A stretch of DNA of 64,000 bases from an uncultured Bacteroidia bacterium (GTDB taxonomy: Bacteria; Bacteroidota; Bacteroidia; Bacteroidales; ML635J-15). Position numbers and translations under genes: made by a program. The stretch covers positions 62,001-126,000 of the forward strand of contig CADAXK010000004.1 in the NCBI GenBank assembly GCA_902791865.1. Direction: 5' to 3'. Of the stretch, positions 1-64,000 are shown one piece after another. The notes under the pieces were generated by a model, which searched no databases, had not been told where the DNA came from, and saw only the letters and a program-made list of their open reading frames with translations. Numbering within the stretch: the stretch's first letter is position 1; every line of letters begins with the position of its first letter.

Positions 1-441
1 ATCATCGTTCAGGTATTTCTTTGCTTCAGCATAAACATCAACTGATTTCTGAGCAAAAATGAGTTTTGCCAACGGTTCCAGTCCCTTTTCGCGAGCAACT
101 GCAGCACGAGTTCTGCGCTTTGGCTTATACGGAAGATACAAGTCCTCCAAGTCGTTCATATCCCACGACTCGTTTATGGCACGCTCGAGTTCTGGCGTAA
201 GCTTTTCTTGCTTTGCGATGGATTCGAGTATAGATTTCTTACGTGCAAGCACTTCCTTGATATGCTCGTACTGCTTATAAATCAATTCAATCTGCGTTTC
301 ATCAAGTCCGCCAGTACGTTCCTTGCGATAACGCGATATGAAAGGAATGGTACAACCGTCATCGAGCAAAGCAACAGTGTTGGATACCTGTCTTTCTGAA
401 ATACCTGTTCCTTGGGAAATTAACCTAAAAATATCCTGCAT
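1..441 (-). CDS. tex: Tex-family S1 RNA-binding protein, N-terminal part
   Basis: Partial gene running off the left edge; the first 147 residues are visible from the ATG at 441. The N-terminus contains PFISRYRKERTGGLDE, the typical opening of Tex (YhgF) proteins, followed by a Lys/Arg-rich helical stretch and YLPYKPKRRTRA, also characteristic of the family. Tex is a conserved nucleic-acid-binding transcription accessory protein with an RNase H-like core and a C-terminal S1 domain; those parts lie outside the window. It begins 5 bp after the stop of the gtrA-like gene and is probably co-transcribed with it. Identification rests on the N-terminal domain only. Confidence 0.9.
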   Translation of the reverse strand, partial: MQDIFRLISQGTGISERQVSNTVALLDDGCTIPFISRYRKERTGGLDETQIELIYKQYEHIKEVLARKKSILESIAKQEKLTPELERAINESWDMNDLEDLYLPYKPKRRTRAAVAREKGLEPLAKLIFAQKSVDVYAEAKKYLNDD

Positions 442-446
442 AAAAT

Positions 447-1019
447 TTATTCTTCAATTTTTGCGACTTCGTCCCTCTGCCGGCGCGAGAAACTAAAGTA
501 CATCTGCATAAAGTAACTGTAAACTATTACAATCACCATAGTTATTATCTTCGAGAGCATTGCTGCAATTTCCTTGTTTGTCATTCCGAAGAACGAACAT
601 CCCCAAAATCCAATGAAGTCAGCATCAACGAAAACAACCTCGTTGAACAATTTAAGCAACAAGTAATTGAGCAATATTGAACCGCACACCGTCAATCCGT
701 AGCGGAACAATTGCCGGTATCCCTGCAAGGTAGATGCGGTAAAAGTTATGTATTTCGCCAAAAGGAAACCTATGGTGAATGTTATCGGGAATTCTGTTAT
801 GAACGCTGCAATATGCGGAGAAATCACAACAAAGCCCAAATCCACATTGCTTGCACCAAATGCGTAATTGTAAAGTATATAATATAGGAAAATATCAAGC
901 AGAGTGTTCATTCCACCAGTAAATCCGTACCTGAATATTGTCTGCGGGATAAACCTGCGGAATGGCTTGTAAAACCAGTCAACTACTGCGATTATGATAT
1001 TTCTTATAGCCCTTAGCAT
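447..1019 (-). CDS. GtrA-like membrane protein
   Basis: A 190-residue polytopic membrane protein with about four transmembrane helices. The stretch FRYGFTGGMNTLLDIFLYY is typical of the first helix of the GtrA/DPMS-like family (PF04138), small flippase-like proteins often linked to export or anchoring of polyprenyl-linked sugars in cell-surface glycan synthesis. The start at 1019 is preferred over an upstream in-frame ATG at 1037 because a Bacteroidota -7 element (1027-1034) lies only 7 nt upstream, leaving almost no leader. It is followed directly by tex. The sugar substrate cannot be inferred because no glycosyltransferase is adjacent. Confidence 0.75.
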   Translation of the reverse strand: MLRAIRNIIIAVVDWFYKPFRRFIPQTIFRYGFTGGMNTLLDIFLYYILYNYAFGASNVDLGFVVISPHIAAFITEFPITFTIGFLLAKYITFTASTLQGYRQLFRYGLTVCGSILLNYLLLKLFNEVVFVDADFIGFWGCSFFGMTNKEIAAMLSKIITMVIVIVYSYFMQMYFSFSRRQRDEVAKIEE

Positions 1020-1026
1020 AGAAATG

Positions 1027-1034
1027 CAAAAGTA
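1027..1034 (-). promoter_or_regulatory. -7 promoter element TACTTTTG before the gtrA-like gene
   Basis: On the minus strand the octamer TACTTTTG fits the Bacteroidota -7 consensus TAnnTTTG. It ends 7 nt before the ATG at 1019, so the transcript would be leaderless or nearly so. No clear TTG -33 element is seen at the expected spacing. Confidence 0.45.
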
Positions 1035-1040
1035 CAATAA

Positions 1041-1168
1041 AATTTACGATTTTCGATTTTTGATTTACGATTTTAGTGTTTATGTCTAAAAGTCTGACGG
1101 GCTTGCTGGCTAACAGCCAGATTATATTTGCCGGTTCGACTTTCCGCCTTTTAGCCTGTTTGCCTTTT
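1041..1168. repeat. Degenerate intergenic repeat tract (ATCGTAAAT and word-like motifs)
   Basis: The gap between the gtrA-like gene and ung holds an AT-rich stretch built on ATCGTAAAT-type units (1041-1078), then a stretch made of short recurring words such as GGCTAACAGCC, TTTAGCCTGTTTGCC and CTGACGGGC. Related material occurs at 11083-11140 and 18770-18843 (word type) and at 13032-13062 and 45094-45133 (AT type). No coding capacity was seen. Confidence 0.5.
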
Positions 1169-1173
1169 AAATA

Positions 1174-1854
1174 TTACACATTCTCGAGACTCCAGTCAAT
1201 CGGAGCAATGCTATGCGCTTTCAAGTAGTTATTTGCCTGCGAGAAATGCTTGCATCCGAAGAAACCGCTATGAGCGCTCAATGGCGATGGATGAGCTGCA
1301 GTAAGCACAAGATGCCGATTATGGTCGATAAGCGATGATTTAGCCTTTGCATAGTTTCCCCACAACAGGAAAACAAGATTATTTTTCTGCTCGTTGAGAA
1401 TAGAAATCACCTTGTCGGTAAACCTCTCCCATCCCTTATTCTGGTGCGAACCTGCCTGATGTGCGCGGACAGTAAGTGTTGCGTTGAGAAGGAATACGCC
1501 TTGCTCTGCCCAGCGCGTAAGATTACCATGATTGGGAATCTGGAAACCAATGTCACTATTTAGTTCCTTGTAAATGTTCTGCAAGGATTTTGGAATCTGC
1601 ACTCCATATTGTACAGAAAAGCACAATCCATGAGCCTGTCCTGGACCATGATACGGATCCTGACCGAGAATTACAACCTTTACCTTGTCGAACGGAGTTG
1701 TGTCGAATGCATTAAAAATCTGACTTCCCGGAGGAAAAACCACATATTGCTGCTTTTCGGCAACGAGAAAACTCTTCAGTTGAGAAAAATACTCGCTCGA
1801 AAATTCATCCTTTAGCCGTTCGTACCACGAATCATCTATTTTTACCGTCTTCAT
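1174..1854 (-). CDS. ung: Uracil-DNA glycosylase
   Basis: Family 1 uracil-DNA glycosylase of 226 residues, which removes uracil from DNA to start base-excision repair. The water-activating loop GQDPYHG is at residues 64-70 (catalytic Asp66), and the DNA-intercalating loop [11 protein letters not shown] with the catalytic His lies near the C-terminus. The length is normal for the family. The ATG at 1854 gives the usual N-terminus; the longer reading frame to 1881 would add nine atypical residues. The gene overlaps the end of the upstream hypothetical gene by 23 bp, so the two are probably translated from one mRNA with slyD. Confidence 0.95.
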
Positions 1855-2575
1855 CAGAATCAAACATTTTGTCGAGCACATTCTTACCGACAGGCTTCTC
1901 GTTGGTAATGAATATGCTATGTTTTACAAAACCGCCATACTGGTTAACCTCATCAATTATGCTCTGCACCAAAGCCACAACATCCTCGTAAATAGGAATT
2001 AACGCCGTACATATAGCATAATTGCCATCGTATTGTATGGATTCAGCCACCGAATCGCATTTCTCGAGGTAATATTTCGTTTCGTTGGCAATTACCTTCT
2101 TCTGGAAATCGGTATACGACTCCTTCGAAACACCGCCAAGCACAAATATATACCTCAAGCGATGATCCTTACCTCCAAGTCCCGATGCTACATATATCTT
2201 CGACTCATCGAGCAATGACGACTCGAGAAACATCTGGCACTGCTGATATGCAAGCATCGCCCACTTCCTAATTTCATCATCGCAAGATTCGAGATACTTT
2301 TCCAGAAACCTGTAAGCCTCTATCTCGCCAGTACAAGCCAGCGACACGAGCATTCGCTTGCGAGCTTCCAAATCGGTACAATCGGAAAGCCGTGCAAAAA
2401 TAGCAGACAAATCCTCATTAACATCGGATTTTCCTGCTTCCTGCATCATTGCGTAGAATTCAAGCTGAACATCGGCATCCACATTAGTTTCTACAATCCG
2501 AAACTTTTCGGGATGCTTCATTGCGATTTCTCGCATCTGCTCCAATATTTTCTCGTGTCCGCCTTCGAGCTTCAT
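1832..2575 (-). CDS. Hypothetical helical protein in the slyD-ung operon
   Basis: A 247-residue soluble protein with no signal peptide or membrane segment. The middle region (residues about 60-115) is helical with short alternating helices resembling HEAT/ARM-type repeats, for example [19 protein letters not shown] followed by [15 protein letters not shown]; the C-terminal third looks alpha/beta. I do not recognise a named family. It overlaps the slyD stop by four bases (ATGA), indicating translational coupling, and overlaps the ung start. The context suggests a role accompanying protein folding or repair, but no function can be assigned. Confidence 0.75.
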
Positions 2576-3036
2576 TTTGCGTTCCTTACATCTACAACCT
2601 TACCTATGAAATACAGGTCTTCGCCAGCATATATCGGATTGAAGTCCAAAATTACATGATCATCAGTAATTTCATTGACAACCGCATTCATAATAATGCC
2701 ATCTTCGTCCTCCATTGGAACAATGTCACCTTCCTCAGGCATATCTTCAACGCCAGTCTCATCTATGAACTCCGATTTCGGAAATCCGATGAACAAATCC
2801 TCATCTATATCGCCGTATGCCTCGTCTTTAGGAATCATAAACTTGAATTCCTGTCCAGGTTCCATTCCGACTAGTTTTGCCTCCATAGGCTCAAGAAGTT
2901 CACCCTTGCCACATACAAACTCAATGCAACCAGAACCGTCTTCCTCATTCTTTGTTGAATATGCAAGTTCCTCATTATAACCATCAAGAAACAAGTCGTA
3001 TGCGACTTTTACCAACTTTCCTTCTGCTACTTTCAT
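2572..3036 (-). CDS. slyD: SlyD-type FKBP peptidyl-prolyl isomerase
   Basis: A 154-residue cytoplasmic FKBP of the SlyD type, combining prolyl isomerase with chaperone activity through the inserted IF domain. Visible features are the N-terminal strand KVAYDLFLDG, the conserved GKGELLEPMEAKLVGMEPG segment, an acidic insert region and the return to the FKBP core after residue 110. It lacks the long His/Cys-rich metal-binding tail of E. coli SlyD. The stop overlaps the next gene by four bases. The 5' region is bordered by the left 237-bp repeat of ATPase cassette 1, so the cassette sits just upstream of this operon's promoter. Confidence 0.85.
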   Translation of the reverse strand: MKVAEGKLVKVAYDLFLDGYNEELAYSTKNEEDGSGCIEFVCGKGELLEPMEAKLVGMEPGQEFKFMIPKDEAYGDIDEDLFIGFPKSEFIDETGVEDMPEEGDIVPMEDEDGIIMNAVVNEITDDHVILDFNPIYAGEDLYFIGKVVDVRNAK

Positions 3037-3142
3037 ACATTATAAATTTAAAGGTGTAATATTAGCAATAATAATTGGAACGGCAAAGACATATTTTATT
3101 TTTCTAATTTTGGCATACGAACAATCACAAAAAGCAGCAGCG

Positions 3143-3379
3143 AGTTTCAGCCAAAATCGGAAAAATAATTCAATTTTGGCCGAAACTCAGACCATATACT
3201 AGTCATATTTTAGACTGGTTATACAGAAGTTTAAGAGCAGAAGATTGTCACTCGAAAGAAGTAAACTTTTTGGATTAAAAGTCCTTATACTCAATATTTT
3301 CGGATTACAAATCCGAAAAACAACGAGATTGAGTTTCAGCCAAAACAGTAAAAACATTACTATTTTGGCTTAAACTCAA
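3143..3379. repeat. 237-bp direct repeat, left copy, of ATPase cassette 1
   Basis: The left of two 237-bp direct repeats enclosing the ATPase gene; the other is at 4860-5096. By eye there are six mismatches. Each copy contains an outer palindrome (3143-3189, arms GAGTTTCAGCCAAAAT and its complement, about 15-nt loop), a central palindrome TTTTCGGATT-aca-AATCCGAAAA, and a second outer palindrome (3331-3379) with nearly the same arms as the first. This copy has one arm mismatch in the first palindrome that the right copy lacks. It lies 3' of the ATPase gene and 5' of the slyD operon. Confidence 0.9.
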
Positions 3380-3389
3380 ACATAAAATA

Positions 3390-4817
3390 TCATTCAGAAA
3401 ACAAATCGTCAAGCGTAACCGAAGCAGAAACTTTGTCCGAATGAGAGTTCGTCTTCAGTCCATTAGATGTAATCATAGTTAGCAACACTCCGTCATGCAC
3501 TTTCATTTCCGCACTATACACAGCCACTCTCCTTTCCAACCGTTTTTCTTCGTCCGCATCAATGGAATATGGCAACTTGGAATATTTTATCTCACAAATA
3601 TTCACATTGCCGTCAGAACGTTCTATGACCAAGTCAATCTGCACATTATCCTTCTGCTTTCTGCTGCGCCACGAAAAGTATTCCGTATTAATCCTATCAA
3701 TGCCAAGTGCCTTTTTTATCTGTGGTATATGCGACATACAAACCCGTTCAAACGAAAGTCCATACCAAGTATTAAGTGTTGGAGTTTCAATGTGGTCTGT
3801 CCAGAAATGTTCGTTGGTTGTGACATTGTTCTGCAAAAAAGTAGCGTAAAAAAGCGAAAAGAAATCCTTAATCTGGTATATTCCAGATGATGACTTTATT
3901 TTCTTTCCCTTGACATTGTACATCCGCAAGAAATCGCATCGTATCAGGTTCTGCAACAGCATAGTAAGGTTTCCGCCAGTTTTAAGACCAAGTTTCTCCG
4001 ACAATTCCTTGCGCGTAAGCCCCGATTTGTTTTCCGCCAGTAATTTTACAATGTGCTTGTAAGGTTCCGGCGAGTTGAACAAAGTCTGAAACAGCCTGTC
4101 GTACTCGAACCTAAGCACCGCATCAGATGAAAACAAAAGCCTGTCGATGTTATTTGCCAAGCTTTGTTCCTTGCGCAGCAAACTCAAATAATAAGGCACT
4201 CCGCCAAACACCATATACGACTGCAGTATCGAAGTCCGTCCCCACGAAAAGCCATTTTTAGCGAAGTATTTTTCTGTTTCGGCAAGCGTAAATGGTTGCA
4301 AGTGCATTTCCTGAGTTATACGGTTGTGAAGTCCTCCACGATTGTCGATGATTTTGCTAACCATCCACGATGTTGCTGAACCACAGACAATAAGCAAGAT
4401 ATTGTCCTGCAACGAAGCCCAACTATTCCAGAAATAGCCCAACGCACGAACAAAACCAGACCTCTGCGTATCCAAACAAGGAAGTTCGTCGATAAACACA
4501 ATGCGACGGCGTAGTTTCTTCTTTTTTGCAAGATAATCGCGTAACACAGAAAAAGCTTCGAGCCAAGTCTTTGGCGTTTTCTCCAATTTGTTTCCGTACT
4601 GGCTCATAGCATCGGTAAATGCGTGCATCTGCTCATCGAAACTACCGTCAATGATACCTGTCATAGAGAAGGCAAGCCTGTTGCGGAAAACATTGTTCAC
4701 AAGAAATGTCTTTCCTATGCGCCTGCGACCATAAATAGCAACGAACTCAGCCTTTGCCGATTGGGCATAGTGTTCAAGTTCTTCTATTTCGTTCTTTCTT
4801 CCAATAAGTTCCTGCAT
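3390..4817 (-). CDS. AAA ATPase with C-terminal nuclease-like domain, cassette 1
   Basis: A 475-residue archaeal-type ATPase. Walker A is GRRRIGKT at residues 30-37, Walker B is IVFIDELP near residue 110, a sensor-like IVCGSATSW follows, and NRGGLHNR supplies conserved arginines. After a winged-helix-like middle region, the C-terminus has QIDLVIERSDGNVNICEIKY, matching the D...ExK pattern of PD-(D/E)XK nucleases as in DUF234 (PF03008). Family biochemistry is largely unknown. The gene stands alone between two 237-bp palindromic direct repeats, 43 bp downstream of the right one. Diverged homologues at 11291 and 45135 have the same layout with other palindromes. Function is inferred to involve its own flanking repeats. 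Confidence 0.9.
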   Translation of the reverse strand: MQELIGRKNEIEELEHYAQSAKAEFVAIYGRRRIGKTFLVNNVFRNRLAFSMTGIIDGSFDEQMHAFTDAMSQYGNKLEKTPKTWLEAFSVLRDYLAKKKKLRRRIVFIDELPCLDTQRSGFVRALGYFWNSWASLQDNILLIVCGSATSWMVSKIIDNRGGLHNRITQEMHLQPFTLAETEKYFAKNGFSWGRTSILQSYMVFGGVPYYLSLLRKEQSLANNIDRLLFSSDAVLRFEYDRLFQTLFNSPEPYKHIVKLLAENKSGLTRKELSEKLGLKTGGNLTMLLQNLIRCDFLRMYNVKGKKIKSSSGIYQIKDFFSLFYATFLQNNVTTNEHFWTDHIETPTLNTWYGLSFERVCMSHIPQIKKALGIDRINTEYFSWRSRKQKDNVQIDLVIERSDGNVNICEIKYSKLPYSIDADEEKRLERRVAVYSAEMKVHDGVLLTMITSNGLKTNSHSDKVSASVTLDDLFSE

Positions 4818-4859
4818 AACAAGTAGTTTATATCGGCAGCAAAGATAATTATTTTTCTT

Positions 4860-5096
4860 GAGTTTCAGCCAAAATCGGAAAAATAATTCAATTTTGGCTG
4901 AAACTCAGACCATATACTAGTCATATTTTAGACTGGTTATGCAGAAGTTTAAGAGCAGAAGATTGTCACTCGAAAGAAGTAAACTTTTTGGATTAAAAAT
5001 CCTGATACTCAATATTTTCGGATTACAAATCCGAAAAACAACTAGATTGAGTTTCAGCCAAAACAGTAAAAATATTACTATTTTGGCTTAAACTCA
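4860..5096. repeat. 237-bp direct repeat, right copy, of ATPase cassette 1
   Basis: The right copy of the repeat at 3143-3379, in the same orientation and of equal length. Its first palindrome (4860-4906) has perfect 16-bp arms around a 15-nt loop; the second spans 5048-5096. It occupies the 5' region of the ATPase gene, so it must contain or overlap that gene's promoter, and the left copy would carry the same signals towards slyD. Homologous recombination between the copies would delete 1,717 bp including the gene and leave one repeat. Confidence 0.9.
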
Positions 5097-5115
5097 GATT
5101 ATGTATAAGTAGGAT

Positions 5116-6120
5116 TTATTGCTTTTCGATATGCCTTTTCCAAAATTCCTTTGTCATAAAAATACGAGCAAACTTTTTGTCATCCAGCTTTTTGGTAATC
5201 AACACAAAAGCGAAAGTTACGGCAAAGGCAAAAACCGCACGCACAAGTATTACGCCAGTCCAGTGCCCTCCTGCACCTATAATTAATATGGTATCCTCGA
5301 AAATGCTATGGAACAAGCCCATAAGCGTCATTGCGAAGAAAATATCCTTTGGCTTCACACCCTCTTTCCTGCCCTCGTCAACAATAAGTCCGCCACCGTA
5401 GGCAAGCCCCATTGTCATACCTATGACCGTCAGCGGTAACATACGCTCGCTTATGCCAAGCCAACCAAGCAAAGGCAGGAACATCCGATTTATAAACTTC
5501 ATAAAGCCAATGACTTCGAGCAAATGCACAAACACCACAAGCGTAAATATCACAGCGATTATAAGTCCGTAGTTTTTCAGTTCGTTCAACGCCCACTCGC
5601 CCCAACCGAGATGTCCCGGAACAAGGAATTCCGGCATTTCAACAGCGTCCTGCAATGTTCCCGTAAGCGAATATATACCATTTAATATGGCTCCTATCGC
5701 AATCGCACCAAGGAAACGAATAAGGAACATTATCCAGAACTTCACGCCTGTTTTCTTTGCAATGCCCACTTCGACAGGAATCGTATGCGCCAAAAGGACC
5801 ATCGTAAGCAGAATGGTAAGCTGTGAATGCGTAAGCGGTTCACTTAGTGAGGGATAAATCGAAAACAGCGACAAAAGTCCGCCATAAATATTGACAACCA
5901 TCGCCGATAGCCATACTATTGCAGTCTCGGCCGGCAACCCCACAATGCCCATAACCGGTTCGAGCACACCGCTGATATACGGCAGAACGCCAAATTCCTG
6001 AATCAGACGAATCACAATGGAAACTGGAATCATCAGCTTGAATAGAATCCAGCACGATGATGCCGTCCGCTTTATGCAGTATTTGAAAAATTCTACGATG
6101 CTATTGCCTTTCACCTGCAA
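5116..6120 (-). CDS. Nucleoside-recognition (Gate) domain membrane protein
   Basis: A 334-residue inner-membrane protein with about eight hydrophobic segments, related to the nucleoside recognition/Gate domain family (PF07670) that includes SpmA/SpmB and YjiH-like proteins. The segment GLAYGGGLIVDEGRKEGV and the repeated half-structure fit that fold. The transported solute is unknown. The gene follows dnaX with a 10-bp gap and is likely its operon partner. It ends about 20 bp from the right repeat of cassette 1, so that cassette sits in the 3' flank of this operon. Confidence 0.75.
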   Translation of the reverse strand: MQVKGNSIVEFFKYCIKRTASSCWILFKLMIPVSIVIRLIQEFGVLPYISGVLEPVMGIVGLPAETAIVWLSAMVVNIYGGLLSLFSIYPSLSEPLTHSQLTILLTMVLLAHTIPVEVGIAKKTGVKFWIMFLIRFLGAIAIGAILNGIYSLTGTLQDAVEMPEFLVPGHLGWGEWALNELKNYGLIIAVIFTLVVFVHLLEVIGFMKFINRMFLPLLGWLGISERMLPLTVIGMTMGLAYGGGLIVDEGRKEGVKPKDIFFAMTLMGLFHSIFEDTILIIGAGGHWTGVILVRAVFAFAVTFAFVLITKKLDDKKFARIFMTKEFWKRHIEKQ

Positions 6121-6130
6121 TGCCTTTATA

Positions 6131-7909
6131 CTAAACCTGCATGAAATCGCTGTCGCTTATCATTCCGGCAACATCTGGATTATTTTTTTTCAGATCCTCA
6201 AGCCGTTCCGACGATGTCTTTGCAATCTCCTCGTTCTTCTTGATAAGACTTTCATCAACTACATAGTCGTAAGTAAAATTCTTATTGTCGAGTTTCACAC
6301 GAATATAGTTCTGGACAAACTCTTTCTTTGGTGACAAAAGTCTAAGTTTTTCTTCATTTTCAACCTTGACGATGTATGAATTGTTGGCAGAAAGTTCTGG
6401 AAGATGAGAATTGAAATAACTGCTCCAACGAGGACTGTCGGTCCTGAACTTCTCTACGACAAAAGACAACCATGCCGAAACAACATCGGAAAGAGAATAT
6501 TCCTTTTCTCCCAAATTTGAATCATCAAAAGTAGACTCAGTAGCAATAGTCTGCTTCTCCTCCGCATTTCCTCCAAGTCCAACTATCTTGCTAAGAAGAT
6601 TTTCTGCACCCGGTTTTGCTTTATTTTCCTGCTGAACTTTAGGTGCTTCGCTTGGCTTTTTCTCCTCCACTACTTTTGCAGGTTCCGGTTTGGGTTGCAC
6701 TGGCCTTGGTTCGGGCGCGCTATATGCCTTAGGAGGTTCTGCAGCTACAGTATTTACAACAGGTTGCTTCGGTGCAACATTTTGAACTGGCTGAGTCTGA
6801 GCGACAGTAAATACATCAGTTGCAAGATTGCATATCCTAAGCAACGACAACTCGACAAGCAATCGCTTGTTCTGCGCAGTCTTGTAACTCATATCGCAGC
6901 CATTTGCAATCTGTATAGCATTGAACAAGAATGATGTAGAACACTTTTGCGCATATTCTAGATACCTTGTCTTTGTCTTGTCGCCAACCTCAATCAATCC
7001 TATCGTACCAGGATCCTTGCAAACCAACAAGTCGCGATAATGAGAAGCCAATCCTCCGATAAAATATCCACCTTCGAAACCTTTCTTAAGAACATCGTCA
7101 AAAATTGTCAAAGCATCCGCATAATTTCCAGACAAAAGCGCATCTGTCACCTTAAAATACACTTCATAATCAAGCACATTAAGGTTCTTAATCGTATCCT
7201 GATAAGTTATATTCCGTCCGCAGAAACTTACTATCTGGTCGAATATTGAAAGTGCGTCACGCATAGCGCCGTCGGCTTTCTGCGCTATCACATGCAACGC
7301 ATCCGACTCAGCCTCAATGCCTTCACGATTTGCAACAAACTCGAGTCGCTTGCGAATATCCTCAACGCTTATCCTATTGAAGTCGAATATCTGGCAACGC
7401 GAGAGAATAGTAGGCAGAATCTTGTGTTTTTCTGTTGTTGCAAGTATGAAAATCGCATGCTTGGGCGGTTCCTCCAAAGTTTTCAGGAAGGCATTGAAAG
7501 CCGCCTGCGACAACATGTGAACTTCATCTATGATATACACGCTATACGAACCCAACTGCGGAGGTATGCGAACCTGGTCTATAAGCACGCGAATATCATC
7601 CACAGAGTTGTTTGATGCAGCATCAAGCTCATGTATGTTGAACGACCTCGACTCGGCAAAAGCACGGCACGACTCACACTCGTTGCATGGCTCATGCTCC
7701 GGTGTTGGATTGCTACAATTAATGGTCTTTGCAAAAATTCGCGCACATGTAGTCTTACCTACACCACGCGGACCGCAAAACAGATATGCCTGTCCGAGCT
7801 GATTATTCTTTATAGAATTTTTCAGTGTTTGCGTTATAGCGTCTTGTCCCACAACCATTTCAAAGGTATCGGGACGGTATTTTCTGGCTGATACAATGTA
7901 TTCGTCCAT
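6131..7909 (-). CDS. dnaX: DNA polymerase III subunit gamma/tau
   Basis: A 592-residue clamp-loader ATPase that loads the sliding clamp and links polymerases at the fork. It has Walker A GPRGVGKT (residues 46-53), four zinc-binding cysteines (C65, C75, C78, C81), Walker B IIDEVHMLS and the conserved LEEPPKHAIFILATTE segment. After domain III (about residue 370) comes a long Pro/Ala/Lys-rich linker and a C-terminal tau-like region. A convincing frameshift signal for a short gamma form was not seen. It is the first gene of a unit with the Gate-domain protein. Confidence 0.95.
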   Translation of the reverse strand: MDEYIVSARKYRPDTFEMVVGQDAITQTLKNSIKNNQLGQAYLFCGPRGVGKTTCARIFAKTINCSNPTPEHEPCNECESCRAFAESRSFNIHELDAASNNSVDDIRVLIDQVRIPPQLGSYSVYIIDEVHMLSQAAFNAFLKTLEEPPKHAIFILATTEKHKILPTILSRCQIFDFNRISVEDIRKRLEFVANREGIEAESDALHVIAQKADGAMRDALSIFDQIVSFCGRNITYQDTIKNLNVLDYEVYFKVTDALLSGNYADALTIFDDVLKKGFEGGYFIGGLASHYRDLLVCKDPGTIGLIEVGDKTKTRYLEYAQKCSTSFLFNAIQIANGCDMSYKTAQNKRLLVELSLLRICNLATDVFTVAQTQPVQNVAPKQPVVNTVAAEPPKAYSAPEPRPVQPKPEPAKVVEEKKPSEAPKVQQENKAKPGAENLLSKIVGLGGNAEEKQTIATESTFDDSNLGEKEYSLSDVVSAWLSFVVEKFRTDSPRWSSYFNSHLPELSANNSYIVKVENEEKLRLLSPKKEFVQNYIRVKLDNKNFTYDYVVDESLIKKNEEIAKTSSERLEDLKKNNPDVAGMISDSDFMQV

Positions 7910-7970
7910 ATTGGAAACATTTAGGTCGCGAAATTACGAAAATGTTTTTAGATGCGGAATAATACCTACA

Positions 7971-8003
7971 AAAAAAGAGCGACACCAATTGGCATCGCTC
8001 TTC
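7971..8003 (-). terminator. Terminator after the aminotransferase gene
   Basis: On the minus strand AGAGCGATGCC pairs with GGTGTCGCTCT around an AATT loop (one G-T pair) and is followed by a T run. It sits directly 3' of the aminotransferase stop and upstream of dnaX. Confidence 0.85.
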
Positions 8004-8023
8004 AAATCTAATTGCTTTATAAT

Positions 8024-9235
8024 TTACTTCTTCATGAATTCCTTTATTGCAGATGCAAGACGCTTTACACCTTCCTCTATCTGCTCCAACGATGAATACG
8101 AGAAATTCAAACGCATTGTGTTCTTGCCGCTTCCATCGCAGAAGAAAACTTCGCCAGTTACGAAAGCAACATTGTTCTTGATTGCAACCTGGAAGAGTTC
8201 GTTTGTGTCGTAACCTTCCGGCAATGAGAGCAACAGGAACAAACCGCCTTCCGGATGTGTCCATGTAACACCTGCTGGCATGTATTTTTCGAAGCAATTG
8301 AGCATATAGTCGCGCTTTTCGCGGTACATCTCGATAGTCTTGCCGAAGTTCTTCTCGAACAAACCTTTCGACATATATCTTGCTGTTGCCATCTGAAGGA
8401 TAGCCGGTGTACAAAGGTCGGTATGCTGCTTAGCTGTTACGAACTTGTATATTACATCTGGATGAGCGAGAACCCAACCAAGACGGAAACCAGGAGCCAA
8501 AGTCTTAGAGAATGTTCCGAGAGAGATAACTCTGTGGTTCTTGTCAAGTTCGTACATCATGCGCTGAGCCTTTCCTTCGAAACGAAGTTCACGGTACGGG
8601 CAGTCCTCGATGATGAACAAGTCGTACTTGTCGGCAATGTCAATAATTTCCTGACGGCGTGATTCTGGATAAGTAATACCTGTCGGGTTCTGGAAATCCG
8701 GAATCAAGTAGATGAATTTAGGCTTCTTGCCCTGAGCCTTCATTTCTGCCAACTTAGCATCGAGAAGGTCTGGCTTCATGCCATATTCATCGAATGGGAT
8801 TCCTACAGGAACAGCACCGTATGCGCGGAATGAACCGAGAGCACCAAGATATGACGGCAAACCGCAGATGATAGTGTCGCCAGGATTGATGAAAATCCAA
8901 CCTGCAATGTCAAGAGCCTGCTGCGATGCAGTGGTAATCATAAGGTTGTCGATGGTAACATTCATTCCCTGACGAGCATAATGCTTAACGATTTCGTTGC
9001 GAAGGTCAACATCACCTTCGGTTGTTCCGTACTGCAATGCCTTTGGTCCTGCCTCATCAAGTATCTCATCGATGCACTGCTTGATGTCCTTTACCGGGAA
9101 CGATGCAGGTGCGGGCAAACCACCAGCGAACGAAATAACTTCGGGACGCTGTGTTAACTTCAATATTTCACGAATGGCTGAACGCTTTGCAGCAGCCATG
9201 TTCGTTGACATAAATTCATTTAAGTTTTCTATCAT
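8024..9235 (-). CDS. PLP-dependent class I/II aminotransferase
   Basis: A 403-residue fold-type I aminotransferase. The PLP lysine is in SLGTFSKTLAPGFRLGW, preceded by the cofactor-contacting FIIEDCPYRELRF and IPDFQNPTG segments; the N-terminus (EVISFAGGLPAPASFPV) is typical of the 2-aminoadipate/aromatic (LysN, Kat II-like) subgroup. It would transfer amino groups between an amino acid and 2-oxoglutarate in the cytoplasm; the exact substrate cannot be read from sequence. The gene is monocistronic, with its own -7 element and a strong terminator. Confidence 0.85.
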   Translation of the reverse strand: MIENLNEFMSTNMAAAKRSAIREILKLTQRPEVISFAGGLPAPASFPVKDIKQCIDEILDEAGPKALQYGTTEGDVDLRNEIVKHYARQGMNVTIDNLMITTASQQALDIAGWIFINPGDTIICGLPSYLGALGSFRAYGAVPVGIPFDEYGMKPDLLDAKLAEMKAQGKKPKFIYLIPDFQNPTGITYPESRRQEIIDIADKYDLFIIEDCPYRELRFEGKAQRMMYELDKNHRVISLGTFSKTLAPGFRLGWVLAHPDVIYKFVTAKQHTDLCTPAILQMATARYMSKGLFEKNFGKTIEMYREKRDYMLNCFEKYMPAGVTWTHPEGGLFLLLSLPEGYDTNELFQVAIKNNVAFVTGEVFFCDGSGKNTMRLNFSYSSLEQIEEGVKRLASAIKEFMKK

Positions 9236-9259
9236 GACTTATTATTTTAAAATGATGCA

Positions 9260-9267
9260 CAAAGTTA
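9260..9267 (-). promoter_or_regulatory. -7 element TAACTTTG of the aminotransferase gene
   Basis: A minus-strand TAACTTTG matches TAnnTTTG and lies 25 nt upstream of the ATG at 9235. No TTG at the usual 19-21 nt spacing is obvious. Confidence 0.45.
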
Positions 9268-9338
9268 AACTTTTATTACAAACAATGGCACAACAAAAAA
9301 TATGTTTCCGAACATAAACGAAAAAACAAAAAAGCCAC

Positions 9339-9368
9339 TTGCCCCTTGAAAAATTATTTATACTTTTG
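9339..9368 (+). promoter_or_regulatory. Bacteroidota promoter of the small lipoprotein gene
   Basis: TTG (9339-9341), 19 nt, then TACTTTTG (9361-9368): a full match to the Bacteroidota TTG-N19-TAnnTTTG promoter. It gives a leader of about 70 nt before the ATG at 9447. Confidence 0.7.
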
Positions 9369-9446
9369 CCACGAAGTTGATGAAGACAATATGGGGCATC
9401 GGATTCAACTAAAAAATTAGCCCCTGAATTTTTAAAACATAAATAA

Positions 9447-9725
9447 ATGAAGAAGTTATTATTTATCGGTATGATTGCATTTGCATCATGCTTCGCAATG
9501 ACAAGCTGTGGCAGCAAAATCACTGAAGCTGACGTACAGAAAGTAGAAGACGCTATCAACGCTGGCAACTGCGATGAAGCTACAAAAATCGTTGAAGGCT
9601 GGAAGGGTAAAACCGATTTCGAAGGCGACGCAGAAGCAAAATTCAACAAGGTTCTCGAAAACGAAAACATGGACTTGGACTGCTTGTTGAAGATGATGGA
9701 CGCAGTAAGCAAGTTGGCTGAATAA
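9447..9725 (+). CDS. Small lipoprotein
   Basis: A 92-residue lipoprotein. The signal peptide MKKLLFIGMIAFASCFAMTSC ends in a lipobox with the acylated cysteine at residue 21. The mature part is acidic and wholly alpha-helical in appearance. I do not recognise a family. A textbook promoter lies upstream and a bidirectional terminator follows, so it is a well-defined monocistronic gene that is probably well expressed. The overlapping opposite-strand reading frame (9242-9742) has no such signals and is a shadow. Confidence 0.85.
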   Translation: MKKLLFIGMIAFASCFAMTSCGSKITEADVQKVEDAINAGNCDEATKIVEGWKGKTDFEGDAEAKFNKVLENENMDLDCLLKMMDAVSKLAE

Positions 9726-9743
9726 TCCGCACGTTTTTTCAAT

Positions 9744-9771
9744 AAAAAAGAGGCTAAATGCCTCTTTTTTA
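9744..9771. terminator. Bidirectional terminator between lipoprotein and M23 peptidase genes
   Basis: AAAAAAGAGGC-taaat-GCCTCTTTTTT is a perfect hairpin with A and T runs on either side, serving both convergent genes. Confidence 0.9.
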
Positions 9772-9773
9772 TT

Positions 9774-11021
9774 TTATTCCACCACTATTTTACTAATCTT
9801 GTCAATCCACGGGCGCTTTTCCCTATTGAAGCGCTCCATATTTGCCGAATCAACCGGCTCCGCTGTAGGCGGGTCAAAGTTGAGAGGATTAATCTTTTTG
9901 CCGTTTTCGTGAACCTCGTAGTGCAGATGCGGACCTGTTGACCAGCCCGTACTTCCAACATAGCCAATCACATCGCCCTGATGCACATAATCGCCCACAT
10001 TGTACTTTCCAAACTTCGACAGGTGCATATAAACCGTTTCGTAGATGCTGTTGTGCCTAATCTTAACATAATTTCCCGCACCGTTTCCATACTGGCGAAT
10101 AGTTATGCGTCCGTCCGACGCCGCATAAATAGGCGTTCCCATCGGAGCCGAAAAGTCAACCGCCAGATGCGCCTTAGGAACATGGTGGATGGGATGCATA
10201 CGCGAATTAGTATATCGTGAACTTATGCGCGTGAACTTCAGCGGTGCCTTCATAAAAGTCTTGCGAATGCTTTGTCCGCAGGTGTCGAAAAATTCAGATA
10301 CCGAATCGTTGACAAAAGGTATCGCCCACCTCTCCTTGCCGTTGTGCGAAAAAACTCCAGCCAGAACTTTGCCAATCCTAACCGTTTCGCCACCAACACG
10401 ATATTCCTCAAAAATAACCTTGAACCAGTCGTCCTTCTGCAAGGCGTAGAAATCCACCGTCCACGCCCACACCTGCGACATTCCAACCGCCAAATCCCAG
10501 TCGTAGCCCTTCGAGTCGAGCACATTCCACAGCGACGAGCTTATCCGTCCCGATGCCGTACATACCACAGTATCAACATCGTGGTATTTGCGGAACACAT
10601 CCACCGAATCGCGAAAATCGAACACTGTGAACATCAGCGGACTATTCTCGTAAACGAAAATCTTTGCCACTCGTGCGGTATCGTCTGGCGAAGAAAAGAC
10701 ACAGAACGGACGACCAACGCTAATCCGCGTATAATCAACGGAATCCGAAATCCGTGCAATCTTGTCAACCTGCGACATCGGAACGCCATACCTATTAAGT
10801 ATAGTACCCAGATAATCGCCCTGGCGAACTGTATCGTCGGTAATTGTCCAATCGGCAACAGGAAATCCAAAGCGAGTTTCGACAATTGGCTCTTCCACAG
10901 GAACTTCTACCCTATCGTCCTCTGCCTTACCGCAAAACATAATCACAGCGACAGCAACTCCCGCCGCCACGATTACCGACAGCACAACAATCAGGACAAT
11001 ATTTGTCTTTGACAGTTTCAT
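9774..11021 (-). CDS. M23 family metallopeptidase with N-terminal membrane anchor
   Basis: A 415-residue periplasmic peptidoglycan hydrolase. One N-terminal transmembrane segment (residues about 8-29) is followed by a LysM-like/OapA-like region (VRQGDYLGTILNRYGV) and a C-terminal LytM domain with zinc ligands in HLAVDFSAPMGTP and HLHYEV, the standard HxxxD and HxH motifs. Such enzymes cut peptide cross-links in cell-wall remodelling and division. The family normally has this length and order. It converges on the small lipoprotein gene and shares its terminator. Confidence 0.9.
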   Translation of the reverse strand: MKLSKTNIVLIVVLSVIVAAGVAVAVIMFCGKAEDDRVEVPVEEPIVETRFGFPVADWTITDDTVRQGDYLGTILNRYGVPMSQVDKIARISDSVDYTRISVGRPFCVFSSPDDTARVAKIFVYENSPLMFTVFDFRDSVDVFRKYHDVDTVVCTASGRISSSLWNVLDSKGYDWDLAVGMSQVWAWTVDFYALQKDDWFKVIFEEYRVGGETVRIGKVLAGVFSHNGKERWAIPFVNDSVSEFFDTCGQSIRKTFMKAPLKFTRISSRYTNSRMHPIHHVPKAHLAVDFSAPMGTPIYAASDGRITIRQYGNGAGNYVKIRHNSIYETVYMHLSKFGKYNVGDYVHQGDVIGYVGSTGWSTGPHLHYEVHENGKKINPLNFDPPTAEPVDSANMERFNREKRPWIDKISKIVVE

Positions 11022-11082
11022 TGGTTAGCAAACGCAAATTTAAGTAAAATATTATCACTGACCGCAAAATATTTTGGGGGGC

Positions 11083-11193
11083 TTGAAAGCCAAAAGGCGA
11101 ACAGGCTAACAGCCAAAATGCTCGACTGACCTTCTGTTCGCCAGCGAGAAACGGCGTAGCCATAAAAACGGCATCAGCCATTGAAACGGCTTT
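11083..11193. repeat. Word-like repeats and GAAACGGCGAAGCCAT-type minisatellite
   Basis: The gap upstream of the M23 gene contains short recurring words (AGCCAAAAGGCGAACAGGC, GGCTAACAGCC, CTCGACTG) up to about 11140, then about three degenerate units of a minisatellite resembling GAAACGGCGAAGCCAT. The latter also occurs at 12920-13022 and, inverted, at 51973-52040. No reading frame or known element was found. Confidence 0.55.
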
Positions 11194-11223
11194 TGCCAAT
11201 TGTTTTCTTTCCTACAACCAACA

Positions 11224-11290
11224 AGATTGCGCCAAGATATATTTTGTTTTTGGCGCAATCTTACAAAATACATTAGATTACGCCAAGATA
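11224..11290. repeat. Palindromic half-site array, 3' end of ATPase cassette 2
   Basis: A 38-bp palindrome (11224-11261) has perfect 12-bp arms AGATTGCGCCAA and TTGGCGCAATCT around 14 nt. A third half-site AGATTACGCCAA begins at 11275 and its run ends exactly at the base before the ATPase stop codon (11291). Half-sites alternate in orientation at about 25-bp intervals. The same motif returns on the other side of the gene (12725-12816), and nowhere else was noticed in the window. Confidence 0.9.
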
Positions 11291-12712
11291 CTACTGGAAC
11301 AAATCTTCGAGAGTTACTACTTTCTGCAATCTTCTCGAATACATATTGTCCACTAGTCCTGCCGATGATATCATCGTGACCATTAACGACTTCCTTGTCC
11401 CAGTTTCTTTCTTGAAGGTATCCATTTTCCTGTGTAGGTCGCTGTCGTATTCCTTGGTAATTTCAAATTCGTGCCTTGTGTATTTCATTTCGCAGATGTT
11501 GATGGTCTTGTCTGCCCTATCTATCAGTAAGTCTATCTGTGCACCGTTGCGATGGTCATTGCCCGATATGCTCCATGAACAAGGCGTATTGTTTATGCCG
11601 GCAATGCTTAAAGCCTTCAATATCTGCTCTATATGGTGCAGGCAAAGTATTTCGAATGCATAGCCGCACCAGTTGTAAAAAGCTGGAGTTTCTTGGATTT
11701 TCGACCAGTATGCCTGCTTTATCGATTCCCTTTTCTTCAAATATCTGAAATGGAACAATGTAAACGGGTCGATAAGCTGGTACATCGTATCTTTCTTGTT
11801 TTTCCCGAATGGCGTATAACTTCTTATGAATTCGCATTGTTCGAGTTCCCTTAGTGTGGCAGTGAAGTTGCCGTTGTTTACGCTTTTTGTCGCTTTAAGC
11901 AGTTGCAGTCTTGTCATTCCCATCCCTTTGGTTGCCAGTGCACTGACAATGGCAATATGCTTTGTAGCTTTCTTGAACAACGACGAATACAGGTTGTTGA
12001 ACTCCATGCTCAATTCTGCACCTCGCATAAAGCATAGGTTGTCAATGTTCTGCGCAACACTTTTGTCCTGCTCGAACAGCGACAAGTAATATGGAATCCC
12101 TCCGAGAGCCATATAACATTCGGCAATTTCTTCCTGTGCATATCCAAAACCGTTTTCCTTGAAATAGCTTGCACATTCGCGCAGAGTGAAAGGCGAGACA
12201 AGCATTTGGTGAGTAACCCTGTTGTGCAGTCCGCCTCTGTTTTTAATAATCTTGTTAAGTATCCACGAGGTTGCCGAACCGCAGACGATAAGCTTTATGT
12301 CGTTCCGATACGCAGCCCAGCTGTTCCAGAAATGTTCAAGTGCGCTAATGAATCCGCTGCCTTTTCCATCCATCCACGGCATTTCGTCGATAAAGATTAT
12401 TTTCTTGTCAACCTTCAGTTTCCCAAGATATTTTTCAAGCATAGTGAAAGCTGTCAGCCAGTCGGTTGGAACATCGGGACAGCGTGTATATTTCTGCATT
12501 GCCAGCTGGAAGTTCTTGAGCTGTTCGCTGTTTGAAACATTTGCCATTCCAGTAACTGAGAATGAAAAATCACCGCCGAGCACCTGTTTTACAAGGAAAG
12601 TTTTTCCAACCCTGCGTCTGCCATATAACGCTATGAATTCGGATTTTTCTGTCGCAACATATTGTAACAGACGCTTTTTCTCTGCTTCTCTGCCAATCAA
12701 TATCTCTTTCAT
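11291..12712 (-). CDS. AAA ATPase with C-terminal nuclease-like domain, cassette 2
   Basis: A 473-residue homologue of the proteins at 3390 and 45135. Walker A is GRRRVGKT, Walker B IIFIDEMPW, then IVCGSATSW and NRGGLHNR, a winged-helix-like middle, and a C-terminal AQIDLLIDRADKTINICEMK with the D...ExK nuclease pattern. The start at 12712 (MKEILIGREAE) aligns with the homologues; an ATG at 12733 would add seven residues lying over the adjoining palindrome. The gene stands alone and its own half-site arrays touch both ends, the nearest only 12 bp from the start codon, which invites autoregulation. The three proteins are clearly related but strongly diverged. Confidence 0.9.
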   Translation of the reverse strand: MKEILIGREAEKKRLLQYVATEKSEFIALYGRRRVGKTFLVKQVLGGDFSFSVTGMANVSNSEQLKNFQLAMQKYTRCPDVPTDWLTAFTMLEKYLGKLKVDKKIIFIDEMPWMDGKGSGFISALEHFWNSWAAYRNDIKLIVCGSATSWILNKIIKNRGGLHNRVTHQMLVSPFTLRECASYFKENGFGYAQEEIAECYMALGGIPYYLSLFEQDKSVAQNIDNLCFMRGAELSMEFNNLYSSLFKKATKHIAIVSALATKGMGMTRLQLLKATKSVNNGNFTATLRELEQCEFIRSYTPFGKNKKDTMYQLIDPFTLFHFRYLKKRESIKQAYWSKIQETPAFYNWCGYAFEILCLHHIEQILKALSIAGINNTPCSWSISGNDHRNGAQIDLLIDRADKTINICEMKYTRHEFEITKEYDSDLHRKMDTFKKETGTRKSLMVTMISSAGLVDNMYSRRLQKVVTLEDLFQ

Positions 12713-12724
12713 TGCCATCGTATT

Positions 12725-12816
12725 TTGGCGCAAAGCTACAAAAACATTTAGATTACGCCAAATATAATTTTAGTTTTTGGCGCAATCTTACCAAATGCAT
12801 TAGATTGCGCCAAGAT
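12725..12816. repeat. Palindromic half-site array, 5' end of ATPase cassette 2
   Basis: Four alternating half-sites: TTGGCGCAAAGC at 12725, AGATTACGCCAA at 12750, TTGGCGCAATCT at 12777 and AGATTGCGCCAA at 12802. They continue the alternation of the 3' array, so the ATPase gene sits between two arms that would themselves form one palindrome. The array overlaps the expected promoter region of the gene. Confidence 0.9.
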
Positions 12817-12893
12817 AACTCACAAATACTTCACACATAGTAAATTATACAACAATATTAAACAGGCATTGATCATTAATACGGTCGCGACTC

Positions 12894-13062
12894 GCCACGA
12901 CTCAACAAGCTCGGGGGGGAGAAACCCAGAAACGGCTTTAGCCATTCAAACAGCGCAGCGAGAAACGGCGAAGCCATTGAAACGGCGAAGCCATTGAAAC
13001 AGCGAAGCGAAAAACGTCGCAGGCAAATAATTTCTCAATCGTACTTCGTAAATCGTAAATAA
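12894..13062. repeat. Mixed repeat tract between cassette 2 and the ncRNA
   Basis: Holds a degenerate relative of CCCTTCGACAAGCTCAGGG (about 12897-12918), then four to five units of the GAAACGGCGAAGCCAT minisatellite (12920-13022), then an ATCGTAAAT-type AT tract (13032-13062). No gene was seen. Confidence 0.55.
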
Positions 13063-13145
13063 TCCTTATATTTGCCTTGTGATTACAAACTTAATGTTTA
13101 ACCAAAATTTTAACAACGAAACAGAGATAATTAAATTGTAATTTA

Positions 13146-13173
13146 TTGAATCTAAAATAAAAAAGCGTTTTTG
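13146..13173 (+). promoter_or_regulatory. Possible promoter of the structured RNA
   Basis: TTG (13146-13148), 17 nt, then CGTTTTTG (13166-13173), a weak match to TTG-N19-TAnnTTTG. It ends exactly where the closing stem of the RNA begins, so transcription would start within a few bases of the stem. Confidence 0.35.
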
Positions 13174-13325
13174 CTTTTGTTCTTAGAAAGAAAAATCTAG
13201 CAGTTTTTTACACTCAGGACAAAGCAAGAGTGTTCACGATAGTTCGTGGGCTTTTCTTGTTGGAGTGTATGGTTTTGCTAGAGCCTTCTTTCAGAACAAG
13301 AGTTAAACGAAGCTCACTTTTTTTG
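13174..13325 (+). ncRNA. Rod-shaped structured RNA, 6S-like candidate
   Basis: About 150 nt that fold into one long imperfect hairpin: CTTTTGTTCT with AGAACAAGAG (13174-13183 and 13293-13302), GAAAGAA with TTCTTTC, TCTAGCA with TGCTAGA, ACACTC with GAGTGT, and an apical CACGA-tagt-TCGTG. Internal loops separate the stems, and a T run follows (13318-13324). A long rod with internal bubbles, a closing stem at the transcription start and no reading frame is the architecture of 6S RNA, the RNA polymerase-binding regulator. The pairings are seen directly; the 6S identity is inferred. A cis-acting leader of the following gene is the alternative. Confidence 0.5.
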
Positions 13326-13380
13326 AATCTTAATTTATAATCGCCGCTTTGGGTTTGTGGCACAAAAACAAAATATTTTT

Positions 13381-16300
13381 ATGAAAAAATTTTTTACACT
13401 TTTAATTTTTGCCGTTCTCTGTGGCGGATATGCTATGGCAGACAACTATGACTTTTCCTCAATTTGTGAAAGTGGACAGACACTATATTATAAAATCACA
13501 TCAAATGAAGACATATATGCTGTAGAAGTTGTTTATCCTTATGGTGCAATTTGTGAACAAGGGGACTACTATTATGGCATATATACAAAACCATCAGGGA
13601 ACCTTATAATACCTGAATCCGTTATATATAATGATATAACATATCCGGTTACAAGCATCGGCGGTGCTGCTTTTTATGATTGCACTGAGTTGACTTCGGT
13701 TATTATTGGCAATTCAGTAACAAACATTTGGGATTTTGCTTTTGCCGGTTGTAGCGGCCTGACTTTGATAACTATCTCTAATTCTTGTGAAAGTATATAT
13801 GGTTCTGCATTTCTAAATTGTAACGGATTGACTTCCGTAACAGTACCAAATTCTGTAACAAGTATTGGTTGCCGAGCTTTTTCTGGTTGCAATAGCCTTG
13901 AAGAAATATCTATCCCTTTTGTGGGCAGTAGGTTATCAGATACTATGCCTTCTAATTATTCATATGATCCATGCTTTGGATACATTTTTGGACCTGAAAG
14001 TTACACAGGAGGCACTTCTGTTACACAATATAACAATACCATCTACTATGTTCCGAGCAGCTTACGGTCTGTTATCGTAACTGGTGGCAATTTGCCGAAC
14101 AATGCTTTCGAAAATTGTTCTATGCTCACATCAATAACAATTCCAAATACAGTTACTAGTATTGGGAATTATGCCTTTAAAAATTGTAGTGGATTGACAG
14201 AAATAACAATTCCAACTTCTGTCACAAGTATTGACAGAACTGCATTCTATGGGTGCATCAGAATAAATACACTTAATTTTAATGCAATAAATTGCACAAG
14301 TGTTGGAGTATATTATGATGATTATCAAGGTTTCAGCAATTGTTCATCGCTGACGACCTTAAACATTGGCGATAGTGTATTAAATATTCCAGCTTATGCT
14401 TTCTATGGTTGCAGAGGAATTACATCTGTTACAATTCCAAGTTCTGTTACAAGTATTGGGGAAAGAGCATTTTATAACTGTAGTGGTTTGACCGAAGTTG
14501 TTTTCAATGCAACAAATTGCACCTCTGGTGGTTTTGGCAGTGATTGTACATCATTGAGAACATTAACTATAGGCGAAAATGTAACGAATATTCCAGAATA
14601 TGCATTTACAAGTTGTAGTGGACTTTTAGAAGTTAATTATAATGCTATAAATTGTGCATCTACTGGCATATCGTACAATACAAACATAACAACCTTAAAT
14701 ATAGGCGAAAATGTATCTTATATTCCTGACAATGCTTTTGTGGGGTGTAGTGGATTAACATCTGTTTATTACATGGGTGATATTGCTCAATGGTGTGAAA
14801 TAACATTTGATGATCAACCTTTGTTATATGCACACAACTTATTCATTAACAATAATCTTGTAATTGATTTGGTTATTCCTGAATCAGTAATAGAAATAAA
14901 ACCTTCTGCATTTAGTGGAGCTACTTGTCTTGCATCTGTTACGATTCCTAATTCTGTAATGAACATTGGCAATAGTGCCTTTGTTAATTGTAGTGGATTA
15001 ACATCTATAGTTATTCCTAATTCAGTAGTAAGTATTGGTAATGATGCTTTTTATGATTGCATAGGACTGACAGAGCTTTATATTGGTAATTCCGTTACAA
15101 GAATAGGTGAACTTGCATTTTATGGTTGCTCTGCTTTGTCTTCTGTAACAATCCCTAGTTCTGTTATAAGCATTGGCAATAATGCTTTTCATAATTGTAG
15201 TGGCATAGAATCAATTTCAATTTGCAATGGTGTTGAGGTTATAGGAGACCATGCTTTTAAAAATTGTAGCGGACTGACATCGGTAACAATTCCGAATTCT
15301 GTCATAAGCATTGGAGATGGTGCATTATCTGGTTGTAGTGGAATTGTTGAAATTACAATTCCTTTTGTAGGAGGATCTGCATCGGCATCTACAATTTCGG
15401 AAACTACTTGTTTTGGATATATATTCGGAAAATTAAATTATATGGGAAGTACTCCTATCGAACAATATTACAATAGTACTAACGATAGTTATATAACATA
15501 TTATATACCAAGTAATTTGAGAATTGTTACTGTAACAGGAGGCAATTTACTTAGAGCATTTTATGGTTGTTCTATGCTTACATCAATAACAATTGGAGAG
15601 AATGTTACAAATATTGGAGAATGCGCATTTTGGCGTTGCATTGGACTAACTTCGTTCACAATTCCAAATTCAGTTACAAGAATAGGCGAGCTTGCATTTT
15701 ATGGCTGTTCGGCTTTGTCTTCTATAACAATCCCTAATTCAGTAGCTAGTATTGGTTTAAATGCTTTTTTAGAAACTGGATGGTTCGAGAACCAAACGGA
15801 CGGAATACTTTATCTAGACGGTTGGTGTCTAGGATACAAGGGAGATTCTCCAACAGGAACTTTGACTATCATAGAAGGCACAAAAGCTATTTGCGATATA
15901 GCATTTGGGAATTGTGATTTGACAACTATAATAATTCCTAATTCATTAAGAAGCATTGGAGAATATACATTTACTAGTTGTAGCGGTTGTAACAGCATTG
16001 ATACGATTTATTCTTTTGCGGAGAATCCTCCATCAATAAAATCGAATACATTTAGTGGTGTTTCATTATCAATTCCTATTTTTGTCCCATGCGGTAAGGT
16101 TTCTACATATAGCAATGCTGAATATTGGCGCATTTTTACTCATATTCAAGAAAATACAGACTGCGCAGGTGTGGAAGAAAACGGAATTGCAAACATGGAG
16201 GTATATCCCAATCCTGTTGGCAACATCCTCAACATCTCATCTTCCGAAACAATTTCGGAAATTGAGATTGTGAATACGCTCGGTCAGGTGGTAAAGCGCA

Positions 16301-16425
16301 TTGAGGTAAACGCAGATAATGCGGTTTGTGATGTGGAAAATTTGAAGGCAGGTGTGTATGTGGTACGCATCCGCACCCTTCGACAAGCTCAGGGGGCGGT
16401 TTTACGAAAATTTGTAAAAGAATAG
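13381..16425 (+). CDS. BspA-like leucine-rich-repeat protein with T9SS sorting tail
   Basis: About 1,014 residues starting at the ATG at 13381, which begins a signal peptide (MKKFFTLLIFAVLCGGYAMA). The body is some 20 BspA/TpLRR-type repeats of about 23 residues (pattern LTSVTIPNSVTSIGxxAFxxC), as in surface adhesins of Bacteroidales. The last 80 residues (VYPNPVGNILNISS... to the end) form a type A T9SS C-terminal sorting domain, so the product should be exported by the type IX system and anchored outside the cell. An earlier in-frame ATG (13357) lacks a signal-peptide context. Near the C-terminus, LRQAQG is encoded by a CCCTTCGACAAGCTCAGGG repeat insertion. Confidence 0.9.
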   Translation: MKKFFTLLIFAVLCGGYAMADNYDFSSICESGQTLYYKITSNEDIYAVEVVYPYGAICEQGDYYYGIYTKPSGNLIIPESVIYNDITYPVTSIGGAAFYDCTELTSVIIGNSVTNIWDFAFAGCSGLTLITISNSCESIYGSAFLNCNGLTSVTVPNSVTSIGCRAFSGCNSLEEISIPFVGSRLSDTMPSNYSYDPCFGYIFGPESYTGGTSVTQYNNTIYYVPSSLRSVIVTGGNLPNNAFENCSMLTSITIPNTVTSIGNYAFKNCSGLTEITIPTSVTSIDRTAFYGCIRINTLNFNAINCTSVGVYYDDYQGFSNCSSLTTLNIGDSVLNIPAYAFYGCRGITSVTIPSSVTSIGERAFYNCSGLTEVVFNATNCTSGGFGSDCTSLRTLTIGENVTNIPEYAFTSCSGLLEVNYNAINCASTGISYNTNITTLNIGENVSYIPDNAFVGCSGLTSVYYMGDIAQWCEITFDDQPLLYAHNLFINNNLVIDLVIPESVIEIKPSAFSGATCLASVTIPNSVMNIGNSAFVNCSGLTSIVIPNSVVSIGNDAFYDCIGLTELYIGNSVTRIGELAFYGCSALSSVTIPSSVISIGNNAFHNCSGIESISICNGVEVIGDHAFKNCSGLTSVTIPNSVISIGDGALSGCSGIVEITIPFVGGSASASTISETTCFGYIFGKLNYMGSTPIEQYYNSTNDSYITYYIPSNLRIVTVTGGNLLRAFYGCSMLTSITIGENVTNIGECAFWRCIGLTSFTIPNSVTRIGELAFYGCSALSSITIPNSVASIGLNAFLETGWFENQTDGILYLDGWCLGYKGDSPTGTLTIIEGTKAICDIAFGNCDLTTIIIPNSLRSIGEYTFTSCSGCNSIDTIYSFAENPPSIKSNTFSGVSLSIPIFVPCGKVSTYSNAEYWRIFTHIQENTDCAGVEENGIANMEVYPNPVGNILNISSSETISEIEIVNTLGQVVKRIEVNADNAVCDVENLKAGVYVVRIRTLRQAQGAVLRKFVKE
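16376..16394. repeat. CCCTTCGACAAGCTCAGGG repeat inside the sorting domain
   Basis: A 19-bp imperfect palindrome within the last strand region of the T9SS sorting domain, adding roughly the residues LRQAQ in frame. A degraded relative is seen in the intergenic tract near 12897-12918. From memory this motif is common as a dispersed short repeat in environmental bacterial genomes. Confidence 0.6.
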
Positions 16426-16538
16426 GAGTGCCTGCGAGCAGAAATCATACAAATATGTTCCAAATCAAACAAATAAGATTTGAAAAAATTGTGTCAATTT
16501 GTAAAATTTCTCTCCGAAGGAGACTGAAAATAAAAATC

Positions 16539-16566
16539 AAGGACGGTTAAACGCCGTCCTTTTTTA
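16539..16566 (+). terminator. Terminator after the LRR protein gene
   Basis: AAGGACGG-ttaaacg-CCGTCCTT followed by a T run. Confidence 0.85.
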
Positions 16567-16571
16567 TTGCT

Positions 16572-17207
16572 CTAGAAAAACGGATTGTTGTCTATTTCAA
16601 AACCTATAGTAGTAGATTCTCCGTGTCCCGGCAAGACCTTGCAATTACGGTCAAGCACAAACAGTTTCTTCCTTATGCTTTCAAGCAACTGCACATGATT
16701 TCCGCCCGGCAAATCGGTACGGCCAATGCTTCCAGAAAACAATGCATCGCCGCACATAACAAAATTTCCACTTTCCGAATACAACGCCACACTTCCACGC
16801 GAATGTCCAGGAACTTCAAGCACTTTCAGCACGGAATTTCCAAATCGGATTTCATCGCCATCAACTATGTTCTGGTCGGGTAAAGACTGCTGGTTCATAC
16901 GGAAACCGAACATCGCAGCTTCCCTACCTACATTCTCTATCAGGTCGTTATCCTTGAAATTTGCCAGCACGGGAACCTTGTACTCCGCCCTGAGCCTGTC
17001 GTTGCCACAAATGTGGTCAAGATGCCCGTGTGTATTGATTATGTACTTTATTTTCAGTTTGTTATTGTCAACAAATTGCTTCAACGCCAACATTTCCCTG
17101 TCGGAATTTACTGCACCATCAATAATTACGGCTTCGCTAGTCTCATCGGAAACGATGTAGGCATTAACGCCAAAAGCATTGAATATAAAAGTATTGAATT
17201 CTGTCAT
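16572..17207 (-). CDS. MBL-fold hydrolase, glyoxalase II-like
   Basis: A 211-residue metallo-beta-lactamase-fold enzyme. The metal motif THGHLDH (His60, His62, Asp64, His65) is followed by the ligands in PGHSRG, GDALF and PGHGE. Length and motif spacing fit the small glyoxalase II-like / hydroxyacylglutathione-hydrolase-like group, cytoplasmic thioester or lactone hydrolases; the physiological substrate is not evident. It is 15 bp downstream of the LpxL-type gene and probably the last gene of an rpe-lpxL-mbl unit. Confidence 0.85.
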   Translation of the reverse strand: MTEFNTFIFNAFGVNAYIVSDETSEAVIIDGAVNSDREMLALKQFVDNNKLKIKYIINTHGHLDHICGNDRLRAEYKVPVLANFKDNDLIENVGREAAMFGFRMNQQSLPDQNIVDGDEIRFGNSVLKVLEVPGHSRGSVALYSESGNFVMCGDALFSGSIGRTDLPGGNHVQLLESIRKKLFVLDRNCKVLPGHGESTTIGFEIDNNPFF

Positions 17208-17222
17208 ACCAATTAAGTTTTA

Positions 17223-18101
17223 TTAGTTTTCGCTTTGACGCGAATGTTTCCACCTTCTGTGCGACCAAAGCCAATATTCAGGACACTGCCTTATATCTTC
17301 CTCCAACCTCTTGAAATACAACTTAGTAATCTCGCCCTGCGCATACTGCTGCGGATTGTCGATAAGTTTCTCGAATGTCAGTTTGTAATGTCCGCGCTTG
17401 GGCTTCCAAATCTTCATATAAAGAGCTGGAAGATTCATTTTTTTCGCATACGCCTCAGGTCCGTGAATGCAAGCGGTATCGTGATTCAAAAAATCGAGCC
17501 ATATTGCCCGTTCAAGGTTAGACGGACTTTGGTCGGCAGCCATAATCACGCCAATAGGCTTTTCGGGCGGAGTTGCAAACACCGACTTTGTCTGCTGCAC
17601 AGGCACCATCTTCATTCCAAAACGACTACGGCGAGCGACACCATAATGCTCTGAATATGGATTTGTCAGCGGAAGATACAAGGCAACTGTCTGATGCTTG
17701 ATTGCCATATCGGTTCCCAACATTCCGTATTCCCAGTTCCCGTAATGGCTAGTTATAAGCAAAACCGACTGTCCCCGGTCGAAATATTCATTTGGAACAT
17801 CCGCATTTTCAATGACATAACGCTTTTTTATCTGCTTTTCCGAAATTGTCATACCCTTGATTGCCTCAAGCGTAACATCCGCCAGATGGCGATAGAACTT
17901 CTTTGCCAACTGTTTAATTTCCTTTTCTGATTTCTCTGGAAATGAAGATTTTAGATTTCCAAACACGACCTTTTTCCTATATCCTGCAATGTAATAAACA
18001 ACAAAGTAGAACACATCCGCCCAGAAATACAGCAGGAAAAACGGCGTTATGCGCGAACATAGCACCAAAAAGCGAAACGACAGATATTCCAGACGCTTCA
18101 T
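17223..18101 (-). CDS. LpxL/HtrB-type lipid A acyltransferase
   Basis: A 292-residue inner-membrane acyltransferase of the LpxL/LpxM family, which adds secondary acyl chains to Kdo-lipid A precursors. The H-x4-E catalytic motif is HYGNWE (His119, Glu124); an N-terminal hydrophobic segment anchors it. The downstream AADQSP segment is also typical. The start codon shares one base with the rpe stop (TAATG), showing tight coupling. Which acyl position it modifies cannot be read. Confidence 0.85.
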   Translation of the reverse strand: MKRLEYLSFRFLVLCSRITPFFLLYFWADVFYFVVYYIAGYRKKVVFGNLKSSFPEKSEKEIKQLAKKFYRHLADVTLEAIKGMTISEKQIKKRYVIENADVPNEYFDRGQSVLLITSHYGNWEYGMLGTDMAIKHQTVALYLPLTNPYSEHYGVARRSRFGMKMVPVQQTKSVFATPPEKPIGVIMAADQSPSNLERAIWLDFLNHDTACIHGPEAYAKKMNLPALYMKIWKPKRGHYKLTFEKLIDNPQQYAQGEITKLYFKRLEEDIRQCPEYWLWSHRRWKHSRQSEN

Positions 18102-18754
18102 TATAAAGTTTTTAACTTCGCAATTGCTTCCGCTGGATTTTCTGCACCAAAGACAGCACTACCCGCCACAAGCGCATTTGCACCAGCCTTGACAATCTCG
18201 CGGTGGTTCTGCGTATCAACGCCTCCGTCAACTTCGATTATGACTTCAGGATTCACAACATCGGCAATGTTGCGCAGTTCCGAAATCTTTTTCAAACTAT
18301 TCTTTATAAACGACTGTCCGCCAAATCCCGGATTAACCGACATTATCAGCACCAAGTCTATTTCGGGCAAAATGTCCTCGAGCAACTTAACCGATGTATG
18401 CGGATTCACCGAAACGCCAGCCTTCATTCCGTGAGCCTTGATTTCCTGCACCGTGCGATGCAAGTGAGTACAAGCCTCGTAATGAACGGTAAGCACATCG
18501 GCACCAGCCTTGGCAAACGCCTCAATGTAGCGTTCCGGCTGAACAATCATCAGATGAACATCCAAAGGTTTCTGCGCCAACTTCTTGACACTCTTTACAA
18601 TCGGCAAACCGAATGAAATGTTCGGTACAAACACGCCGTCCATAATATCGAGGTGAAACCAGTCGGCCTCGCTGGAGTTTATCATTTCTATATCATCGGC
18701 AAGATGATTGAAATCTGCCGAAAGCAAAGATGGGGATACGATTATTTTCTTCAT
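18101..18754 (-). CDS. rpe: Ribulose-phosphate 3-epimerase
   Basis: A 217-residue TIM-barrel enzyme interconverting ribulose-5-phosphate and xylulose-5-phosphate in the pentose phosphate pathway. The signatures LDIMDGVFVPNISFG, VHYEA, MSVNPGFGGQSF and EVDGGV carry the metal and phosphate ligands. Its length is normal. It is the first gene of a three-gene unit with the lipid A acyltransferase and the MBL hydrolase. A word-like repeat tract separates it from the sigma-54 regulator upstream. Confidence 0.95.
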   Translation of the reverse strand: MKKIIVSPSLLSADFNHLADDIEMINSSEADWFHLDIMDGVFVPNISFGLPIVKSVKKLAQKPLDVHLMIVQPERYIEAFAKAGADVLTVHYEACTHLHRTVQEIKAHGMKAGVSVNPHTSVKLLEDILPEIDLVLIMSVNPGFGGQSFIKNSLKKISELRNIADVVNPEVIIEVDGGVDTQNHREIVKAGANALVAGSAVFGAENPAEAIAKLKTL

Positions 18755-18769
18755 AGTTCTAATATTTAT

Positions 18770-18843
18770 GGCTCACAGGCTAAAAGGCTGACAGGCTAAA
18801 AGCCAATTGACTGCAAGACTGTTAGACTGCTCGACTGTTAGCC
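18770..18843. repeat. Word-like intergenic repeat
   Basis: Short recurring words (CACAGGCTAAAAGGCTGACAG, AGACTGTTAGACTG, CTCGACTGTTAGCC) fill the gap between rpe and the regulator gene. The same vocabulary occurs at 1084-1168 and 11083-11140. Confidence 0.5.
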
Positions 18844-18844
18844 G

Positions 18845-20005
18845 TTAAAACACATTTGCATAATTCTTTACATCATCGGCTGTAATTTCGTTTCCGCACA
18901 GAATCACAAGCCTTTCAATCACATTGCGAAGTTCTCGGATATTTCCACGCCAGTTAATCTTTTTCAGTTCGGCAATGGCATCATCGGTAATTTTCTTCAC
19001 TGGGAAATTCTGTTCTTCGCAGCAAGTCTTGATAAAATCGTCAACCAGCAGAGGAATATCATCAACGCGCTCATTCAAGGTTGGTACATGGATTAAAATC
19101 ACGCTAAGACGGTGGTACAAATCCTCGCGGAAATTTCCCTTCTCGATTTCTTCGCGCAGATTCTTGTTGGTTGCAGCCACAACACGCACATTTACTGTTA
19201 CATCCTTGTCGCTTCCGATGCGTGTAATTCTGCTCTCCTGCAAAGCGCGAAGCACCTTTGCCTGAGCTGCAAGGCTCATATCGCCAATCTCGTCAAGGAA
19301 AAGCGTACCGCCGTCGGCCTGCTCGAACTTGCCAGCCTTGTCCTTAACGGCACCGGTAAACGAACCCTTAACATGACCAAATAACTCACTTTCAATAAGT
19401 TCCGATGGAATAGCAGCGCAGTTGACCTCGACAAACGGAGCCGAAGCGCGATTGCTCTTCTCGTGAATCCAATGAGCCACAGCCTCCTTGCCAGTACCGT
19501 TGCTACCGGTTATCAGCACACGGGCATCAGTTGGCGCAACGCGGTCAATCATCTCCTTGACTTTCTTCATTTCGGGCGTTTCGCCTATCATCTTGTACTT
19601 TGAGTTCACTTTCTTTTTCAAGGTCTTTGTTTCGGTAACCAATGTGGAACGGTCGAGAGCATTGCGCAATGTCACCAGCATACGGTTCAAGTCCAAGGGC
19701 TTCTGAATGTAGTCGAAAGCGCCTTTCTTTATCGACTCCACAGCCGTATCGATATCGCCGTGCCCCGAAATCATTACAATAGGAAGTTCCGGAAAACTGT
19801 CGTGCAACTTTGCAAGCACCTCCATTCCATCCATCTTCGGCATTTTTATATCGCAGAACACCGCATCAAACTTTGTTTCGGATGCCTTGCGGAAACCCTG
19901 TTCTCCGTCCTCGGCAACTTCCACCTTATGTCCCTCAAGACCAAGTATGTCGCTCAATGTGTTACGAATGCTTCGTTCATCGTCAATCACAAGAATCTTA
20001 GCCAT
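18845..20005 (-). CDS. Sigma-54 response regulator lacking a DNA-binding domain
   Basis: A 386-residue NtrC-family protein. The receiver domain spans residues 1-120 (phospho-acceptor Asp52 in CDIKMP), and the AAA+ sigma-54 activation domain about 140-370, with Walker A GSNGTGKE and a GSFTGA loop that contacts sigma-54. The protein ends at NEITADDVKNYANVF, right after the AAA+ lid, so the usual C-terminal Fis-type helix-turn-helix is absent. It should therefore activate sigma-54 holoenzyme from solution or through partners, as HTH-less activators such as FlgR do. The start at 20005 (MAKILVIDDE) gives the standard receiver N-terminus. No kinase is adjacent. Confidence 0.9.
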   Translation of the reverse strand: MAKILVIDDERSIRNTLSDILGLEGHKVEVAEDGEQGFRKASETKFDAVFCDIKMPKMDGMEVLAKLHDSFPELPIVMISGHGDIDTAVESIKKGAFDYIQKPLDLNRMLVTLRNALDRSTLVTETKTLKKKVNSKYKMIGETPEMKKVKEMIDRVAPTDARVLITGSNGTGKEAVAHWIHEKSNRASAPFVEVNCAAIPSELIESELFGHVKGSFTGAVKDKAGKFEQADGGTLFLDEIGDMSLAAQAKVLRALQESRITRIGSDKDVTVNVRVVAATNKNLREEIEKGNFREDLYHRLSVILIHVPTLNERVDDIPLLVDDFIKTCCEEQNFPVKKITDDAIAELKKINWRGNIRELRNVIERLVILCGNEITADDVKNYANVF

Positions 20006-20029
20006 AATTATATAGTTTTTATTATGGTG

Positions 20030-20037
20030 CAAAGATA
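20030..20037 (-). promoter_or_regulatory. -7 element TATCTTTG of the sigma-54 regulator gene
   Basis: A minus-strand TATCTTTG matches TAnnTTTG, 24 nt before the ATG at 20005. Confidence 0.45.
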
Positions 20038-20135
20038 AAGGTTTTAAATAAAAGATATTGACTTGAAGTGAAAAAAGAAAGATTTCACGAAAACCAATAT
20101 TTTTTCGTTTCTTTGCATCATTAAATAATACGAAT

Positions 20136-21479
20136 ATGTCAAACGATGCATTAATGGCTGTTAGTCCGATTGACGGACGCTACTACTCTAAGACAAAGGA
20201 ACTTAGAGAATATTTTTCGGAATATGCACTGATAAGATACCGCGTTAGGATTGAAATCGAATATTTCATAGAACTTACAAAAAAAGACATTCCTCAACTC
20301 AAAGGCTTCGATAAAAGCAAATACGAACTTCTGCGTAGCCTGTACCAAAATTTCACCGCTGAGGATGCCGAAAAAGTAAAAAACATCGAAAAGACAACCA
20401 ACCACGATGTGAAGGCTGTCGAATATTTCATAAAGGAGTTCTTCGATGCACACAACCTGTCGCAGTACAAGGAGTTCATACATTTCGGACTAACCTCGCA
20501 GGACATCAACAACACAGCCACGCCTCTCCTACTTAAGGAAGCTGTTGAGAACGAGTATCTTCCCCGTCTGGCAAATACAGTGGCAACAATCGCCAACCTC
20601 GCCGACGAATGGAAAGACATCCCGATGCTTGCCCGCACCCACGGACAGCCTGCCTCCCCCACTCGACTAGGCAAAGAAATGAATGTCTTTGTCGTCCGCC
20701 TCAACGAGCAAACCAGACAACTGAAACAAATCCCATTCAGTGCAAAGTTTGGTGGTGCAACCGGCAACTTCAACGCTCACAATGTGGCATTCCCGCACAT
20801 CGACTGGATGGCTTTCGGAAACAAGTTCGTAAACGAAACCTTGGGTCTGCACCGCAGTTGTCCGACCACGCAAATCGAGCACTACGACAACATTGCCGCA
20901 CTAATGCACTGCATGGCAAGAATCAACACCATATTCATTGATTTTGCACGCGACATCTGGACATACGTCTCAATGGAATATTTCAAGCAGAAAATCAAAG
21001 CTGGCGAAGTCGGTTCGAGCGCAATGCCACACAAGGTGAATCCGATAGATTTCGAAAACGCTGAAGGCAACCTCGGAATCGCCAACGCCATCTGCGAACA
21101 CCTTGCACGCAAACTGCCTATAAGCCGCCTGCAACGCGACCTTACCGACTCAACAGTTCTTCGCAACCTTGGCGTGCCTATGGGACACATTTTCATAGCA
21201 TTGGCATCGCTCGACAAGGGAATGTCGAAACTTTTGCTCAACCGCGAAAAGATTGACGCCGACCTCGAAAACAACTGGATGGTCGTCGCCGAAGCAATTC
21301 AGACCATTCTTCGCCGTGAAAACTACCCTAATCCATACGAAGCACTCAAGGCTCTCACAAGAACCAACGCAAAAGTCACCCACCAGACTTTCATCGACTT
21401 CATCGGCGGACTCGATGTCAGCGAAGATGTGAAGGCTGAACTTATGCAGATAACACCGTTCAACTACACGGGAATATGA
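20136..21479 (+). CDS. purB: Adenylosuccinate lyase
   Basis: A 447-residue fumarase/aspartase superfamily enzyme acting twice in purine synthesis: it splits SAICAR to AICAR and adenylosuccinate to AMP, releasing fumarate. The signature SSAMPHKVNPIDFENAEGN carries the catalytic Ser loop, and ARTHGQPASPTRLGKE carries the catalytic His. The length matches the E. coli type. It overlaps the start of the ABC exporter gene by four bases (ATGA), so the two are translationally coupled. Confidence 0.95.
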   Translation: MSNDALMAVSPIDGRYYSKTKELREYFSEYALIRYRVRIEIEYFIELTKKDIPQLKGFDKSKYELLRSLYQNFTAEDAEKVKNIEKTTNHDVKAVEYFIKEFFDAHNLSQYKEFIHFGLTSQDINNTATPLLLKEAVENEYLPRLANTVATIANLADEWKDIPMLARTHGQPASPTRLGKEMNVFVVRLNEQTRQLKQIPFSAKFGGATGNFNAHNVAFPHIDWMAFGNKFVNETLGLHRSCPTTQIEHYDNIAALMHCMARINTIFIDFARDIWTYVSMEYFKQKIKAGEVGSSAMPHKVNPIDFENAEGNLGIANAICEHLARKLPISRLQRDLTDSTVLRNLGVPMGHIFIALASLDKGMSKLLLNREKIDADLENNWMVVAEAIQTILRRENYPNPYEALKALTRTNAKVTHQTFIDFIGGLDVSEDVKAELMQITPFNYTGI

Positions 21480-23299
21480 AAGACATCCTGAAAGTCACAA
21501 GATACATTCTGCCATACAAGGGATATGCATTGCTGAACATATTGTTCAACACATTGTCATCAATATTCAGCTTATGCTCGTTCACCATGGTAATACCTTT
21601 CCTTGGAATACTTTTCAACACGCAGGAACCTGTAAGAGACTTGGTAGAAATGAGCATCACCGACATCGAATCGATGAAGCACAACTTCTACTACTGGCTC
21701 ACGACAATAATCGACAATAACGGCAAACTTACTGCTCTCATTACAATATCAAGCATCGTAGCAATCGCCGCATTCCTGAAAACAGGCACTGCATATCTGG
21801 CAAACCACTTCATTGTGCCGATTCGCAACGGTGTCATTAGAGACATCCGCAACTCGCTGTTTAAAAGGACATTATATCTTTCAATCGCCTACTTTACCGA
21901 AGAGAAGAAAGGAAACATAATCTCTCGAATGACAAACGATGTGCAGGAAATCGACTGGGGAATCGGCAGTTCGCTCGAAATGTTTTTCCGCGACCCGCTC
22001 AAAATCCTCATCTACCTGATTTCAATGTGCGTAATTAGTTGGAAATTAACGATTTTCGCTTTCATCCTGCTTCCAATTTTCGGTATTCTGATTGGAAAGA
22101 CTGGTCGGTCACTAAGAAAAACCTCTATGACAGGTCAGGAACAGATGGGCGGACTTCTGGCACAAATCGATGAAATGATTGGCGGACTGCGCGTCATAAA
22201 GGCTTTCAATGCCGAAAACCACATCGACACCAAATTCGAGCAAGCCAACGAAGAATACACTACCTTGATGAACAAGGTACACCGCCGCCGTTTTCTTGCA
22301 AGTCCGCTGAGCGAATTTCTTGGAACAATAGCAGTAATTATAATATTGTGTTTCGGCGGAACAATGATTCTTTCGGAAAACAGCACTCTTTCACCAGAAG
22401 CACTCATCGGATACCTTGTAATATTCAGTCAGATTATTCAGCCGGCAAAAACACTTTCGACAGGCTGGTTCAATGTGAAGAAGGCAATGGCATCAGTTGA
22501 CCGTGTTAACGAAATACTTGATGCACAAAACCCGATAATCAACTCTCAAGGCAACGAAGAAATTGCAGAGTTCAAGGATGAAATAGAGTTTCGTAATGTA
22601 AAATTCTCGTATAATGCAGAAACTGAAGTACTGCACGGAATCAATTTCAAGATAAAGAAAGGTCAGACGATAGCACTTGTCGGGCAGAGCGGTTCGGGAA
22701 AATCGACAATAGTTGACCTTATACCGCGCTTCTACGATGTAACCGATGGCGAAATCCTAATTAACGGCAAGAACATACGCGACTACAAGCTCAAGCAACT
22801 TCGTGATTTGATGGGCTATGTTAACCAAGTACCTATCCTATTCAACGACAGCATATACAACAACATTACGCTCGGATTGGAAGGAATATCGAAGGACGAT
22901 GTCGTGCGAGCCTCAAAGATAGCCAACGCCTACGACTTCATTATGGAAACCGAAAATGGCTTCGACACCAACATTGGTGATGGCGGTTGCAAATTGTCCG
23001 GTGGTCAGCGACAAAGAATAAGCATTGCCCGCGCACTGCTGAAAAATCCGCCGATTTTGATTCTCGATGAAGCTACATCGGCACTAGATACCGAATCGGA
23101 ACGCCTTGTGCAGGAAGCAATAGAACATCTAATGAAAAACAGGACATCGGTTGTCGTTGCACACAGACTTTCAACCATCAAGAATGCCGACCTAATAATC
23201 GTGCTCAGCGATGGCAAAATAGTAGAAACTGGCAAACACGATGAACTTATTGCAAAACAAGGAACTTACTATAGACTTCACACTTTACAAAATTCATAA
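21476..23299 (+). CDS. ABC exporter, MsbA-like half-transporter
   Basis: A 607-residue fused membrane and ATPase subunit that would work as a homodimer in the inner membrane. Six transmembrane segments occupy residues 15-330; the nucleotide-binding domain has Walker A GQSGSGKST, signature LSGGQRQRISIARALL, and Walker B ILILDEATSALD. It resembles lipid-flipping MsbA-type exporters; lipid A or another lipid is the likely cargo, but substrate choice is inferred. It is coupled to purB and followed 3 bp later by the DUF192 lipoprotein gene. Confidence 0.9.
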   Translation: MKDILKVTRYILPYKGYALLNILFNTLSSIFSLCSFTMVIPFLGILFNTQEPVRDLVEMSITDIESMKHNFYYWLTTIIDNNGKLTALITISSIVAIAAFLKTGTAYLANHFIVPIRNGVIRDIRNSLFKRTLYLSIAYFTEEKKGNIISRMTNDVQEIDWGIGSSLEMFFRDPLKILIYLISMCVISWKLTIFAFILLPIFGILIGKTGRSLRKTSMTGQEQMGGLLAQIDEMIGGLRVIKAFNAENHIDTKFEQANEEYTTLMNKVHRRRFLASPLSEFLGTIAVIIILCFGGTMILSENSTLSPEALIGYLVIFSQIIQPAKTLSTGWFNVKKAMASVDRVNEILDAQNPIINSQGNEEIAEFKDEIEFRNVKFSYNAETEVLHGINFKIKKGQTIALVGQSGSGKSTIVDLIPRFYDVTDGEILINGKNIRDYKLKQLRDLMGYVNQVPILFNDSIYNNITLGLEGISKDDVVRASKIANAYDFIMETENGFDTNIGDGGCKLSGGQRQRISIARALLKNPPILILDEATSALDTESERLVQEAIEHLMKNRTSVVVAHRLSTIKNADLIIVLSDGKIVETGKHDELIAKQGTYYRLHTLQNS

Positions 23300-23301
23300 A
23301 T

Positions 23302-23826
23302 ATGAAAATCAAAGTATTAGCATACATTTTATTATTTGCAATTGCATTAACATCATGCAACAAAACACCAAAGCCCAAAGGTCCAAGCAACGGCAACAAA
23401 CCATCAAAAGAGTTGAAAGTGAAAAAATACGATTTTGACAATCCGCCAGAATTCCGCAAGGACGGCGAACTGCAATTCATAAATGCTAGCGATTCGGTAA
23501 TTTTCAGCATCGACATGGAGCTGGCTACCAACGAGGAAGAACACGCACGCGGACTAATGTTCCGCAAGGAAATGGATGAAAACAAGGGTATGCTTTTCAT
23601 ATTCCCCTACGAAGACTGGCGCTCGTTCTGGATGCACAACACTCTGATACCACTTGACATCATCTATGTAAACGCAAACAGAGAAGTCGTAAGTATATGC
23701 AAGAATACCAACACATTGGATGATACATCTCTCCCATCTGAAGCCCCAGCAATGTACGTAATCGAAATAAATGCTGGTCTTTGCGACAAATACGGAATCG
23801 ATAAGGGAACAACTGTAAATTTCTAA
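23302..23826 (+). CDS. DUF192 family lipoprotein
   Basis: A 174-residue lipoprotein: the signal peptide ends at ALTSC (Cys19), then a Lys/Pro-rich linker and a DUF192 domain from about residue 60, recognised by the RGLMFRKEMDENKGMLFIF and FWMHNTLIPLDIIYV segments. DUF192 is a small beta-barrel of unknown function common in secreted bacterial proteins. It starts 3 bp after the ABC exporter stop, so it is the third gene of the purB unit. Confidence 0.85.
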   Translation: MKIKVLAYILLFAIALTSCNKTPKPKGPSNGNKPSKELKVKKYDFDNPPEFRKDGELQFINASDSVIFSIDMELATNEEEHARGLMFRKEMDENKGMLFIFPYEDWRSFWMHNTLIPLDIIYVNANREVVSICKNTNTLDDTSLPSEAPAMYVIEINAGLCDKYGIDKGTTVNF

Positions 23827-23902
23827 AGGCAACCTCATTCATAAAGCATAAAGTAGCATTGCTACCTTATAAAAAAGGACAATGCATGCATCGTCCCAAA
23901 CA

Positions 23903-23936
23903 AAAAAACGGCGACCGCCTAAGCAATCGCCGTTTT
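23903..23936. terminator. Bidirectional terminator between DUF192 and hsp20 genes
   Basis: Perfect stem AAAACGGCGA / TCGCCGTTTT with a 12-nt loop. The T run is better on the minus strand (hsp20); it also faces the end of the purB unit. Confidence 0.85.
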
Positions 23937-23956
23937 GAATATAAAACTGAATACAA

Positions 23957-24427
23957 CTATTGAATTGTAATCTGTCGAGTTGCTGGAGCCTTTTCTACAA
24001 CTTCCTTCTTAGGCAGGTCGATATTCAGAACCCCATGCTCCATCTTTGCCGAAATTCCTTCAACTTCTACATCCTCAGGAATTACGAAACTCTGCGAATA
24101 CGAAGCATACGAAAATTCCCTGCGCAACCATGTGCCGTTCTTTTCTTTCTTGTCGTTCTTTTCCTCCTTGTTTTCGTTCTTCTCAAGGGCAATTACGAGT
24201 TCGTTGTTCTCGTTGATGCTCAACTTGAAATCATCCTTTGTCATACCGGGAGCTGCAATCTGGATGTCGTAATCCTTTTCGGTCTCCTTAATGTTCACAG
24301 CAGGTGTAGCGAACTGCCTGCTGACAGGAACGCTCAAAAAATCGTCGCTGAAGAAATCTTCAAACATAGATGGAAGCCATGCGCTCGAATTCTGGTTTCT
24401 TCTCGAATGTCTAACTACTGGTAACAT
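23957..24427 (-). CDS. Small heat-shock protein Hsp20
   Basis: A 156-residue alpha-crystallin-type chaperone that binds unfolding proteins without ATP. The core from about residue 45 includes NIKETEKDYDIQIAAPGMTKDDF, the central acidic/Lys insert, and the C-terminal anchor ITIQ (IxI motif). The start at 24427 is chosen because GGAG lies about 10 nt upstream; the TTG two codons earlier is less likely. Upstream there is a sigma-54-type promoter (24502-24517) and three phased TGAC-N5-GTCA-like sites, so it is probably induced by an enhancer-binding protein. Confidence 0.92.
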   Translation of the reverse strand: MLPVVRHSRRNQNSSAWLPSMFEDFFSDDFLSVPVSRQFATPAVNIKETEKDYDIQIAAPGMTKDDFKLSINENNELVIALEKNENKEEKNDKKEKNGTWLRREFSYASYSQSFVIPEDVEVEGISAKMEHGVLNIDLPKKEVVEKAPATRQITIQ

Positions 24428-24501
24428 AATCAAATCTCCTATAATTTAAATTCTTTTTTACTTGTCCAGCCTGCCACTTTTGCAGGTTCGTGGGTAGATA
24501 T

Positions 24502-24517
24502 AGCAAACCGTAGGCCA
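24502..24517 (-). promoter_or_regulatory. Sigma-54 (-24/-12) promoter of hsp20
   Basis: On the minus strand TTGGCCTACGGTTTGC matches TTGGC-N7-TTGC, with GG and GC exactly 12 bp apart, the invariant sigma-54 spacing. The expected start site is near 24491, about 64 nt before the ATG. Confidence 0.6.
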
Positions 24518-24541
24518 ATGCCAAAATCCACGCATTATTCC

Positions 24542-24605
24542 TGACAATCAGTCATTTATATAGACATTTTGTCTATTTCAAGCAAATTTCAATGACAAAA
24601 TGACA
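24542..24605. promoter_or_regulatory. Three TGAC-N5-GTCA-type upstream sites of hsp20
   Basis: TGAC-aatca-GTCA (24542-24554), AGAC-atttt-GTCT (24562-24574, within a perfect 17-bp palindrome 24560-24576) and TGAC-aaaat-GACA (24593-24605; on the other strand TGTC-N5-GTCA). Centres are 20 and 31 bp apart, i.e. two and three helical turns. They lie about 50-115 bp upstream of the predicted start, the usual place for activator sites. The same motif precedes clpB. The rest of the gap to 24766 shows nothing recognisable. Confidence 0.6.
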
Positions 24606-24766
24606 CGTCCCCCTTTGTTTCCCAAAAGAGAACGAACATAAACTTTGAGATTTAACTTGCACATACAAACTCTGCATTTAGCCATCCAAAAAGAAAAAGC
24701 AAAGTTTTTTCAGTTTTTTCCATTAGTTTTGAAAAAAAAATCCCATATTCGCGACCGATTTTCGAG

Positions 24767-26551
24767 ATGAAGATAAATTTTAAGGAACGGTATCGTAAAT
24801 TCATGTTCTGGCGTGTGCGAAACATGTCGGATCGTACTTTCATGACAATACTTGCCTTCATTGTGGGTATTGCCGTTGGCTTGGCAGCCGTCGTAATGAA
24901 AAACTCGGTTCATCTTGTCCGCGAACTAGTTATCACAATCATCGACACTACGCACACTCCTTACCTATTCTTCGTATTTCCGGCAATCGGAATTCTGCTA
25001 ACCCTAATTTTCGTAAAGGTTTTCATCAAGAAGAAACTCGGGCACGGCATACCAATGGTACTATATAACATGTCGCAAAATGAGGGAAAAATCCCGAAAC
25101 ACAACATGTTCTCGCGTATCATAGGAAGTTCTCTCACTGTTGGCTTTGGCGGTTCTGTCGGGCTGGAAGGTCCAATCGTAGCAACAGGAGCTGCTATCGG
25201 CAGCAACATGGGACAACTTTTCCACCTGAAATACAAGCAAGTAATCCTGCTGATAGCCTGCGCATCAGCTGGAGCAATCGCATCAATATTCAAGGCACCA
25301 ATCGCAGGAATAATCTTCTCGATGGAAGTGATGATGCTCGACTTGTCAACGGCATCTCTCCTACCGCTTCTTGCAGCATCAATTTCAGCGACACTAACAT
25401 CCTACCTTTTCCTCGGACAAAATGTTGTGTACCCAATAGAACACACCGACCCGTTCATGCTCCACGACACTGGATTCCTAGTCGTATTTGGTATCCTGTG
25501 CGGATTGCTATCACTCTATTTCTCAAAACTTTACCTAGCACAAACCGAATGGTTCAAGAAGATAAATAACGACTGGGTAAAGTTCCTGATCGGTTCCATC
25601 TCGCTCGGTCTGCTGATTTTCCTGTTTCCGACCCTTTATGGCGAAGGCTTTGAAAGCATAAATGCGGCACTAAAAGGCGATTTTGATTTAATATACACCA
25701 ACACATTCTACTCATCAGCAGATTTTGCACACTCATTCTGGGGTATTGCACTAATACTCTTACTAATCCTGCTGCTAAAAGCATTTGCTACAGGCTGTAC
25801 TTTCGGAGCAGGAGGCGCTGGTGGTATTTTTGCTCCATCACTATTCCTCGGAGCAATACTCGGACTTCTTTTTGCTCACATCTGCAAGTATTTGGGATTT
25901 GAAATTTCCGTTGGCAACTATGCACTTATCGGAATGGCAGGACTTATAGGCGGCATAATGCACGCTCCTTTCACCGCAATATTCCTCATCGCCGAACTCA
26001 CTGGCGGATATTCGCTTTTTGTACCGCTGATGATTGTATCGACAATTTCATATTTCGTTGCCCGCGCAGCTATGCCAAATTCAGTTTACACAATACTGCT
26101 TGCTAAACGCGGAGAACTGCTTACACACAACGCCGACCGCAACATGCTTGCCATGATGAAACTTGAACAATACATCGAACGCAATTTCCTTACAATCCAT
26201 GAAGATGCAACGCTCGGCGATCTTACAAAAGTCATCTCCCATTCTACTCGAACAATATATGTTGTTGTCGATTCGGAAAACAACTTCAAGGGGCTTGTAT
26301 GGCTCGACCAGATAAAGCATTTGATTTTCAAGACAGAAATGTACGAAACCACAAAGGTAAAGGATTTGATGTTCTATCCGACAACGACCATAGAATACGG
26401 CATGAGCGTTCAGGAAGCAGCAGAACTTTTCGAAAACTCCAACAACTATAACATTGTCGTAATCGACAAGGGCAAATATGTGGGATTCGTCTCGCGTGCA
26501 ACCATCTTCTCGAACTACAGGAAGATGATAAAGGAATTTGCAAACGACTAA
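24767..26551 (+). CDS. ClC-family chloride transporter/channel with CBS pair
   Basis: A 594-residue membrane protein of the ClC family. The first 430 residues hold the membrane domain with GSVGLEGP (the GxEGP motif with the gating Glu) and GAGGAGGIFAPSLFLG (GxFxP), which line the anion pathway. The C-terminal 130 residues form two CBS domains, which sense nucleotides in related proteins. The gating Glu is kept, which fits both proton-coupled exchangers and channels. The neighbours do not suggest a special role. No clear promoter was identified. Confidence 0.9.
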   Translation: MKINFKERYRKFMFWRVRNMSDRTFMTILAFIVGIAVGLAAVVMKNSVHLVRELVITIIDTTHTPYLFFVFPAIGILLTLIFVKVFIKKKLGHGIPMVLYNMSQNEGKIPKHNMFSRIIGSSLTVGFGGSVGLEGPIVATGAAIGSNMGQLFHLKYKQVILLIACASAGAIASIFKAPIAGIIFSMEVMMLDLSTASLLPLLAASISATLTSYLFLGQNVVYPIEHTDPFMLHDTGFLVVFGILCGLLSLYFSKLYLAQTEWFKKINNDWVKFLIGSISLGLLIFLFPTLYGEGFESINAALKGDFDLIYTNTFYSSADFAHSFWGIALILLLILLLKAFATGCTFGAGGAGGIFAPSLFLGAILGLLFAHICKYLGFEISVGNYALIGMAGLIGGIMHAPFTAIFLIAELTGGYSLFVPLMIVSTISYFVARAAMPNSVYTILLAKRGELLTHNADRNMLAMMKLEQYIERNFLTIHEDATLGDLTKVISHSTRTIYVVVDSENNFKGLVWLDQIKHLIFKTEMYETTKVKDLMFYPTTTIEYGMSVQEAAELFENSNNYNIVVIDKGKYVGFVSRATIFSNYRKMIKEFAND

Positions 26552-26572
26552 AATCTAAGCACAAGCAGTCAC

Positions 26573-26602
26573 AAAAAAAAGGCGAAACCTTTCGGTTCCG
26601 CC
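26573..26602 (-). terminator. Terminator of lysS
   Basis: Minus strand GGCGGAACC-gaaa-GGTTTCGCC (one G-T pair, GNRA-type loop) followed by eight T. Confidence 0.9.
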
Positions 26603-26634
26603 CAATCATCAACATTTTCGTTATTATGAAAAAT

Positions 26635-28365
26635 TTATTTGCTTAACCAGCCGGTAATTTCCTCGACAGTTGGATTCTGCAATCCAAGCTTGTGCTTCTT
26701 GTTCATTCCGCACAATGTCGGGTGCAACTTCTGTGGACTCATTTCCTTGAGCTGCTTTACGGATGTGATACCGCACTTATATATGACCTTTGCCCATTCT
26801 TCGCTGATGCCCAAAGCTGTATAGTCCTCGATATTGAAAGCATCTGCCTTCTTTTCAGGACGCATCTGCGGGAAGAAAAGAACATCCTGTATAGAAACCG
26901 AATTGGTCATAATCATCGACAGACGGTCGATACCGATGCCCAAGCCTGCCGTCGGAGGCATACCGATTTCCATTGCGGTGAGGAAGTCCTCATCGAGCAT
27001 CATGGCCTCTTCGTCACCACGCTTAGCAAGCAACAACTGCTGCTCGAAACGGTAGCGCTGGTCAACTGGATCGTTAAGTTCAGAATATGCGTTGCAGATT
27101 TCCTTTCCGTTGCAAACAGCCTCGAAACGTTCAACAAGACCTTCCTTCGAACGGTGTTTCTTTGCCAACGGCGACATTTCAATAGGATAATCGGTGATGA
27201 AAGTCGGCTGTATGAGCTTCGATTCGCAGCATTCACCAAAGATTTCATCAATGAGTTTGCCCTTGCCCATGCTATCGTTAACCTCCACTCCTACTTTCTT
27301 TGCAACTTCGCGCAATTCAGCCTCGTCCATCTTTGAAATGTCGATGCCGCTGAAATGCTCGATAGCCTCAAACATGGTGTAGCGTTTCCACGGACGCTTG
27401 AAATCGATTATATTTTCACCAACCTGAACCTTGGTGCTTCCGTTGGTGTCGATAGCAATCTTCTCAACCATTTCCTCAACCAAATCCATCATCCAGTTGT
27501 AGTCCTTGTATGCAACATAAAGTTCCATCTGTGTGAACTCGGGATTGTGGAAACGGTCCATACCTTCGTTGCGGAAGTCCTTTGCGAACTCGTAAACACC
27601 GTCGAAACCACCGACGATAAGACGCTTCAAATAAAGTTCGTCTGCAATACGGAGATACAAAGTCTGGTCGAGGGTATTGTGGTGAGTCTTGAACGGACGC
27701 GCAGCAGCACCACCGTACATAGGCTGCAGAATCGGGGTTTCGACCTCGAGGTAACCCTTAGCATTGAGGAACTGACGCATCGAATTGGTAAGCATGGTAC
27801 GCTTTATGAAAGCCTCCTTAACCTGCGGATTTACAATCAAGTCCATAGAACGGTTGCGGTAACGCTGTTCGGGGTCGCTGAAAGCGTCGTAAACCTTACC
27901 GTCCTTTTCCTTTACTATTGGCAGCGGATGCAACGACTTGCTGAGAACTGTAAATTCCTTTACATGAACCGAAATTTCACCCATCTGTGTGCGGAAAGCA
28001 AAACCCTTGACACCAATGATGTCGCCGATGTCGAGAAGTTTCTTGAAAACCTGATTGTACATAGTCTTGTCTTCGCCCTCGCAGATGTCATCGCGGCGGA
28101 AATACAGCTGAATACGACCTTTTTCGTCCTGAAGTTCAGCAAAAGATGCATTACCCATGATTCTGCGGCTCATCATACGGCCAGCAATCGAAATGTCCTT
28201 CAAGTCTTCAGGCAGATTGTCGTCGCTGAACCTGTCGAGAATATCCTTAGTATTGGTCGTCACCTTGAATTCGGGTGCCGGATATGGATTTATACCTAAA
28301 TTTATCAATTCCTTCAACGCCTCGCGACGGAGGATTTCCTGTTCGCTTAAACCTAAATATTCCAT
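26635..28365 (-). CDS. lysS: Lysyl-tRNA synthetase, class II
   Basis: A 576-residue class II enzyme charging tRNA-Lys. It has the N-terminal OB-fold anticodon-binding domain (residues about 55-160), motif 2 ([18 protein letters not shown]) and motif 3 ([14 protein letters not shown]). A C-terminal extension of about 70 residues after motif 3 (from about residue 510, [15 protein letters not shown] to the end) goes beyond the E. coli core and resembles a helix-hairpin-type module often found on Bacteroidales LysS. It has its own -7 element and terminator. Confidence 0.95.
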
Positions 28366-28381
28366 TCGAAAAAATTTTTTG

Positions 28382-28389
28382 CAAAATTA
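28382..28389 (-). promoter_or_regulatory. -7 element TAATTTTG of lysS
   Basis: Minus-strand TAATTTTG, 16 nt before the lysS ATG; matches TAnnTTTG. The -33 part is not clear. Confidence 0.45.
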
Positions 28390-28435
28390 CATAAAATATT
28401 CGGAAATATAAAGCCAACGGAAAATGTAAATAAAA

Positions 28436-28466
28436 CAAAAAACAGACCGCCGAAGCAGCCTGTTTT
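28436..28466 (-). terminator. Terminator after the 36-residue protein gene
   Basis: Minus strand AAACAG-gct-GC-ttcg-GC-ggt-CTGTTT, a stable stem with a UUCG loop, followed by TTTTGTTTTATTT. Confidence 0.8.
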
Positions 28467-28485
28467 GGTATCACATTTAGCAAAT

Positions 28486-28596
28486 CTACTTTTTCGGTTT
28501 AGGTGGCATATTTCCTCGTCCAGACCCCGACTTATTATTAGTTGTCGATGGTCCATTTGGAATAGGCTTACCTCCTTTGTTGGTCTTCTGTGCCAT
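28486..28596 (-). CDS. 36-residue basic protein
   Basis: A short gene: ATG at 28596, stop TAG at 28486-28488, 36 codons. The product starts MAQKTNKGGKPIPNGPS and ends GRGNMPPKPKK; it is rich in Gly, Pro, Lys and Asn, without hydrophobic segments. Support: an AGGAGG-type ribosome-binding site 8 nt upstream (rare for this genome), a terminator just after the stop, and a position 13 bp behind the lipoprotein gene at 28609. Function unknown; a disordered nucleic-acid- or ribosome-associated peptide is possible from composition alone. Confidence 0.6.
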   Translation of the reverse strand: MAQKTNKGGKPIPNGPSTTNNKSGSGRGNMPPKPKK

Positions 28597-28608
28597 ATAT
28601 ACTCCTCC

Positions 28609-28980
28609 TTACTTTGTAAATTCAATTATTTCGCCAGAGAATGTCACGACAATTTTCTTACCGTTGCTCAAATAATCAACGCAAGTGTTTATTATAGCAT
28701 GGCTTCCTGTCATTGTTATGCCTGCAGCCTTCGCATTGTCCAAGAAATCCTGCTTGGCAGCCGACACAAGTCCATCCTTATCCCTTACGGTCAATGAAAC
28801 CGCATTTGCAATCGATTTGCCAGTAAAGCTTCCAAGCACTTTGAAATTAGCCTTGTCAAGTACAACTTGAGTCTGATTGACCTGACCATAGTAAGCATTA
28901 GAACCACCATACTGCATTGGCTTGCATGATGTAAAACCCAATACTATCGAACATGATAGTAAAAACAATAATTTCTTCAT
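28609..28980 (-). CDS. Small lipoprotein, DUF6567-like
   Basis: A 123-residue lipoprotein: MKKLLFLLSCSIVLGFTSC with lipobox Cys19. The mature part (NAYYGQVNQTQVVLDKANFKV onward) resembles small Bacteroidales lipoproteins of the DUF6567 kind with an alpha/beta body; this match is from memory. The start at 28980 begins the signal peptide, whereas the longer frame to 29058 runs into the preceding gene. It is followed by the 36-residue gene and lies behind two more lipoprotein genes, probably one transcript. Confidence 0.75.
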   Translation of the reverse strand: MKKLLFLLSCSIVLGFTSCKPMQYGGSNAYYGQVNQTQVVLDKANFKVLGSFTGKSIANAVSLTVRDKDGLVSAAKQDFLDNAKAAGITMTGSHAIINTCVDYLSNGKKIVVTFSGEIIEFTK

Positions 28981-29006
28981 ATAACTATAATTTATTAAAA
29001 AACTTT

Positions 29007-29789
29007 CTACCAATCCAATCCTACAGTGAATTTTATAGAGCCAATTGAAGCAACCCATGTGTAGGAACTACTTCCAAACGACATATACGAACTTTCGAAA
29101 ATACAGTTTGCCATATTATCGTCAGAATCAAGTTCATCGTAATCATAAAATTCTATACTATATGTTGATTTAGAATCCAATGTCGTATTAACTTGCCACT
29201 TCACTGGTAATTCGCCAACATTATACTTTGTTGCACTTGTATATAGCTCAGATCCATTTGTTTCTGTAATCTTAAAATATATGTCTGGTTCGATACCACT
29301 CGACACGCCTGTATCCCAAGATGACAATCTTATTTGCTGAAGTTCGAGATATGTTATTGTGTATGATGATGGTTTTGATACCGTAACGTACTTGGTCTTG
29401 TGACTGCTTTTCTTTCCATTCTTTGAATAGGCATGAAGTATTATTTTCTTTTCTCCAGCATATTTAAAACTAATCAAATCAGGACAATATCCTATGTAAT
29501 ATTCATAATCTTCTTTAGAATCATCTCCCAATATAGAAGAAAAAGATACAGCAGACAAAGCTGCAAGCGCGGTTTCGTATGAGTCGCTTGCAGATACATG
29601 CGACCTGTCACCAAATTCCCAAATATAACTATAGGCATTAAGCGAATAATTTGAAACAAAGAAAGTCTCTCCAGCAACTACACTTGCAGGACAATCGAAA
29701 TCAGCTTCTACATCCTTTGTACATCCCGTAAGCCACACCAAAGATACGGCTACCAAACAAGCAACAGAAATACTCCAAATCCTTTTCAT
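29007..29789 (-). CDS. Lipoprotein with PKD-like domain
   Basis: A 260-residue lipoprotein with signal peptide ending VWLTGC (Cys23). Residues about 28-60 show a PKD-type beta-sandwich motif (ADFDCPASVVAGETFFVSN, then YSYIWEFGD). The C-terminal half, starting around YTITYLELQQI, reads as a C2-like or beta-sandwich domain (FYDYDELDSDD). PKD domains mediate surface protein-protein or carbohydrate contacts. It is flanked by two other lipoprotein genes on the same strand, 13 bp behind the one at 29803. Confidence 0.75.
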   Translation of the reverse strand: MKRIWSISVACLVAVSLVWLTGCTKDVEADFDCPASVVAGETFFVSNYSLNAYSYIWEFGDRSHVSASDSYETALAALSAVSFSSILGDDSKEDYEYYIGYCPDLISFKYAGEKKIILHAYSKNGKKSSHKTKYVTVSKPSSYTITYLELQQIRLSSWDTGVSSGIEPDIYFKITETNGSELYTSATKYNVGELPVKWQVNTTLDSKSTYSIEFYDYDELDSDDNMANCIFESSYMSFGSSSYTWVASIGSIKFTVGLDW

Positions 29790-29802
29790 TTATTTAACAA
29801 TT

Positions 29803-30408
29803 TTAATATTCATATTCTTCTATTTCTTCACTCGCACCTTTTATCAGATTAGGTGTTTCACAAGTATAGATGTAACCACAGTCTGCATTTACTGTATATT
29901 CCTTAGTCGATGGATAAAGAACATAGCCGTCCAACTGCGTAAACTTCACATTGTAAGAATATCCAGCCTCAATCTCCAACGAATCCAATGTCCTGCCTGG
30001 CATACTTATCTGCTTGATGGTGTTGTTTGCCGGACAAGTGATGTCAACCTGATAGTTGTCGCTAGTAATGTTCACATACTTAATGTATGCAGGGCGACTT
30101 TCTATTGTAAATATAACAGAACCATTCTTCGGCAAAAACTTGGAATCGTTCACCACTTGTGGATGTTCAAAATAACCATCCTTTTGTGTTGCTACAAGAT
30201 AATATGAACGTTCAACATCATAACTAGTATTTGCATCCGAAGCCCCAGCCGCAATAGTTCTGACAGATTCGAAATTTAAATTATCCGTAACCACCGCTTC
30301 GTAAGTAGAACGCGTATTGTTCTTTACAACTACAGTTCCTTCCTTCTTACAACCACTAAAAACTGAAGCCAAAGCAACAACTGTCAAAATTTCAACTAAT
30401 CTTTTCAT
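29803..30408 (-). CDS. Lipoprotein of unknown function
   Basis: A 201-residue lipoprotein; the signal peptide ends VFSGC (Cys20). The body is mostly beta-strand, with three stretches of similar pattern (for example YEAVVTDNLNFESVRTIAAG and YNVKFTQLDGYVLYP), suggesting small repeated beta-domains. No family is recognised. It is the first of three lipoprotein genes transcribed leftwards and may belong to the accessory block with the LytTR genes upstream. Confidence 0.7.
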   Translation of the reverse strand: MKRLVEILTVVALASVFSGCKKEGTVVVKNNTRSTYEAVVTDNLNFESVRTIAAGASDANTSYDVERSYYLVATQKDGYFEHPQVVNDSKFLPKNGSVIFTIESRPAYIKYVNITSDNYQVDITCPANNTIKQISMPGRTLDSLEIEAGYSYNVKFTQLDGYVLYPSTKEYTVNADCGYIYTCETPNLIKGASEEIEEYEY

Positions 30409-30519
30409 TTCAATATAACTTTTGAATTAAACATATTTTTATTCCACAAAAATATATCACAAAACTCACTAAGTGTCAGCATAGTAACAACTTGACAATT
30501 TAAAATATCAAATGGCACA

Positions 30520-31068
30520 CTAATTATCCGACAATACAAGTTTTCTTACCATCGGTAACTTTCTACGACTGACAGGAATCTGCATTTTGCTTTGTTTACC
30601 GGCTACATCAATGTAACTTACAGCAATTTTTGCCGACTTCTCATCGCAATGCTTCAATAGGCTGCGGTTTACGAAATAGCCGTTGCACACCTCTACAAGT
30701 TCGCCATCGCAAAGTTTCATTTTTCCAGCAATGTCACTTTTCAATTTGAAATCTACAAGGATTCCTGGCTTACGATTGGCAAAAATAATCCGCTTGTTAC
30801 CTCCACGCCTTGCATTCGTATGTTCGCTGTCGCGAAGCGGAACGATGGCTACGATGTTGCGCAGTTCGACCTCACACTCCTCCTCTCCTTTCATTTTCAC
30901 AGGCACCAAGCGGCTCTGCATGTTGCTAAAACACAACGAATAGTCGCATCCAGACACATTCAAATCGACCTGTATCCGCTTCACATGCACATCGTTGCGA
31001 TCAGACATCAGAGTGCTAAGTTCCGAAATAGCGTATTCAATCGTTTTATGTGCTTCCATTTTTGCCAT
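30520..31068 (-). CDS. LytTR-type DNA-binding protein without receiver domain (A)
   Basis: A 182-residue cytoplasmic protein. The C-terminal 110 residues have the LytTR outline: ELRNIVAIVPL, NKRIIFANRKPGILVDFKL, LVEVCNGYFVNRSLLKHC and ISRRKLPMVRKL-like end. The first 70 residues are a separate alpha/beta region and not a receiver, as no phospho-acceptor Asp pattern is present. It is paralogous to the protein at 32137. The start at 31068 is the first ATG; a TTG three codons upstream is less likely. Three GTAAC/GCAAC half-sites 22 bp apart (31154-31202) lie upstream. Confidence 0.7.
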   Translation of the reverse strand: MAKMEAHKTIEYAISELSTLMSDRNDVHVKRIQVDLNVSGCDYSLCFSNMQSRLVPVKMKGEEECEVELRNIVAIVPLRDSEHTNARRGGNKRIIFANRKPGILVDFKLKSDIAGKMKLCDGELVEVCNGYFVNRSLLKHCDEKSAKIAVSYIDVAGKQSKMQIPVSRRKLPMVRKLVLSDN

Positions 31069-31153
31069 TGATACCAATAATTTACTATTATTCTACATAA
31101 AGAAATTTTTCAACTGCAAAATTATCCAATATAACCACTTGTTACTCAACAAA

Positions 31154-31202
31154 GTAACGAGTTGCATTAAAAACAGCAACAAAATATTCCAACACAGGCA
31201 AC
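31154..31202 (-). promoter_or_regulatory. LytTR-like half-site triplet upstream of LytTR gene A
   Basis: On the plus strand GTAAC (31154), GCAAC (31176) and GCAAC (31198) are spaced exactly 22 bp apart, so on the gene strand they read GTTAC/GTTGC in direct repeat. LytTR regulators typically bind 9-bp direct repeats with centres 21-22 bp apart around a GTT core. They lie 86-134 bp upstream of the start codon. Confidence 0.5.
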
Positions 31203-31261
31203 CCATTACTCTATTTAGCCGTTTATTACATGAGTACCGAAACTCAACTTTGCGTTCTAGC

Positions 31262-31290
31262 GGAGGGCGATGTATGAGGCATCGCCCTCC
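31262..31290. repeat. Perfect intergenic palindrome GGAGGGCGATG / CATCGCCCTCC
   Basis: Eleven-bp perfect arms around TATGAGG, just 3' of the Asp-rich gene. There is no T run on either strand, so it is a REP-like palindrome or an mRNA 3' stabiliser rather than a standard terminator. Confidence 0.65.
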
Positions 31291-31297
31291 TGCATTA

Positions 31298-31837
31298 CTA
31301 TTTCTCACCTCGCGAATGCTGGAACTCAGCATTGTTCGGATTCAGCTGATTGGAATGGTTGTCGTTGTCGGGATTTGACCTATGCATATCGAACAAAGGA
31401 ACGAATTCTATAGATTCGCAACCAATAGTCCTGAACAACACCCAGTCTTTAAAATTATCCGACAGGAATCGATATTCTTCCATTGCTCGTTGCATACCTT
31501 TACAAACAAAAGTTCCTGCGGTAGTTATAAATTCCAATCCATTATATTCTGTTCTCGTATAACCATCTTTTGTGATAGTTTCTTTTAACAGCGCAACTGA
31601 CACAATATTCATTACAGCTAATTTATATTGCTTTTTAGGCGAATTAATTGTAATAAACCAACAAGATTCTAAACTTCTAAAATTACCTTCCATTTCATCT
31701 TCGTTTAAATCGTTAATACTTGTATTTTCTTCTTCTTTTGGACTTTCCTCTACACGATAAGATCTATAATAGTCATCATCATCGTCATCATCGTAGTCGT
31801 CATCATCATTGTAATTGTTATAATATCTTCCGTACAT
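31298..31837 (-). CDS. Hypothetical protein with Asp/Tyr-rich N-terminus
   Basis: A 179-residue cytoplasmic protein. Residues 1-25 are almost wholly Asp, Tyr and Asn (codons GAT/GAC in a near-repeat), then an acidic linker to about residue 50, and a folded domain from SCWFITINSPKKQYKLAV to about residue 150, followed by an Asn/Asp-rich tail. No family is recognised. The start at 31837 is preferred; a longer frame to 31912 would read through a GAGACG palindrome. It lies between two LytTR-only genes, with two GCAAC half-sites about 200 bp upstream. Confidence 0.6.
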   Translation of the reverse strand: MYGRYYNNYNDDDDYDDDDDDDYYRSYRVEESPKEEENTSINDLNEDEMEGNFRSLESCWFITINSPKKQYKLAVMNIVSVALLKETITKDGYTRTEYNGLEFITTAGTFVCKGMQRAMEEYRFLSDNFKDWVLFRTIGCESIEFVPLFDMHRSNPDNDNHSNQLNPNNAEFQHSRGEK

Positions 31838-31865
31838 AATTAATATTAATTTCGTTTTTTTACCT

Positions 31866-31890
31866 AAGACGCTGCACGCATCGTCTCTAC
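31866..31890. repeat. GAGACG-type 25-bp palindrome, copy 1
   Basis: AAGACGCTGCACGCATCGT followed by CTCTAC; partly degenerate arms AGACG/CGTCT. It is the same element as 31977-32001, 111 bp away in the same orientation. From memory, GTAGAGACG...CGTCTCTAC palindromes are common dispersed repeats in Bacteroidota and cyanobacteria. Confidence 0.65.
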
Positions 31891-31976
31891 AATTATTATT
31901 TAATAAATCCAATTTTGTCTTTATGGTCCGCTTGCCATATTTTCCTTTTTTATGTTAAACATTCCGTTCTTTACAT

Positions 31977-32001
31977 GAGACGGAGCACGCACCGTCTCTA
32001 C
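31977..32001. repeat. GAGACG-type 25-bp palindrome, copy 2
   Basis: Perfect arms GAGACGG / CCGTCTC around AGCACGCA... and ending CTAC, followed by eight T on the plus strand. Paired with copy 1 at 31866. Confidence 0.7.
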
Positions 32002-32038
32002 ATTTTTTTTCAAAATTTCCGCCACAAAATGCCAATTG

Positions 32039-32063
32039 GCAACCACCGATTCCTTCTGGCAAC
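32039..32063 (-). promoter_or_regulatory. LytTR-like half-site pair upstream of the Asp-rich gene
   Basis: GGCAAC occurs at 32038 and 32058 on the plus strand, 20 bp apart. The spacing and core are those seen in the array upstream of pVip. The remainder of this gap (31838-32136) holds the two GAGACG palindromes and nothing else recognised. Confidence 0.4.
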
Positions 32064-32136
32064 ATATTGCTAAATTATTTTTCATTACTACCTCTTATTG
32101 CCTTTGGTTGCATTTTAACCATGACACAACCTTCTG

Positions 32137-32643
32137 TCAATCAGTAATATTATGCCATATTTTCAGGACTCCGGGCAAATACTTTCGCGAAACTTTCAGC
32201 GTTGTTTCCTCGTTGTCATAGACTCCTACTATTATCTCCTTGCTTTTTACATTAAGATTCTTGATTTCATCCCTATTCACATAAGTTGACTTGCTTATCT
32301 GAACAAATTCATCGTCACTAAGCTTCCAAACACGCCGAAAATCAGTATTTGATGTGAAATTTACCAGCACTCCGTACTTGCGATTCTTGAAAAAAACGCA
32401 CTTGTTACCTGTATTTGCCCCATTTCTCTTGTCTGTCGATACATACACAATATCACTCAACTTGCATCGGCACACTTCTCCTTTCAATTTCAACTCAATC
32501 GATTTCTCACCTTTTTCGGCAGAAGCAAAACCTATTGTCACATCTTCCCCATGAATATTGAAACTCACCTTTAGCGATTTAAACAAATTGTCTATATCCT
32601 TGCCATTATCTTTCGTGGTGCAAACCAATTCAATATTTTTCAT
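32137..32643 (-). CDS. LytTR-type DNA-binding protein without receiver domain (B)
   Basis: A 168-residue paralogue of the protein at 30520. The C-terminal LytTR-like domain shows CKLSDIVYVSTD, NKCVFFKNRKYGVLVNF, FVQISKSTYVNRDEIKNL and SRKYLPGVLKIW; the N-terminal 65 residues are alpha/beta without a receiver Asp. It begins 11 bp after the pVip stop and must share its transcript, so it is either a regulator of the defence operon or a feedback element on the same half-sites. No signal peptide. Confidence 0.75.
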   Translation of the reverse strand: MKNIELVCTTKDNGKDIDNLFKSLKVSFNIHGEDVTIGFASAEKGEKSIELKLKGEVCRCKLSDIVYVSTDKRNGANTGNKCVFFKNRKYGVLVNFTSNTDFRRVWKLSDDEFVQISKSTYVNRDEIKNLNVKSKEIIVGVYDNEETTLKVSRKYLPGVLKIWHNITD

Positions 32644-32654
32644 AACCCCAATTT

Positions 32655-33809
32655 TTAAAGAAGTACTATTTGATTTTTTGTTCTCAATTCACAAAGGTTT
32701 TCACAGAAAAATACCGTAACTAACACAAACCTATCAAGCATAACAATCATATTTTTATGTGGGATACTAATATGGTTCAACTTCATGAAAGGCTTTCCAA
32801 CCACAATCAAGGCTTTTCCTGCAAAAGAACACTTGATACTACTTAGCACAGCATTAACTTCCATATCAGAAACATTGCGTTCTCTTTGGCGTTTCCTGAA
32901 ATGCCGGGTCTTCACATAAAGTCCCGACTTGTCATTCTTATTGCCGACATCATATTCCCCGTTACGCGCCACAAACTTCTCAACACTGTAGTTTATCTGC
33001 GACAAGGCTTTTTCAAACCCAACCTCTGCAATTTTCTGCGATGTGGTATAACCACCATTCGAGTTGTCGAAGAAACAACCCTCAGGATTTATCATCAGGT
33101 AGGAACCTCGCATCAAATCATTTGTTTCCACAACCACAATGCTTTTGTTTGCAACACTATCAAGCTGACGATTGCAATACGCTTCATACTCAGCATCGCT
33201 AACTTCGCACTGGTCGAAATTGGCCTCGTTCTCACCCTCGACACGCAAAGCTTGAAAAATCTTCCAACGCATCGGATTCAACTTATTGATAAACAATGCG
33301 AGATTTTCGTCCTTGTTAAACTTTGTGACTACCGTGTTAATCTTCAAGTTTACACCATATTTATGACATGCAGAAGCCAGCACTTCGTAATGCGCCAATG
33401 TCGGCAGAACACCAACTTTCGAGCAACGCCCAGACAAACGGTTTATTTCATCTGTTGCACTGTCAATACTAATAGTAAGGATATTCAAGTATCTTGAGAT
33501 TTCCCTTACCCATCTTTCATCAATAAGGCTTCCATTTGTAGTCACGCTTGTTGTCAATCCAAGTTTGCTCGCGTACTTTACCAAGTCCACCAACCTTTTG
33601 CCAAGCAAAGTCGGTTCGCCACCAACGAAATTAATTTTCCTAATGTACTTCTGAGCAGCAATAATTTCCAGCATCTTCTTCTGCTCCTTAAAGGGAACCA
33701 TCTTTTCCACATCGTTGAAATTTGCAAAGCAAAACTTGCATCCGTAGTTACAGCCCTTAACCAAGTGGTAGTTGACCGTTGAAATTTTTTCTGTTGTTGT
33801 CATAGCCAT
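32655..33809 (-). CDS. Prokaryotic viperin (pVip), radical SAM antiviral enzyme
   Basis: A 384-residue radical SAM protein. The cluster motif is CNYGCKFC (Cys20, Cys24, Cys27). Segments match animal viperin closely: VNYHLVKGCNYGCKFCF, KINFVGGEP, TNGSLIDERW, LKINTVVTKFN and LNPMRWKIFQALRVEGEN. pVips convert CTP, GTP or UTP to 3'-deoxy-3',4'-didehydro nucleotides that terminate phage transcription (Bernheim et al. work on pVips). The core ends near residue 295; about 90 further residues form an extra domain with HFRKRQRERNVSDMEV, resembling DUF4258/RelE-like proteins. Co-transcribed with LytTR gene B, and preceded by an array of regulatory half-sites. Confidence 0.9.
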   Translation of the reverse strand: MAMTTTEKISTVNYHLVKGCNYGCKFCFANFNDVEKMVPFKEQKKMLEIIAAQKYIRKINFVGGEPTLLGKRLVDLVKYASKLGLTTSVTTNGSLIDERWVREISRYLNILTISIDSATDEINRLSGRCSKVGVLPTLAHYEVLASACHKYGVNLKINTVVTKFNKDENLALFINKLNPMRWKIFQALRVEGENEANFDQCEVSDAEYEAYCNRQLDSVANKSIVVVETNDLMRGSYLMINPEGCFFDNSNGGYTTSQKIAEVGFEKALSQINYSVEKFVARNGEYDVGNKNDKSGLYVKTRHFRKRQRERNVSDMEVNAVLSSIKCSFAGKALIVVGKPFMKLNHISIPHKNMIVMLDRFVLVTVFFCENLCELRTKNQIVLL

Positions 33810-33832
33810 ATAATTTTTAAATGTTTACACAG

Positions 33833-33840
33833 CAAAAGAA
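33833..33840 (-). promoter_or_regulatory. Weak -7 element of the pVip operon
   Basis: Minus-strand TTCTTTTG, one mismatch to TAnnTTTG, 24 nt before the ATG at 33809, with no TTG -33 element. A weak core promoter with an operator array starting about 50 bp further upstream fits activator dependence. Confidence 0.35.
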
Positions 33841-33891
33841 CCTCAGAATATTACCATGGACTAATATTGCCCAGTAAGATGGACTAGAAAA

Positions 33892-34058
33892 GCAATGAAA
33901 TATACAACTCACTAATAATCAACAACAACTCAAAGCAATGAAATGTGCTCCAATCGGCAACAAATGGCTATTTTTGAGCAATGAAATACATTTTTGCAAT
34001 TTCATTGGGCAACGAAATGCAACCTGTCAGGCAATGAAACTACATTTCTGGCAACAAA
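33892..34058 (-). promoter_or_regulatory. Array of seven LytTR-like half-sites upstream of pVip
   Basis: The plus-strand octamer GCAAYRAA occurs at 33892, 33935, 33957, 33978, 34009, 34031 and 34051, always in the same orientation (gene strand TTYRTTGC). Steps are 43, 22, 21, 31, 22 and 20 bp, all close to multiples of the helical repeat. LytTR proteins bind direct repeats with 21-22 bp between centres and a GTT core. The array fills the gap between the response regulator terminator and the pVip promoter. Confidence 0.65.
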
Positions 34059-34091
34059 AAAGGGGCAAAAACGTCAAGTTACTGCCCCTTT
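34058..34091 (-). terminator. Terminator after the LytTR response regulator gene
   Basis: Minus strand AAAGGGGCA pairs with TGCCCCTTT and is followed by further T. It separates the kinase/regulator unit from the pVip operon. Confidence 0.8.
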
Positions 34092-34111
34092 CAGTATTTT
34101 TCAGAGATAAT

Positions 34112-34852
34112 TTACCTTATATTCTTAACAAAATTTGGCGACACCGTCAATGTTCTGGAAACCTTTTTGCCTTTTTCCATACAATGCACTTCTATTTCGT
34201 TTTGCATCTTGCCATCAATATGCGCCTTGTTAACATAACAGCCTTTGTTTATCTGCACAATTGCAACTGTCCTCAAACTCCATTCAGCTATCTTTGAAAA
34301 ACTGAAGTCTGACAATTTTATCGGTTCTTCGCTCTTAAAATATATCATCTTATTGTTTGAACCATCTGGTATCGACTCCAGAAAGACAATGTCGGATGCA
34401 GGAATCTTAACATACATACCATCCGCTTTCTTGAATGACAACATCTGCTTTTGGAACTGATGCAACCTTATTTCGTTACAGAAACTTCTAACCTTGTTCT
34501 TGAACTTTTCGTCGGACATTGGCTTTGTAATATGCATAACCACATCAATCCGGTCACTCAAATCCTCAATATTGTTCAAATACTTTGCATTATATCCACT
34601 CACAAATAACGACGGTTTCAAAACCTTTTCTGCAATCTGAAGTCCAGTATAAGAACCAGTAAGGTCAATATCCAAAATCAAAGCATCAACATTATCTGGA
34701 TTTTTTCTGTATTCTGCAAAAAATTCCTCGGCATTATGAGCCTTTATAACAACCTCAACATCGCATTCATTTTTCAATTCGTCAAGGTTTTCGCACCTAT
34801 CGTCAAGGTAAAGCTGTTCGTCCTCAACTACAGCAAATCTTATCTTCGACAT
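34112..34852 (-). CDS. LytTR-family response regulator
   Basis: A 246-residue regulator with a receiver domain (acidic VEDE at residues 9-12, phospho-acceptor Asp61 in LILDIDL, the Ser of FVSGY and Lys of ITKPMS) and a C-terminal LytTR DNA-binding domain from about residue 140 (MYVKIPASDIVFLESI, TVAIVQINKGCYVNKAHI). It lies at the end of a unit of three kinase-like genes and just upstream of the half-site array and pVip, making it the prime candidate to bind those sites. A terminator follows. Confidence 0.9.
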   Translation of the reverse strand: MSKIRFAVVEDEQLYLDDRCENLDELKNECDVEVVIKAHNAEEFFAEYRKNPDNVDALILDIDLTGSYTGLQIAEKVLKPSLFVSGYNAKYLNNIEDLSDRIDVVMHITKPMSDEKFKNKVRSFCNEIRLHQFQKQMLSFKKADGMYVKIPASDIVFLESIPDGSNNKMIYFKSEEPIKLSDFSFSKIAEWSLRTVAIVQINKGCYVNKAHIDGKMQNEIEVHCMEKGKKVSRTLTVSPNFVKNIR

Positions 34853-34882
34853 ACTTATATCTTTTAATTTACAATATAAACA

Positions 34883-35140
34883 TCATTTCCATATTCCTTC
34901 CCCATTCTCATCCAGAAAATCCGACACACTATTAATATCATTATAAAAATCATCTGTCAACTTCTTCAATTCCTTTGTTTGAATACGATAATACTCAATC
35001 TTATTCCTAATAGTATGTGGAAATATCTTATTTTTCAGCGTTTTGTCTTTTAGTGCATACGAAAGTTTCTTGCATTTTACCTCCACATGAATCCACCGTA
35101 TCAATATCAATCCGCCAATAATTCCTAACACTATTCCCAT
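34883..35140 (-). CDS. Truncated kinase-like protein with H-box but no ATPase domain
   Basis: An 85-residue protein: one N-terminal transmembrane helix (MGIVLGIIGGLILI), then a helical H-box IFPHTIRNK with His42, and a second helix ending SVSDFLDENGEGIWK. It aligns with the first 85 residues of the neighbour at 35176 and with the dimerisation region of the kinase at 35929, but stops before the ATPase domain. It may be a decayed duplicate; alternatively it can serve as a phosphotransfer subunit, because it keeps the His that the neighbour lacks. It lies 30 bp upstream of the response regulator. Confidence 0.65.
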   Translation of the reverse strand: MGIVLGIIGGLILIRWIHVEVKCKKLSYALKDKTLKNKIFPHTIRNKIEYYRIQTKELKKLTDDFYNDINSVSDFLDENGEGIWK

Positions 35141-35175
35141 ATCGCTAATATTTTTTCAAAAGTAATTTTTAATCA

Positions 35176-35871
35176 TCATCTCTTTTCGAACAACAACTTA
35201 AAGTAAAAATAGCCATCTTTACTGGCAGTGTACATGCTACATTTATACTCATAGTTATATTCGTTATAATTTGAAATCCTATCTTTCATATTTTCAATGC
35301 CAAGTCCGCCCAATTCCCCTTTTCTTGAAACTGCATCAAGTTTTATCTTATTCGTTACAAGTATCTCATAGTTACCTTTTTTCTTTTCTGTTATGTCTAT
35401 CTTCATAAAATCTGGAGCTGATCTATCGCCATGCTTAAACGCATTCTCAATCATCGAAACTGTAATCTTGTCGGGCAATTCAAAATCATCATGCTTTATA
35501 TTCACGTTTATTTTAACATTATCAATATTTTGATCACACGATGTATTTACATAATTCTTAATCATTGCAATCTCTTCGGATATTGGTGTTAGAATACGCT
35601 CCAATGAATCATCATCACCATGCGCCTTCTCCCCAAGATAATCCGAAATGCTATTAATTTCCATATACAATGCGTCCACCTTACTTTTCAATCCTATGGT
35701 TTTGGCACATAAATTATCCATTTTACTTCTTATTGTAAGTGGAAGTGACTGAATTTTCAATAATATATCCTGCTTCTCACGCTTAAGTTTTTTGCACCTT
35801 CTTCTTGAAACAATGTACAAAATCAAAAGCACGACATTAAACAATGCACTAATGCCTAACACAATTCCCAT
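35176..35871 (-). CDS. LytS-like kinase homologue lacking the phospho-acceptor His
   Basis: A 231-residue protein with one N-terminal transmembrane helix, a dimerisation helix and a HATPase domain (N-box ENAFKHGD, G-box GGLGIENMKDR). At the position where the related proteins have PHTIR, this one reads LPLTIRS, so the phospho-acceptor His is replaced by Leu while the ATPase motifs are intact. It could phosphorylate a partner in trans, for instance the adjacent 85-residue protein. The ATG at 35871 is the first; a TTG two codons earlier is less likely. Confidence 0.8.
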   Translation of the reverse strand: MGIVLGISALFNVVLLILYIVSRRRCKKLKREKQDILLKIQSLPLTIRSKMDNLCAKTIGLKSKVDALYMEINSISDYLGEKAHGDDDSLERILTPISEEIAMIKNYVNTSCDQNIDNVKINVNIKHDDFELPDKITVSMIENAFKHGDRSAPDFMKIDITEKKKGNYEILVTNKIKLDAVSRKGELGGLGIENMKDRISNYNEYNYEYKCSMYTASKDGYFYFKLLFEKR

Positions 35872-35928
35872 ATACAAGTATTTAGTAGTTCAAACATATT
35901 TTTTCGATTCGCTACAATTCTATTTTGC

Positions 35929-37152
35929 TCATTCCCTAGTATTTTGAAAAGTCAGTCTTGAATAGTAGTAATCGCCATCTGTTCCATTATCCAACAATGC
36001 TATGTTGTTCGAACCTATGTTTTCCGAGTAAAGTTCGATTCTTCGCTTCATGTTCTGAATTCCAAGGCCACCTCTCCATGTCCGTTGTACGTCATCCTTC
36101 AAAATTCTATTTCTAATCTCAATCGTGTATTTGTTGACCTCCTGCACAAAGGAAACCGACAAGAAATCGGGAGCATTAACATCGCCATGCTTAAAAGCGT
36201 TCTCAATCATTGGTGTCGTTATCCTTGACGGTATTAATATATCATCCTTCTTTTTGTCATTCAACCTGACATCGAACGACACATTCCACAAATCACCATT
36301 CGTCTTGAAATCCAAATACATCTTTACATTTTCCAGTTCATCGTAAATGGTACTCATATTTTTTTCATGCGAATTGTCCTCGGCAATTTCCGCCAGGAAG
36401 TCGCATGTACTTTCCATCTCATAACGCAGACTGTTTATCTTCGACTTTAAGGCACTATCTTCTTGACTATCAGACATACGTCCATTTATATCCTTAGATA
36501 TTTCTTTGATTTTCAGTCTAATGCTTTCAATTGCATTCCGTATCGTATGCGGTTCTATCTGAAGTTTCAAATTATCATCCCTAATCTTTCTATACTTTAC
36601 AACATATACGACCGCAACTATCAGAGAAACAGCAAATAAAATCCCAATAATCCAGTTCCACAAGATTGGATCCTTCATAATGCCATCGCCTCTAACAGAA
36701 CGAACAGCTTTTGACAAAAGGAACGCAAATAGGCCCAAAAATCCACTCAATACAAAGCCTTTATGCCTTAATATATAATTTTTGAATTTATTATTTTTTA
36801 TATACAGGACAATTGGCAATGCAACAAGCACAAGTATGACTACCGAGAGAATAATCCATAAAATCGAATTGTACATTACAGCATTATATATAGAAAACAG
36901 CAAACCCATGAACAAAATGACACCCAACGCTCGACTAAATAAATCAAGTACAATTTTGGCGAACTTTTTATTTTTTATAAATAGGACAATTGCCAGTGCA
37001 ACAAGCGCAACCACAACAACAGAAAGAATACAAATCCATGAAATAGCATTAGCTTTTATCGCATCAATCAGGAAACCCAACGAAAATATAAACATTAATA
37101 TGTATATTACTACGCAAATAAATGTCAACGCTTCTTTTAGAAACTTTTTCAT
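35929..37152 (-). CDS. Membrane histidine kinase with repeated transmembrane modules
   Basis: A 407-residue LytS-like sensor kinase. The first 190 residues hold six or more transmembrane segments in three related hairpins; the first two repeat at about 59 residues (SVVVVALVALAIVLFIKN versus SVVILVLVALPIVLYIKN), with clear DNA similarity as well. Then the H-box EPHTIRNAIE (His202), the N-box ENAFKHGD and the G-box GGLGIQNMKRR. There is no periplasmic sensor domain, so the signal is probably membrane-borne or reaches it through partners. It is the first gene of the kinase-regulator unit, divergent from the FKBP genes. Confidence 0.85.
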   Translation of the reverse strand: MKKFLKEALTFICVVIYILMFIFSLGFLIDAIKANAISWICILSVVVVALVALAIVLFIKNKKFAKIVLDLFSRALGVILFMGLLFSIYNAVMYNSILWIILSVVILVLVALPIVLYIKNNKFKNYILRHKGFVLSGFLGLFAFLLSKAVRSVRGDGIMKDPILWNWIIGILFAVSLIVAVVYVVKYRKIRDDNLKLQIEPHTIRNAIESIRLKIKEISKDINGRMSDSQEDSALKSKINSLRYEMESTCDFLAEIAEDNSHEKNMSTIYDELENVKMYLDFKTNGDLWNVSFDVRLNDKKKDDILIPSRITTPMIENAFKHGDVNAPDFLSVSFVQEVNKYTIEIRNRILKDDVQRTWRGGLGIQNMKRRIELYSENIGSNNIALLDNGTDGDYYYSRLTFQNTRE

Positions 37153-37236
37153 TACATTTTTGTTTGCAAAAATAATACATTTTTCATCTTCATTCCAAAC
37201 TTTTTCCCTTTCTTTGCATTCCTAAATTAGTAAACT

Positions 37237-37920
37237 ATGCGTAAATTATCATTATTATTAACTATGGCATTAGTGCTCGCAGTAGCACTGCCATGCAAAT
37301 CCCAAAAGAAAGTGAAAATCGAATTGAAAACTTTGGAAGATTCCGCAGCATACGCAATCGGAATGCAGTTTGGACAGGCTCTCGCACAGGGGAACCTCAC
37401 AAACATTAACCTCGAACTTGTAAAACAAGGCCTCGAAGATGAAATCAACGGAAAGTCGGCACTGGATCACAACCAGTACGAATCTACCCTCGAAGCCTTC
37501 TTCACAAAGAAGCAAAAGGAAGACAACAAGGAAAAAATTGAGGAAGGAGAAAAGTTCCTCGCCGAAAACGCTAAGCGCAAGGAAGTAAAGACCACCGCCA
37601 GCGGATTGCAGTACGAAGTTATCACCGAAGGCAAGGGCGACAAGCCAGCTGCAACCAACACCGTTAAGGTTCACTACAAGGGCACAACCATCGCTGGTAA
37701 GGTATTCGATAGCTCATACGATCGTGGCACTCCAGCCGAATTTCCTCTTAACCGCGTAATCGCTGGTTGGACAGAAGGCTTGCAGCTCATGAGCGTTGGC
37801 TCGAAGTACAAATTCTATATCCCTTACAACCTCGCTTACGGCGAACGTGGTGCAGGACAGGATATAAAGCCATTCGAAACTTTGATTTTTGAAGTTGAAC
37901 TACTTGAAATAAAGAAATAA
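37237..37920 (+). CDS. Exported FKBP-type peptidyl-prolyl isomerase (1)
   Basis: A 227-residue Mip/FkpA-like protein. The signal peptide is residues 1-22 (ending [10 protein letters not shown], a poor lipobox), then an N-terminal dimerisation helix region with [17 protein letters not shown], and a C-terminal FKBP domain from about residue 130 ([44 protein letters not shown]). It helps fold envelope proteins in the periplasm. It is 17 bp upstream of a close paralogue, so the pair is a tandem duplication and probably one transcript. Confidence 0.9.
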
Positions 37921-37937
37921 CTCTTAATAGGTATAAG

Positions 37938-38639
37938 ATGAAAAAGATAATCGTAATAATGTTTGCTGCTGTTGCATCATTGGCAATGGTCTCGTGCAAC
38001 CAGAACAGTGCAAAGGTAGAACTGAAAACCACAGAGGACTCGTTGAGCTACGCAATCGGTATGCGTCTGTACGACATGTACATTAGCGACCGTCTCAACA
38101 ACGACACCGACTCAACCATAGTCAAAGCAGCTTTCAACGACATGGTAAACGGCTCGGCATTACTCACCGAAGAACAGGAAGAACAGGTTATCATGCAATT
38201 CTTCACAAAAAAGCAGGAAGAACAGCAGAAGGAACAAGCAAAGCAATACGAAAGCATAAAGGCTGAAGGCGAAAACTTCCTCGCCGAAAATGCAAATCGT
38301 CCCGAAGTTAAGACAACCGAAAGCGGATTGCAGTACGAAGTTATAACCGAAGGCAAAGGCAAGAAGCCTGCTGCAACCGATGTTGTAAAGGTTCACTACA
38401 AGGGAACAACCATCGACGGTACAGTTTTCGACAGTTCATACGATCGTGGAGAACCTGCAGAATTTCCTCTTAACCGCGTAATTGCCGGCTGGACAGAAGG
38501 CTTGCAACTTATGAGCGTAGGTTCAAAGTACAAACTTTATATTCCCTATCAGCTTGGATACGGCGAACGAGGCGCTGGCGAAATGATAAAGCCATATTCG
38601 GCACTCATTTTCGATGTGGAACTTTTAGAAATAAAATAG
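37938..38639 (+). CDS. FKBP-type peptidyl-prolyl isomerase lipoprotein (2)
   Basis: A 233-residue paralogue of the preceding gene; the signal peptide ends ASLAMVSC (lipobox Cys), so the product is membrane-anchored. The FKBP core ([38 protein letters not shown]) is nearly identical in protein and largely in DNA sequence to gene 1, while the N-terminal helices have drifted. This fits a recent tandem duplication with localisation divergence. A terminator follows. Confidence 0.9.
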
Positions 38640-38643
38640 AAAG

Positions 38644-38668
38644 AAGCCGAAGAAATTCGGCTTTTTTT
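38644..38668 (+). terminator. Terminator after the FKBP pair
   Basis: AAGCCGAA-gaaa-TTCGGCTT followed by T5, with a GAAA-type loop. Confidence 0.9.
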
Positions 38669-38699
38669 ATCTTCAAAAACTCATTGATTAACAAGTAAT

Positions 38700-38732
38700 T
38701 TGCAATCATTTCAAAAAATACTATTACCTTTG
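38700..38732 (+). promoter_or_regulatory. Promoter and structured leader of the Ser/Thr-rich envelope protein gene
   Basis: TTG (38700-38702), 22 nt, TACCTTTG (38725-38732). The leader is about 120 nt long and contains AGACTCC (38795-38801), which pairs perfectly with GGAGTCT (38842-38848), hiding the AGGAG sequence in front of the start codon at 38860. A TGGCAC-N5-TTGT sequence at 38743 resembles a sigma-54 promoter but lacks the essential GC. Confidence 0.5.
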
Positions 38733-38859
38733 CAAAAAATTATGGCACACTAATTGTAATTCGCCGTTTTGCATTTGCAATTTAATGCATAAACAGACTC
38801 CGTGCATTAGAAAGCAAAGTAATTTAAGTTTTTTGTAATTAGGAGTCTACCTAAGAAAT

Positions 38860-39756
38860 ATGAGAAAGATATTATCAGTAATTTGCATTGTACTACTCTC
38901 GGTAGGAATCGCATCTTCACAGGCAGTAGTTAAAAAGAAAACTACACCAAATTCGACGACAACTGAAACGACAACGACTGGCACGACAAAGAGTTCATCG
39001 ACAAATTCGGGCAATGGTGACAGCAATGGATCTACTGCAACAAAAGGAAACCCGAGCTCGCCAAGCGGACAAACTGGTACTACAACCTCAACATCAAGTT
39101 CCAGCACACGCACGGCAACTGATGTACCTACTGTCGACACCACCAATACAACAGCGGCAAAATCGTCCGACTTTACACTCGACCATTTCATCATTGGCGG
39201 TGGTATTAGTGCCGGTGCATTGATTTCAACCGACATTATCAGTACTGGAGGTATGCTGAACGCCGAGTTCGAAGTAATGGTACAATTCAAGCACCATCGC
39301 TTTGGTATCGGTGGCGACAAGACCTTAATGCTCAACCTTAGGAACTTGGGAACTGTAATAGGTACATTGGGCAAGTCGAACTGCAACCTCAACAAAGTAT
39401 ATTTCACTTACGAATGGACATTATTCAAGCGTAGTCCTATAAACTTTACCGCTGGTCTCAAGATTGGTTCTTTCGATGTAGGCAAGTCTGAATATAGGAC
39501 AGAACAAGAAGAAAACAACGAAAAAGTAACAAAATCGCCATTCTTCGCAGCAGCAGCCATTGCATTGGAAGTTGGTCACCCACGTTTCCTCCTATATGTA
39601 AAGCCTGAAATCGGTTTCCACTCATACGACACAGGTTCGTGGAGAAAAGACCTCTATGTAATGGCAACTGTAGGTTTCCGCTGGAAGAGCAAACGCTTGG
39701 ACAAATACCCAAGTTTAAACACAACAACAACTGAATCTGGCAAAAAATACGAATAA
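38860..39756 (+). CDS. Ser/Thr-rich exported envelope protein
   Basis: A 298-residue protein with a cleavable signal peptide (to about residue 21). Residues 25-105 are a low-complexity Thr/Ser/Gly/Asn region, probably disordered and a possible glycosylation or periplasm-spanning linker. From residue 108 (DFTLDHFIIGGGISAGALIST) to the end the sequence alternates in beta-barrel fashion, closing with VMATVGFRWKSKRLDKYP, so an outer-membrane barrel is likely. No family is recognised. It lies 24 bp before the TonB-like gene and presumably shares its mRNA. Confidence 0.75.
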   Translation: MRKILSVICIVLLSVGIASSQAVVKKKTTPNSTTTETTTTGTTKSSSTNSGNGDSNGSTATKGNPSSPSGQTGTTTSTSSSSTRTATDVPTVDTTNTTAAKSSDFTLDHFIIGGGISAGALISTDIISTGGMLNAEFEVMVQFKHHRFGIGGDKTLMLNLRNLGTVIGTLGKSNCNLNKVYFTYEWTLFKRSPINFTAGLKIGSFDVGKSEYRTEQEENNEKVTKSPFFAAAAIALEVGHPRFLLYVKPEIGFHSYDTGSWRKDLYVMATVGFRWKSKRLDKYPSLNTTTTESGKKYE

Positions 39757-39780
39757 TTTTAACCGATAAATTTCACAATT

Positions 39781-40182
39781 ATGAAAAAGTACATTTTCGC
39801 AATTCTGATGGCTTGCATTACTTTCGCAAGCTTTGCACAGGACAAGAACGCAGTAATGGAAGTAAAATCGACCGTAGCTAGCGGATTTGACAAATGCGCC
39901 ATGTATCCAGGCGGAATAAACGGAGTAAACACATTCATACACAAAAACATCGACTACCCTATGGCAGCAATTAAGAGCGGAAAGGAAGGCGATGTTACCG
40001 TAAGGTTCACTGTTAACGCCGATGGTTCTATTTCTAATGTAAAAGTAGTAAAGAGCCTCGAGCCAAACCTTGATGCAGAAGCAATAAAGGTAGTAAGCAA
40101 AATGAAGGGATGGACACCTGCAATGAAGGATGGCAAAGCCGTTGCCATGGACTATCAGGTAAACTGCACCTTCGAGAAGTAA
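39781..40182 (+). CDS. Periplasmic TonB C-terminal domain protein
   Basis: A 133-residue protein: signal peptide MKKYIFAILMACITFASFAQ, then one TonB C-terminal domain (YPMAAIKSGKEGDVTVRFTVNADGSISNVKVVKS and LDAEAIKVVSKMKGW). It lacks the N-terminal membrane anchor of true TonB, so it is a free periplasmic domain, common in Bacteroidota. It could bind outer-membrane receptors or the barrel encoded just upstream. A strong terminator follows. Confidence 0.85.
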   Translation: MKKYIFAILMACITFASFAQDKNAVMEVKSTVASGFDKCAMYPGGINGVNTFIHKNIDYPMAAIKSGKEGDVTVRFTVNADGSISNVKVVKSLEPNLDAEAIKVVSKMKGWTPAMKDGKAVAMDYQVNCTFEK

Positions 40183-40204
40183 CAAAACCGTAAATCCTTA
40201 ATGT

Positions 40205-40236
40205 AAAAGCCTACTGCACAAACAGTAGGCTTTTTT
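40205..40236 (+). terminator. Terminator after the TonB-domain gene
   Basis: AAAAGCCTACTG-cacaaa-CAGTAGGC followed by T6. Confidence 0.95.
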
Positions 40237-40317
40237 GTTAATTGTTAATAAAAATGCAAAATCATCTCCTTACATTGAAAATAATTGAATTAAATTTGCA
40301 GGCGAAATAAAAACAAA

Positions 40318-41007
40318 ATGCGTAATACATTTTTTACATTTATAATCGCTGCAATAGTCCTGTTTTCAACATCATGCGAAAGACAGAGCCAACCAGCGAC
40401 TTCCCAACTCACAAACCTTAAGGATTCGGCAAGCTACGCAATGGGCATAATGCTCGCACAGCAGTATCTTGACGAGCAGATGGACACACTCCTCAACCGC
40501 GATCTCACGCTCAACGGCATTATAGATGTCATGAAGCACGACACAGCCCTGCTCACTCAAGACGAAGCTGCCGAAGCAATGAACATATATTCACGCCAAA
40601 TTCTAGACATTAAGTATAGCGGAATAAAAAAGGCTGGCGAAGATTTCATGTCGGAAAACCTATCAAACACCGGCATAATACAGACAACAAGCGGATTACA
40701 ATATAAGGTATTGGAAGAAGGCGACGGCTCTGCCCACCCATCGGTCTCCGACAATGTTATCATTAAATTTGAAGGCAGAAAGATCGATGGAACCCTTTTC
40801 GGAAGCACAGGCGACAAACCATCTGAAAATAGTCTTATGAGTCTGCCTCGCGGTCTGGCAGAAGGCATTCTGTTGATGACTCCAAAAGCAAAATACAAGT
40901 TCTTCATCCCATATTATCTGGCATTCGGTGAAACTGGCTACCAGACGGTAGAACCTTATTCAACAGTAATTTTCGATGTCGAACTTTTAGAAATTGTAAA
41001 GAAATGA
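40318..41007 (+). CDS. FKBP-type peptidyl-prolyl isomerase lipoprotein (3)
   Basis: A 229-residue lipoprotein (signal ending LFSTSC) with the same plan as the two FKBPs at 37237 and 37938: N-terminal helices (LKDSASYAMGIMLAQQYL) and a C-terminal FKBP domain (VIIKFEGRKIDGTLFGST, YKFFIPYYLAFGETG). It is more diverged: the usual [12 protein letters not shown] segment is shortened to SENSLMSLPRGL, so the active-site loop may differ. It has its own terminator. Together with the pair upstream it makes three FKBPs within 4 kb. Confidence 0.88.
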   Translation: MRNTFFTFIIAAIVLFSTSCERQSQPATSQLTNLKDSASYAMGIMLAQQYLDEQMDTLLNRDLTLNGIIDVMKHDTALLTQDEAAEAMNIYSRQILDIKYSGIKKAGEDFMSENLSNTGIIQTTSGLQYKVLEEGDGSAHPSVSDNVIIKFEGRKIDGTLFGSTGDKPSENSLMSLPRGLAEGILLMTPKAKYKFFIPYYLAFGETGYQTVEPYSTVIFDVELLEIVKK

Positions 41008-41015
41008 TTTTTTAG

Positions 41016-41048
41016 AAGCCGAAAGTTTTTTCCTTTCGGCTTTTTTTT
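41016..41048 (+). terminator. Terminator after FKBP gene 3
   Basis: AAGCCGAAAG-tttttt-CTTTCGGCTT followed by further T. Confidence 0.9.
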
Positions 41049-41085
41049 AATAACGACTAATTTAGAAAAACGATAAATAGCAAAG

Positions 41086-41997
41086 ATGATGAAAAACAAA
41101 AGTTTAATCTCCATCAACGACTACACGAAGGAAGAATATTTCCGCATCCTCGAAGTAGCAGCAGAATTTGAGAAGAATCCAAACCAGAAATTGCTTGACA
41201 ACTATGTCGTAGCATCGTTGTTCTTCGAACCTTCAACCCGTACACGCCTTAGTTTCGAGACGGCAATCCAGCGTCTTGGTGGCAGGGTAATAGGTTTTAG
41301 CGAAGCAACCAACACAAGTCAGGCCAAAGGCGAATCGTTCAACGATACGATCATGACCATCAGCAAGTATGCCGACCTGATTGTAATGCGCCACCCTATC
41401 GAAGGAAGCGCTCGCTACGCAAGCGAAATTTCGCGCGTTCCTATCATCAACGCTGGTGATGGTTCAAACCAGCACCCGACACAGTGCCTGCTCGACTTGT
41501 ATTCGATATACAAAACGCAGGGAACACTCGAAAACCTGAAGCTCTGCCTCGTGGGTGACCTCAAGTACGGTCGTACAGTTCACTCTTTGCTAATGGCAAT
41601 GTCGGAATTCAACCCGACTTTCAACTTCATTTCGCCTGCCAGCTTAAGAATGCCACAGGAATACAAGGATTATTTGGATTCAAAGGGAATAAAGTACAAT
41701 GAGTACGAAGAACTTGAACCAAACATCAAGGATGCCGACATTGTTTATGTTACCCGTGTTCAACGCGAAAGATTCTCAGACCTGCTCGAATACGAAAAGG
41801 TTAAGAATGTATATGTCCTGAAGAACAAAATGCTTGAAGGCACAAAGGACAACATGAGAGTATTGCACCCGCTACCACGCGTAAACGAAATCGATGTCGA
41901 TGTCGACGCCAACCCGAAGGCTTACTACTTCGAACAGGCAGAAAACGGAGTTTACACAAGAATGGCTATCATAGCGCTTATTTTAGGTCTTAAATAA
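41086..41997 (+). CDS. pyrB: Aspartate carbamoyltransferase, catalytic chain
   Basis: A 303-residue enzyme joining carbamoyl phosphate and aspartate, the first committed step of pyrimidine synthesis. Carbamoyl-phosphate-binding STRTRLSFE is at about residues 50-60, HPTQ in the middle, and the aspartate-binding VTRVQRERF and HPLPRVNEI segments are present. The length matches E. coli PyrB. The start is MM; either ATG may be used. pyrI follows after 11 bp, giving the allosteric two-chain enzyme. Confidence 0.95.
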
Positions 41998-42008
41998 ATT
42001 GTAAAGTC

Positions 42009-42464
42009 ATGAAAGAAGAATTAACAGTAAAGGCTATCGAAAACGGAACCGTTATCGACCACATACAAGCCGACAAATTATACAAGATATTGTCAATCAT
42101 TGGCATAGAGAATTTTGACACACCAGTATTCTTCGGCAACAATCTGCCCAGCAAGAAGTACGGAACCAAGGCCATCATTAAGATTGCCGACAAGTATCCG
42201 AGCGACGACGATGCAAACAAGATTGCTCTCATCGACCCGAAGGCTGTAATAAACATCATCAAGGACTTCAAGGTTGTTGATAAGCGACAAGTTCAGCTTC
42301 CCGAAAAGATTGAAGGCTTTGTAAAGTGCTTCAATCCCAAGTGCATAACCAACCACGAAAAGGTTTCTACCAAGTTCACGGTAGTAAAGAAAGACGGCAA
42401 AATCGGACTAAAATGCCGCTACTGCGAAAAGATTACTTGGGAAGACAATATTGAGATTATCTAA
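42009..42464 (+). CDS. pyrI: Aspartate carbamoyltransferase, regulatory chain
   Basis: A 151-residue regulatory subunit that binds CTP/ATP and bridges catalytic trimers. The N-terminal allosteric domain (ENGTVIDHIQADKLYKIL) and the zinc domain with four cysteines (CFNPKC and CRYCEK) are intact. Co-transcribed with pyrB. Confidence 0.95.
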   Translation: MKEELTVKAIENGTVIDHIQADKLYKILSIIGIENFDTPVFFGNNLPSKKYGTKAIIKIADKYPSDDDANKIALIDPKAVINIIKDFKVVDKRQVQLPEKIEGFVKCFNPKCITNHEKVSTKFTVVKKDGKIGLKCRYCEKITWEDNIEII

Positions 42465-42489
42465 ACGACAATCATCATCAAACTATACC

Positions 42490-42520
42490 AAAGCCTCGAA
42501 ACAAAAGTTTCGGGGCTTTT
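42490..42520 (+). terminator. Terminator after pyrBI
   Basis: AAAGCCTCGAAAC-aaaa-GTTTCGGGGCTTT followed by T; one T-G pair in the stem. Confidence 0.9.
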
Positions 42521-42535
42521 TGTTTTATATACCAC

Positions 42536-42562
42536 AAAAAAGGTCGCCCCGAAGGACGACCA
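42536..42562 (-). terminator. Terminator after the S9B peptidase gene
   Basis: Minus strand GGTCGTCC-ttcg-GGGCGACC followed by six T; UUCG loop and one mismatch. Confidence 0.85.
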
Positions 42563-42606
42563 TGTAAACCGATTAAAAGGATTTAAAAATATGAAAACTA
42601 AAAATT

Positions 42607-44787
42607 CTACAAGTTATTCAATATATAGTTTGTCATCTTTGTATATAGGTGATGACGCGTGTTACCGCCGTAAATGCTGTGATCCTTGTTTGGATAATAC
42701 ATCAGATCGAACTGCACATCAGCCTCGATAAGCTTGTCAACCCAATCGACAGAATTCTGGAAATGAACATTGTCATCAGCAGTTCCGTGTATCAACAAAT
42801 ATTTGCCTTTCATCTTCTTGGCATGGTTGATTGGAGAATTCTCGTCGTAACCAGCTGCATTGTCCTGTGGCAAACCATTGTAACGCTCTGTGTAGACCGA
42901 ATCGTAGTATCTCCATGTTGTCACTGGTGCAACAGCGATTCCCATCTTGAAATATTCGGCACCTATTGTCATACAAAGGCTCGACATATATCCGCCGTAG
43001 CTCCAACCGAAAATACCAATCCTGTCCTTATCAACATAACTCAAAGAACCGAGATATTTTGCTGCGGAAATCTGGTCTTGTACTTCGTACTTACCTAACT
43101 GTCCGTATGTTACCTGGCGGAAATCACGACCACGATAGCCCGTGCCACGGTTGTCAACCGAAACAATTATGTAACCCTTCTGGGCAAAAATCTGATACCA
43201 AGGCATTGAACCGTCCCAAGTGTCGGCAACTGTCTGCGAACCAGGCCCGCCATAAACATACATGAACACAGGATATTTCTTCTTTGCATCAAAATTCTGC
43301 GGTTTTACCATCCAGCCGTTAAGTTCATCACCATTTGGGGTCTTGAATGTGAAGAATTCCTTCTTTGTGAACTTATATTCATCCTTAATTTTATCTGCCA
43401 ACTTCTTGTTGTCTTCGAGTTCGCGGATAACCTTGCCCGAATTGTCGCAAAGCGTAATCCTAGTAGGTGTATTGGCATCGCTGAACTCATTTATGAAATA
43501 CTTGAAACCATTGCTGAAAGTCGCAGAATTGGTTCCTTTGCCCTTGCTCAACTCCTTGATTTTACCTTTTTCTGCATCAACGCAGTAAACTTCGCGGCGC
43601 AAAGGAGAATTCTTTGCTGCCTGGAAATAAACGACTCCCTTGTCGTCAACGCCGTAAACCTCGGTAACTTCCCATTGTCCATCTGTGAGCTGACGAACCA
43701 AATTTCCGTTCATATCGTACATGTAAATATGGCGGTAACCATTTGATTCGTGAGAGGTTATGAAATGCTTGTTATCCGGAAGGAAAGTCAGGTCATCGTT
43801 GATTTCCAAGTAGTACTTGTCGGTCAAAGTCTGGATTATCTTCGAAGAACCTGTCGTTGCATTTATGAGGAAAAGTTCGTACTTGTTTTGCAAGCGGTTG
43901 AGTTTCACTGCCGAAAGTGTATTTGCATCGCTTGTGAATTTTAAGCGTGGAATGTACATGTCGTTGAGGTCGCCCATATCGGCAACGGTAATCTTACCAC
44001 TTTCAACATCAACTATATGCAACGAAACCTTTGAATTCTCCTCTCCTGCCTTCGGATACTTGTACTCATAGTTTTCGGGATAAAGTTCGCCGTACATTGT
44101 CATGCCGAACATCTTGACATTGGATTCATCGGTACGCAGAAAAGCAATCTTCTTTCCATCCGCCGACCAATCGTACGCCTTGTTGTAGCTGAATTCTTCT
44201 TCGTAAACCCAATCAGGGGCACCGTTGATGATTTTGTTCCATTCGCCATCGGTTGTAAGCTGTACTTCCTTTGCATTCTTGTCTGCTATATCCTTGACAT
44301 ACAAGTTGTTCTTGCGAACAAAAGCAACCTTCTTGCCATCGGGCGAGAACGAAGCCAACTGCTGCTTGCCATTTTCCGAAAGGCGTGTTACCTCCTTGGT
44401 TTTCAAGTCGTAAATGTAGTATTCGGCTGTAAACGAGTGACGGTAAATCGGCTCGTACTTAGTCGAAAACATAATCTTCGATTCATCAGGACTGAACACA
44501 TAGTCGTAAATAAAATCAAAATTATCACCAAGCTTCAGATCGGCAACCATCAAAAGGGTTTCTTCTTTTTCGCCAGTCTTGTAACTGTACTTCTCGATTC
44601 CGTTACGGCGAATTGTAAGGTTGGTGTAATGTTCGCCATCCTTCATCGATTCGATTCCGTAAACGCCGTTCTGCCTGAATGTTCCGTAATAGTAAAGGTC
44701 ATCAACTGTGATTTCCTTCTGCGCAAAAGCCGACAATGTTACAACAATAAGCAACACTGCGGACAAATAAAATTTCAATCTGTTCAT
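42607..44787 (-). CDS. Dipeptidyl peptidase IV-type S9B serine peptidase
   Basis: A 726-residue exported prolyl-type peptidase with a signal peptide (to about residue 22), an eight-bladed beta-propeller (residues 40-480) and a C-terminal alpha/beta-hydrolase domain. The nucleophile is in GWSYGGYMS, the acid in HGTADDNVH, and the His in NKDHSIYGG. DPP IV enzymes release X-Pro dipeptides in the periplasm of peptide-using Bacteroidales. It is monocistronic, with a good promoter and terminator. Confidence 0.95.
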   Translation of the reverse strand: MNRLKFYLSAVLLIVVTLSAFAQKEITVDDLYYYGTFRQNGVYGIESMKDGEHYTNLTIRRNGIEKYSYKTGEKEETLLMVADLKLGDNFDFIYDYVFSPDESKIMFSTKYEPIYRHSFTAEYYIYDLKTKEVTRLSENGKQQLASFSPDGKKVAFVRKNNLYVKDIADKNAKEVQLTTDGEWNKIINGAPDWVYEEEFSYNKAYDWSADGKKIAFLRTDESNVKMFGMTMYGELYPENYEYKYPKAGEENSKVSLHIVDVESGKITVADMGDLNDMYIPRLKFTSDANTLSAVKLNRLQNKYELFLINATTGSSKIIQTLTDKYYLEINDDLTFLPDNKHFITSHESNGYRHIYMYDMNGNLVRQLTDGQWEVTEVYGVDDKGVVYFQAAKNSPLRREVYCVDAEKGKIKELSKGKGTNSATFSNGFKYFINEFSDANTPTRITLCDNSGKVIRELEDNKKLADKIKDEYKFTKKEFFTFKTPNGDELNGWMVKPQNFDAKKKYPVFMYVYGGPGSQTVADTWDGSMPWYQIFAQKGYIIVSVDNRGTGYRGRDFRQVTYGQLGKYEVQDQISAAKYLGSLSYVDKDRIGIFGWSYGGYMSSLCMTIGAEYFKMGIAVAPVTTWRYYDSVYTERYNGLPQDNAAGYDENSPINHAKKMKGKYLLIHGTADDNVHFQNSVDWVDKLIEADVQFDLMYYPNKDHSIYGGNTRHHLYTKMTNYILNNL

Positions 44788-44807
44788 TTCAGTTATTTTT
44801 TATTTGG

Positions 44808-44837
44808 CAAATATACTTAATTCGGCGACAGCTTCAA
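44808..44837 (-). promoter_or_regulatory. Bacteroidota promoter of the S9B peptidase gene
   Basis: On the minus strand TTG (44837-44835), 19 nt, TATATTTG (44815-44808): a full consensus promoter 21 nt before the ATG. Confidence 0.75.
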
Positions 44838-44870
44838 AAAAAATAATGTTGTCAAATTGTGAACGATTGC

Positions 44871-44903
44871 AAAAACAAAACAACAGCCGACATTAGCCTA
44901 CTG
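44871..44903 (-). terminator. Terminator-like hairpin 3' of ATPase cassette 3
   Basis: Minus strand CAGTAGGC-taat-GTCGGCTG with G-T pairs and one mismatch, then a T-rich run. It is strikingly similar in sequence to the hairpin at 46817-46848 on the other side of cassette 3. Confidence 0.5.
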
Positions 44904-44968
44904 CCACAAATTATAATCTTTACATATAAAATCTCAATCTTATTTCGAAATTACACAACACATTTAGT

Positions 44969-45006
44969 AGTGCGATAACTATGTATCAAAGTACACTTAT
45001 CGCACT
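44969..45006. repeat. 38-bp palindrome, 3' end of ATPase cassette 3
   Basis: Arms AGTGCGATAA and TTATCGCACT around 18 nt. Two further copies lie 5' of the ATPase gene (46633-46670, 46689-46725). A CACAACA heptamer lies 8 nt outside this palindrome (44954-44960) and again 8 nt outside the far one. The stretch from 45007 to 45134 is AT-rich with an ATCGTAAAT-type tract near its end and no other recognised feature. Confidence 0.9.
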
Positions 45007-45134
45007 TCTTTATTTGCATAATAATTTTCATAACACACTAATATCAAATAAATTAACTATAAACAAAACACAATTTAATTCACAAAATTTAGCCCTCTAA
45101 AATCGAAATCTAAAATCGTAATTCGTAAATCTCT

Positions 45135-46580
45135 TTAGTCATTTTCAAACAAATCCTCGCTTTCGATTTCGCTTTGCACATTATCCCAATACATATTATG
45201 GGCGACTCCCATTGACGTAACCATCGTGATAATAGGCGTTTTGCGTGTATGCGTCACTCGGAGGAAAGTATCGCGACGGTCGAGCATTGTATCATTGTAA
45301 TCCTTGGTTATCACAAATTTTCCATCGGAATATTTCATTTCACAAAGGTTAATATAGTCGTCGCGGCGGTCGATTACAAGGTCAATCTGCCCACCGTTCC
45401 ATTGGGTTCCGTCGCTGTCGGTAAACGACTTACATTGCCACGAACTTACCGAAGTTTCGATTCCGCTGATACCTATCTTTTTCTTGATTTGCGATACATG
45501 TTGCAGGCAAACCTGCTCAAATGCATAGCCTTTCCACGCCAAAGTGGAATCAAGTATGTGCGACCAATGGTGTTCGTCCCTGCCAGTATAATTCTTAACA
45601 AACCGCAAGTAAAACAATGAGTACAAATCTGTTAACTGATACATAACTTCACGTTCCTTTTTTCCAAAAGCATTGTAGCTTCTTACAAAATCGCATTGGC
45701 ACAGATTATCCAAAACTTTGCTAAGATAGCCGTTATCAAGCAATTTCGCTTCACTTATAATCTCCTGCTTGGTTAGTCCCTTTATTTTCGTTGACAAGGT
45801 TTCGATAACTTTCTGATAAAGTTCCGAATCGTTGAAGAGAGACTTGAACAGAAATCCAAACTCGTTTTTCAAAGGCGCATTGCTTGAAAAAAATAGGTTG
45901 TCGATATTTTGTGCCACGCTAAGCGACTTCTGGAACATATCAAGATAGTACGGTATTCCGCCAACCACCATATATGTTTCAATTATCTGCTTCCTCTGCA
46001 TCGGAAATCCCTTCATTTTGAAGAACTCTTCAGTTTCGTGCAGGTTGAAAGGACGCAAATATATCTGTTTGGTTACGCGATTGTGCAATCCACCTCTGTT
46101 TGCAAGAATTTTGGTTGTCATCCAAGTTGTTGAAGAACCACAAACTATCAACTTAAGGTTGTTACGCTTAGATGCCCATCCGTTCCAGAACAACTAGAAT
46201 GCGCTCAGGAATCTTGACCGCGGAACATCGAACCAAGGCAATTCGTCAATGAAAACTACTATGCACTTTTTTCGCGACAATTTCTGGAGATATTGTTCTA
46301 GCAACGAAAACGCATCTATCCAGTTTTGGGGTTCGGGAAATTGCAGACCTGAATACTTTTTCAGTTGTTGCGAAAAATAAGACAACTGTTCTTGCTTCGT
46401 TGCCTGATAAATGCCAGTCATATAGAAGTCGTACTTTTTGCCGAAATACTGGTCAATCAGAAACGTTTTGCCAACACGGCGACGACCATATGTAACGACA
46501 AATTCGGCTTTGCCTGAATTGCAAATATCTGTAAGTCTCTGGGCTTCTTTTTCGCGACCTGCAAGTGTGTATCTTTTCAT
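45135..46580 (-). pseudogene. AAA ATPase with nuclease-like domain, cassette 3, interrupted by TAG
   Basis: The third ATPase homologue, about 481 codons, with one in-frame TAG at 46194-46196. The first part (from 46580) has Walker A GRRRVGKT and Walker B IVVFIDELPW; after the stop the frame continues with LFWNGWASKRNNLKLIVCGSSTTW, NRGGLHNR, the winged-helix-like region and GGQIDLVIDRRDDYINLCEMK, the D...ExK nuclease pattern. In cassette 2 the stop position is Glu, so a single GAG to TAG change could explain it. No other damage is visible, so the mutation is recent, or the stop is read through, or two pieces are made. Its own palindromes flank it. Confidence 0.85.
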
Positions 46581-46632
46581 ATTCTATGTCTTGAAATTCA
46601 GGCGCAAAGGTAATAATTATTTTTATTTAACT

Positions 46633-46725
46633 AGTGCGATAACTATATATTTTTTACCACTTATCGCACTACATTAAATTATTTTATTAGTGCGATAACT
46701 ATGTTTATAAGATACTTATCGCACT
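46633..46725. repeat. Two 37-38-bp palindromes, 5' end of ATPase cassette 3
   Basis: AGTGCGATAA...TTATCGCACT at 46633-46670 and again at 46689-46725, 56 bp apart, same arms as at 44969. The nearer one is 53 bp upstream of the ATPase start. Beyond them (46726-46816) the DNA is AT-rich with CACAACA at 46734-46740 and nothing else recognised. Confidence 0.9.
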
Positions 46726-46816
46726 ATATTATTCACAACAAAAAAAATAAGAACAACGCACTTATTACAAGCATATTACACCAAATACATATCAACACAA
46801 ATCTCGCAATTATATC

Positions 46817-46848
46817 AAAAAAAAACAACAGCCGACCATTGCCGACTG
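46817..46848 (-). terminator. Terminator after the FISUMP protein gene
   Basis: Minus strand CAGTCGGC-aatg-GTCGGCTG (two G-T pairs) followed by GTTG and a T run. Confidence 0.65.
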
Positions 46849-46899
46849 CTATAAATTGCTATCATAAACTCGTAAGCCTTTAGCTCGCACAAGCAATCA

Positions 46900-48516
46900 T
46901 TATCGGCATACAGGGCGTACAGGTCGTCCCCAACAGCGGATTTGTACAGTAATACCACTCGGTGTCCAGTATTCCAAATCAAGAACATAATCATCAAATA
47001 TGATAGCAGTATGAGGACTGTTGCCTCCACCATTATTGCATGAGTTGAGCGTACTCGTCCAATAAGTACATTTATCATTTCCTGGCATTGTAGCTTCGAC
47101 AGCGAAACCAGCAGAGGGCAGGAAAATGAAATAGCCGTTAGGTCCAGTAAACTGCAATCCTGGCACTCCGTTCAGGGTAGTATAAGCATGAGTACAATAT
47201 TCCACCAATTCCACAAATTCTTCTTTTGTCGGTGTACGCCAACCACTACCCCAATTGTAGGTAGCGGCATCGTCTCCAGGTTGCAAAACTGTTAAGGTAT
47301 CAACATAGCCCTCGTACCCAAAATTTGAATCACAGCAATATTTAATCAAGTTATGTTCTCCTAATGCGCATAAATCATAATGTTGCCAGTTATATCTTTC
47401 TTTTGGGTACACCTCTGCCCACGCATAATAATTGCCAGATTCTTCAGGAGCAGTTGCGCCGACATTGAAGGTTGCCCACTTTGTAGCTGATGGCAGCCCA
47501 AGGTCAACCCAGTCGTATCCGTTTAGCGTTCCTGTTGGATCGCCTACAGTTGCAGTCGTAAACGACATAACATTACCGTAATATGTACCATCGCTATTGG
47601 TTGCGTATGCCTTATAATAATAGGAGGTGTTAATATCCAGAGAATCAACAGTTGCAGAAAAATTCATTTCAGTCGAAGAGGATTCAACTTGATTGTCAAT
47701 ATTTTCAGGAGTAAGTCCGTAATAAAAACCACGCTCTGTTATCTCCAAGCTACCATCATAACTGATTAATGCATTTAGCTTTGCAGACACTCGGGTAATC
47801 TCGGTTGCCGCCAATGTTTCGACCTGAAGTATAGAATAATATGTGAATTGCAATATAACTTCCTGACTTATGTATAATGCCTGAGTTATTGTCCTGCTTT
47901 CTACAAAATTGCCATCAATGGTTGCATAACCAACATACTGCATGTTATCGCCTAGAACAAATTCATTATCAGAGTACAATTTTGCACTTAAACCAACATA
48001 TCCGCCATACTTTATGCCATCGCTTCCGCCTCTGCCCACATTTAGCATACGCACAGAATAAACATTTGAACCAGCAACCGCTTTCAAAATGTAAGCCTGC
48101 GGTTTCGAAGCAGATATTTCAAAAACATGCGAACCTGCCTGCATGTTGACAATCAATTCCGAACAAATTTTTCCAAGCTCGTCATAAAGTTGCAAGCACA
48201 CTTTTTCATCCTGCGGAATGGAAAGTTCAACCATTGTATGACTGTCGAAAGGATTCGGCACATTCTGTTCAAATCCAACCGCCGAGATTTCCTTTTCCGG
48301 CACATTTACTGTCAAATTCAAGACAATTATCGTATCGGGATATATCACGGTTTCCGTCCATCCACGAACCAAATTCGTCACCTTAACGCTATCGAGCCGT
48401 TGATACATAGAACCATTTAGCATTCCTTTAAAGCGAACAGTCATACTTTCAATCGACTGCCCCATCATTACAAAAGACAGCAAAATAAACAATGCTATTG
48501 ACAATATTCTTTTCAT
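46900..48516 (-). CDS. Secreted FISUMP-domain protein with internal sorting-like domain
   Basis: About 538 residues, starting near 48516 with a signal peptide (MKRILSIALFILLSFVMMGQ). Residues about 70-160 resemble a T9SS sorting domain (NVPNPFDSHTMVELSIP, LYDELGKICSELIVN, YILKAVAGSNVYSVRMLNV) but placed near the N-terminus; a fibronectin-like segment follows (around TEITRVSAKLNALISYDG, SYYYKAYATNSDGTYYG). The C-terminal 190 residues are a FISUMP domain (YDWVDLGLPSATKWATFNVG, YYAWAEVYPK, WRTPTKEEF). FISUMP proteins are abundant secreted proteins of Bacteroidota and Fibrobacter of unclear function. An alternative start lies two codons upstream. Confidence 0.8.
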   Translation of the reverse strand: MKRILSIALFILLSFVMMGQSIESMTVRFKGMLNGSMYQRLDSVKVTNLVRGWTETVIYPDTIIVLNLTVNVPEKEISAVGFEQNVPNPFDSHTMVELSIPQDEKVCLQLYDELGKICSELIVNMQAGSHVFEISASKPQAYILKAVAGSNVYSVRMLNVGRGGSDGIKYGGYVGLSAKLYSDNEFVLGDNMQYVGYATIDGNFVESRTITQALYISQEVILQFTYYSILQVETLAATEITRVSAKLNALISYDGSLEITERGFYYGLTPENIDNQVESSSTEMNFSATVDSLDINTSYYYKAYATNSDGTYYGNVMSFTTATVGDPTGTLNGYDWVDLGLPSATKWATFNVGATAPEESGNYYAWAEVYPKERYNWQHYDLCALGEHNLIKYCCDSNFGYEGYVDTLTVLQPGDDAATYNWGSGWRTPTKEEFVELVEYCTHAYTTLNGVPGLQFTGPNGYFIFLPSAGFAVEATMPGNDKCTYWTSTLNSCNNGGGNSPHTAIIFDDYVLDLEYWTPSGITVQIRCWGRPVRPVCR

Positions 48517-48635
48517 GTTCATATCGTTTTTATTGTTTGACACAAAAGCACAATAACTTGTGATAAATACAACATTTCAAAATATAAACTTACATGTATA
48601 ACGAAAATAAATTGCAACGGTTGCCTCATAAAAGC

Positions 48636-48669
48636 AAAAAAAAATGGTGACACGGATTCCGCATCACCA
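48636..48669 (-). terminator. Terminator after the SH3-like protein gene
   Basis: Minus strand TGGTGA-TGCGGA-a-TCCGTG-TCACCA followed by nine T. Confidence 0.85.
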
Positions 48670-48702
48670 AATTGTATTCTTAATATCCTATAACTTAGAA
48701 AT

Positions 48703-49230
48703 TTAGCAACAGTTTGTCAACGGATTGGCACAGATATTCTCAAGCTGAATCCATCCGCGGTGTTTCTTGTCGTAGGTTTCCACATAAACCCACTTGCCTT
48801 TTACATCCAACGGACACAAAACCAATTCCTCCGTAAAAGCATAAACCTCATCAGACTTTTCGCTTGGCTTTGAGTACAACACCATACGCTGACCTCCATA
48901 ATTTCTGGTCGAAAAGCCAATAACCGAATAATGTATATATGCAGTCTTGCACTTGTCGCCGAAATCAAAATCATTTTCGCCATAATCGCACATTCCAAAG
49001 ACGGAATTTCCATCAACAACCCACCAGCCGTTCTGAGGCTTTTTTACTCCTAGCATATAAATGCAAGTATCAGGCAATGTGTAGACTATTTCCCCGTTGG
49101 GAGCCGAATGAATAGTTGCAGGCGCATTACTCTCATCTCCTATTATATAAACAGAAAGGTTCTTCTGCGCACTAACACAAAAAGCAGAAGATATTACCAC
49201 AAAAACTAAAACTAACCTTTTGATATTCAT
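48703..49230 (-). CDS. Exported SH3-like protein
   Basis: A 175-residue protein with a signal peptide (MNIKRLVLVFVVISSAFCVSA). The mature part has two short beta-rich units, each with a conserved Trp (NGWWVVDGNS and GKWVYVETYDKKHRGWIQLENI), resembling bacterial SH3 (SH3b) domains that bind cell-wall peptides. The C-terminus has two adjacent Cys. It begins 10 bp after the MFS gene and precedes a terminator, so it is the last gene of a flavodoxin-MFS-SH3 unit. Confidence 0.7.
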   Translation of the reverse strand: MNIKRLVLVFVVISSAFCVSAQKNLSVYIIGDESNAPATIHSAPNGEIVYTLPDTCIYMLGVKKPQNGWWVVDGNSVFGMCDYGENDFDFGDKCKTAYIHYSVIGFSTRNYGGQRMVLYSKPSEKSDEVYAFTEELVLCPLDVKGKWVYVETYDKKHRGWIQLENICANPLTNCC

Positions 49231-49240
49231 ACTATTAAAT

Positions 49241-50437
49241 TTATCTTAATTTGTTTTTTAAATAACTATTCCGAACATAAGCGAAATAAAATAAAACGCC
49301 AACAGCATTCAAAATCCATGCCACCCAGAAGGCACTGTGATAACCGAAATGTTCAACAAAGACACCTCCTACAAGAATGCCAAGTCCCACTCCTATGTCC
49401 CAGCTAATCAATATACTTGAATTTGCAGTACCGCGCTGAGTGTGAGGCGCTAAATTTATAAACATAGTCTGGAATGCTGGCCACATATGACCGTTGCCCA
49501 ATCCTATTATCAGCGCAGAAGCATAAAATCCGACGGGATTGTGCAATGCAGCAAAAACAAGATACCCACACACGGACACGCATATTCCAAGCGAAGCATT
49601 ACGCACTATCTTGCCTTCGCGCAAAGTCCTACTACCAATGAGCCGCGACATTATAAGTCCTGCCGACAACAGTATGAAGTAAACGCCGGAACCGCCAGTT
49701 ATACCAAGTTCTTCCTTACCATAAATGGCTATGTATGTAGCAATTACGCCATACGAAAACGCATAGCAAACCATTGCAAGCCCTTCGCTCCAGCCCTTGA
49801 CAAGGAAGAACCTATCGAACGAAAGTTTTGGCTTGTTCTGCACAATTTCGCGCGGACGGATTTTGAGTGTCGAGTTTACGGCAAAGCCGATTCCTGCAAA
49901 TATCAGCGACAAAAGGAAAATCAAATCGTAGCTGCCGGTAACTTCATGAATCCAGATTGCCACCGATGGCCCAATTGCCGATGCAATATTGTTGCTCAGT
50001 CCGTAATATCCAATCCCTTCTGCCCTACGCGAAGGTGGAAGCACATCGATTGCAACAGTGCTGTTCGATACCGTTGTCGCACCAAATGGAGCACCATGCA
50101 ATGTCCTTACAATGGCAAAAATCAGCAAAGTTCCTGCAGCCAGATAACCTGCGAAAAATATGAAGAAGAGGAAATAGCATATCAGCAGAACCTTCTTGCG
50201 CGGAAAACTATCGACAAAGAAACCGCTGAACGGACGGATAAGCAAGGCTGTGAGCGTATATCCCGACAGAACTATACCTATAATATCCTTGTTGGCGTCA
50301 AAAGTGTCGCTCATGTAGAGTGGCAACATCGGAGCCAAAAGCATGAACGAAAAGAAAATCATGAAGTTGGCAATCCACACTTTCGTGTAGTTGCTGTTCC
50401 ATAGTTTTTCCTTGATTTCGGACTGATCCGATGACAT
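49241..50437 (-). CDS. MFS transporter
   Basis: A 398-residue inner-membrane transporter with 12 predicted helices, of the major facilitator superfamily. The loop 2-3 motif GFFVDSFPRKKVL (G-x-x-D-x-x-x-R-K) and the fifth-helix GNGHMWP... region are family-typical. It resembles AraJ/YfcJ-like efflux permeases by overall pattern; the substrate is unknown. It starts 10 bp from the flavodoxin stop and precedes the SH3-like gene by 10 bp, so the three form one unit. Confidence 0.85.
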   Translation of the reverse strand: MSSDQSEIKEKLWNSNYTKVWIANFMIFFSFMLLAPMLPLYMSDTFDANKDIIGIVLSGYTLTALLIRPFSGFFVDSFPRKKVLLICYFLFFIFFAGYLAAGTLLIFAIVRTLHGAPFGATTVSNSTVAIDVLPPSRRAEGIGYYGLSNNIASAIGPSVAIWIHEVTGSYDLIFLLSLIFAGIGFAVNSTLKIRPREIVQNKPKLSFDRFFLVKGWSEGLAMVCYAFSYGVIATYIAIYGKEELGITGGSGVYFILLSAGLIMSRLIGSRTLREGKIVRNASLGICVSVCGYLVFAALHNPVGFYASALIIGLGNGHMWPAFQTMFINLAPHTQRGTANSSILISWDIGVGLGILVGGVFVEHFGYHSAFWVAWILNAVGVLFYFAYVRNSYLKNKLR

Positions 50438-50446
50438 TGTGAAGTT

Positions 50447-50989
50447 TTATTTCAAACCTATTTCTTTGAGCCACTTGGCAATATCATCGTCAGATGATGA
50501 TACCTTGGAACCACTAAATACGCCCGACTTCAAGAAATATGCATTCGACACAATATTGCGCATATCCGACTCGCACCTTGACAAGCCGCCTCCACCGTGA
50601 GTTACAAACAAGACAATCTTCTTGCCATTAAACCTGTTCTGCTCAAGGAAAGTTGCAACAGGAGGAGCTATCGTACTGCACCAGTTTGGTGTGCCGACAA
50701 GAATAACATCGTAGTCGCCAAGATTATCAACCTTTGTTTTTATTTCCGGTCTGAAATTCTCTTTTGTCTCCTTACGAGCTTGAGCAACACACTCCGAATA
50801 GTCGGTCGGATACGCCGTTACCGGAACAATTTCAACAAGATCGGATCCAAGTTGAGTCTTAACCTTCTCGGCTACCACGCGGGTATTTCCGCCCCAAGAA
50901 TAATAAACCACAAGAACCTTTGGATTCTGCGAATTAGCACATACTGTCGCCATAACGAATAAAACTAATGTAAATAATATATGTTTCAT
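50447..50989 (-). CDS. Exported flavodoxin
   Basis: A 180-residue flavodoxin-fold protein. After a signal peptide (MKHILFTLVLFVMATVCANSQ) comes the FMN phosphate loop YYSWGGNTR, the GTPNWCSTIAPPV loop and THGGGG near the third FMN contact. It would carry electrons with FMN but outside the cytoplasm, which is unusual for flavodoxins though known in Bacteroidota. The start at 50989 is the first codon of the signal peptide; the longer frame to 51118 crosses the promoter. It heads a unit with the MFS gene. Confidence 0.85.
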   Translation of the reverse strand: MKHILFTLVLFVMATVCANSQNPKVLVVYYSWGGNTRVVAEKVKTQLGSDLVEIVPVTAYPTDYSECVAQARKETKENFRPEIKTKVDNLGDYDVILVGTPNWCSTIAPPVATFLEQNRFNGKKIVLFVTHGGGGLSRCESDMRNIVSNAYFLKSGVFSGSKVSSSDDDIAKWLKEIGLK

Positions 50990-51005
50990 TGTAAAAATGT
51001 TTCGA

Positions 51006-51013
51006 CAAAGGTA
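51006..51013 (-). promoter_or_regulatory. -7 element TACCTTTG of the flavodoxin unit
   Basis: Minus-strand TACCTTTG, 16 nt before the ATG at 50989, matching TAnnTTTG. Confidence 0.45.
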
Positions 51014-51081
51014 CGAAAAAAGTAAAACCGCCATGAAAACATTATTATTAATTTCGCGACCGAAAAACATACAGCAACAAA

Positions 51082-51972
51082 ATGAACAAGTTCCGCAGTT
51101 TCGTACTTCCCATAGCAATAGTCCTCGGATTGTTGCTGCACAAGTACTGCGCCATGTTCACACCATACGTGCCGATTCTCATTTTCGCTATGCTACTGCT
51201 CAACTTTGCCGCCGTTGACGTCAGAAAACTAAAAATTACAATGCTCGATGTTTGGCTCATGCTTTTCCAGATTGTAGTAAGCATGGGAAGCTACTGGCTA
51301 GTAATGCTATTGGGCGGTGGAGAAACCATTGCCGAAGGAATACTGGTTGGCGTGCTTTGTCCTGTAGCTGCATCGGTGGTTGTAATATCGTGTATGCTTG
51401 GTGCCAACCGCGAAACAGTCACAACCTATACCATTCTCGGAAACCTTATGGTGGCAATAATTGCACCAATATATTTCTCCTTTATCGGTCAGCAACAGGA
51501 TATGCCGTTTCTAGATTCTTTCTGGTTAATACTTAAACGAGTAAGCCCAATTATAGCATTGCCGTTCATATTAGCACTTTGTATGCAACATTGGCTCCCG
51601 AAGTTTAACAATTTCCTTTGCAAAATAAAGGGCGTATCATTCTACTTATGGGCGTTGGCACTGCTTTTTACGCTCGGACAAACCATCGACTTCATGTTCC
51701 TATACGGAAAAGATAACCTCAGCAGCATAATAGCACTGGGAATTGCCTCGTTGATATTCTGTGTGATACAATTTGGCATTGGTAAATGGCTAGGCAAGAA
51801 GTATGGAGACAGAATGGCTGGAGGTCAGCTACTTGGACAAAAGAACACCGCCATGGGAATCTGGATGGCAAACACCTATCTCAATCCGCTAGCATCCGTT
51901 TTCCCTGCCCTATATTCTATCTGGCAAAACCTTTTCAACAGCTGGCAGATGTGGAAGAAAGGAAAAGAATAA
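51082..51972 (+). CDS. Bile acid:sodium symporter-family (BASS) transporter
   Basis: A 296-residue inner-membrane protein with about nine helices, resembling the BASS/SBF superfamily. The segment VGVLCPVAASVVVISCMLGAN and the discontinuous-helix motif GQKNTAMGIWMANTYLNPLAS correspond to the two sodium-site crossovers (typically ExNxxL/GQ-type). The substrate is unknown; BASS proteins import organic anions with sodium. It is divergent from the flavodoxin unit. Confidence 0.75.
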   Translation: MNKFRSFVLPIAIVLGLLLHKYCAMFTPYVPILIFAMLLLNFAAVDVRKLKITMLDVWLMLFQIVVSMGSYWLVMLLGGGETIAEGILVGVLCPVAASVVVISCMLGANRETVTTYTILGNLMVAIIAPIYFSFIGQQQDMPFLDSFWLILKRVSPIIALPFILALCMQHWLPKFNNFLCKIKGVSFYLWALALLFTLGQTIDFMFLYGKDNLSSIIALGIASLIFCVIQFGIGKWLGKKYGDRMAGGQLLGQKNTAMGIWMANTYLNPLASVFPALYSIWQNLFNSWQMWKKGKE

Positions 51973-52118
51973 ATGGCTGACGGCGTCTGAATGCCTGCGG
52001 CGTTTCTATGGCTTCGCCGTTTCTAATTGTTTCTAGGTTTCTGGATTTGAAAATTTGAAGATTTGAAGATTCAATACCTATTTTATAACCTATATTCCTT
52101 CGCAAAAAAGCATTTATT
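51973..52118. repeat. Inverted minisatellite tract upstream of clpB
   Basis: Contains the GAAACGGCGAAGCCAT minisatellite in inverted orientation (for example CGTTTCTATGGCTTCGCCGT at 52001-52020), plus TTTCTAGGTTTCTGGATTTG and AAATTTGAAGATTTGAAGAT-like short repeats. No gene was seen. Confidence 0.5.
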
Positions 52119-52121
52119 ACA

Positions 52122-52165
52122 TGACTTTATGTCATAATAAATCCGTTTGTTATGCCATTATGTCA
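52122..52165. promoter_or_regulatory. Two TGAC-N5-GTCA-type upstream sites of clpB
   Basis: TGAC-tttat-GTCA (52122-52134) and TGCC-attat-GTCA (52153-52165), centres 31 bp apart (three helical turns). They lie about 95-138 bp upstream of the predicted sigma-54 start. Same motif and phasing as upstream of hsp20. Confidence 0.6.
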
Positions 52166-52233
52166 CAGCTCAAAATCCCTCAAAACAACCAACAAACTAT
52201 AAATCAACATTTTAAAATCAAATTCATTTTTCT

Positions 52234-52248
52234 CGGCAAACTTATTGC
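52234..52248 (+). promoter_or_regulatory. Sigma-54 (-24/-12) promoter of clpB
   Basis: CGGCAAACTTATTGC, followed by A: GGCA and TTGCA with GG and GC 12 bp apart, the sigma-54 spacing. The start site is expected near 52260, about 30 nt before the ATG. No TAnnTTTG element is present in this gap. Confidence 0.6.
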
Positions 52249-52288
52249 AATACCCCGCATCGTTAATTGAAAAAAAAATTGAAGAATT

Positions 52289-54865
52289 ATGAATATAGAA
52301 GATTTTACAACGAAAGCTCAGAAGATAATCTCGAAATCGCAGATTATCGCGAGCGAAAATGGACATCAGGCGATAGAGCCCGGGCATTTGCTTCTTGCAG
52401 TGCTCAGCGAATCGCCCGACATTATGAGCTATATGCTCAGCAAACTGGAAATTGACAAGCGTAACTTTGAACTTACAGCGCAAAGCATTGTTTCGCGCTA
52501 TGCAAAAGTTCAGGGTGGCGAACCTTACATCTCACAGGACACCAACCGCATACTCATCGCTGCCGACAAGAAGAAAACCGAAATGAACGACAAATTCATT
52601 TCCGTTGAACACATCATTATGGCACTTGCCGAAAGCAAGGAAAGCATTGGTAAGATGATGCGCGATGCTGGTTTCAACAAGGAAAACCTGAAAAACATCG
52701 TCCTCGAACTCCGCAAAGGTAGTACCGTCAATTCTCAGTCGGCAGAAGACACCTACGACGCACTTGGCAAGTACGCCATCAACCTGAACGAGCGTGCAAT
52801 GAACGGCAAACTCGACCCCGTTATCGGTCGTGACGACGAAATCCGCCGTATTTTGCAAATCCTTACCCGACGCACCAAGAACAACCCTATATTAATAGGT
52901 GAACCTGGCGTTGGTAAAACCGCTATCGCCGAAGGACTTGCAGGGCGTATCGTCAAGGGCGATGTCCCCGACAACCTGAAATCCAAGAAGATTTTCTCAC
53001 TGGATATGGGTTTGCTTATCGCTGGAGCAAAATATCAGGGAGAATTCGAGGAAAGGTTGAAAGCAGTAGTTAAGGAAGTTGTTGAAAGCAACGGAGAAAT
53101 CGTGCTTTTCATTGATGAAATCCACACCTTGGTAGGAGCTGGAAAATCGCAGGGCGCAATGGATGCCGCCAACATCTTGAAACCAGCACTTGCCCGTGGC
53201 GAACTTCGTGCTATCGGTGCCACCACCCTTGATGAGTACCAAAAGTATTTCGAAAAGGATAAAGCTCTTGAACGTCGTTTCCAGACCGTTATGATTGACG
53301 AGCCTGACATTGCAAGTTCCGTTTCGATTCTGCGTGGTCTGAAGGAGCGCTACGAAACTCACCACAAGGTGCGTATCCTTGATGAGGCAATTGTAGCCGC
53401 AGTAGAGCTCTCGAACCGTTACATTACCGAAAGGTTCCTGCCAGATAAGGCAATCGACCTTATTGATGAAGCCGCATCAAAATTGCGTATCGAAGTCAAC
53501 TCTGTGCCAGAGGAAATCGATGTCCTGAACCGTAAGATTCAGCAACTCGAAATTGAAAAGGAAGCCTTGAAACGCGAAAACGACACATCAAAGGTCAAGG
53601 AGATTGAAAAGCAACTTGCCGAACTTGGCAACGAACGCAACTCTCTGATGTCAAAGTGGAAAGAGGAAAAACTTTTGGTTGACAAGATACAAACCGAGAA
53701 GCAGAACATCGAGAACTACAAGCACGAAGCTGAAGTTGCCGAACGCAATGCCGACTACGGCAAGGTTGCCGAATTCCGCTACGGAAAGATCAAAGAAAGC
53801 GAACGCAACATCGAGGAACTGAAAGCCAAGTTGAAAAACATTCAGGGCGACAAGGGTTTGGTTGACGAAACCGTTGATGCTGAAGACATTGCCGAAATCG
53901 TTAGTCGTTGGACAGGTATTCCAGTTAGCCGTCTGGCAATGAGCGAGCGTTTCAAGCTGATGCACCTCGAAGACGAACTTCACAAGCGTGTTGTCGGTCA
54001 GGACGAGGCTATCGATGCTGTGGCAAATGCAGTTAGGCGTTCGCGTGCAGGCCTGCAGGACGAGAAACGACCTATCGGTTCGTTCCTGTTCCTTGGCTCT
54101 ACCGGTGTCGGTAAGACCGAACTGGCAAAGGCTCTGGCAGAATTCATGTTCGACGACGAAAACATGATGACGCGTATTGATATGAGTGAATATCAGGAGA
54201 AGCACAGCGTTTCGCGTCTGGTCGGAGCGCCTCCAGGATATGTTGGCTACGAAGAAGGTGGTCAGCTCACCGAGGCAGTAAGGCGTAAACCTTATTCGGT
54301 TGTTCTGCTCGACGAAATTGAAAAGGCACATCCCGACACTTTCAACATCCTGCTGCAAGTACTTGAGGATGGTCGTCTTACTGATAACAAGGGCCGTACT
54401 GTCAACTTTAAGAACACCATTATAATAATGACCTCAAACATCGGTTCGCAGTTTATACAGGAGCAGATTGACAGCGGCAAGTACGACGAGGAAAAGACTC
54501 GCCAGAACATAATGGCAACGTTGAAGTCATTTGTCCGCCCAGAGTTCCTCAACCGTATAGATGAGACCATAATATTCAAGCCATTGAGCAAGGAACAGAT
54601 TGTAGGCATCGTGAAGATTCAGCTCGGACACCTAATTAAGAAGATGGACGACAACAACTACACTCTTTCCGTCAGCGATGAAGCAGTAAACTTCATTGCC
54701 GACAGTGCCTACGACCCAATTTATGGTGCAAGACCTGTAAAGCGTTACATACAGCACGAGCTTGAAAATCAAGTTGCCAAGATGATTATCGGCGACGAGG
54801 TTCACGAAGGCGATACCATCAATGTGACGGTCAAGAACAATGCTCTTGCATTTGAAAAGAAATAA
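52289..54865 (+). CDS. clpB: ATP-dependent disaggregase ClpB
   Basis: An 858-residue Hsp100 chaperone that, with DnaK, dissolves protein aggregates. It has an N-terminal Clp repeat domain (residues 1-145), nucleotide-binding domain 1 with GEPGVGKT, the coiled-coil M-domain (about 410-520), and nucleotide-binding domain 2 with GSTGVGKTE and the pore loop GYVGYEEGG. Full-length ClpB size and the M-domain separate it from ClpC and ClpA. It is monocistronic, with a sigma-54-type promoter and upstream sites shared with hsp20, and a strong terminator. Confidence 0.97.
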
Positions 54866-54880
54866 TCAACCCGTTTCATA

Positions 54881-54918
54881 AAAAAATGCGGATAATGAAA
54901 GTTGTCCGCATTTTTTTT
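54881..54918 (+). terminator. Terminator after clpB
   Basis: AAATGCGGA and GTCCGCATTT pair around an 11-nt loop, followed by T8. Confidence 0.9.
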
Positions 54919-54937
54919 GTTTATAATCGCCGTTTCT

Positions 54938-54966
54938 GTAGAAGACGCAAAATTTTGCGCCTGTAC
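54938..54966. repeat. GTAG...GACGCAAAATTTTGCG...GTAC palindrome
   Basis: Core CGCAAAATTTTGCG is a perfect 14-bp palindrome, flanked by degenerate GTAGAAGA and CCTGTAC. A degraded member of the GTAGAGACG-type palindrome family seen at 31866 and 31977. Confidence 0.6.
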
Positions 54967-54981
54967 AATGGTTTGTTTCGG

Positions 54982-56334
54982 CTATTTCCCGTTATACTTT
55001 GAACGACCTTCATCGTACTGTATTACCTTGCCCATTTCAATGGCAACAGGGAAAGCATCGGGGAAATCTTCCTTTGCTGTCTTCAGATGCGTATTGGTGT
55101 ACTTAGGATTAGAATGCGGATATAGGAAATATCTGTAACGTCCATCGCTATGTATTTCAATAACATCATTATGCATCTTGAATTCACGCGAAGTCATATC
55201 AGCCTTCGTTGGCGACGACAAAATCTGAATTGCGAAATACAGTCCAGTCTTGGTCTCTGCTTTCATTTCCTTGCTAAGTTCCTTCTGCGTGTCCTCAAGG
55301 TCTTTTTCCTGCTGTTTCTTCATCTTTTCCAAATCCTTGTCGGACAGATAACCTTCATCGGTTACATAATACGACTTGCCTCCAAATACGCTCAAATTAA
55401 TGTACTTCTTTGGATGAACTCGAATATCGGTAAGCAACTTGTCAAGATTCATTGTTGCGTTTTCAACCTGCAATGCCAATGTGTTATCCTTGATGAGTTC
55501 GCCAAGTGTACCTTCACCCCTATTCACCCTATCAACCACATCATTAACCTTTGCCACTACGCTGTTAACTTCATTGACAGTCCTTGTTAGATTCAAAGCC
55601 ACAAGCGTATCGGAGAAGGTTGAAATATTATTTATGAAATCATTAATTTCATCCGAACTTGCAGCAAGCGAATCGCTTAATGTCTTCACATTTGCAAGAA
55701 TGTCAACTATATCATCAGTTTCCTTCGACATGATATTGTCCAAATGTCCTACCGAATGTTCGAGGTGGACAAGCGAATTTCTCAACGAAGCAAAACTCTC
55801 CTCGAGATTCTGGCGGGTATCCTCGTTGAACACACCCGAGACAATATTTATCACATCGGTAATTTCAACCATAAGGTCTTCGACAGCCTTCTTAACAGGG
55901 AGCACCTCAGCACTTATCTGATCCTTAAGGTTTTCCTGTGTCTGACCTAGCAGAAAATCGCCTGGCTTATGGTAGGTTGTCTTGTCGCTGAAACGCATCT
56001 CGATGCCTTTGGTTCCCATAATGTCGGTACTTACAATAGCGGCAACTGATGAATCTGGAATAGGATAATCGTTCTGCAATTCGAGCGTAACAAGAAGTTT
56101 GCAATCCTTATCGGGTAGCAATTCAATCTTGGCCACCTTACCAATCTTGTAGCCGTTTACCTGCACAAGGCTCGATGTGTTAAGTCCGTCAACACGATCA
56201 TAGTAAACATAATATTCACCAGTATCTTTGAACAACTGACTGCCCTTCAAAAAACCTATGCCAAAATATGTAACAACAAGTATTACAATTCCGAGCAACC
56301 CATATATCAAGAACTTTCTGTTTTTCTTCTGCAT
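54982..56334 (-). CDS. MlaD/MCE-family lipid-transport protein with SPOR-like tail
   Basis: A 450-residue protein: an N-terminal transmembrane anchor (residues 7-27), an MCE domain (residues about 38-115, YYVYYDRVDGLNTSSLVQVNGYKIGKV to GTKGIEMRF), then a long helical region (about 140-330) with heptad-like spacing that can span the periplasm. MCE proteins carry phospholipids between membranes. The last 85 residues (GLYFAIQILSSP... RYRYFLYPHS) resemble a SPOR-like domain and match the tail of the neighbouring amidase. It starts 11 bp after the amidase stop. No MlaE/MlaF genes are adjacent. Confidence 0.85.
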   Translation of the reverse strand: MQKKNRKFLIYGLLGIVILVVTYFGIGFLKGSQLFKDTGEYYVYYDRVDGLNTSSLVQVNGYKIGKVAKIELLPDKDCKLLVTLELQNDYPIPDSSVAAIVSTDIMGTKGIEMRFSDKTTYHKPGDFLLGQTQENLKDQISAEVLPVKKAVEDLMVEITDVINIVSGVFNEDTRQNLEESFASLRNSLVHLEHSVGHLDNIMSKETDDIVDILANVKTLSDSLAASSDEINDFINNISTFSDTLVALNLTRTVNEVNSVVAKVNDVVDRVNRGEGTLGELIKDNTLALQVENATMNLDKLLTDIRVHPKKYINLSVFGGKSYYVTDEGYLSDKDLEKMKKQQEKDLEDTQKELSKEMKAETKTGLYFAIQILSSPTKADMTSREFKMHNDVIEIHSDGRYRYFLYPHSNPKYTNTHLKTAKEDFPDAFPVAIEMGKVIQYDEGRSKYNGK

Positions 56335-56345
56335 AATCCTATAAT

Positions 56346-57599
56346 TTATTTCTTTGTTGCCTTAATAGCCTCACTCAAATCCATCCTCTTGCCATCCTTC
56401 AGTGCAATTATGAAGCATCCTGGATAAGTTGGCTTTACCTCGTGGAAAAACTTCAAAGCTGCATTGTAGTCTGTTTCGGCACCAACCGTATATTTGTAGC
56501 TGTTGTCGTGAATATAGTAAGAAACCTTATCGTAATATTTTCCAAAATTCTTCTCATTTACCTCAAGTTCTTTCGGCGACATTCTTATCTGAACCTTGAA
56601 CAAGATTCCAGATTTATCTTCTGTTTTTGCAACTGGTTCTTTCGGTTTGTCAGCAGTCACCTCAGTTTTATTTTCCTGCTTGTCGGCAACTGCCGTTGTA
56701 GCAGGCTGCTTGTCAGCATTGTCAGCAGTAGCATCTGTATTTGATTTCTCCGGTTCCTTTGGCTGCTGAGTTTGCGCTGTTACAGAACGAGCGGGCACCT
56801 TTTCCAAATATACTGCAGAATTGTCGTACTGTGACTTGTATTTTGCAAAAGCATTGTATATCGACACTGCAAGTTCGGTCTGACCTGCATCCGACTTCAT
56901 GTACTGCTCCTCATCAGGATTACTAACAAAACCAAGTTCGGTAAGTACGCTAGGCATAGCCGTCTTCCACAACACAAGGAACCCTGCCTGCTTAACACCT
57001 CTGTCGTAACGCTTCAATGTCTTGAATTCCTCCTCTATAGATGCTGCAAGCAACAAGCTTTGGTCGGAATATGCATTCTGGAAAAGGCTGAAAATTATAT
57101 TGCTTTCAGGATCATTCGGATCAAAGCCATCGTACTTGGACGAATAGTTGTCCTCCTGCAAGATAACCGAGTTTTCGCGCTTTGCCACAGCAAGATTCGC
57201 CTCATTCTTGTGCAACCCCATTACGAAAGTTTCGGTTCCATGAGTAGATGTATTTCCATCAACAGAGTTTGCATGAATCGAAATAAAAAGATTAGCATTG
57301 TTGCGGTTGGCAATAGCAGCCCTTTCGCCAAGTTCTACAAAAACATCCTTGTCCCTAGTGTATATTACCTTTACATTCGGATAATTTTTCTTGATAAGAT
57401 TTCCAACCTTCAGTGCAACCGCAAGCACAATGTCTTTCTCCTTTGCGGTCTTTCCAAGTGCACCAGGATCCTTTCCTCCATGTCCAGGGTCAATCACAAC
57501 CACATCCAATCCCTTGCTCTTCGTTCCCTGAGCATCAGCGACATTCGCCGACAGGAAGAAAAGAAGAAGAATCGCCAACACTATCCTTATATTTTGCAT
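56346..57599 (-). CDS. N-acetylmuramoyl-L-alanine amidase with SPOR-like tail
   Basis: A 417-residue exported amidase cutting the bond between MurNAc and L-Ala, used in septum splitting. After a signal peptide (to about residue 23) comes an Amidase_3 domain (residues 30-245): zinc ligands in DPGHGG, the following Glu, ISIHANS, and the catalytic Glu in LTELGFVSN. A Thr/Lys/Gln-rich linker (about 270-325) leads to a C-terminal SPOR-like domain (ILFKVQIRMSP... SYKYTVGAET). It is the first gene of a unit with the MCE gene. Confidence 0.92.
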   Translation of the reverse strand: MQNIRIVLAILLLFFLSANVADAQGTKSKGLDVVVIDPGHGGKDPGALGKTAKEKDIVLAVALKVGNLIKKNYPNVKVIYTRDKDVFVELGERAAIANRNNANLFISIHANSVDGNTSTHGTETFVMGLHKNEANLAVAKRENSVILQEDNYSSKYDGFDPNDPESNIIFSLFQNAYSDQSLLLAASIEEEFKTLKRYDRGVKQAGFLVLWKTAMPSVLTELGFVSNPDEEQYMKSDAGQTELAVSIYNAFAKYKSQYDNSAVYLEKVPARSVTAQTQQPKEPEKSNTDATADNADKQPATTAVADKQENKTEVTADKPKEPVAKTEDKSGILFKVQIRMSPKELEVNEKNFGKYYDKVSYYIHDNSYKYTVGAETDYNAALKFFHEVKPTYPGCFIIALKDGKRMDLSEAIKATKK

Positions 57600-57621
57600 A
57601 ATCGACTTCAGTTATATTTAT

Positions 57622-57629
57622 TATCTTTG
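57622..57629 (+). promoter_or_regulatory. -7 element TATCTTTG of lptD
   Basis: TATCTTTG matches TAnnTTTG; the predicted start near 57636 leaves about 30 nt before the TTG start codon at 57666. Confidence 0.45.
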
Positions 57630-57665
57630 CACCAATTTTCAAAAGAAAACGGACTATAACAAATT

Positions 57666-60320
57666 TTGCGCAAAAATAAGGAATTCATATTATTAAAAAA
57701 ATATTTGTCGGAACTATTATTTACTTTTTTTGCAGTACTCATTGCAAATAGTGCTGTATTTTCGCAAGTTACGACAGATAACGACAGTATTTCTGCGCTG
57801 ACAGACACAATTCAACTAAGCGCAACTGATTCCATATCAACAAATCCGGACTCGTTGAAAGTTGACACCCTCGCCATTCCAAACTTCGGACATCAAAAGC
57901 ATGGCAAATCCAAGGATTTTGATGTTCCTGTATACTACAACTCCGACGATTCGCTTCTGAACGACATGAAAAACCGCAAGGCATTCCTGTTTGGAAACGC
58001 GGTTGTCAAGTACGAAGACATGACCATAAACGCCGCATTCATCGAGGTAGACCTCGACAAGAACGAAGTTTACGCATACGGGCGCACCGATGGCGACTCC
58101 ATAGTAGGCAAGCCGGAATTCAACCAAGGAGACGAAACATTCAATGCTGATACAATAAGATATAACTTCAAGACCAAGAAGGGAATAATAAAGAATGTCA
58201 CAACTGTATATGATGGTGCTTACCTCATCGGCGGACGAACAAAAATGCACGACAACAAGCATATACACATAACAAAAGGCAAGTTCACGACCTGCGACCT
58301 GCCAGATCCGCATTTTTATTTCAACCTTTCAAAGGCAATCGTAATTCCAGATGACAAGATAATTTCTGGTCCCGCCAACCTTGTAATAGAAGACATTCCC
58401 ACACCAATTGGCATTCCGTTCGGATTCTTCCCAAACAAGAAAGGTAGCACATCGGGACTTATAATACCGGAATTCGGAAACGAGGAAAACCGAGGTTTCT
58501 TCCTGCGCAACGGTGGCTATTATTTTGCAATTAACGACTACGTTGACCTTACTCTACTCGGTGACATTTACTCGAAAGGCAGCTGGGGTGCTGGCCTGAT
58601 TACAAATTACAAGCTACGATACAAATTCAATGGATCTTTGAGTTTCAAATACAACCGCAACCTATTTGGATACAGAGGCTTATCAAATTTCTCGACCTCA
58701 AACCAATATGCATTCCGATGGAAGTTCACACAGGATTCCAAGGCAAACCCAAACTCCACCTTCTCTGCCGATGTTAACATGAGCAGTACCGACTACGACA
58801 AGTACAATTCGTACAATGTCGACAACTACATGACATCCACCAAGCAGTCGAGTGTTTCGTACAGCTACATATTCCCCAATTCACCGTTCAGCATGTCGGT
58901 TGCTCTCAAGCATTCGCAGAACAGCAACAACGGAAACGTCGACCTCACCCTGCCCGAACTAGCATTCAACATGAGTCGAATCTACCCGTTCAAGCGCAAG
59001 AAAGCTATAGGCAAAACCCGTTTCTACGAAAAGATTTCGATTGCCTACAGTATGAATGCAACCAACAAGATAAGTACCACCGATTCAACATTCTTCAACA
59101 TTACATACGACAATCTCTCCAACGGAGTTATCCATAAAATTCCAATCAGCGCATCGTTCAAATTGTTCAAATACACAACCTTGACACCATCATTCAACTA
59201 CAACGAAAGATGGTATTTCAAGAGGTTTACCAAGGAATGGAACACTGCGGAAAACATTGTAGAAACTAGCTACAATCCGACATTTGCCCGTGTATGGGAC
59301 TACAACACGTCATTGTCGTGGTCGACAACAATTTATGGTATGTTCAATTTCCGCAAAGGAAAGGTAAAAGCCCTGAGGCATGTATTCTCGCCTAGCATAA
59401 GTTTCAGTTATGTACCCGACTATGGCAAGGAAAAATACAAATACTATGGCTCATACCAGAAAATAACATATTACAACCAAGCAACAGGTCAGTACGAAAC
59501 AGTATCGTACTCGATGTTCGAAGGTCTGCCATACGGCACGCCAAGCAAAGGCGGTTCGGGTTCTGTTAATATCAACCTTGGCAACAACCTTGAGATGAAA
59601 CTTCGTAACCTAAAGGACACTACAAAAGACAACACAAAAATTAAACTGCTCGAAAGTTTCAACATATCTACAAGCTACAACATCTTCGCCGACAGCCTAC
59701 GCTGGGCTCCAATAAGCATCACAGGGCGTACACGCATAAAAGTTGTAGATATTTCGTTCAACACCTCGCTCGACCCATACGCAATCGCACCTAACGAATA
59801 CGGCAATTATCAAAGAATAAACAAAGCCCTAGTAAAAGACAACGGACATCTTTTGCGAATGACAATAGCATACGTCACTGCTGGTTTTTCTCTTAACTCC
59901 AAAGCTCGTGACAAGAAAATAGAGGAAGCTCAACAAAGCATGTACGACATAATATACGGATATCCTAACAGTTACGTCGATTTCAATGTACCATGGAACT
60001 TAAGGGTAAGCTACACTTTCAGATACTCTAAGCCATACAACGAATCGACAATAACACAGACGATAAACATGTCGGGCGAACTAAACATTACAAAGAAGTG
60101 GAAAATCAGCGTTTCTACAGGTTACGATATAGAAGCCAAGAAGATGAGCGCCACCACAATAGACATCTACCGCGACCTGCATTGCTGGGAAATGAGTTTG
60201 CACGTAGTTCCTTTCGGTCAGCATAAATCGTATGCGTTCCAAATTAACGTAAAGGCAGCAATGCTACAGGACCTCAAGCTTAACAAGCGCAGAAGCTGGT
60301 TCGACAACTTCTACAACTAA
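57666..60320 (+). CDS. lptD: LPS-assembly protein LptD/OstA-like
   Basis: An 884-residue outer-membrane protein that inserts lipopolysaccharide into the outer leaflet together with LptE. An N-terminal signal (ELLFTFFAVLIANSAVFSQ) precedes an OstA jelly-roll domain (residues about 90-230, DMTINAAFIEVDLDKNEVYAYG), then a large beta-barrel of alternating aromatic strands to the C-terminus ending DNFYN. No ATG precedes the signal sequence: the frame opens with TTG at 57666, and another TTG at about 57705 is possible. umuD follows 14 bp later. Confidence 0.85.
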   Translation: MRKNKEFILLKKYLSELLFTFFAVLIANSAVFSQVTTDNDSISALTDTIQLSATDSISTNPDSLKVDTLAIPNFGHQKHGKSKDFDVPVYYNSDDSLLNDMKNRKAFLFGNAVVKYEDMTINAAFIEVDLDKNEVYAYGRTDGDSIVGKPEFNQGDETFNADTIRYNFKTKKGIIKNVTTVYDGAYLIGGRTKMHDNKHIHITKGKFTTCDLPDPHFYFNLSKAIVIPDDKIISGPANLVIEDIPTPIGIPFGFFPNKKGSTSGLIIPEFGNEENRGFFLRNGGYYFAINDYVDLTLLGDIYSKGSWGAGLITNYKLRYKFNGSLSFKYNRNLFGYRGLSNFSTSNQYAFRWKFTQDSKANPNSTFSADVNMSSTDYDKYNSYNVDNYMTSTKQSSVSYSYIFPNSPFSMSVALKHSQNSNNGNVDLTLPELAFNMSRIYPFKRKKAIGKTRFYEKISIAYSMNATNKISTTDSTFFNITYDNLSNGVIHKIPISASFKLFKYTTLTPSFNYNERWYFKRFTKEWNTAENIVETSYNPTFARVWDYNTSLSWSTTIYGMFNFRKGKVKALRHVFSPSISFSYVPDYGKEKYKYYGSYQKITYYNQATGQYETVSYSMFEGLPYGTPSKGGSGSVNINLGNNLEMKLRNLKDTTKDNTKIKLLESFNISTSYNIFADSLRWAPISITGRTRIKVVDISFNTSLDPYAIAPNEYGNYQRINKALVKDNGHLLRMTIAYVTAGFSLNSKARDKKIEEAQQSMYDIIYGYPNSYVDFNVPWNLRVSYTFRYSKPYNESTITQTINMSGELNITKKWKISVSTGYDIEAKKMSATTIDIYRDLHCWEMSLHVVPFGQHKSYAFQINVKAAMLQDLKLNKRRSWFDNFYN

Positions 60321-60333
60321 ACTATAACCAGAC

Positions 60334-60777
60334 ATGGACGACAGCACAAGACTCATTATGTCAGAACAGGAATCGGCCAACGAACGGGAACCTTCGTATG
60401 ACCCTTCGGCAATACATGCCGGTTTTCCATCGCCTGCGCAAAACTACATGAACGGAACCATCGACCTCAACCGTGTGCTTGTTCGTCATCGTGAAACCAC
60501 TTTTTTTGCCCGCGTTGATGGCGACTCCATGAAGGATGCTGGAATTGGAAATGGAGACATTGTTGTAATAGACAAGTCGCTCGATGCAAAGGATGGTGAT
60601 TTTGTCGCCGCTTTCATTGATGGCGAGTTTGTTCTGAGACGCATAAAAATCGACAAAGCAAAAAAATGTGTATGGCTTTTATCGGCCGATGAGAAAGCCA
60701 ATCCGACAAAAATCACATCTGAAAACGACTTCTCCGTATGGGGAGTTATTACATATACGATAAAGAAAATGCGATAA
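60334..60777 (+). CDS. umuD: UmuD-like SOS protein with altered catalytic Lys
   Basis: A 147-residue LexA/UmuD-type S24 peptidase homologue, the accessory subunit of polymerase V. The self-cleavage site is HAGFPSPA (Ala29-Gly30), and the nucleophile Ser65 is in VDGDSM. Where E. coli UmuD has the catalytic Lys97 (DGEFTVKKLQL), this protein reads DGEFVLRRIKI, so Arg102 replaces Lys. Self-cleavage may therefore be lost or weakened. The stop shares one base with the umuC start (TAATG). No LexA box was recognised upstream; transcription may come from lptD. Confidence 0.88.
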   Translation: MDDSTRLIMSEQESANEREPSYDPSAIHAGFPSPAQNYMNGTIDLNRVLVRHRETTFFARVDGDSMKDAGIGNGDIVVIDKSLDAKDGDFVAAFIDGEFVLRRIKIDKAKKCVWLLSADEKANPTKITSENDFSVWGVITYTIKKMR

Positions 60778-62048
60778 TGGAACTTTTCGGACTTGCCGAC
60801 TGCAACAATTTCTTTGTCTCGTGTGAAAGGGTATTCCGCCCAAACCTCAACGGGAAGCCCGTTATTGTACTGTCGAACAACGACGGATGCGTAATTTCCC
60901 GTTCAAACGAAGCCAAGGCACTGGGAATAAAAATGGGTGTTCCGTTGTTCCAAATTCGCAATGAAATAGAAAAATACAATATCGCCATATTTTCTTCAAA
61001 CTATGTGCTATACGGCGACATGAGCCACCGCGTAATGTCGCTCCTATCCTACTACACTCCAAAACTCGACCAATATTCCATTGATGAGGCCTTCATCGAC
61101 TTCTCCGACATGGGCGACAGCAAATACATGCAAAAATACGGACAGGAAATAGTAAGGACTGTAGGCAAAGGAACTGGAATTCCCATATCGCTAGGCATTG
61201 CACCGACAAGAACGCTCGCCAAAGTAGCCAGCAAATTTGCCAAGAAATACAAAGGCTATCACGGTTGTTGCATAATCGACACAGAAGAAAAACGGCAAAA
61301 AGCACTTAACCTTTTCGAGGTTGGTGACGTGTTCGGCATTGGTCGAAAAATGAAAGAACATCTATCTAAATATGGAATCCGTACGGCAGCCGACTTCGCC
61401 AGACTCGATGGAGAATGGGTACGCACAGCCTTCAGCATTACAGGCTACCGAACATGGCGCGAACTGCATGGCGAGGCATGCATAAGTCTAGACGAACTGC
61501 CAGCCAAGAAAAGTATCTGCGTAAGCCGAAGTTTTGCAGACGAAGGAATTACCGACAAGCAAAAACTCGAAGAAGCCGTAGCCAACTTTGCTTCCGACTG
61601 CGCCCGCAAGTTACGCGAACAGAATACAATATGCCGACAATTAACGATATTTGCTTATACCAGCCGATTCCGCACCGACCTTCCGCAAGACTTCATCAAC
61701 ATCAACATTCGTCTTGAAATAGGCACAAACGACACCTCCGAAATCATCAAGAACGCAATTGAAGGACTGAGAGCCAACTACCGCGAAGGCAACTATGCAT
61801 ACAAAAAAGCCGGAGTGATACTATGGGACATATCATCCGCAAACGCTGTGCAAGGCAACTTGTTCGACACACGCAACCGAAGCAAACTTTCGGCATTACA
61901 ACAAACTATCGACAAGATAAACCGCCGCGACGGAATTGGAACAGTAAGAAATGCCATCCAGGGTAGCGACCGCCTCAATATCAAACGAGAACACTTGTCG
62001 CCACAATACACAACAGACATAAACGACATATTAGTACTGAAAAGTTAA
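60777..62048 (+). CDS. umuC: UmuC, DNA polymerase V catalytic subunit
   Basis: A 423-residue Y-family polymerase for error-prone lesion bypass. It starts at the ATG overlapping the umuD stop, giving MELFGLADCNNFFVSCERVF, the catalytic DCNNF motif; SIDEAFIDF holds the two other metal ligands. Helix-hairpin-helix (VFGIGRKMKEHLSKYGI), little-finger and C-terminal DUF4113-like regions follow. The length is typical of UmuC. Translationally coupled to umuD. Confidence 0.95.
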   Translation: MELFGLADCNNFFVSCERVFRPNLNGKPVIVLSNNDGCVISRSNEAKALGIKMGVPLFQIRNEIEKYNIAIFSSNYVLYGDMSHRVMSLLSYYTPKLDQYSIDEAFIDFSDMGDSKYMQKYGQEIVRTVGKGTGIPISLGIAPTRTLAKVASKFAKKYKGYHGCCIIDTEEKRQKALNLFEVGDVFGIGRKMKEHLSKYGIRTAADFARLDGEWVRTAFSITGYRTWRELHGEACISLDELPAKKSICVSRSFADEGITDKQKLEEAVANFASDCARKLREQNTICRQLTIFAYTSRFRTDLPQDFININIRLEIGTNDTSEIIKNAIEGLRANYREGNYAYKKAGVILWDISSANAVQGNLFDTRNRSKLSALQQTIDKINRRDGIGTVRNAIQGSDRLNIKREHLSPQYTTDINDILVLKS

Positions 62049-62089
62049 TATGTTGCACAATCAGGCACTACCATAATTGCAAAATATAG

Positions 62090-62097
62090 TAAATTTG
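62090..62097 (+). promoter_or_regulatory. -7 element TAAATTTG directly before the M23 gene
   Basis: TAAATTTG matches TAnnTTTG and ends 4 nt before the ATG at 62102, so this promoter would give a leaderless mRNA. Confidence 0.45.
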
Positions 62098-62101
62098 CAA
62101 T

Positions 62102-63787
62102 ATGAAAAAGATTTTAACCGCAATACTTACCATACTCATTATTAATAGCATATATGCACAGCAAGATGCATTCAGCGAATTTACGCTTCCAGTAAACTTT
62201 CCGATACAGCTTTCCGGCAACTTCAGTGAACCGCGAGCAGCTCATTTCCATTCAGGAATTGACATACGAACATACGCTGATGGGAAACCTCTATATGCAC
62301 TCGCTGACGGATATGTATCAAGAATACTCATTTCGCCATACGGATACGGACATGCCATATACATCGACTACGAAAACGGTTACCGCTCTGTATTCGGACA
62401 CATGTCGGCATTTGCCGATGAAATAGCCACTTATGCTAAAAACATACAATACGAAAAAGAATCTTTCCGCATCGATGTAAACCTCTCGCCTCTCGACATA
62501 CCCGTAAAGAAAGGCCAGCTAGTTGGATATTCTGGAAATACTGGTCAATCGGGCGGACCACACCTGCATTTCGAAATACGGGAAGCCGACACCGACATTT
62601 CCCTCAACACCATAGGCAAATACATAAAGATGTCGGACAATGTACCGCCCGAAGTTTCATCTGTGATAATTTATCCGCAATCGGGAAAGTCATCAGTAGC
62701 AGGAAAAACCGAAAAGCAAATGATTACCATCACAAAGACATCGGCTGGCAACTACAAACTTCCATCGTCAGTTTTTGCAAAAGGCAAAATAGGAATAGGC
62801 GTTGAATACTGCGACAGAATGAATGGCTCCAACAACAGATACGGGGCAAAACAAGTCGATTTGATTGTCAACGGCAAAACGACATATACATCCGTTTTCG
62901 ACAAGGTTGATTTCGACAAGCAGTCGAACAAAAACAGTTGTTTCGACTTCAACTACTATGTGACCGATAGCAAGTATGTACAGAAACTTTTCGTAGAACC
63001 CAACAACGACCTCAACATATACAGCAACTTGCAAAACAACGGATTCCTGAACATTGGAGAAAAAGATTCCACAAATATTCAAATAAAGATTACCGACTTC
63101 AACGGAAATGTAAGCAACATCAAGTTTGAAATCGTAACCGACACGGCAAGCAACATAAAATACAACAATGTCAAGAAACTGAAATGGAATGAGTCAAATA
63201 CGCTTGAAGTAAATGGTTGCCGCGTAACGATGGATTCTGCAACTCTGTTCGACGACCGCGAAGTAAACCTAACCCGCAGTGGCAACAAGAAATATTCACC
63301 AGTTTTCTCGCTTGGCGATGAAACAGAAGCTGTTAAGAAAAGTTTTACCATATCGTTGAATGACAGTCTCGTACCACCACGATGCAAGGAAAAAGCATTC
63401 GTCTGCCGCGAAATAAAGGGAAAAACAAACTACCTGACCTCATCGCGGGAAAATGGCTGGCTAACAGCCAAGACAAACAGGTTCGGAAAATTCTTCATAC
63501 AGATCGACACAGTTGCGCCAACCATAAAGCCGATTGTAATCGCTAGCGACATGACTAGCAAGAAGTACATGGAATTCAAGATTACCGACAATCTTTCAGG
63601 CGTAAGCTCATACAACATCTACATTAACGGCAAATGGGTACTTGGCGAATACGAGCCAAAGAAATCATCCCTCAGATACTATTTCGACAACCGCCTTCAA
63701 AAAGCCGACACATACAAACTGAAAGTTATTGTCGGTGACAACATGAAGAACGAAGCCGTTTACGAATACGAGTTCAAGCGGAATTAA
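62102..63787 (+). CDS. M23 family metallopeptidase with C-terminal beta domains
   Basis: A 561-residue exported protein: signal peptide (MKKILTAILTILIINSIYAQ), then an M23/LytM peptidase domain at residues about 35-170 with HFHSGIDIRTYADGKP and HLHFEIRE, the two zinc-ligand motifs. About 380 further residues form beta-rich, Ig-like segments with no recognised domain. An N-terminal LytM domain followed by a long beta-rich tail is a common Bacteroidales arrangement for cell-wall hydrolases. It has a -7 element right at its start and is convergent with rodA. Confidence 0.9.
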   Translation: MKKILTAILTILIINSIYAQQDAFSEFTLPVNFPIQLSGNFSEPRAAHFHSGIDIRTYADGKPLYALADGYVSRILISPYGYGHAIYIDYENGYRSVFGHMSAFADEIATYAKNIQYEKESFRIDVNLSPLDIPVKKGQLVGYSGNTGQSGGPHLHFEIREADTDISLNTIGKYIKMSDNVPPEVSSVIIYPQSGKSSVAGKTEKQMITITKTSAGNYKLPSSVFAKGKIGIGVEYCDRMNGSNNRYGAKQVDLIVNGKTTYTSVFDKVDFDKQSNKNSCFDFNYYVTDSKYVQKLFVEPNNDLNIYSNLQNNGFLNIGEKDSTNIQIKITDFNGNVSNIKFEIVTDTASNIKYNNVKKLKWNESNTLEVNGCRVTMDSATLFDDREVNLTRSGNKKYSPVFSLGDETEAVKKSFTISLNDSLVPPRCKEKAFVCREIKGKTNYLTSSRENGWLTAKTNRFGKFFIQIDTVAPTIKPIVIASDMTSKKYMEFKITDNLSGVSSYNIYINGKWVLGEYEPKKSSLRYYFDNRLQKADTYKLKVIVGDNMKNEAVYEYEFKRN

Positions 63788-64000
63788 CTACCTGAATACC
63801 TGCAACCTGTCGGCATCTAGCCGCACAAAGATGAAAAGCAAGATAGTGAATGCCCACAACGATGAACCGCCGTAGCTGAAGAATGGCAAAGGAATTCCGA
63901 CAACAGGTGCAAGCCCAATTGTCATACCTATATTAATAGCTACATGGAAAAATAGAATCGAAGCTACGCCATATCCGTATATCCGTGAAAATGTTGACCT
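63788..64000 (-). CDS. rodA: RodA/FtsW-family glycosyltransferase, C-terminal end
   Basis: Partial gene; only the last 70 codons are inside the window. The reading frame (minus strand, stop TAG at 63788-63790) gives HVAINIGMTIGLAPVVGIPL and PFFSYGGSSLWAF, the conserved last periplasmic loop and helix of SEDS proteins. RodA polymerises glycan strands during elongation; RodA rather than FtsW is favoured from the short C-terminus, but this is not certain. It converges with the M23 gene, with no gap. Confidence 0.85.
   Translation of the reverse strand, partial: RSTFSRIYGYGVASILFFHVAINIGMTIGLAPVVGIPLPFFSYGGSSLWAFTILLFIFVRLDADRLQVFR

Follow-up and report, generated by a model that had tools for sequence, protein, structure and literature searches.

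What does the radical SAM gene at 32655-33809 (minus strand) of the 64,000-nucleotide stretch of Bacteroidia DNA analysed here (the window) encode, and how might its product be deployed by the genes around it? The open reading frame starts with ATG, specifies 384 amino acids and contains zero internal stops. An initial annotation had proposed a prokaryotic viperin (pVip) from motifs alone, and these motifs are indeed present in the radical SAM core with its CxxxCxxC signature (residues 1-287; 32949-33809, minus strand), namely CNYGCKFC, KINFVGGEP, TNGSLIDERW, LKIN and LNPMRWKIFQALRVEGEN. The scores lie far beyond chance. Residues 11-283 match NF038283, the NCBIfam viperin equivalog, at 293.6 bits (E = 1.3e-87; cut-off 180 bits), the PADLOC pVip model matches at 282.8 bits (E = 5.8e-85), and the nearest solved structures by sequence are viperins, with mouse viperin 5vsl at 1.1e-46. 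On this sequence evidence, the product is an intact, genuine prokaryotic viperin.

The predicted structure and the phylogeny point the same way. We compared the residues of mouse viperin which we take to form the iron-sulfur cluster and CTP sites: N77, C84, C88, C91, K120, R194, K220, N222, R245, K247 and Y302 are all conserved in the window protein, and almost every checked residue is invariant across ten other Bacteroidia pVips. The only checked position to differ is mouse Ser124, replaced by Val in the window protein and by Ala, Val or Thr in the other pVips. An AlphaFold model built from five sequences has a mean pLDDT of 64.7 over the whole chain, with higher, moderate confidence in the core; its top 30 matches in the PDB are viperins (6q2q, E = 1.7e-24), the best including mouse viperin with UTP or CTP. 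A grouping with MoaA or other radical SAM enzymes, the outcome that had been set against the viperin assignment, was not found. The protein scores 57 bits with the MoaA model (cut-off 284), and in a tree whose outsiders were 12 radical SAM proteins from the same order, MoaA not among them, it falls with the pVips with a support of 100/100. Scanning genome contigs with the viperin returned one near-identical orthologue and a phylum-wide search matched two genomes; orthologues in G017, G022 and G023 are 90-91% identical and sit in the same operon. Many pVips are accompanied by a nucleotide kinase gene, and none was found in the surrounding block (28.4-37.2 kb). The whole 384-residue protein had no match in phage records. 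As a separate observation, phage-borne viperin genes do occur in viral contigs (L158:5938-6810, L159:5974-6807 and L162:509-889), the first two with profile E-values of ~1e-103 to 1e-107 and with terminase-like neighbours at least in L158.

Viperin homology stops at about residue 287. The remaining ~95 C-terminal residues form a different domain, conserved in four genomes, which we term X (residues 291-384; 32655-32939, minus strand; recognised with profiles A1 and A2). The viperin-X fusion is kept in the three orthologues, whose X domains are 82-89% identical, and X also occurs at 38% identity fused to the otherwise unrelated B12 radical SAM protein that G007 carries at the same chromosomal site. 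A seven-sequence profile of X found 12 matches in 11 of 395 Bacteroidia genomes. Four lie at pVip loci: the window fusion and free-standing genes of ~100 amino acids beside the pVip in G126, G135 and G146, which represent three families other than that of the window organism. At five further loci X adjoins a glycosyltransferase-radical SAM gene, and an AAA-type ATPase gene lies close by; a TauD-like operon that includes the same type of sensor-regulator pair accounts for two more (G112 and G192), and the last X is solitary. With pVips in 17 of these 395 genomes, chance predicts about 0.5 genomes holding both; we observed four, each with X next to the pVip or fused to it. No X was found in the viral contigs or the plasmids searched. 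That X keeps being found with radical or oxidative enzymes of several kinds speaks for a general partner role more than for a toxin restricted to viperin.

The viperin operon lies in a block (28425-37175) that is an accessory insertion between lysS (26635-28365) and an FKBP-type gene (from 37237). Among near relatives compared at this site, with LysS 98-99% identical, G002, G008 and G015 have empty sites whose flanks align to the window up to 28389-28424 and again from 37176-37180; G015 is without window positions 28390-37175. The viperin operon occupies the site in G017, G022 and G023, and a single lipoprotein gene does so in G016. Elsewhere the site holds other cargo. In G007 the sensor, regulator, LytTR and lipoprotein genes resemble in kind those of the window, but the enzyme is a radical SAM protein of 500 residues that includes a B12-binding-type part and scores 247 bits with PADLOC PDC-M51A. 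In G006 the site (L097:5706-7847) encodes a 713-residue protein matching the PADLOC viperin-associated NERD model (47 bits, 3.3e-13); after it comes a gene whose product is 97% identical to the 179-residue protein of the window. The initial annotation had regarded 28.5-37.2 kb as a candidate defence island. Its accessory and variable character stands, but among ten block open reading frames tested the pVip alone is a defence gene, the others encoding regulators, lipoproteins and unknown proteins; the term has modest support, in that the slot is variable and its occupants in sister genomes include defence-linked alternatives.

Two LytS-type sensor genes, a fragment carrying an H-box and a response regulator gene precede viperin, all on the minus strand. 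The LytTR-type response regulator (34112-34852) has an intact receiver Asp motif, LILDID, and is 31-38% identical to pVip-adjacent regulators in G472 and G265. The LytS-type membrane histidine kinase (35929-37152) has intact H, N and G boxes. The classes of these two proteins rest on homologues, because the regulator has no Pfam match and the kinase scores 19.6 bits with PF06580, below the cut-off of 25.2; the homologues in G126 are all above the cut-offs for the Pfam His_kinase, Response_reg and LytTR families. Inspection of the boxes of the second LytS-type sensor (35176-35871) showed intact N and G boxes and an H-box in which the phospho-acceptor His is Leu in the window and His in G023. 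The adjoining 85-residue protein (34883-35140), with a 58% identical copy in G022 and G023, has a LytS-type H-box, FPHTIRN, and is without the ATPase part; the two are possibly complementary halves. Immediately after viperin-X comes a 168-residue LytTR-domain protein without a receiver (32137-32643; PF04397 31.8 bits, cut-off 22.6). Further along, also on the minus strand, are the 179-residue acidic protein, of unassigned function and on the same operon side (31298-31837), and a protein of 181/182 residues about 33% related to the 168-residue LytTR protein (30520-31068). Lipoprotein genes lie downstream of viperin.

The interval between the response regulator and viperin contains, on the coding strand, seven direct repeats similar to TTTCATTGC that form a putative LytTR operator (33892-34059, minus strand; starts at 33892, 33935, 33957, 33978, 34009, 34031 and 34051). 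Their start-to-start distances are 43, 22, 21, 31, 22 and 20 bp; most being 20-22 bp, most neighbouring repeats are two helical turns apart. Downstream of the response regulator gene is a terminator-like hairpin (34059-34091, minus strand; fold z-score -4.78), which makes a separate promoter for viperin probable. The array is conserved in the viperin orthologues, and TTTCRTTRC-N11-14-TTTCRTTRC, the exact double site, is found a single time in the 3.39-Mb genome, before viperin. Two or three repeats, 20-22 bp apart, also lie between sensor-regulator genes and the pVip in G126, G135, G265 and G472, members of four families other than that of the window organism, and at each of these loci 0 of 1000 dinucleotide shuffles reached the observed repeat-pair count. 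Across our sample of 13 pVip loci above the cut-off in 395 Bacteroidia genomes, which are mostly drafts and in which several loci are truncated at contig edges, the array is present at all five loci with a sensor pair and at none of the eight without a linked pair. Taken together, these findings suggest that viperin-X is turned on by a sensor-regulator pair of its own.

The double-site pattern gave 29 matches in the 395 genomes against 18 for a reversed control, and of the remaining exact matches most fall within genes such as tsf or represent background; hence the pattern alone is not diagnostic, whereas its position is, since it marks each of the five pVip loci that have the sensor pair. Further arrays in G291 and G143 adjoin LytTR regulators of other genes. 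Considered with the five sensor-pair pVip loci, this suggests that the array belongs to the LytTR regulator family, for which pVip seems to be the most frequent target in our sample. The G007 operon and the TauD loci of G112 and G192 have only weak or looser repeats. On the pVip tree, the best reconstruction of the sensor pair takes four changes and shuffled labels do equally well, so we make no claim of repeated gain.

We consider it likely, then, that the locus is an inducible antiphage viperin operon producing ddhNTP, an accessory defence cassette with dedicated signal control. The production of ddhNTPs and the termination of phage transcripts by them are established properties of viperins. 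According to our model, the LytS-type membrane sensor, together with its partner sensor pieces, would detect a signal, presumably infection or stress, and phosphorylate the LytTR response regulator. This in turn would bind the array and activate the promoter before viperin-X. The viperin half, with SAM and its [4Fe-4S] cluster, would then dehydrate a nucleoside triphosphate, and the resulting ddhNTP would terminate phage transcripts. X would serve the enzyme as a partner module that is covalently attached here and encoded by its own gene elsewhere. X may be an RNase partner, as has been proposed for pVip-linked HicA and RelE (PMC10865869), or it may act as an adaptor or regulate the enzyme.

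It is tempting to speculate on the first of these roles, in which X would be a RelE/DUF4258-type RNase and a single protein would combine chain termination with RNA cleavage in dual-action abortive infection. The hicA and relE genes are reported to adjoin pVip genes (PMC10865869), DUF4258 (PF14076) has been assigned to the RelE/ParE superfamily (PMC11980606), and X weakly resembles this family: it has a conserved H and R, and the two have in common the motif [TS]xHxxxRxxxR in the N-terminal helix and a last strand that contains T. AlphaFold2 gave low confidence for X both alone and in the full chain; the modelled order is alpha-alpha-beta-beta-beta. We nevertheless did not assign X to DUF4258, because the score of 15.2-15.5 bits is below the Pfam gathering cut-off of 25 and the profile-profile match (hhalign, 45%) covers 27 columns at the start of the domain. 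Moreover, a sequence search of the PDB with X gave chance matches alone and no RelE structure, the fold, which is BECR in RelE/ParE proteins, is not confidently predicted, no antitoxin was recognised beside X, and X lies mostly near glycosyltransferase/radical SAM and other enzymes. We therefore regard an RNase as a possible but unlikely identity.

The remaining alternatives question control or chemistry, and both are less likely still. An ordinary pVip, in which X serves as a stabilising tail and the sensor pair has another target, would accord with the many pVips that work alone and with the eight of 13 pVip loci that have no linked sensor pair. We think this improbable: the double site stands uniquely before viperin, the same sites and type of regulator precede pVips of four other families, and X is found independently beside pVips. 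Very improbable, in our assessment, is a viperin-derived enzyme with another substrate, occupying an enzyme slot for signalling or secondary metabolism rather than defence. This would fit the lipoproteins downstream and the recurrence of the sensor-regulator-X layout with a B12 radical SAM protein (G007) and a TauD-like dioxygenase (G112 and G192), yet the checked CTP- and cluster-site residues are conserved apart from the Ser124 position, itself variable among pVips, the score is far over the viperin cut-off, and G126 and G135 share the layout with a viperin-nucleotide kinase fusion. The same recurrence admits a broader reading that retains the inducible viperin operon as one member, and to which we give somewhat less than even weight: the locus may belong to a wider, undescribed Bacteroidia family of inducible effector cassettes, each comprising a LytS-type kinase, a LytTR regulator, a TTTCATTRC array, a swappable enzyme and X. 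The slot would hold a viperin, a viperin-kinase, a B12 radical SAM protein (PDC-M51A) or a TauD-like dioxygenase, with X as the common component working with each.

Compared with described pVips (NF038283, PADLOC pVip; Bernheim et al. 2021), the window viperin has the same core sequence, fold, catalytic residues and phylogenetic place, but, as far as the literature searched shows, adds the C-terminal X, linked LytTR two-component control and the putative operator array. The pVips adjacent to hicA or relE (PMC10865869) likewise have a small protein genetically tied to viperin; there, however, separate genes encode members of the HicA and RelE families, whereas here the partner is fused and is not demonstrably HicA or RelE. 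With LytTR two-component systems of the AgrA/LytR type the locus shares the two-turn spacing of its direct repeats, a LytS-type kinase and a LytTR-domain output; it differs from them in its putative antiviral enzyme target, its TTTCATTRC repeat and the extra receiver-less LytTR proteins of the operon. PDC-M51A in G007 and the viperin-associated NERD protein in G006 occupy the same slot in sister genomes, where they replace viperin rather than accompany it. Our literature search, whose scope excluded Bernheim et al. (2021) and a 2024 paper on viperin evolution, returned no viperin with LytTR, nor with histidine kinase and bacteria. Within the literature searched, the enzyme class is known, and the X fusion and the linked two-component regulation are new.

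These features bear on how bacterial viperins are controlled. Animal viperin is well known as interferon-induced; we know of no established inducer of the bacterial enzymes. The occurrence of a linked sensor-regulator pair and a shared putative operator before five unrelated pVips makes the question of induction testable by a reporter, and the cassette family, if it is confirmed, would in effect be the bacterial counterpart of interferon-inducible control of animal viperin. The fusion, furthermore, physically joins an unknown protein family to an enzyme predicted to make antiviral nucleotides, and the swappable slot offers further candidate defence enzymes.

Several minor observations concern X and the wider window. 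The genome of the window organism itself (L061:7575-15103; G000, contig C12) and L101-L104 share a conserved operon that encodes X together with a glycosyltransferase-radical SAM-SPASM protein, a phosphatase-like protein and further products. It adjoins a gene for an AAA regulator, which in G000 matches the PADLOC RtcR model CARF_AAA_HTH; in G277, genes for a pVip, a kinase and a glycosyltransferase are flanked by an AAA regulator of this type. At L099:6116-9122 and in L100, one operon without viperin comprises a sensor, a LytTR regulator, a TauD-like dioxygenase, a GRDP-like protein and X, and is a candidate new effector cassette. Finally, two adjacent open reading frames at 45135-46580 of the window resemble, by eye, a broken copy of an ATPase family with intact members at 3390-4817 and 11291-12718.
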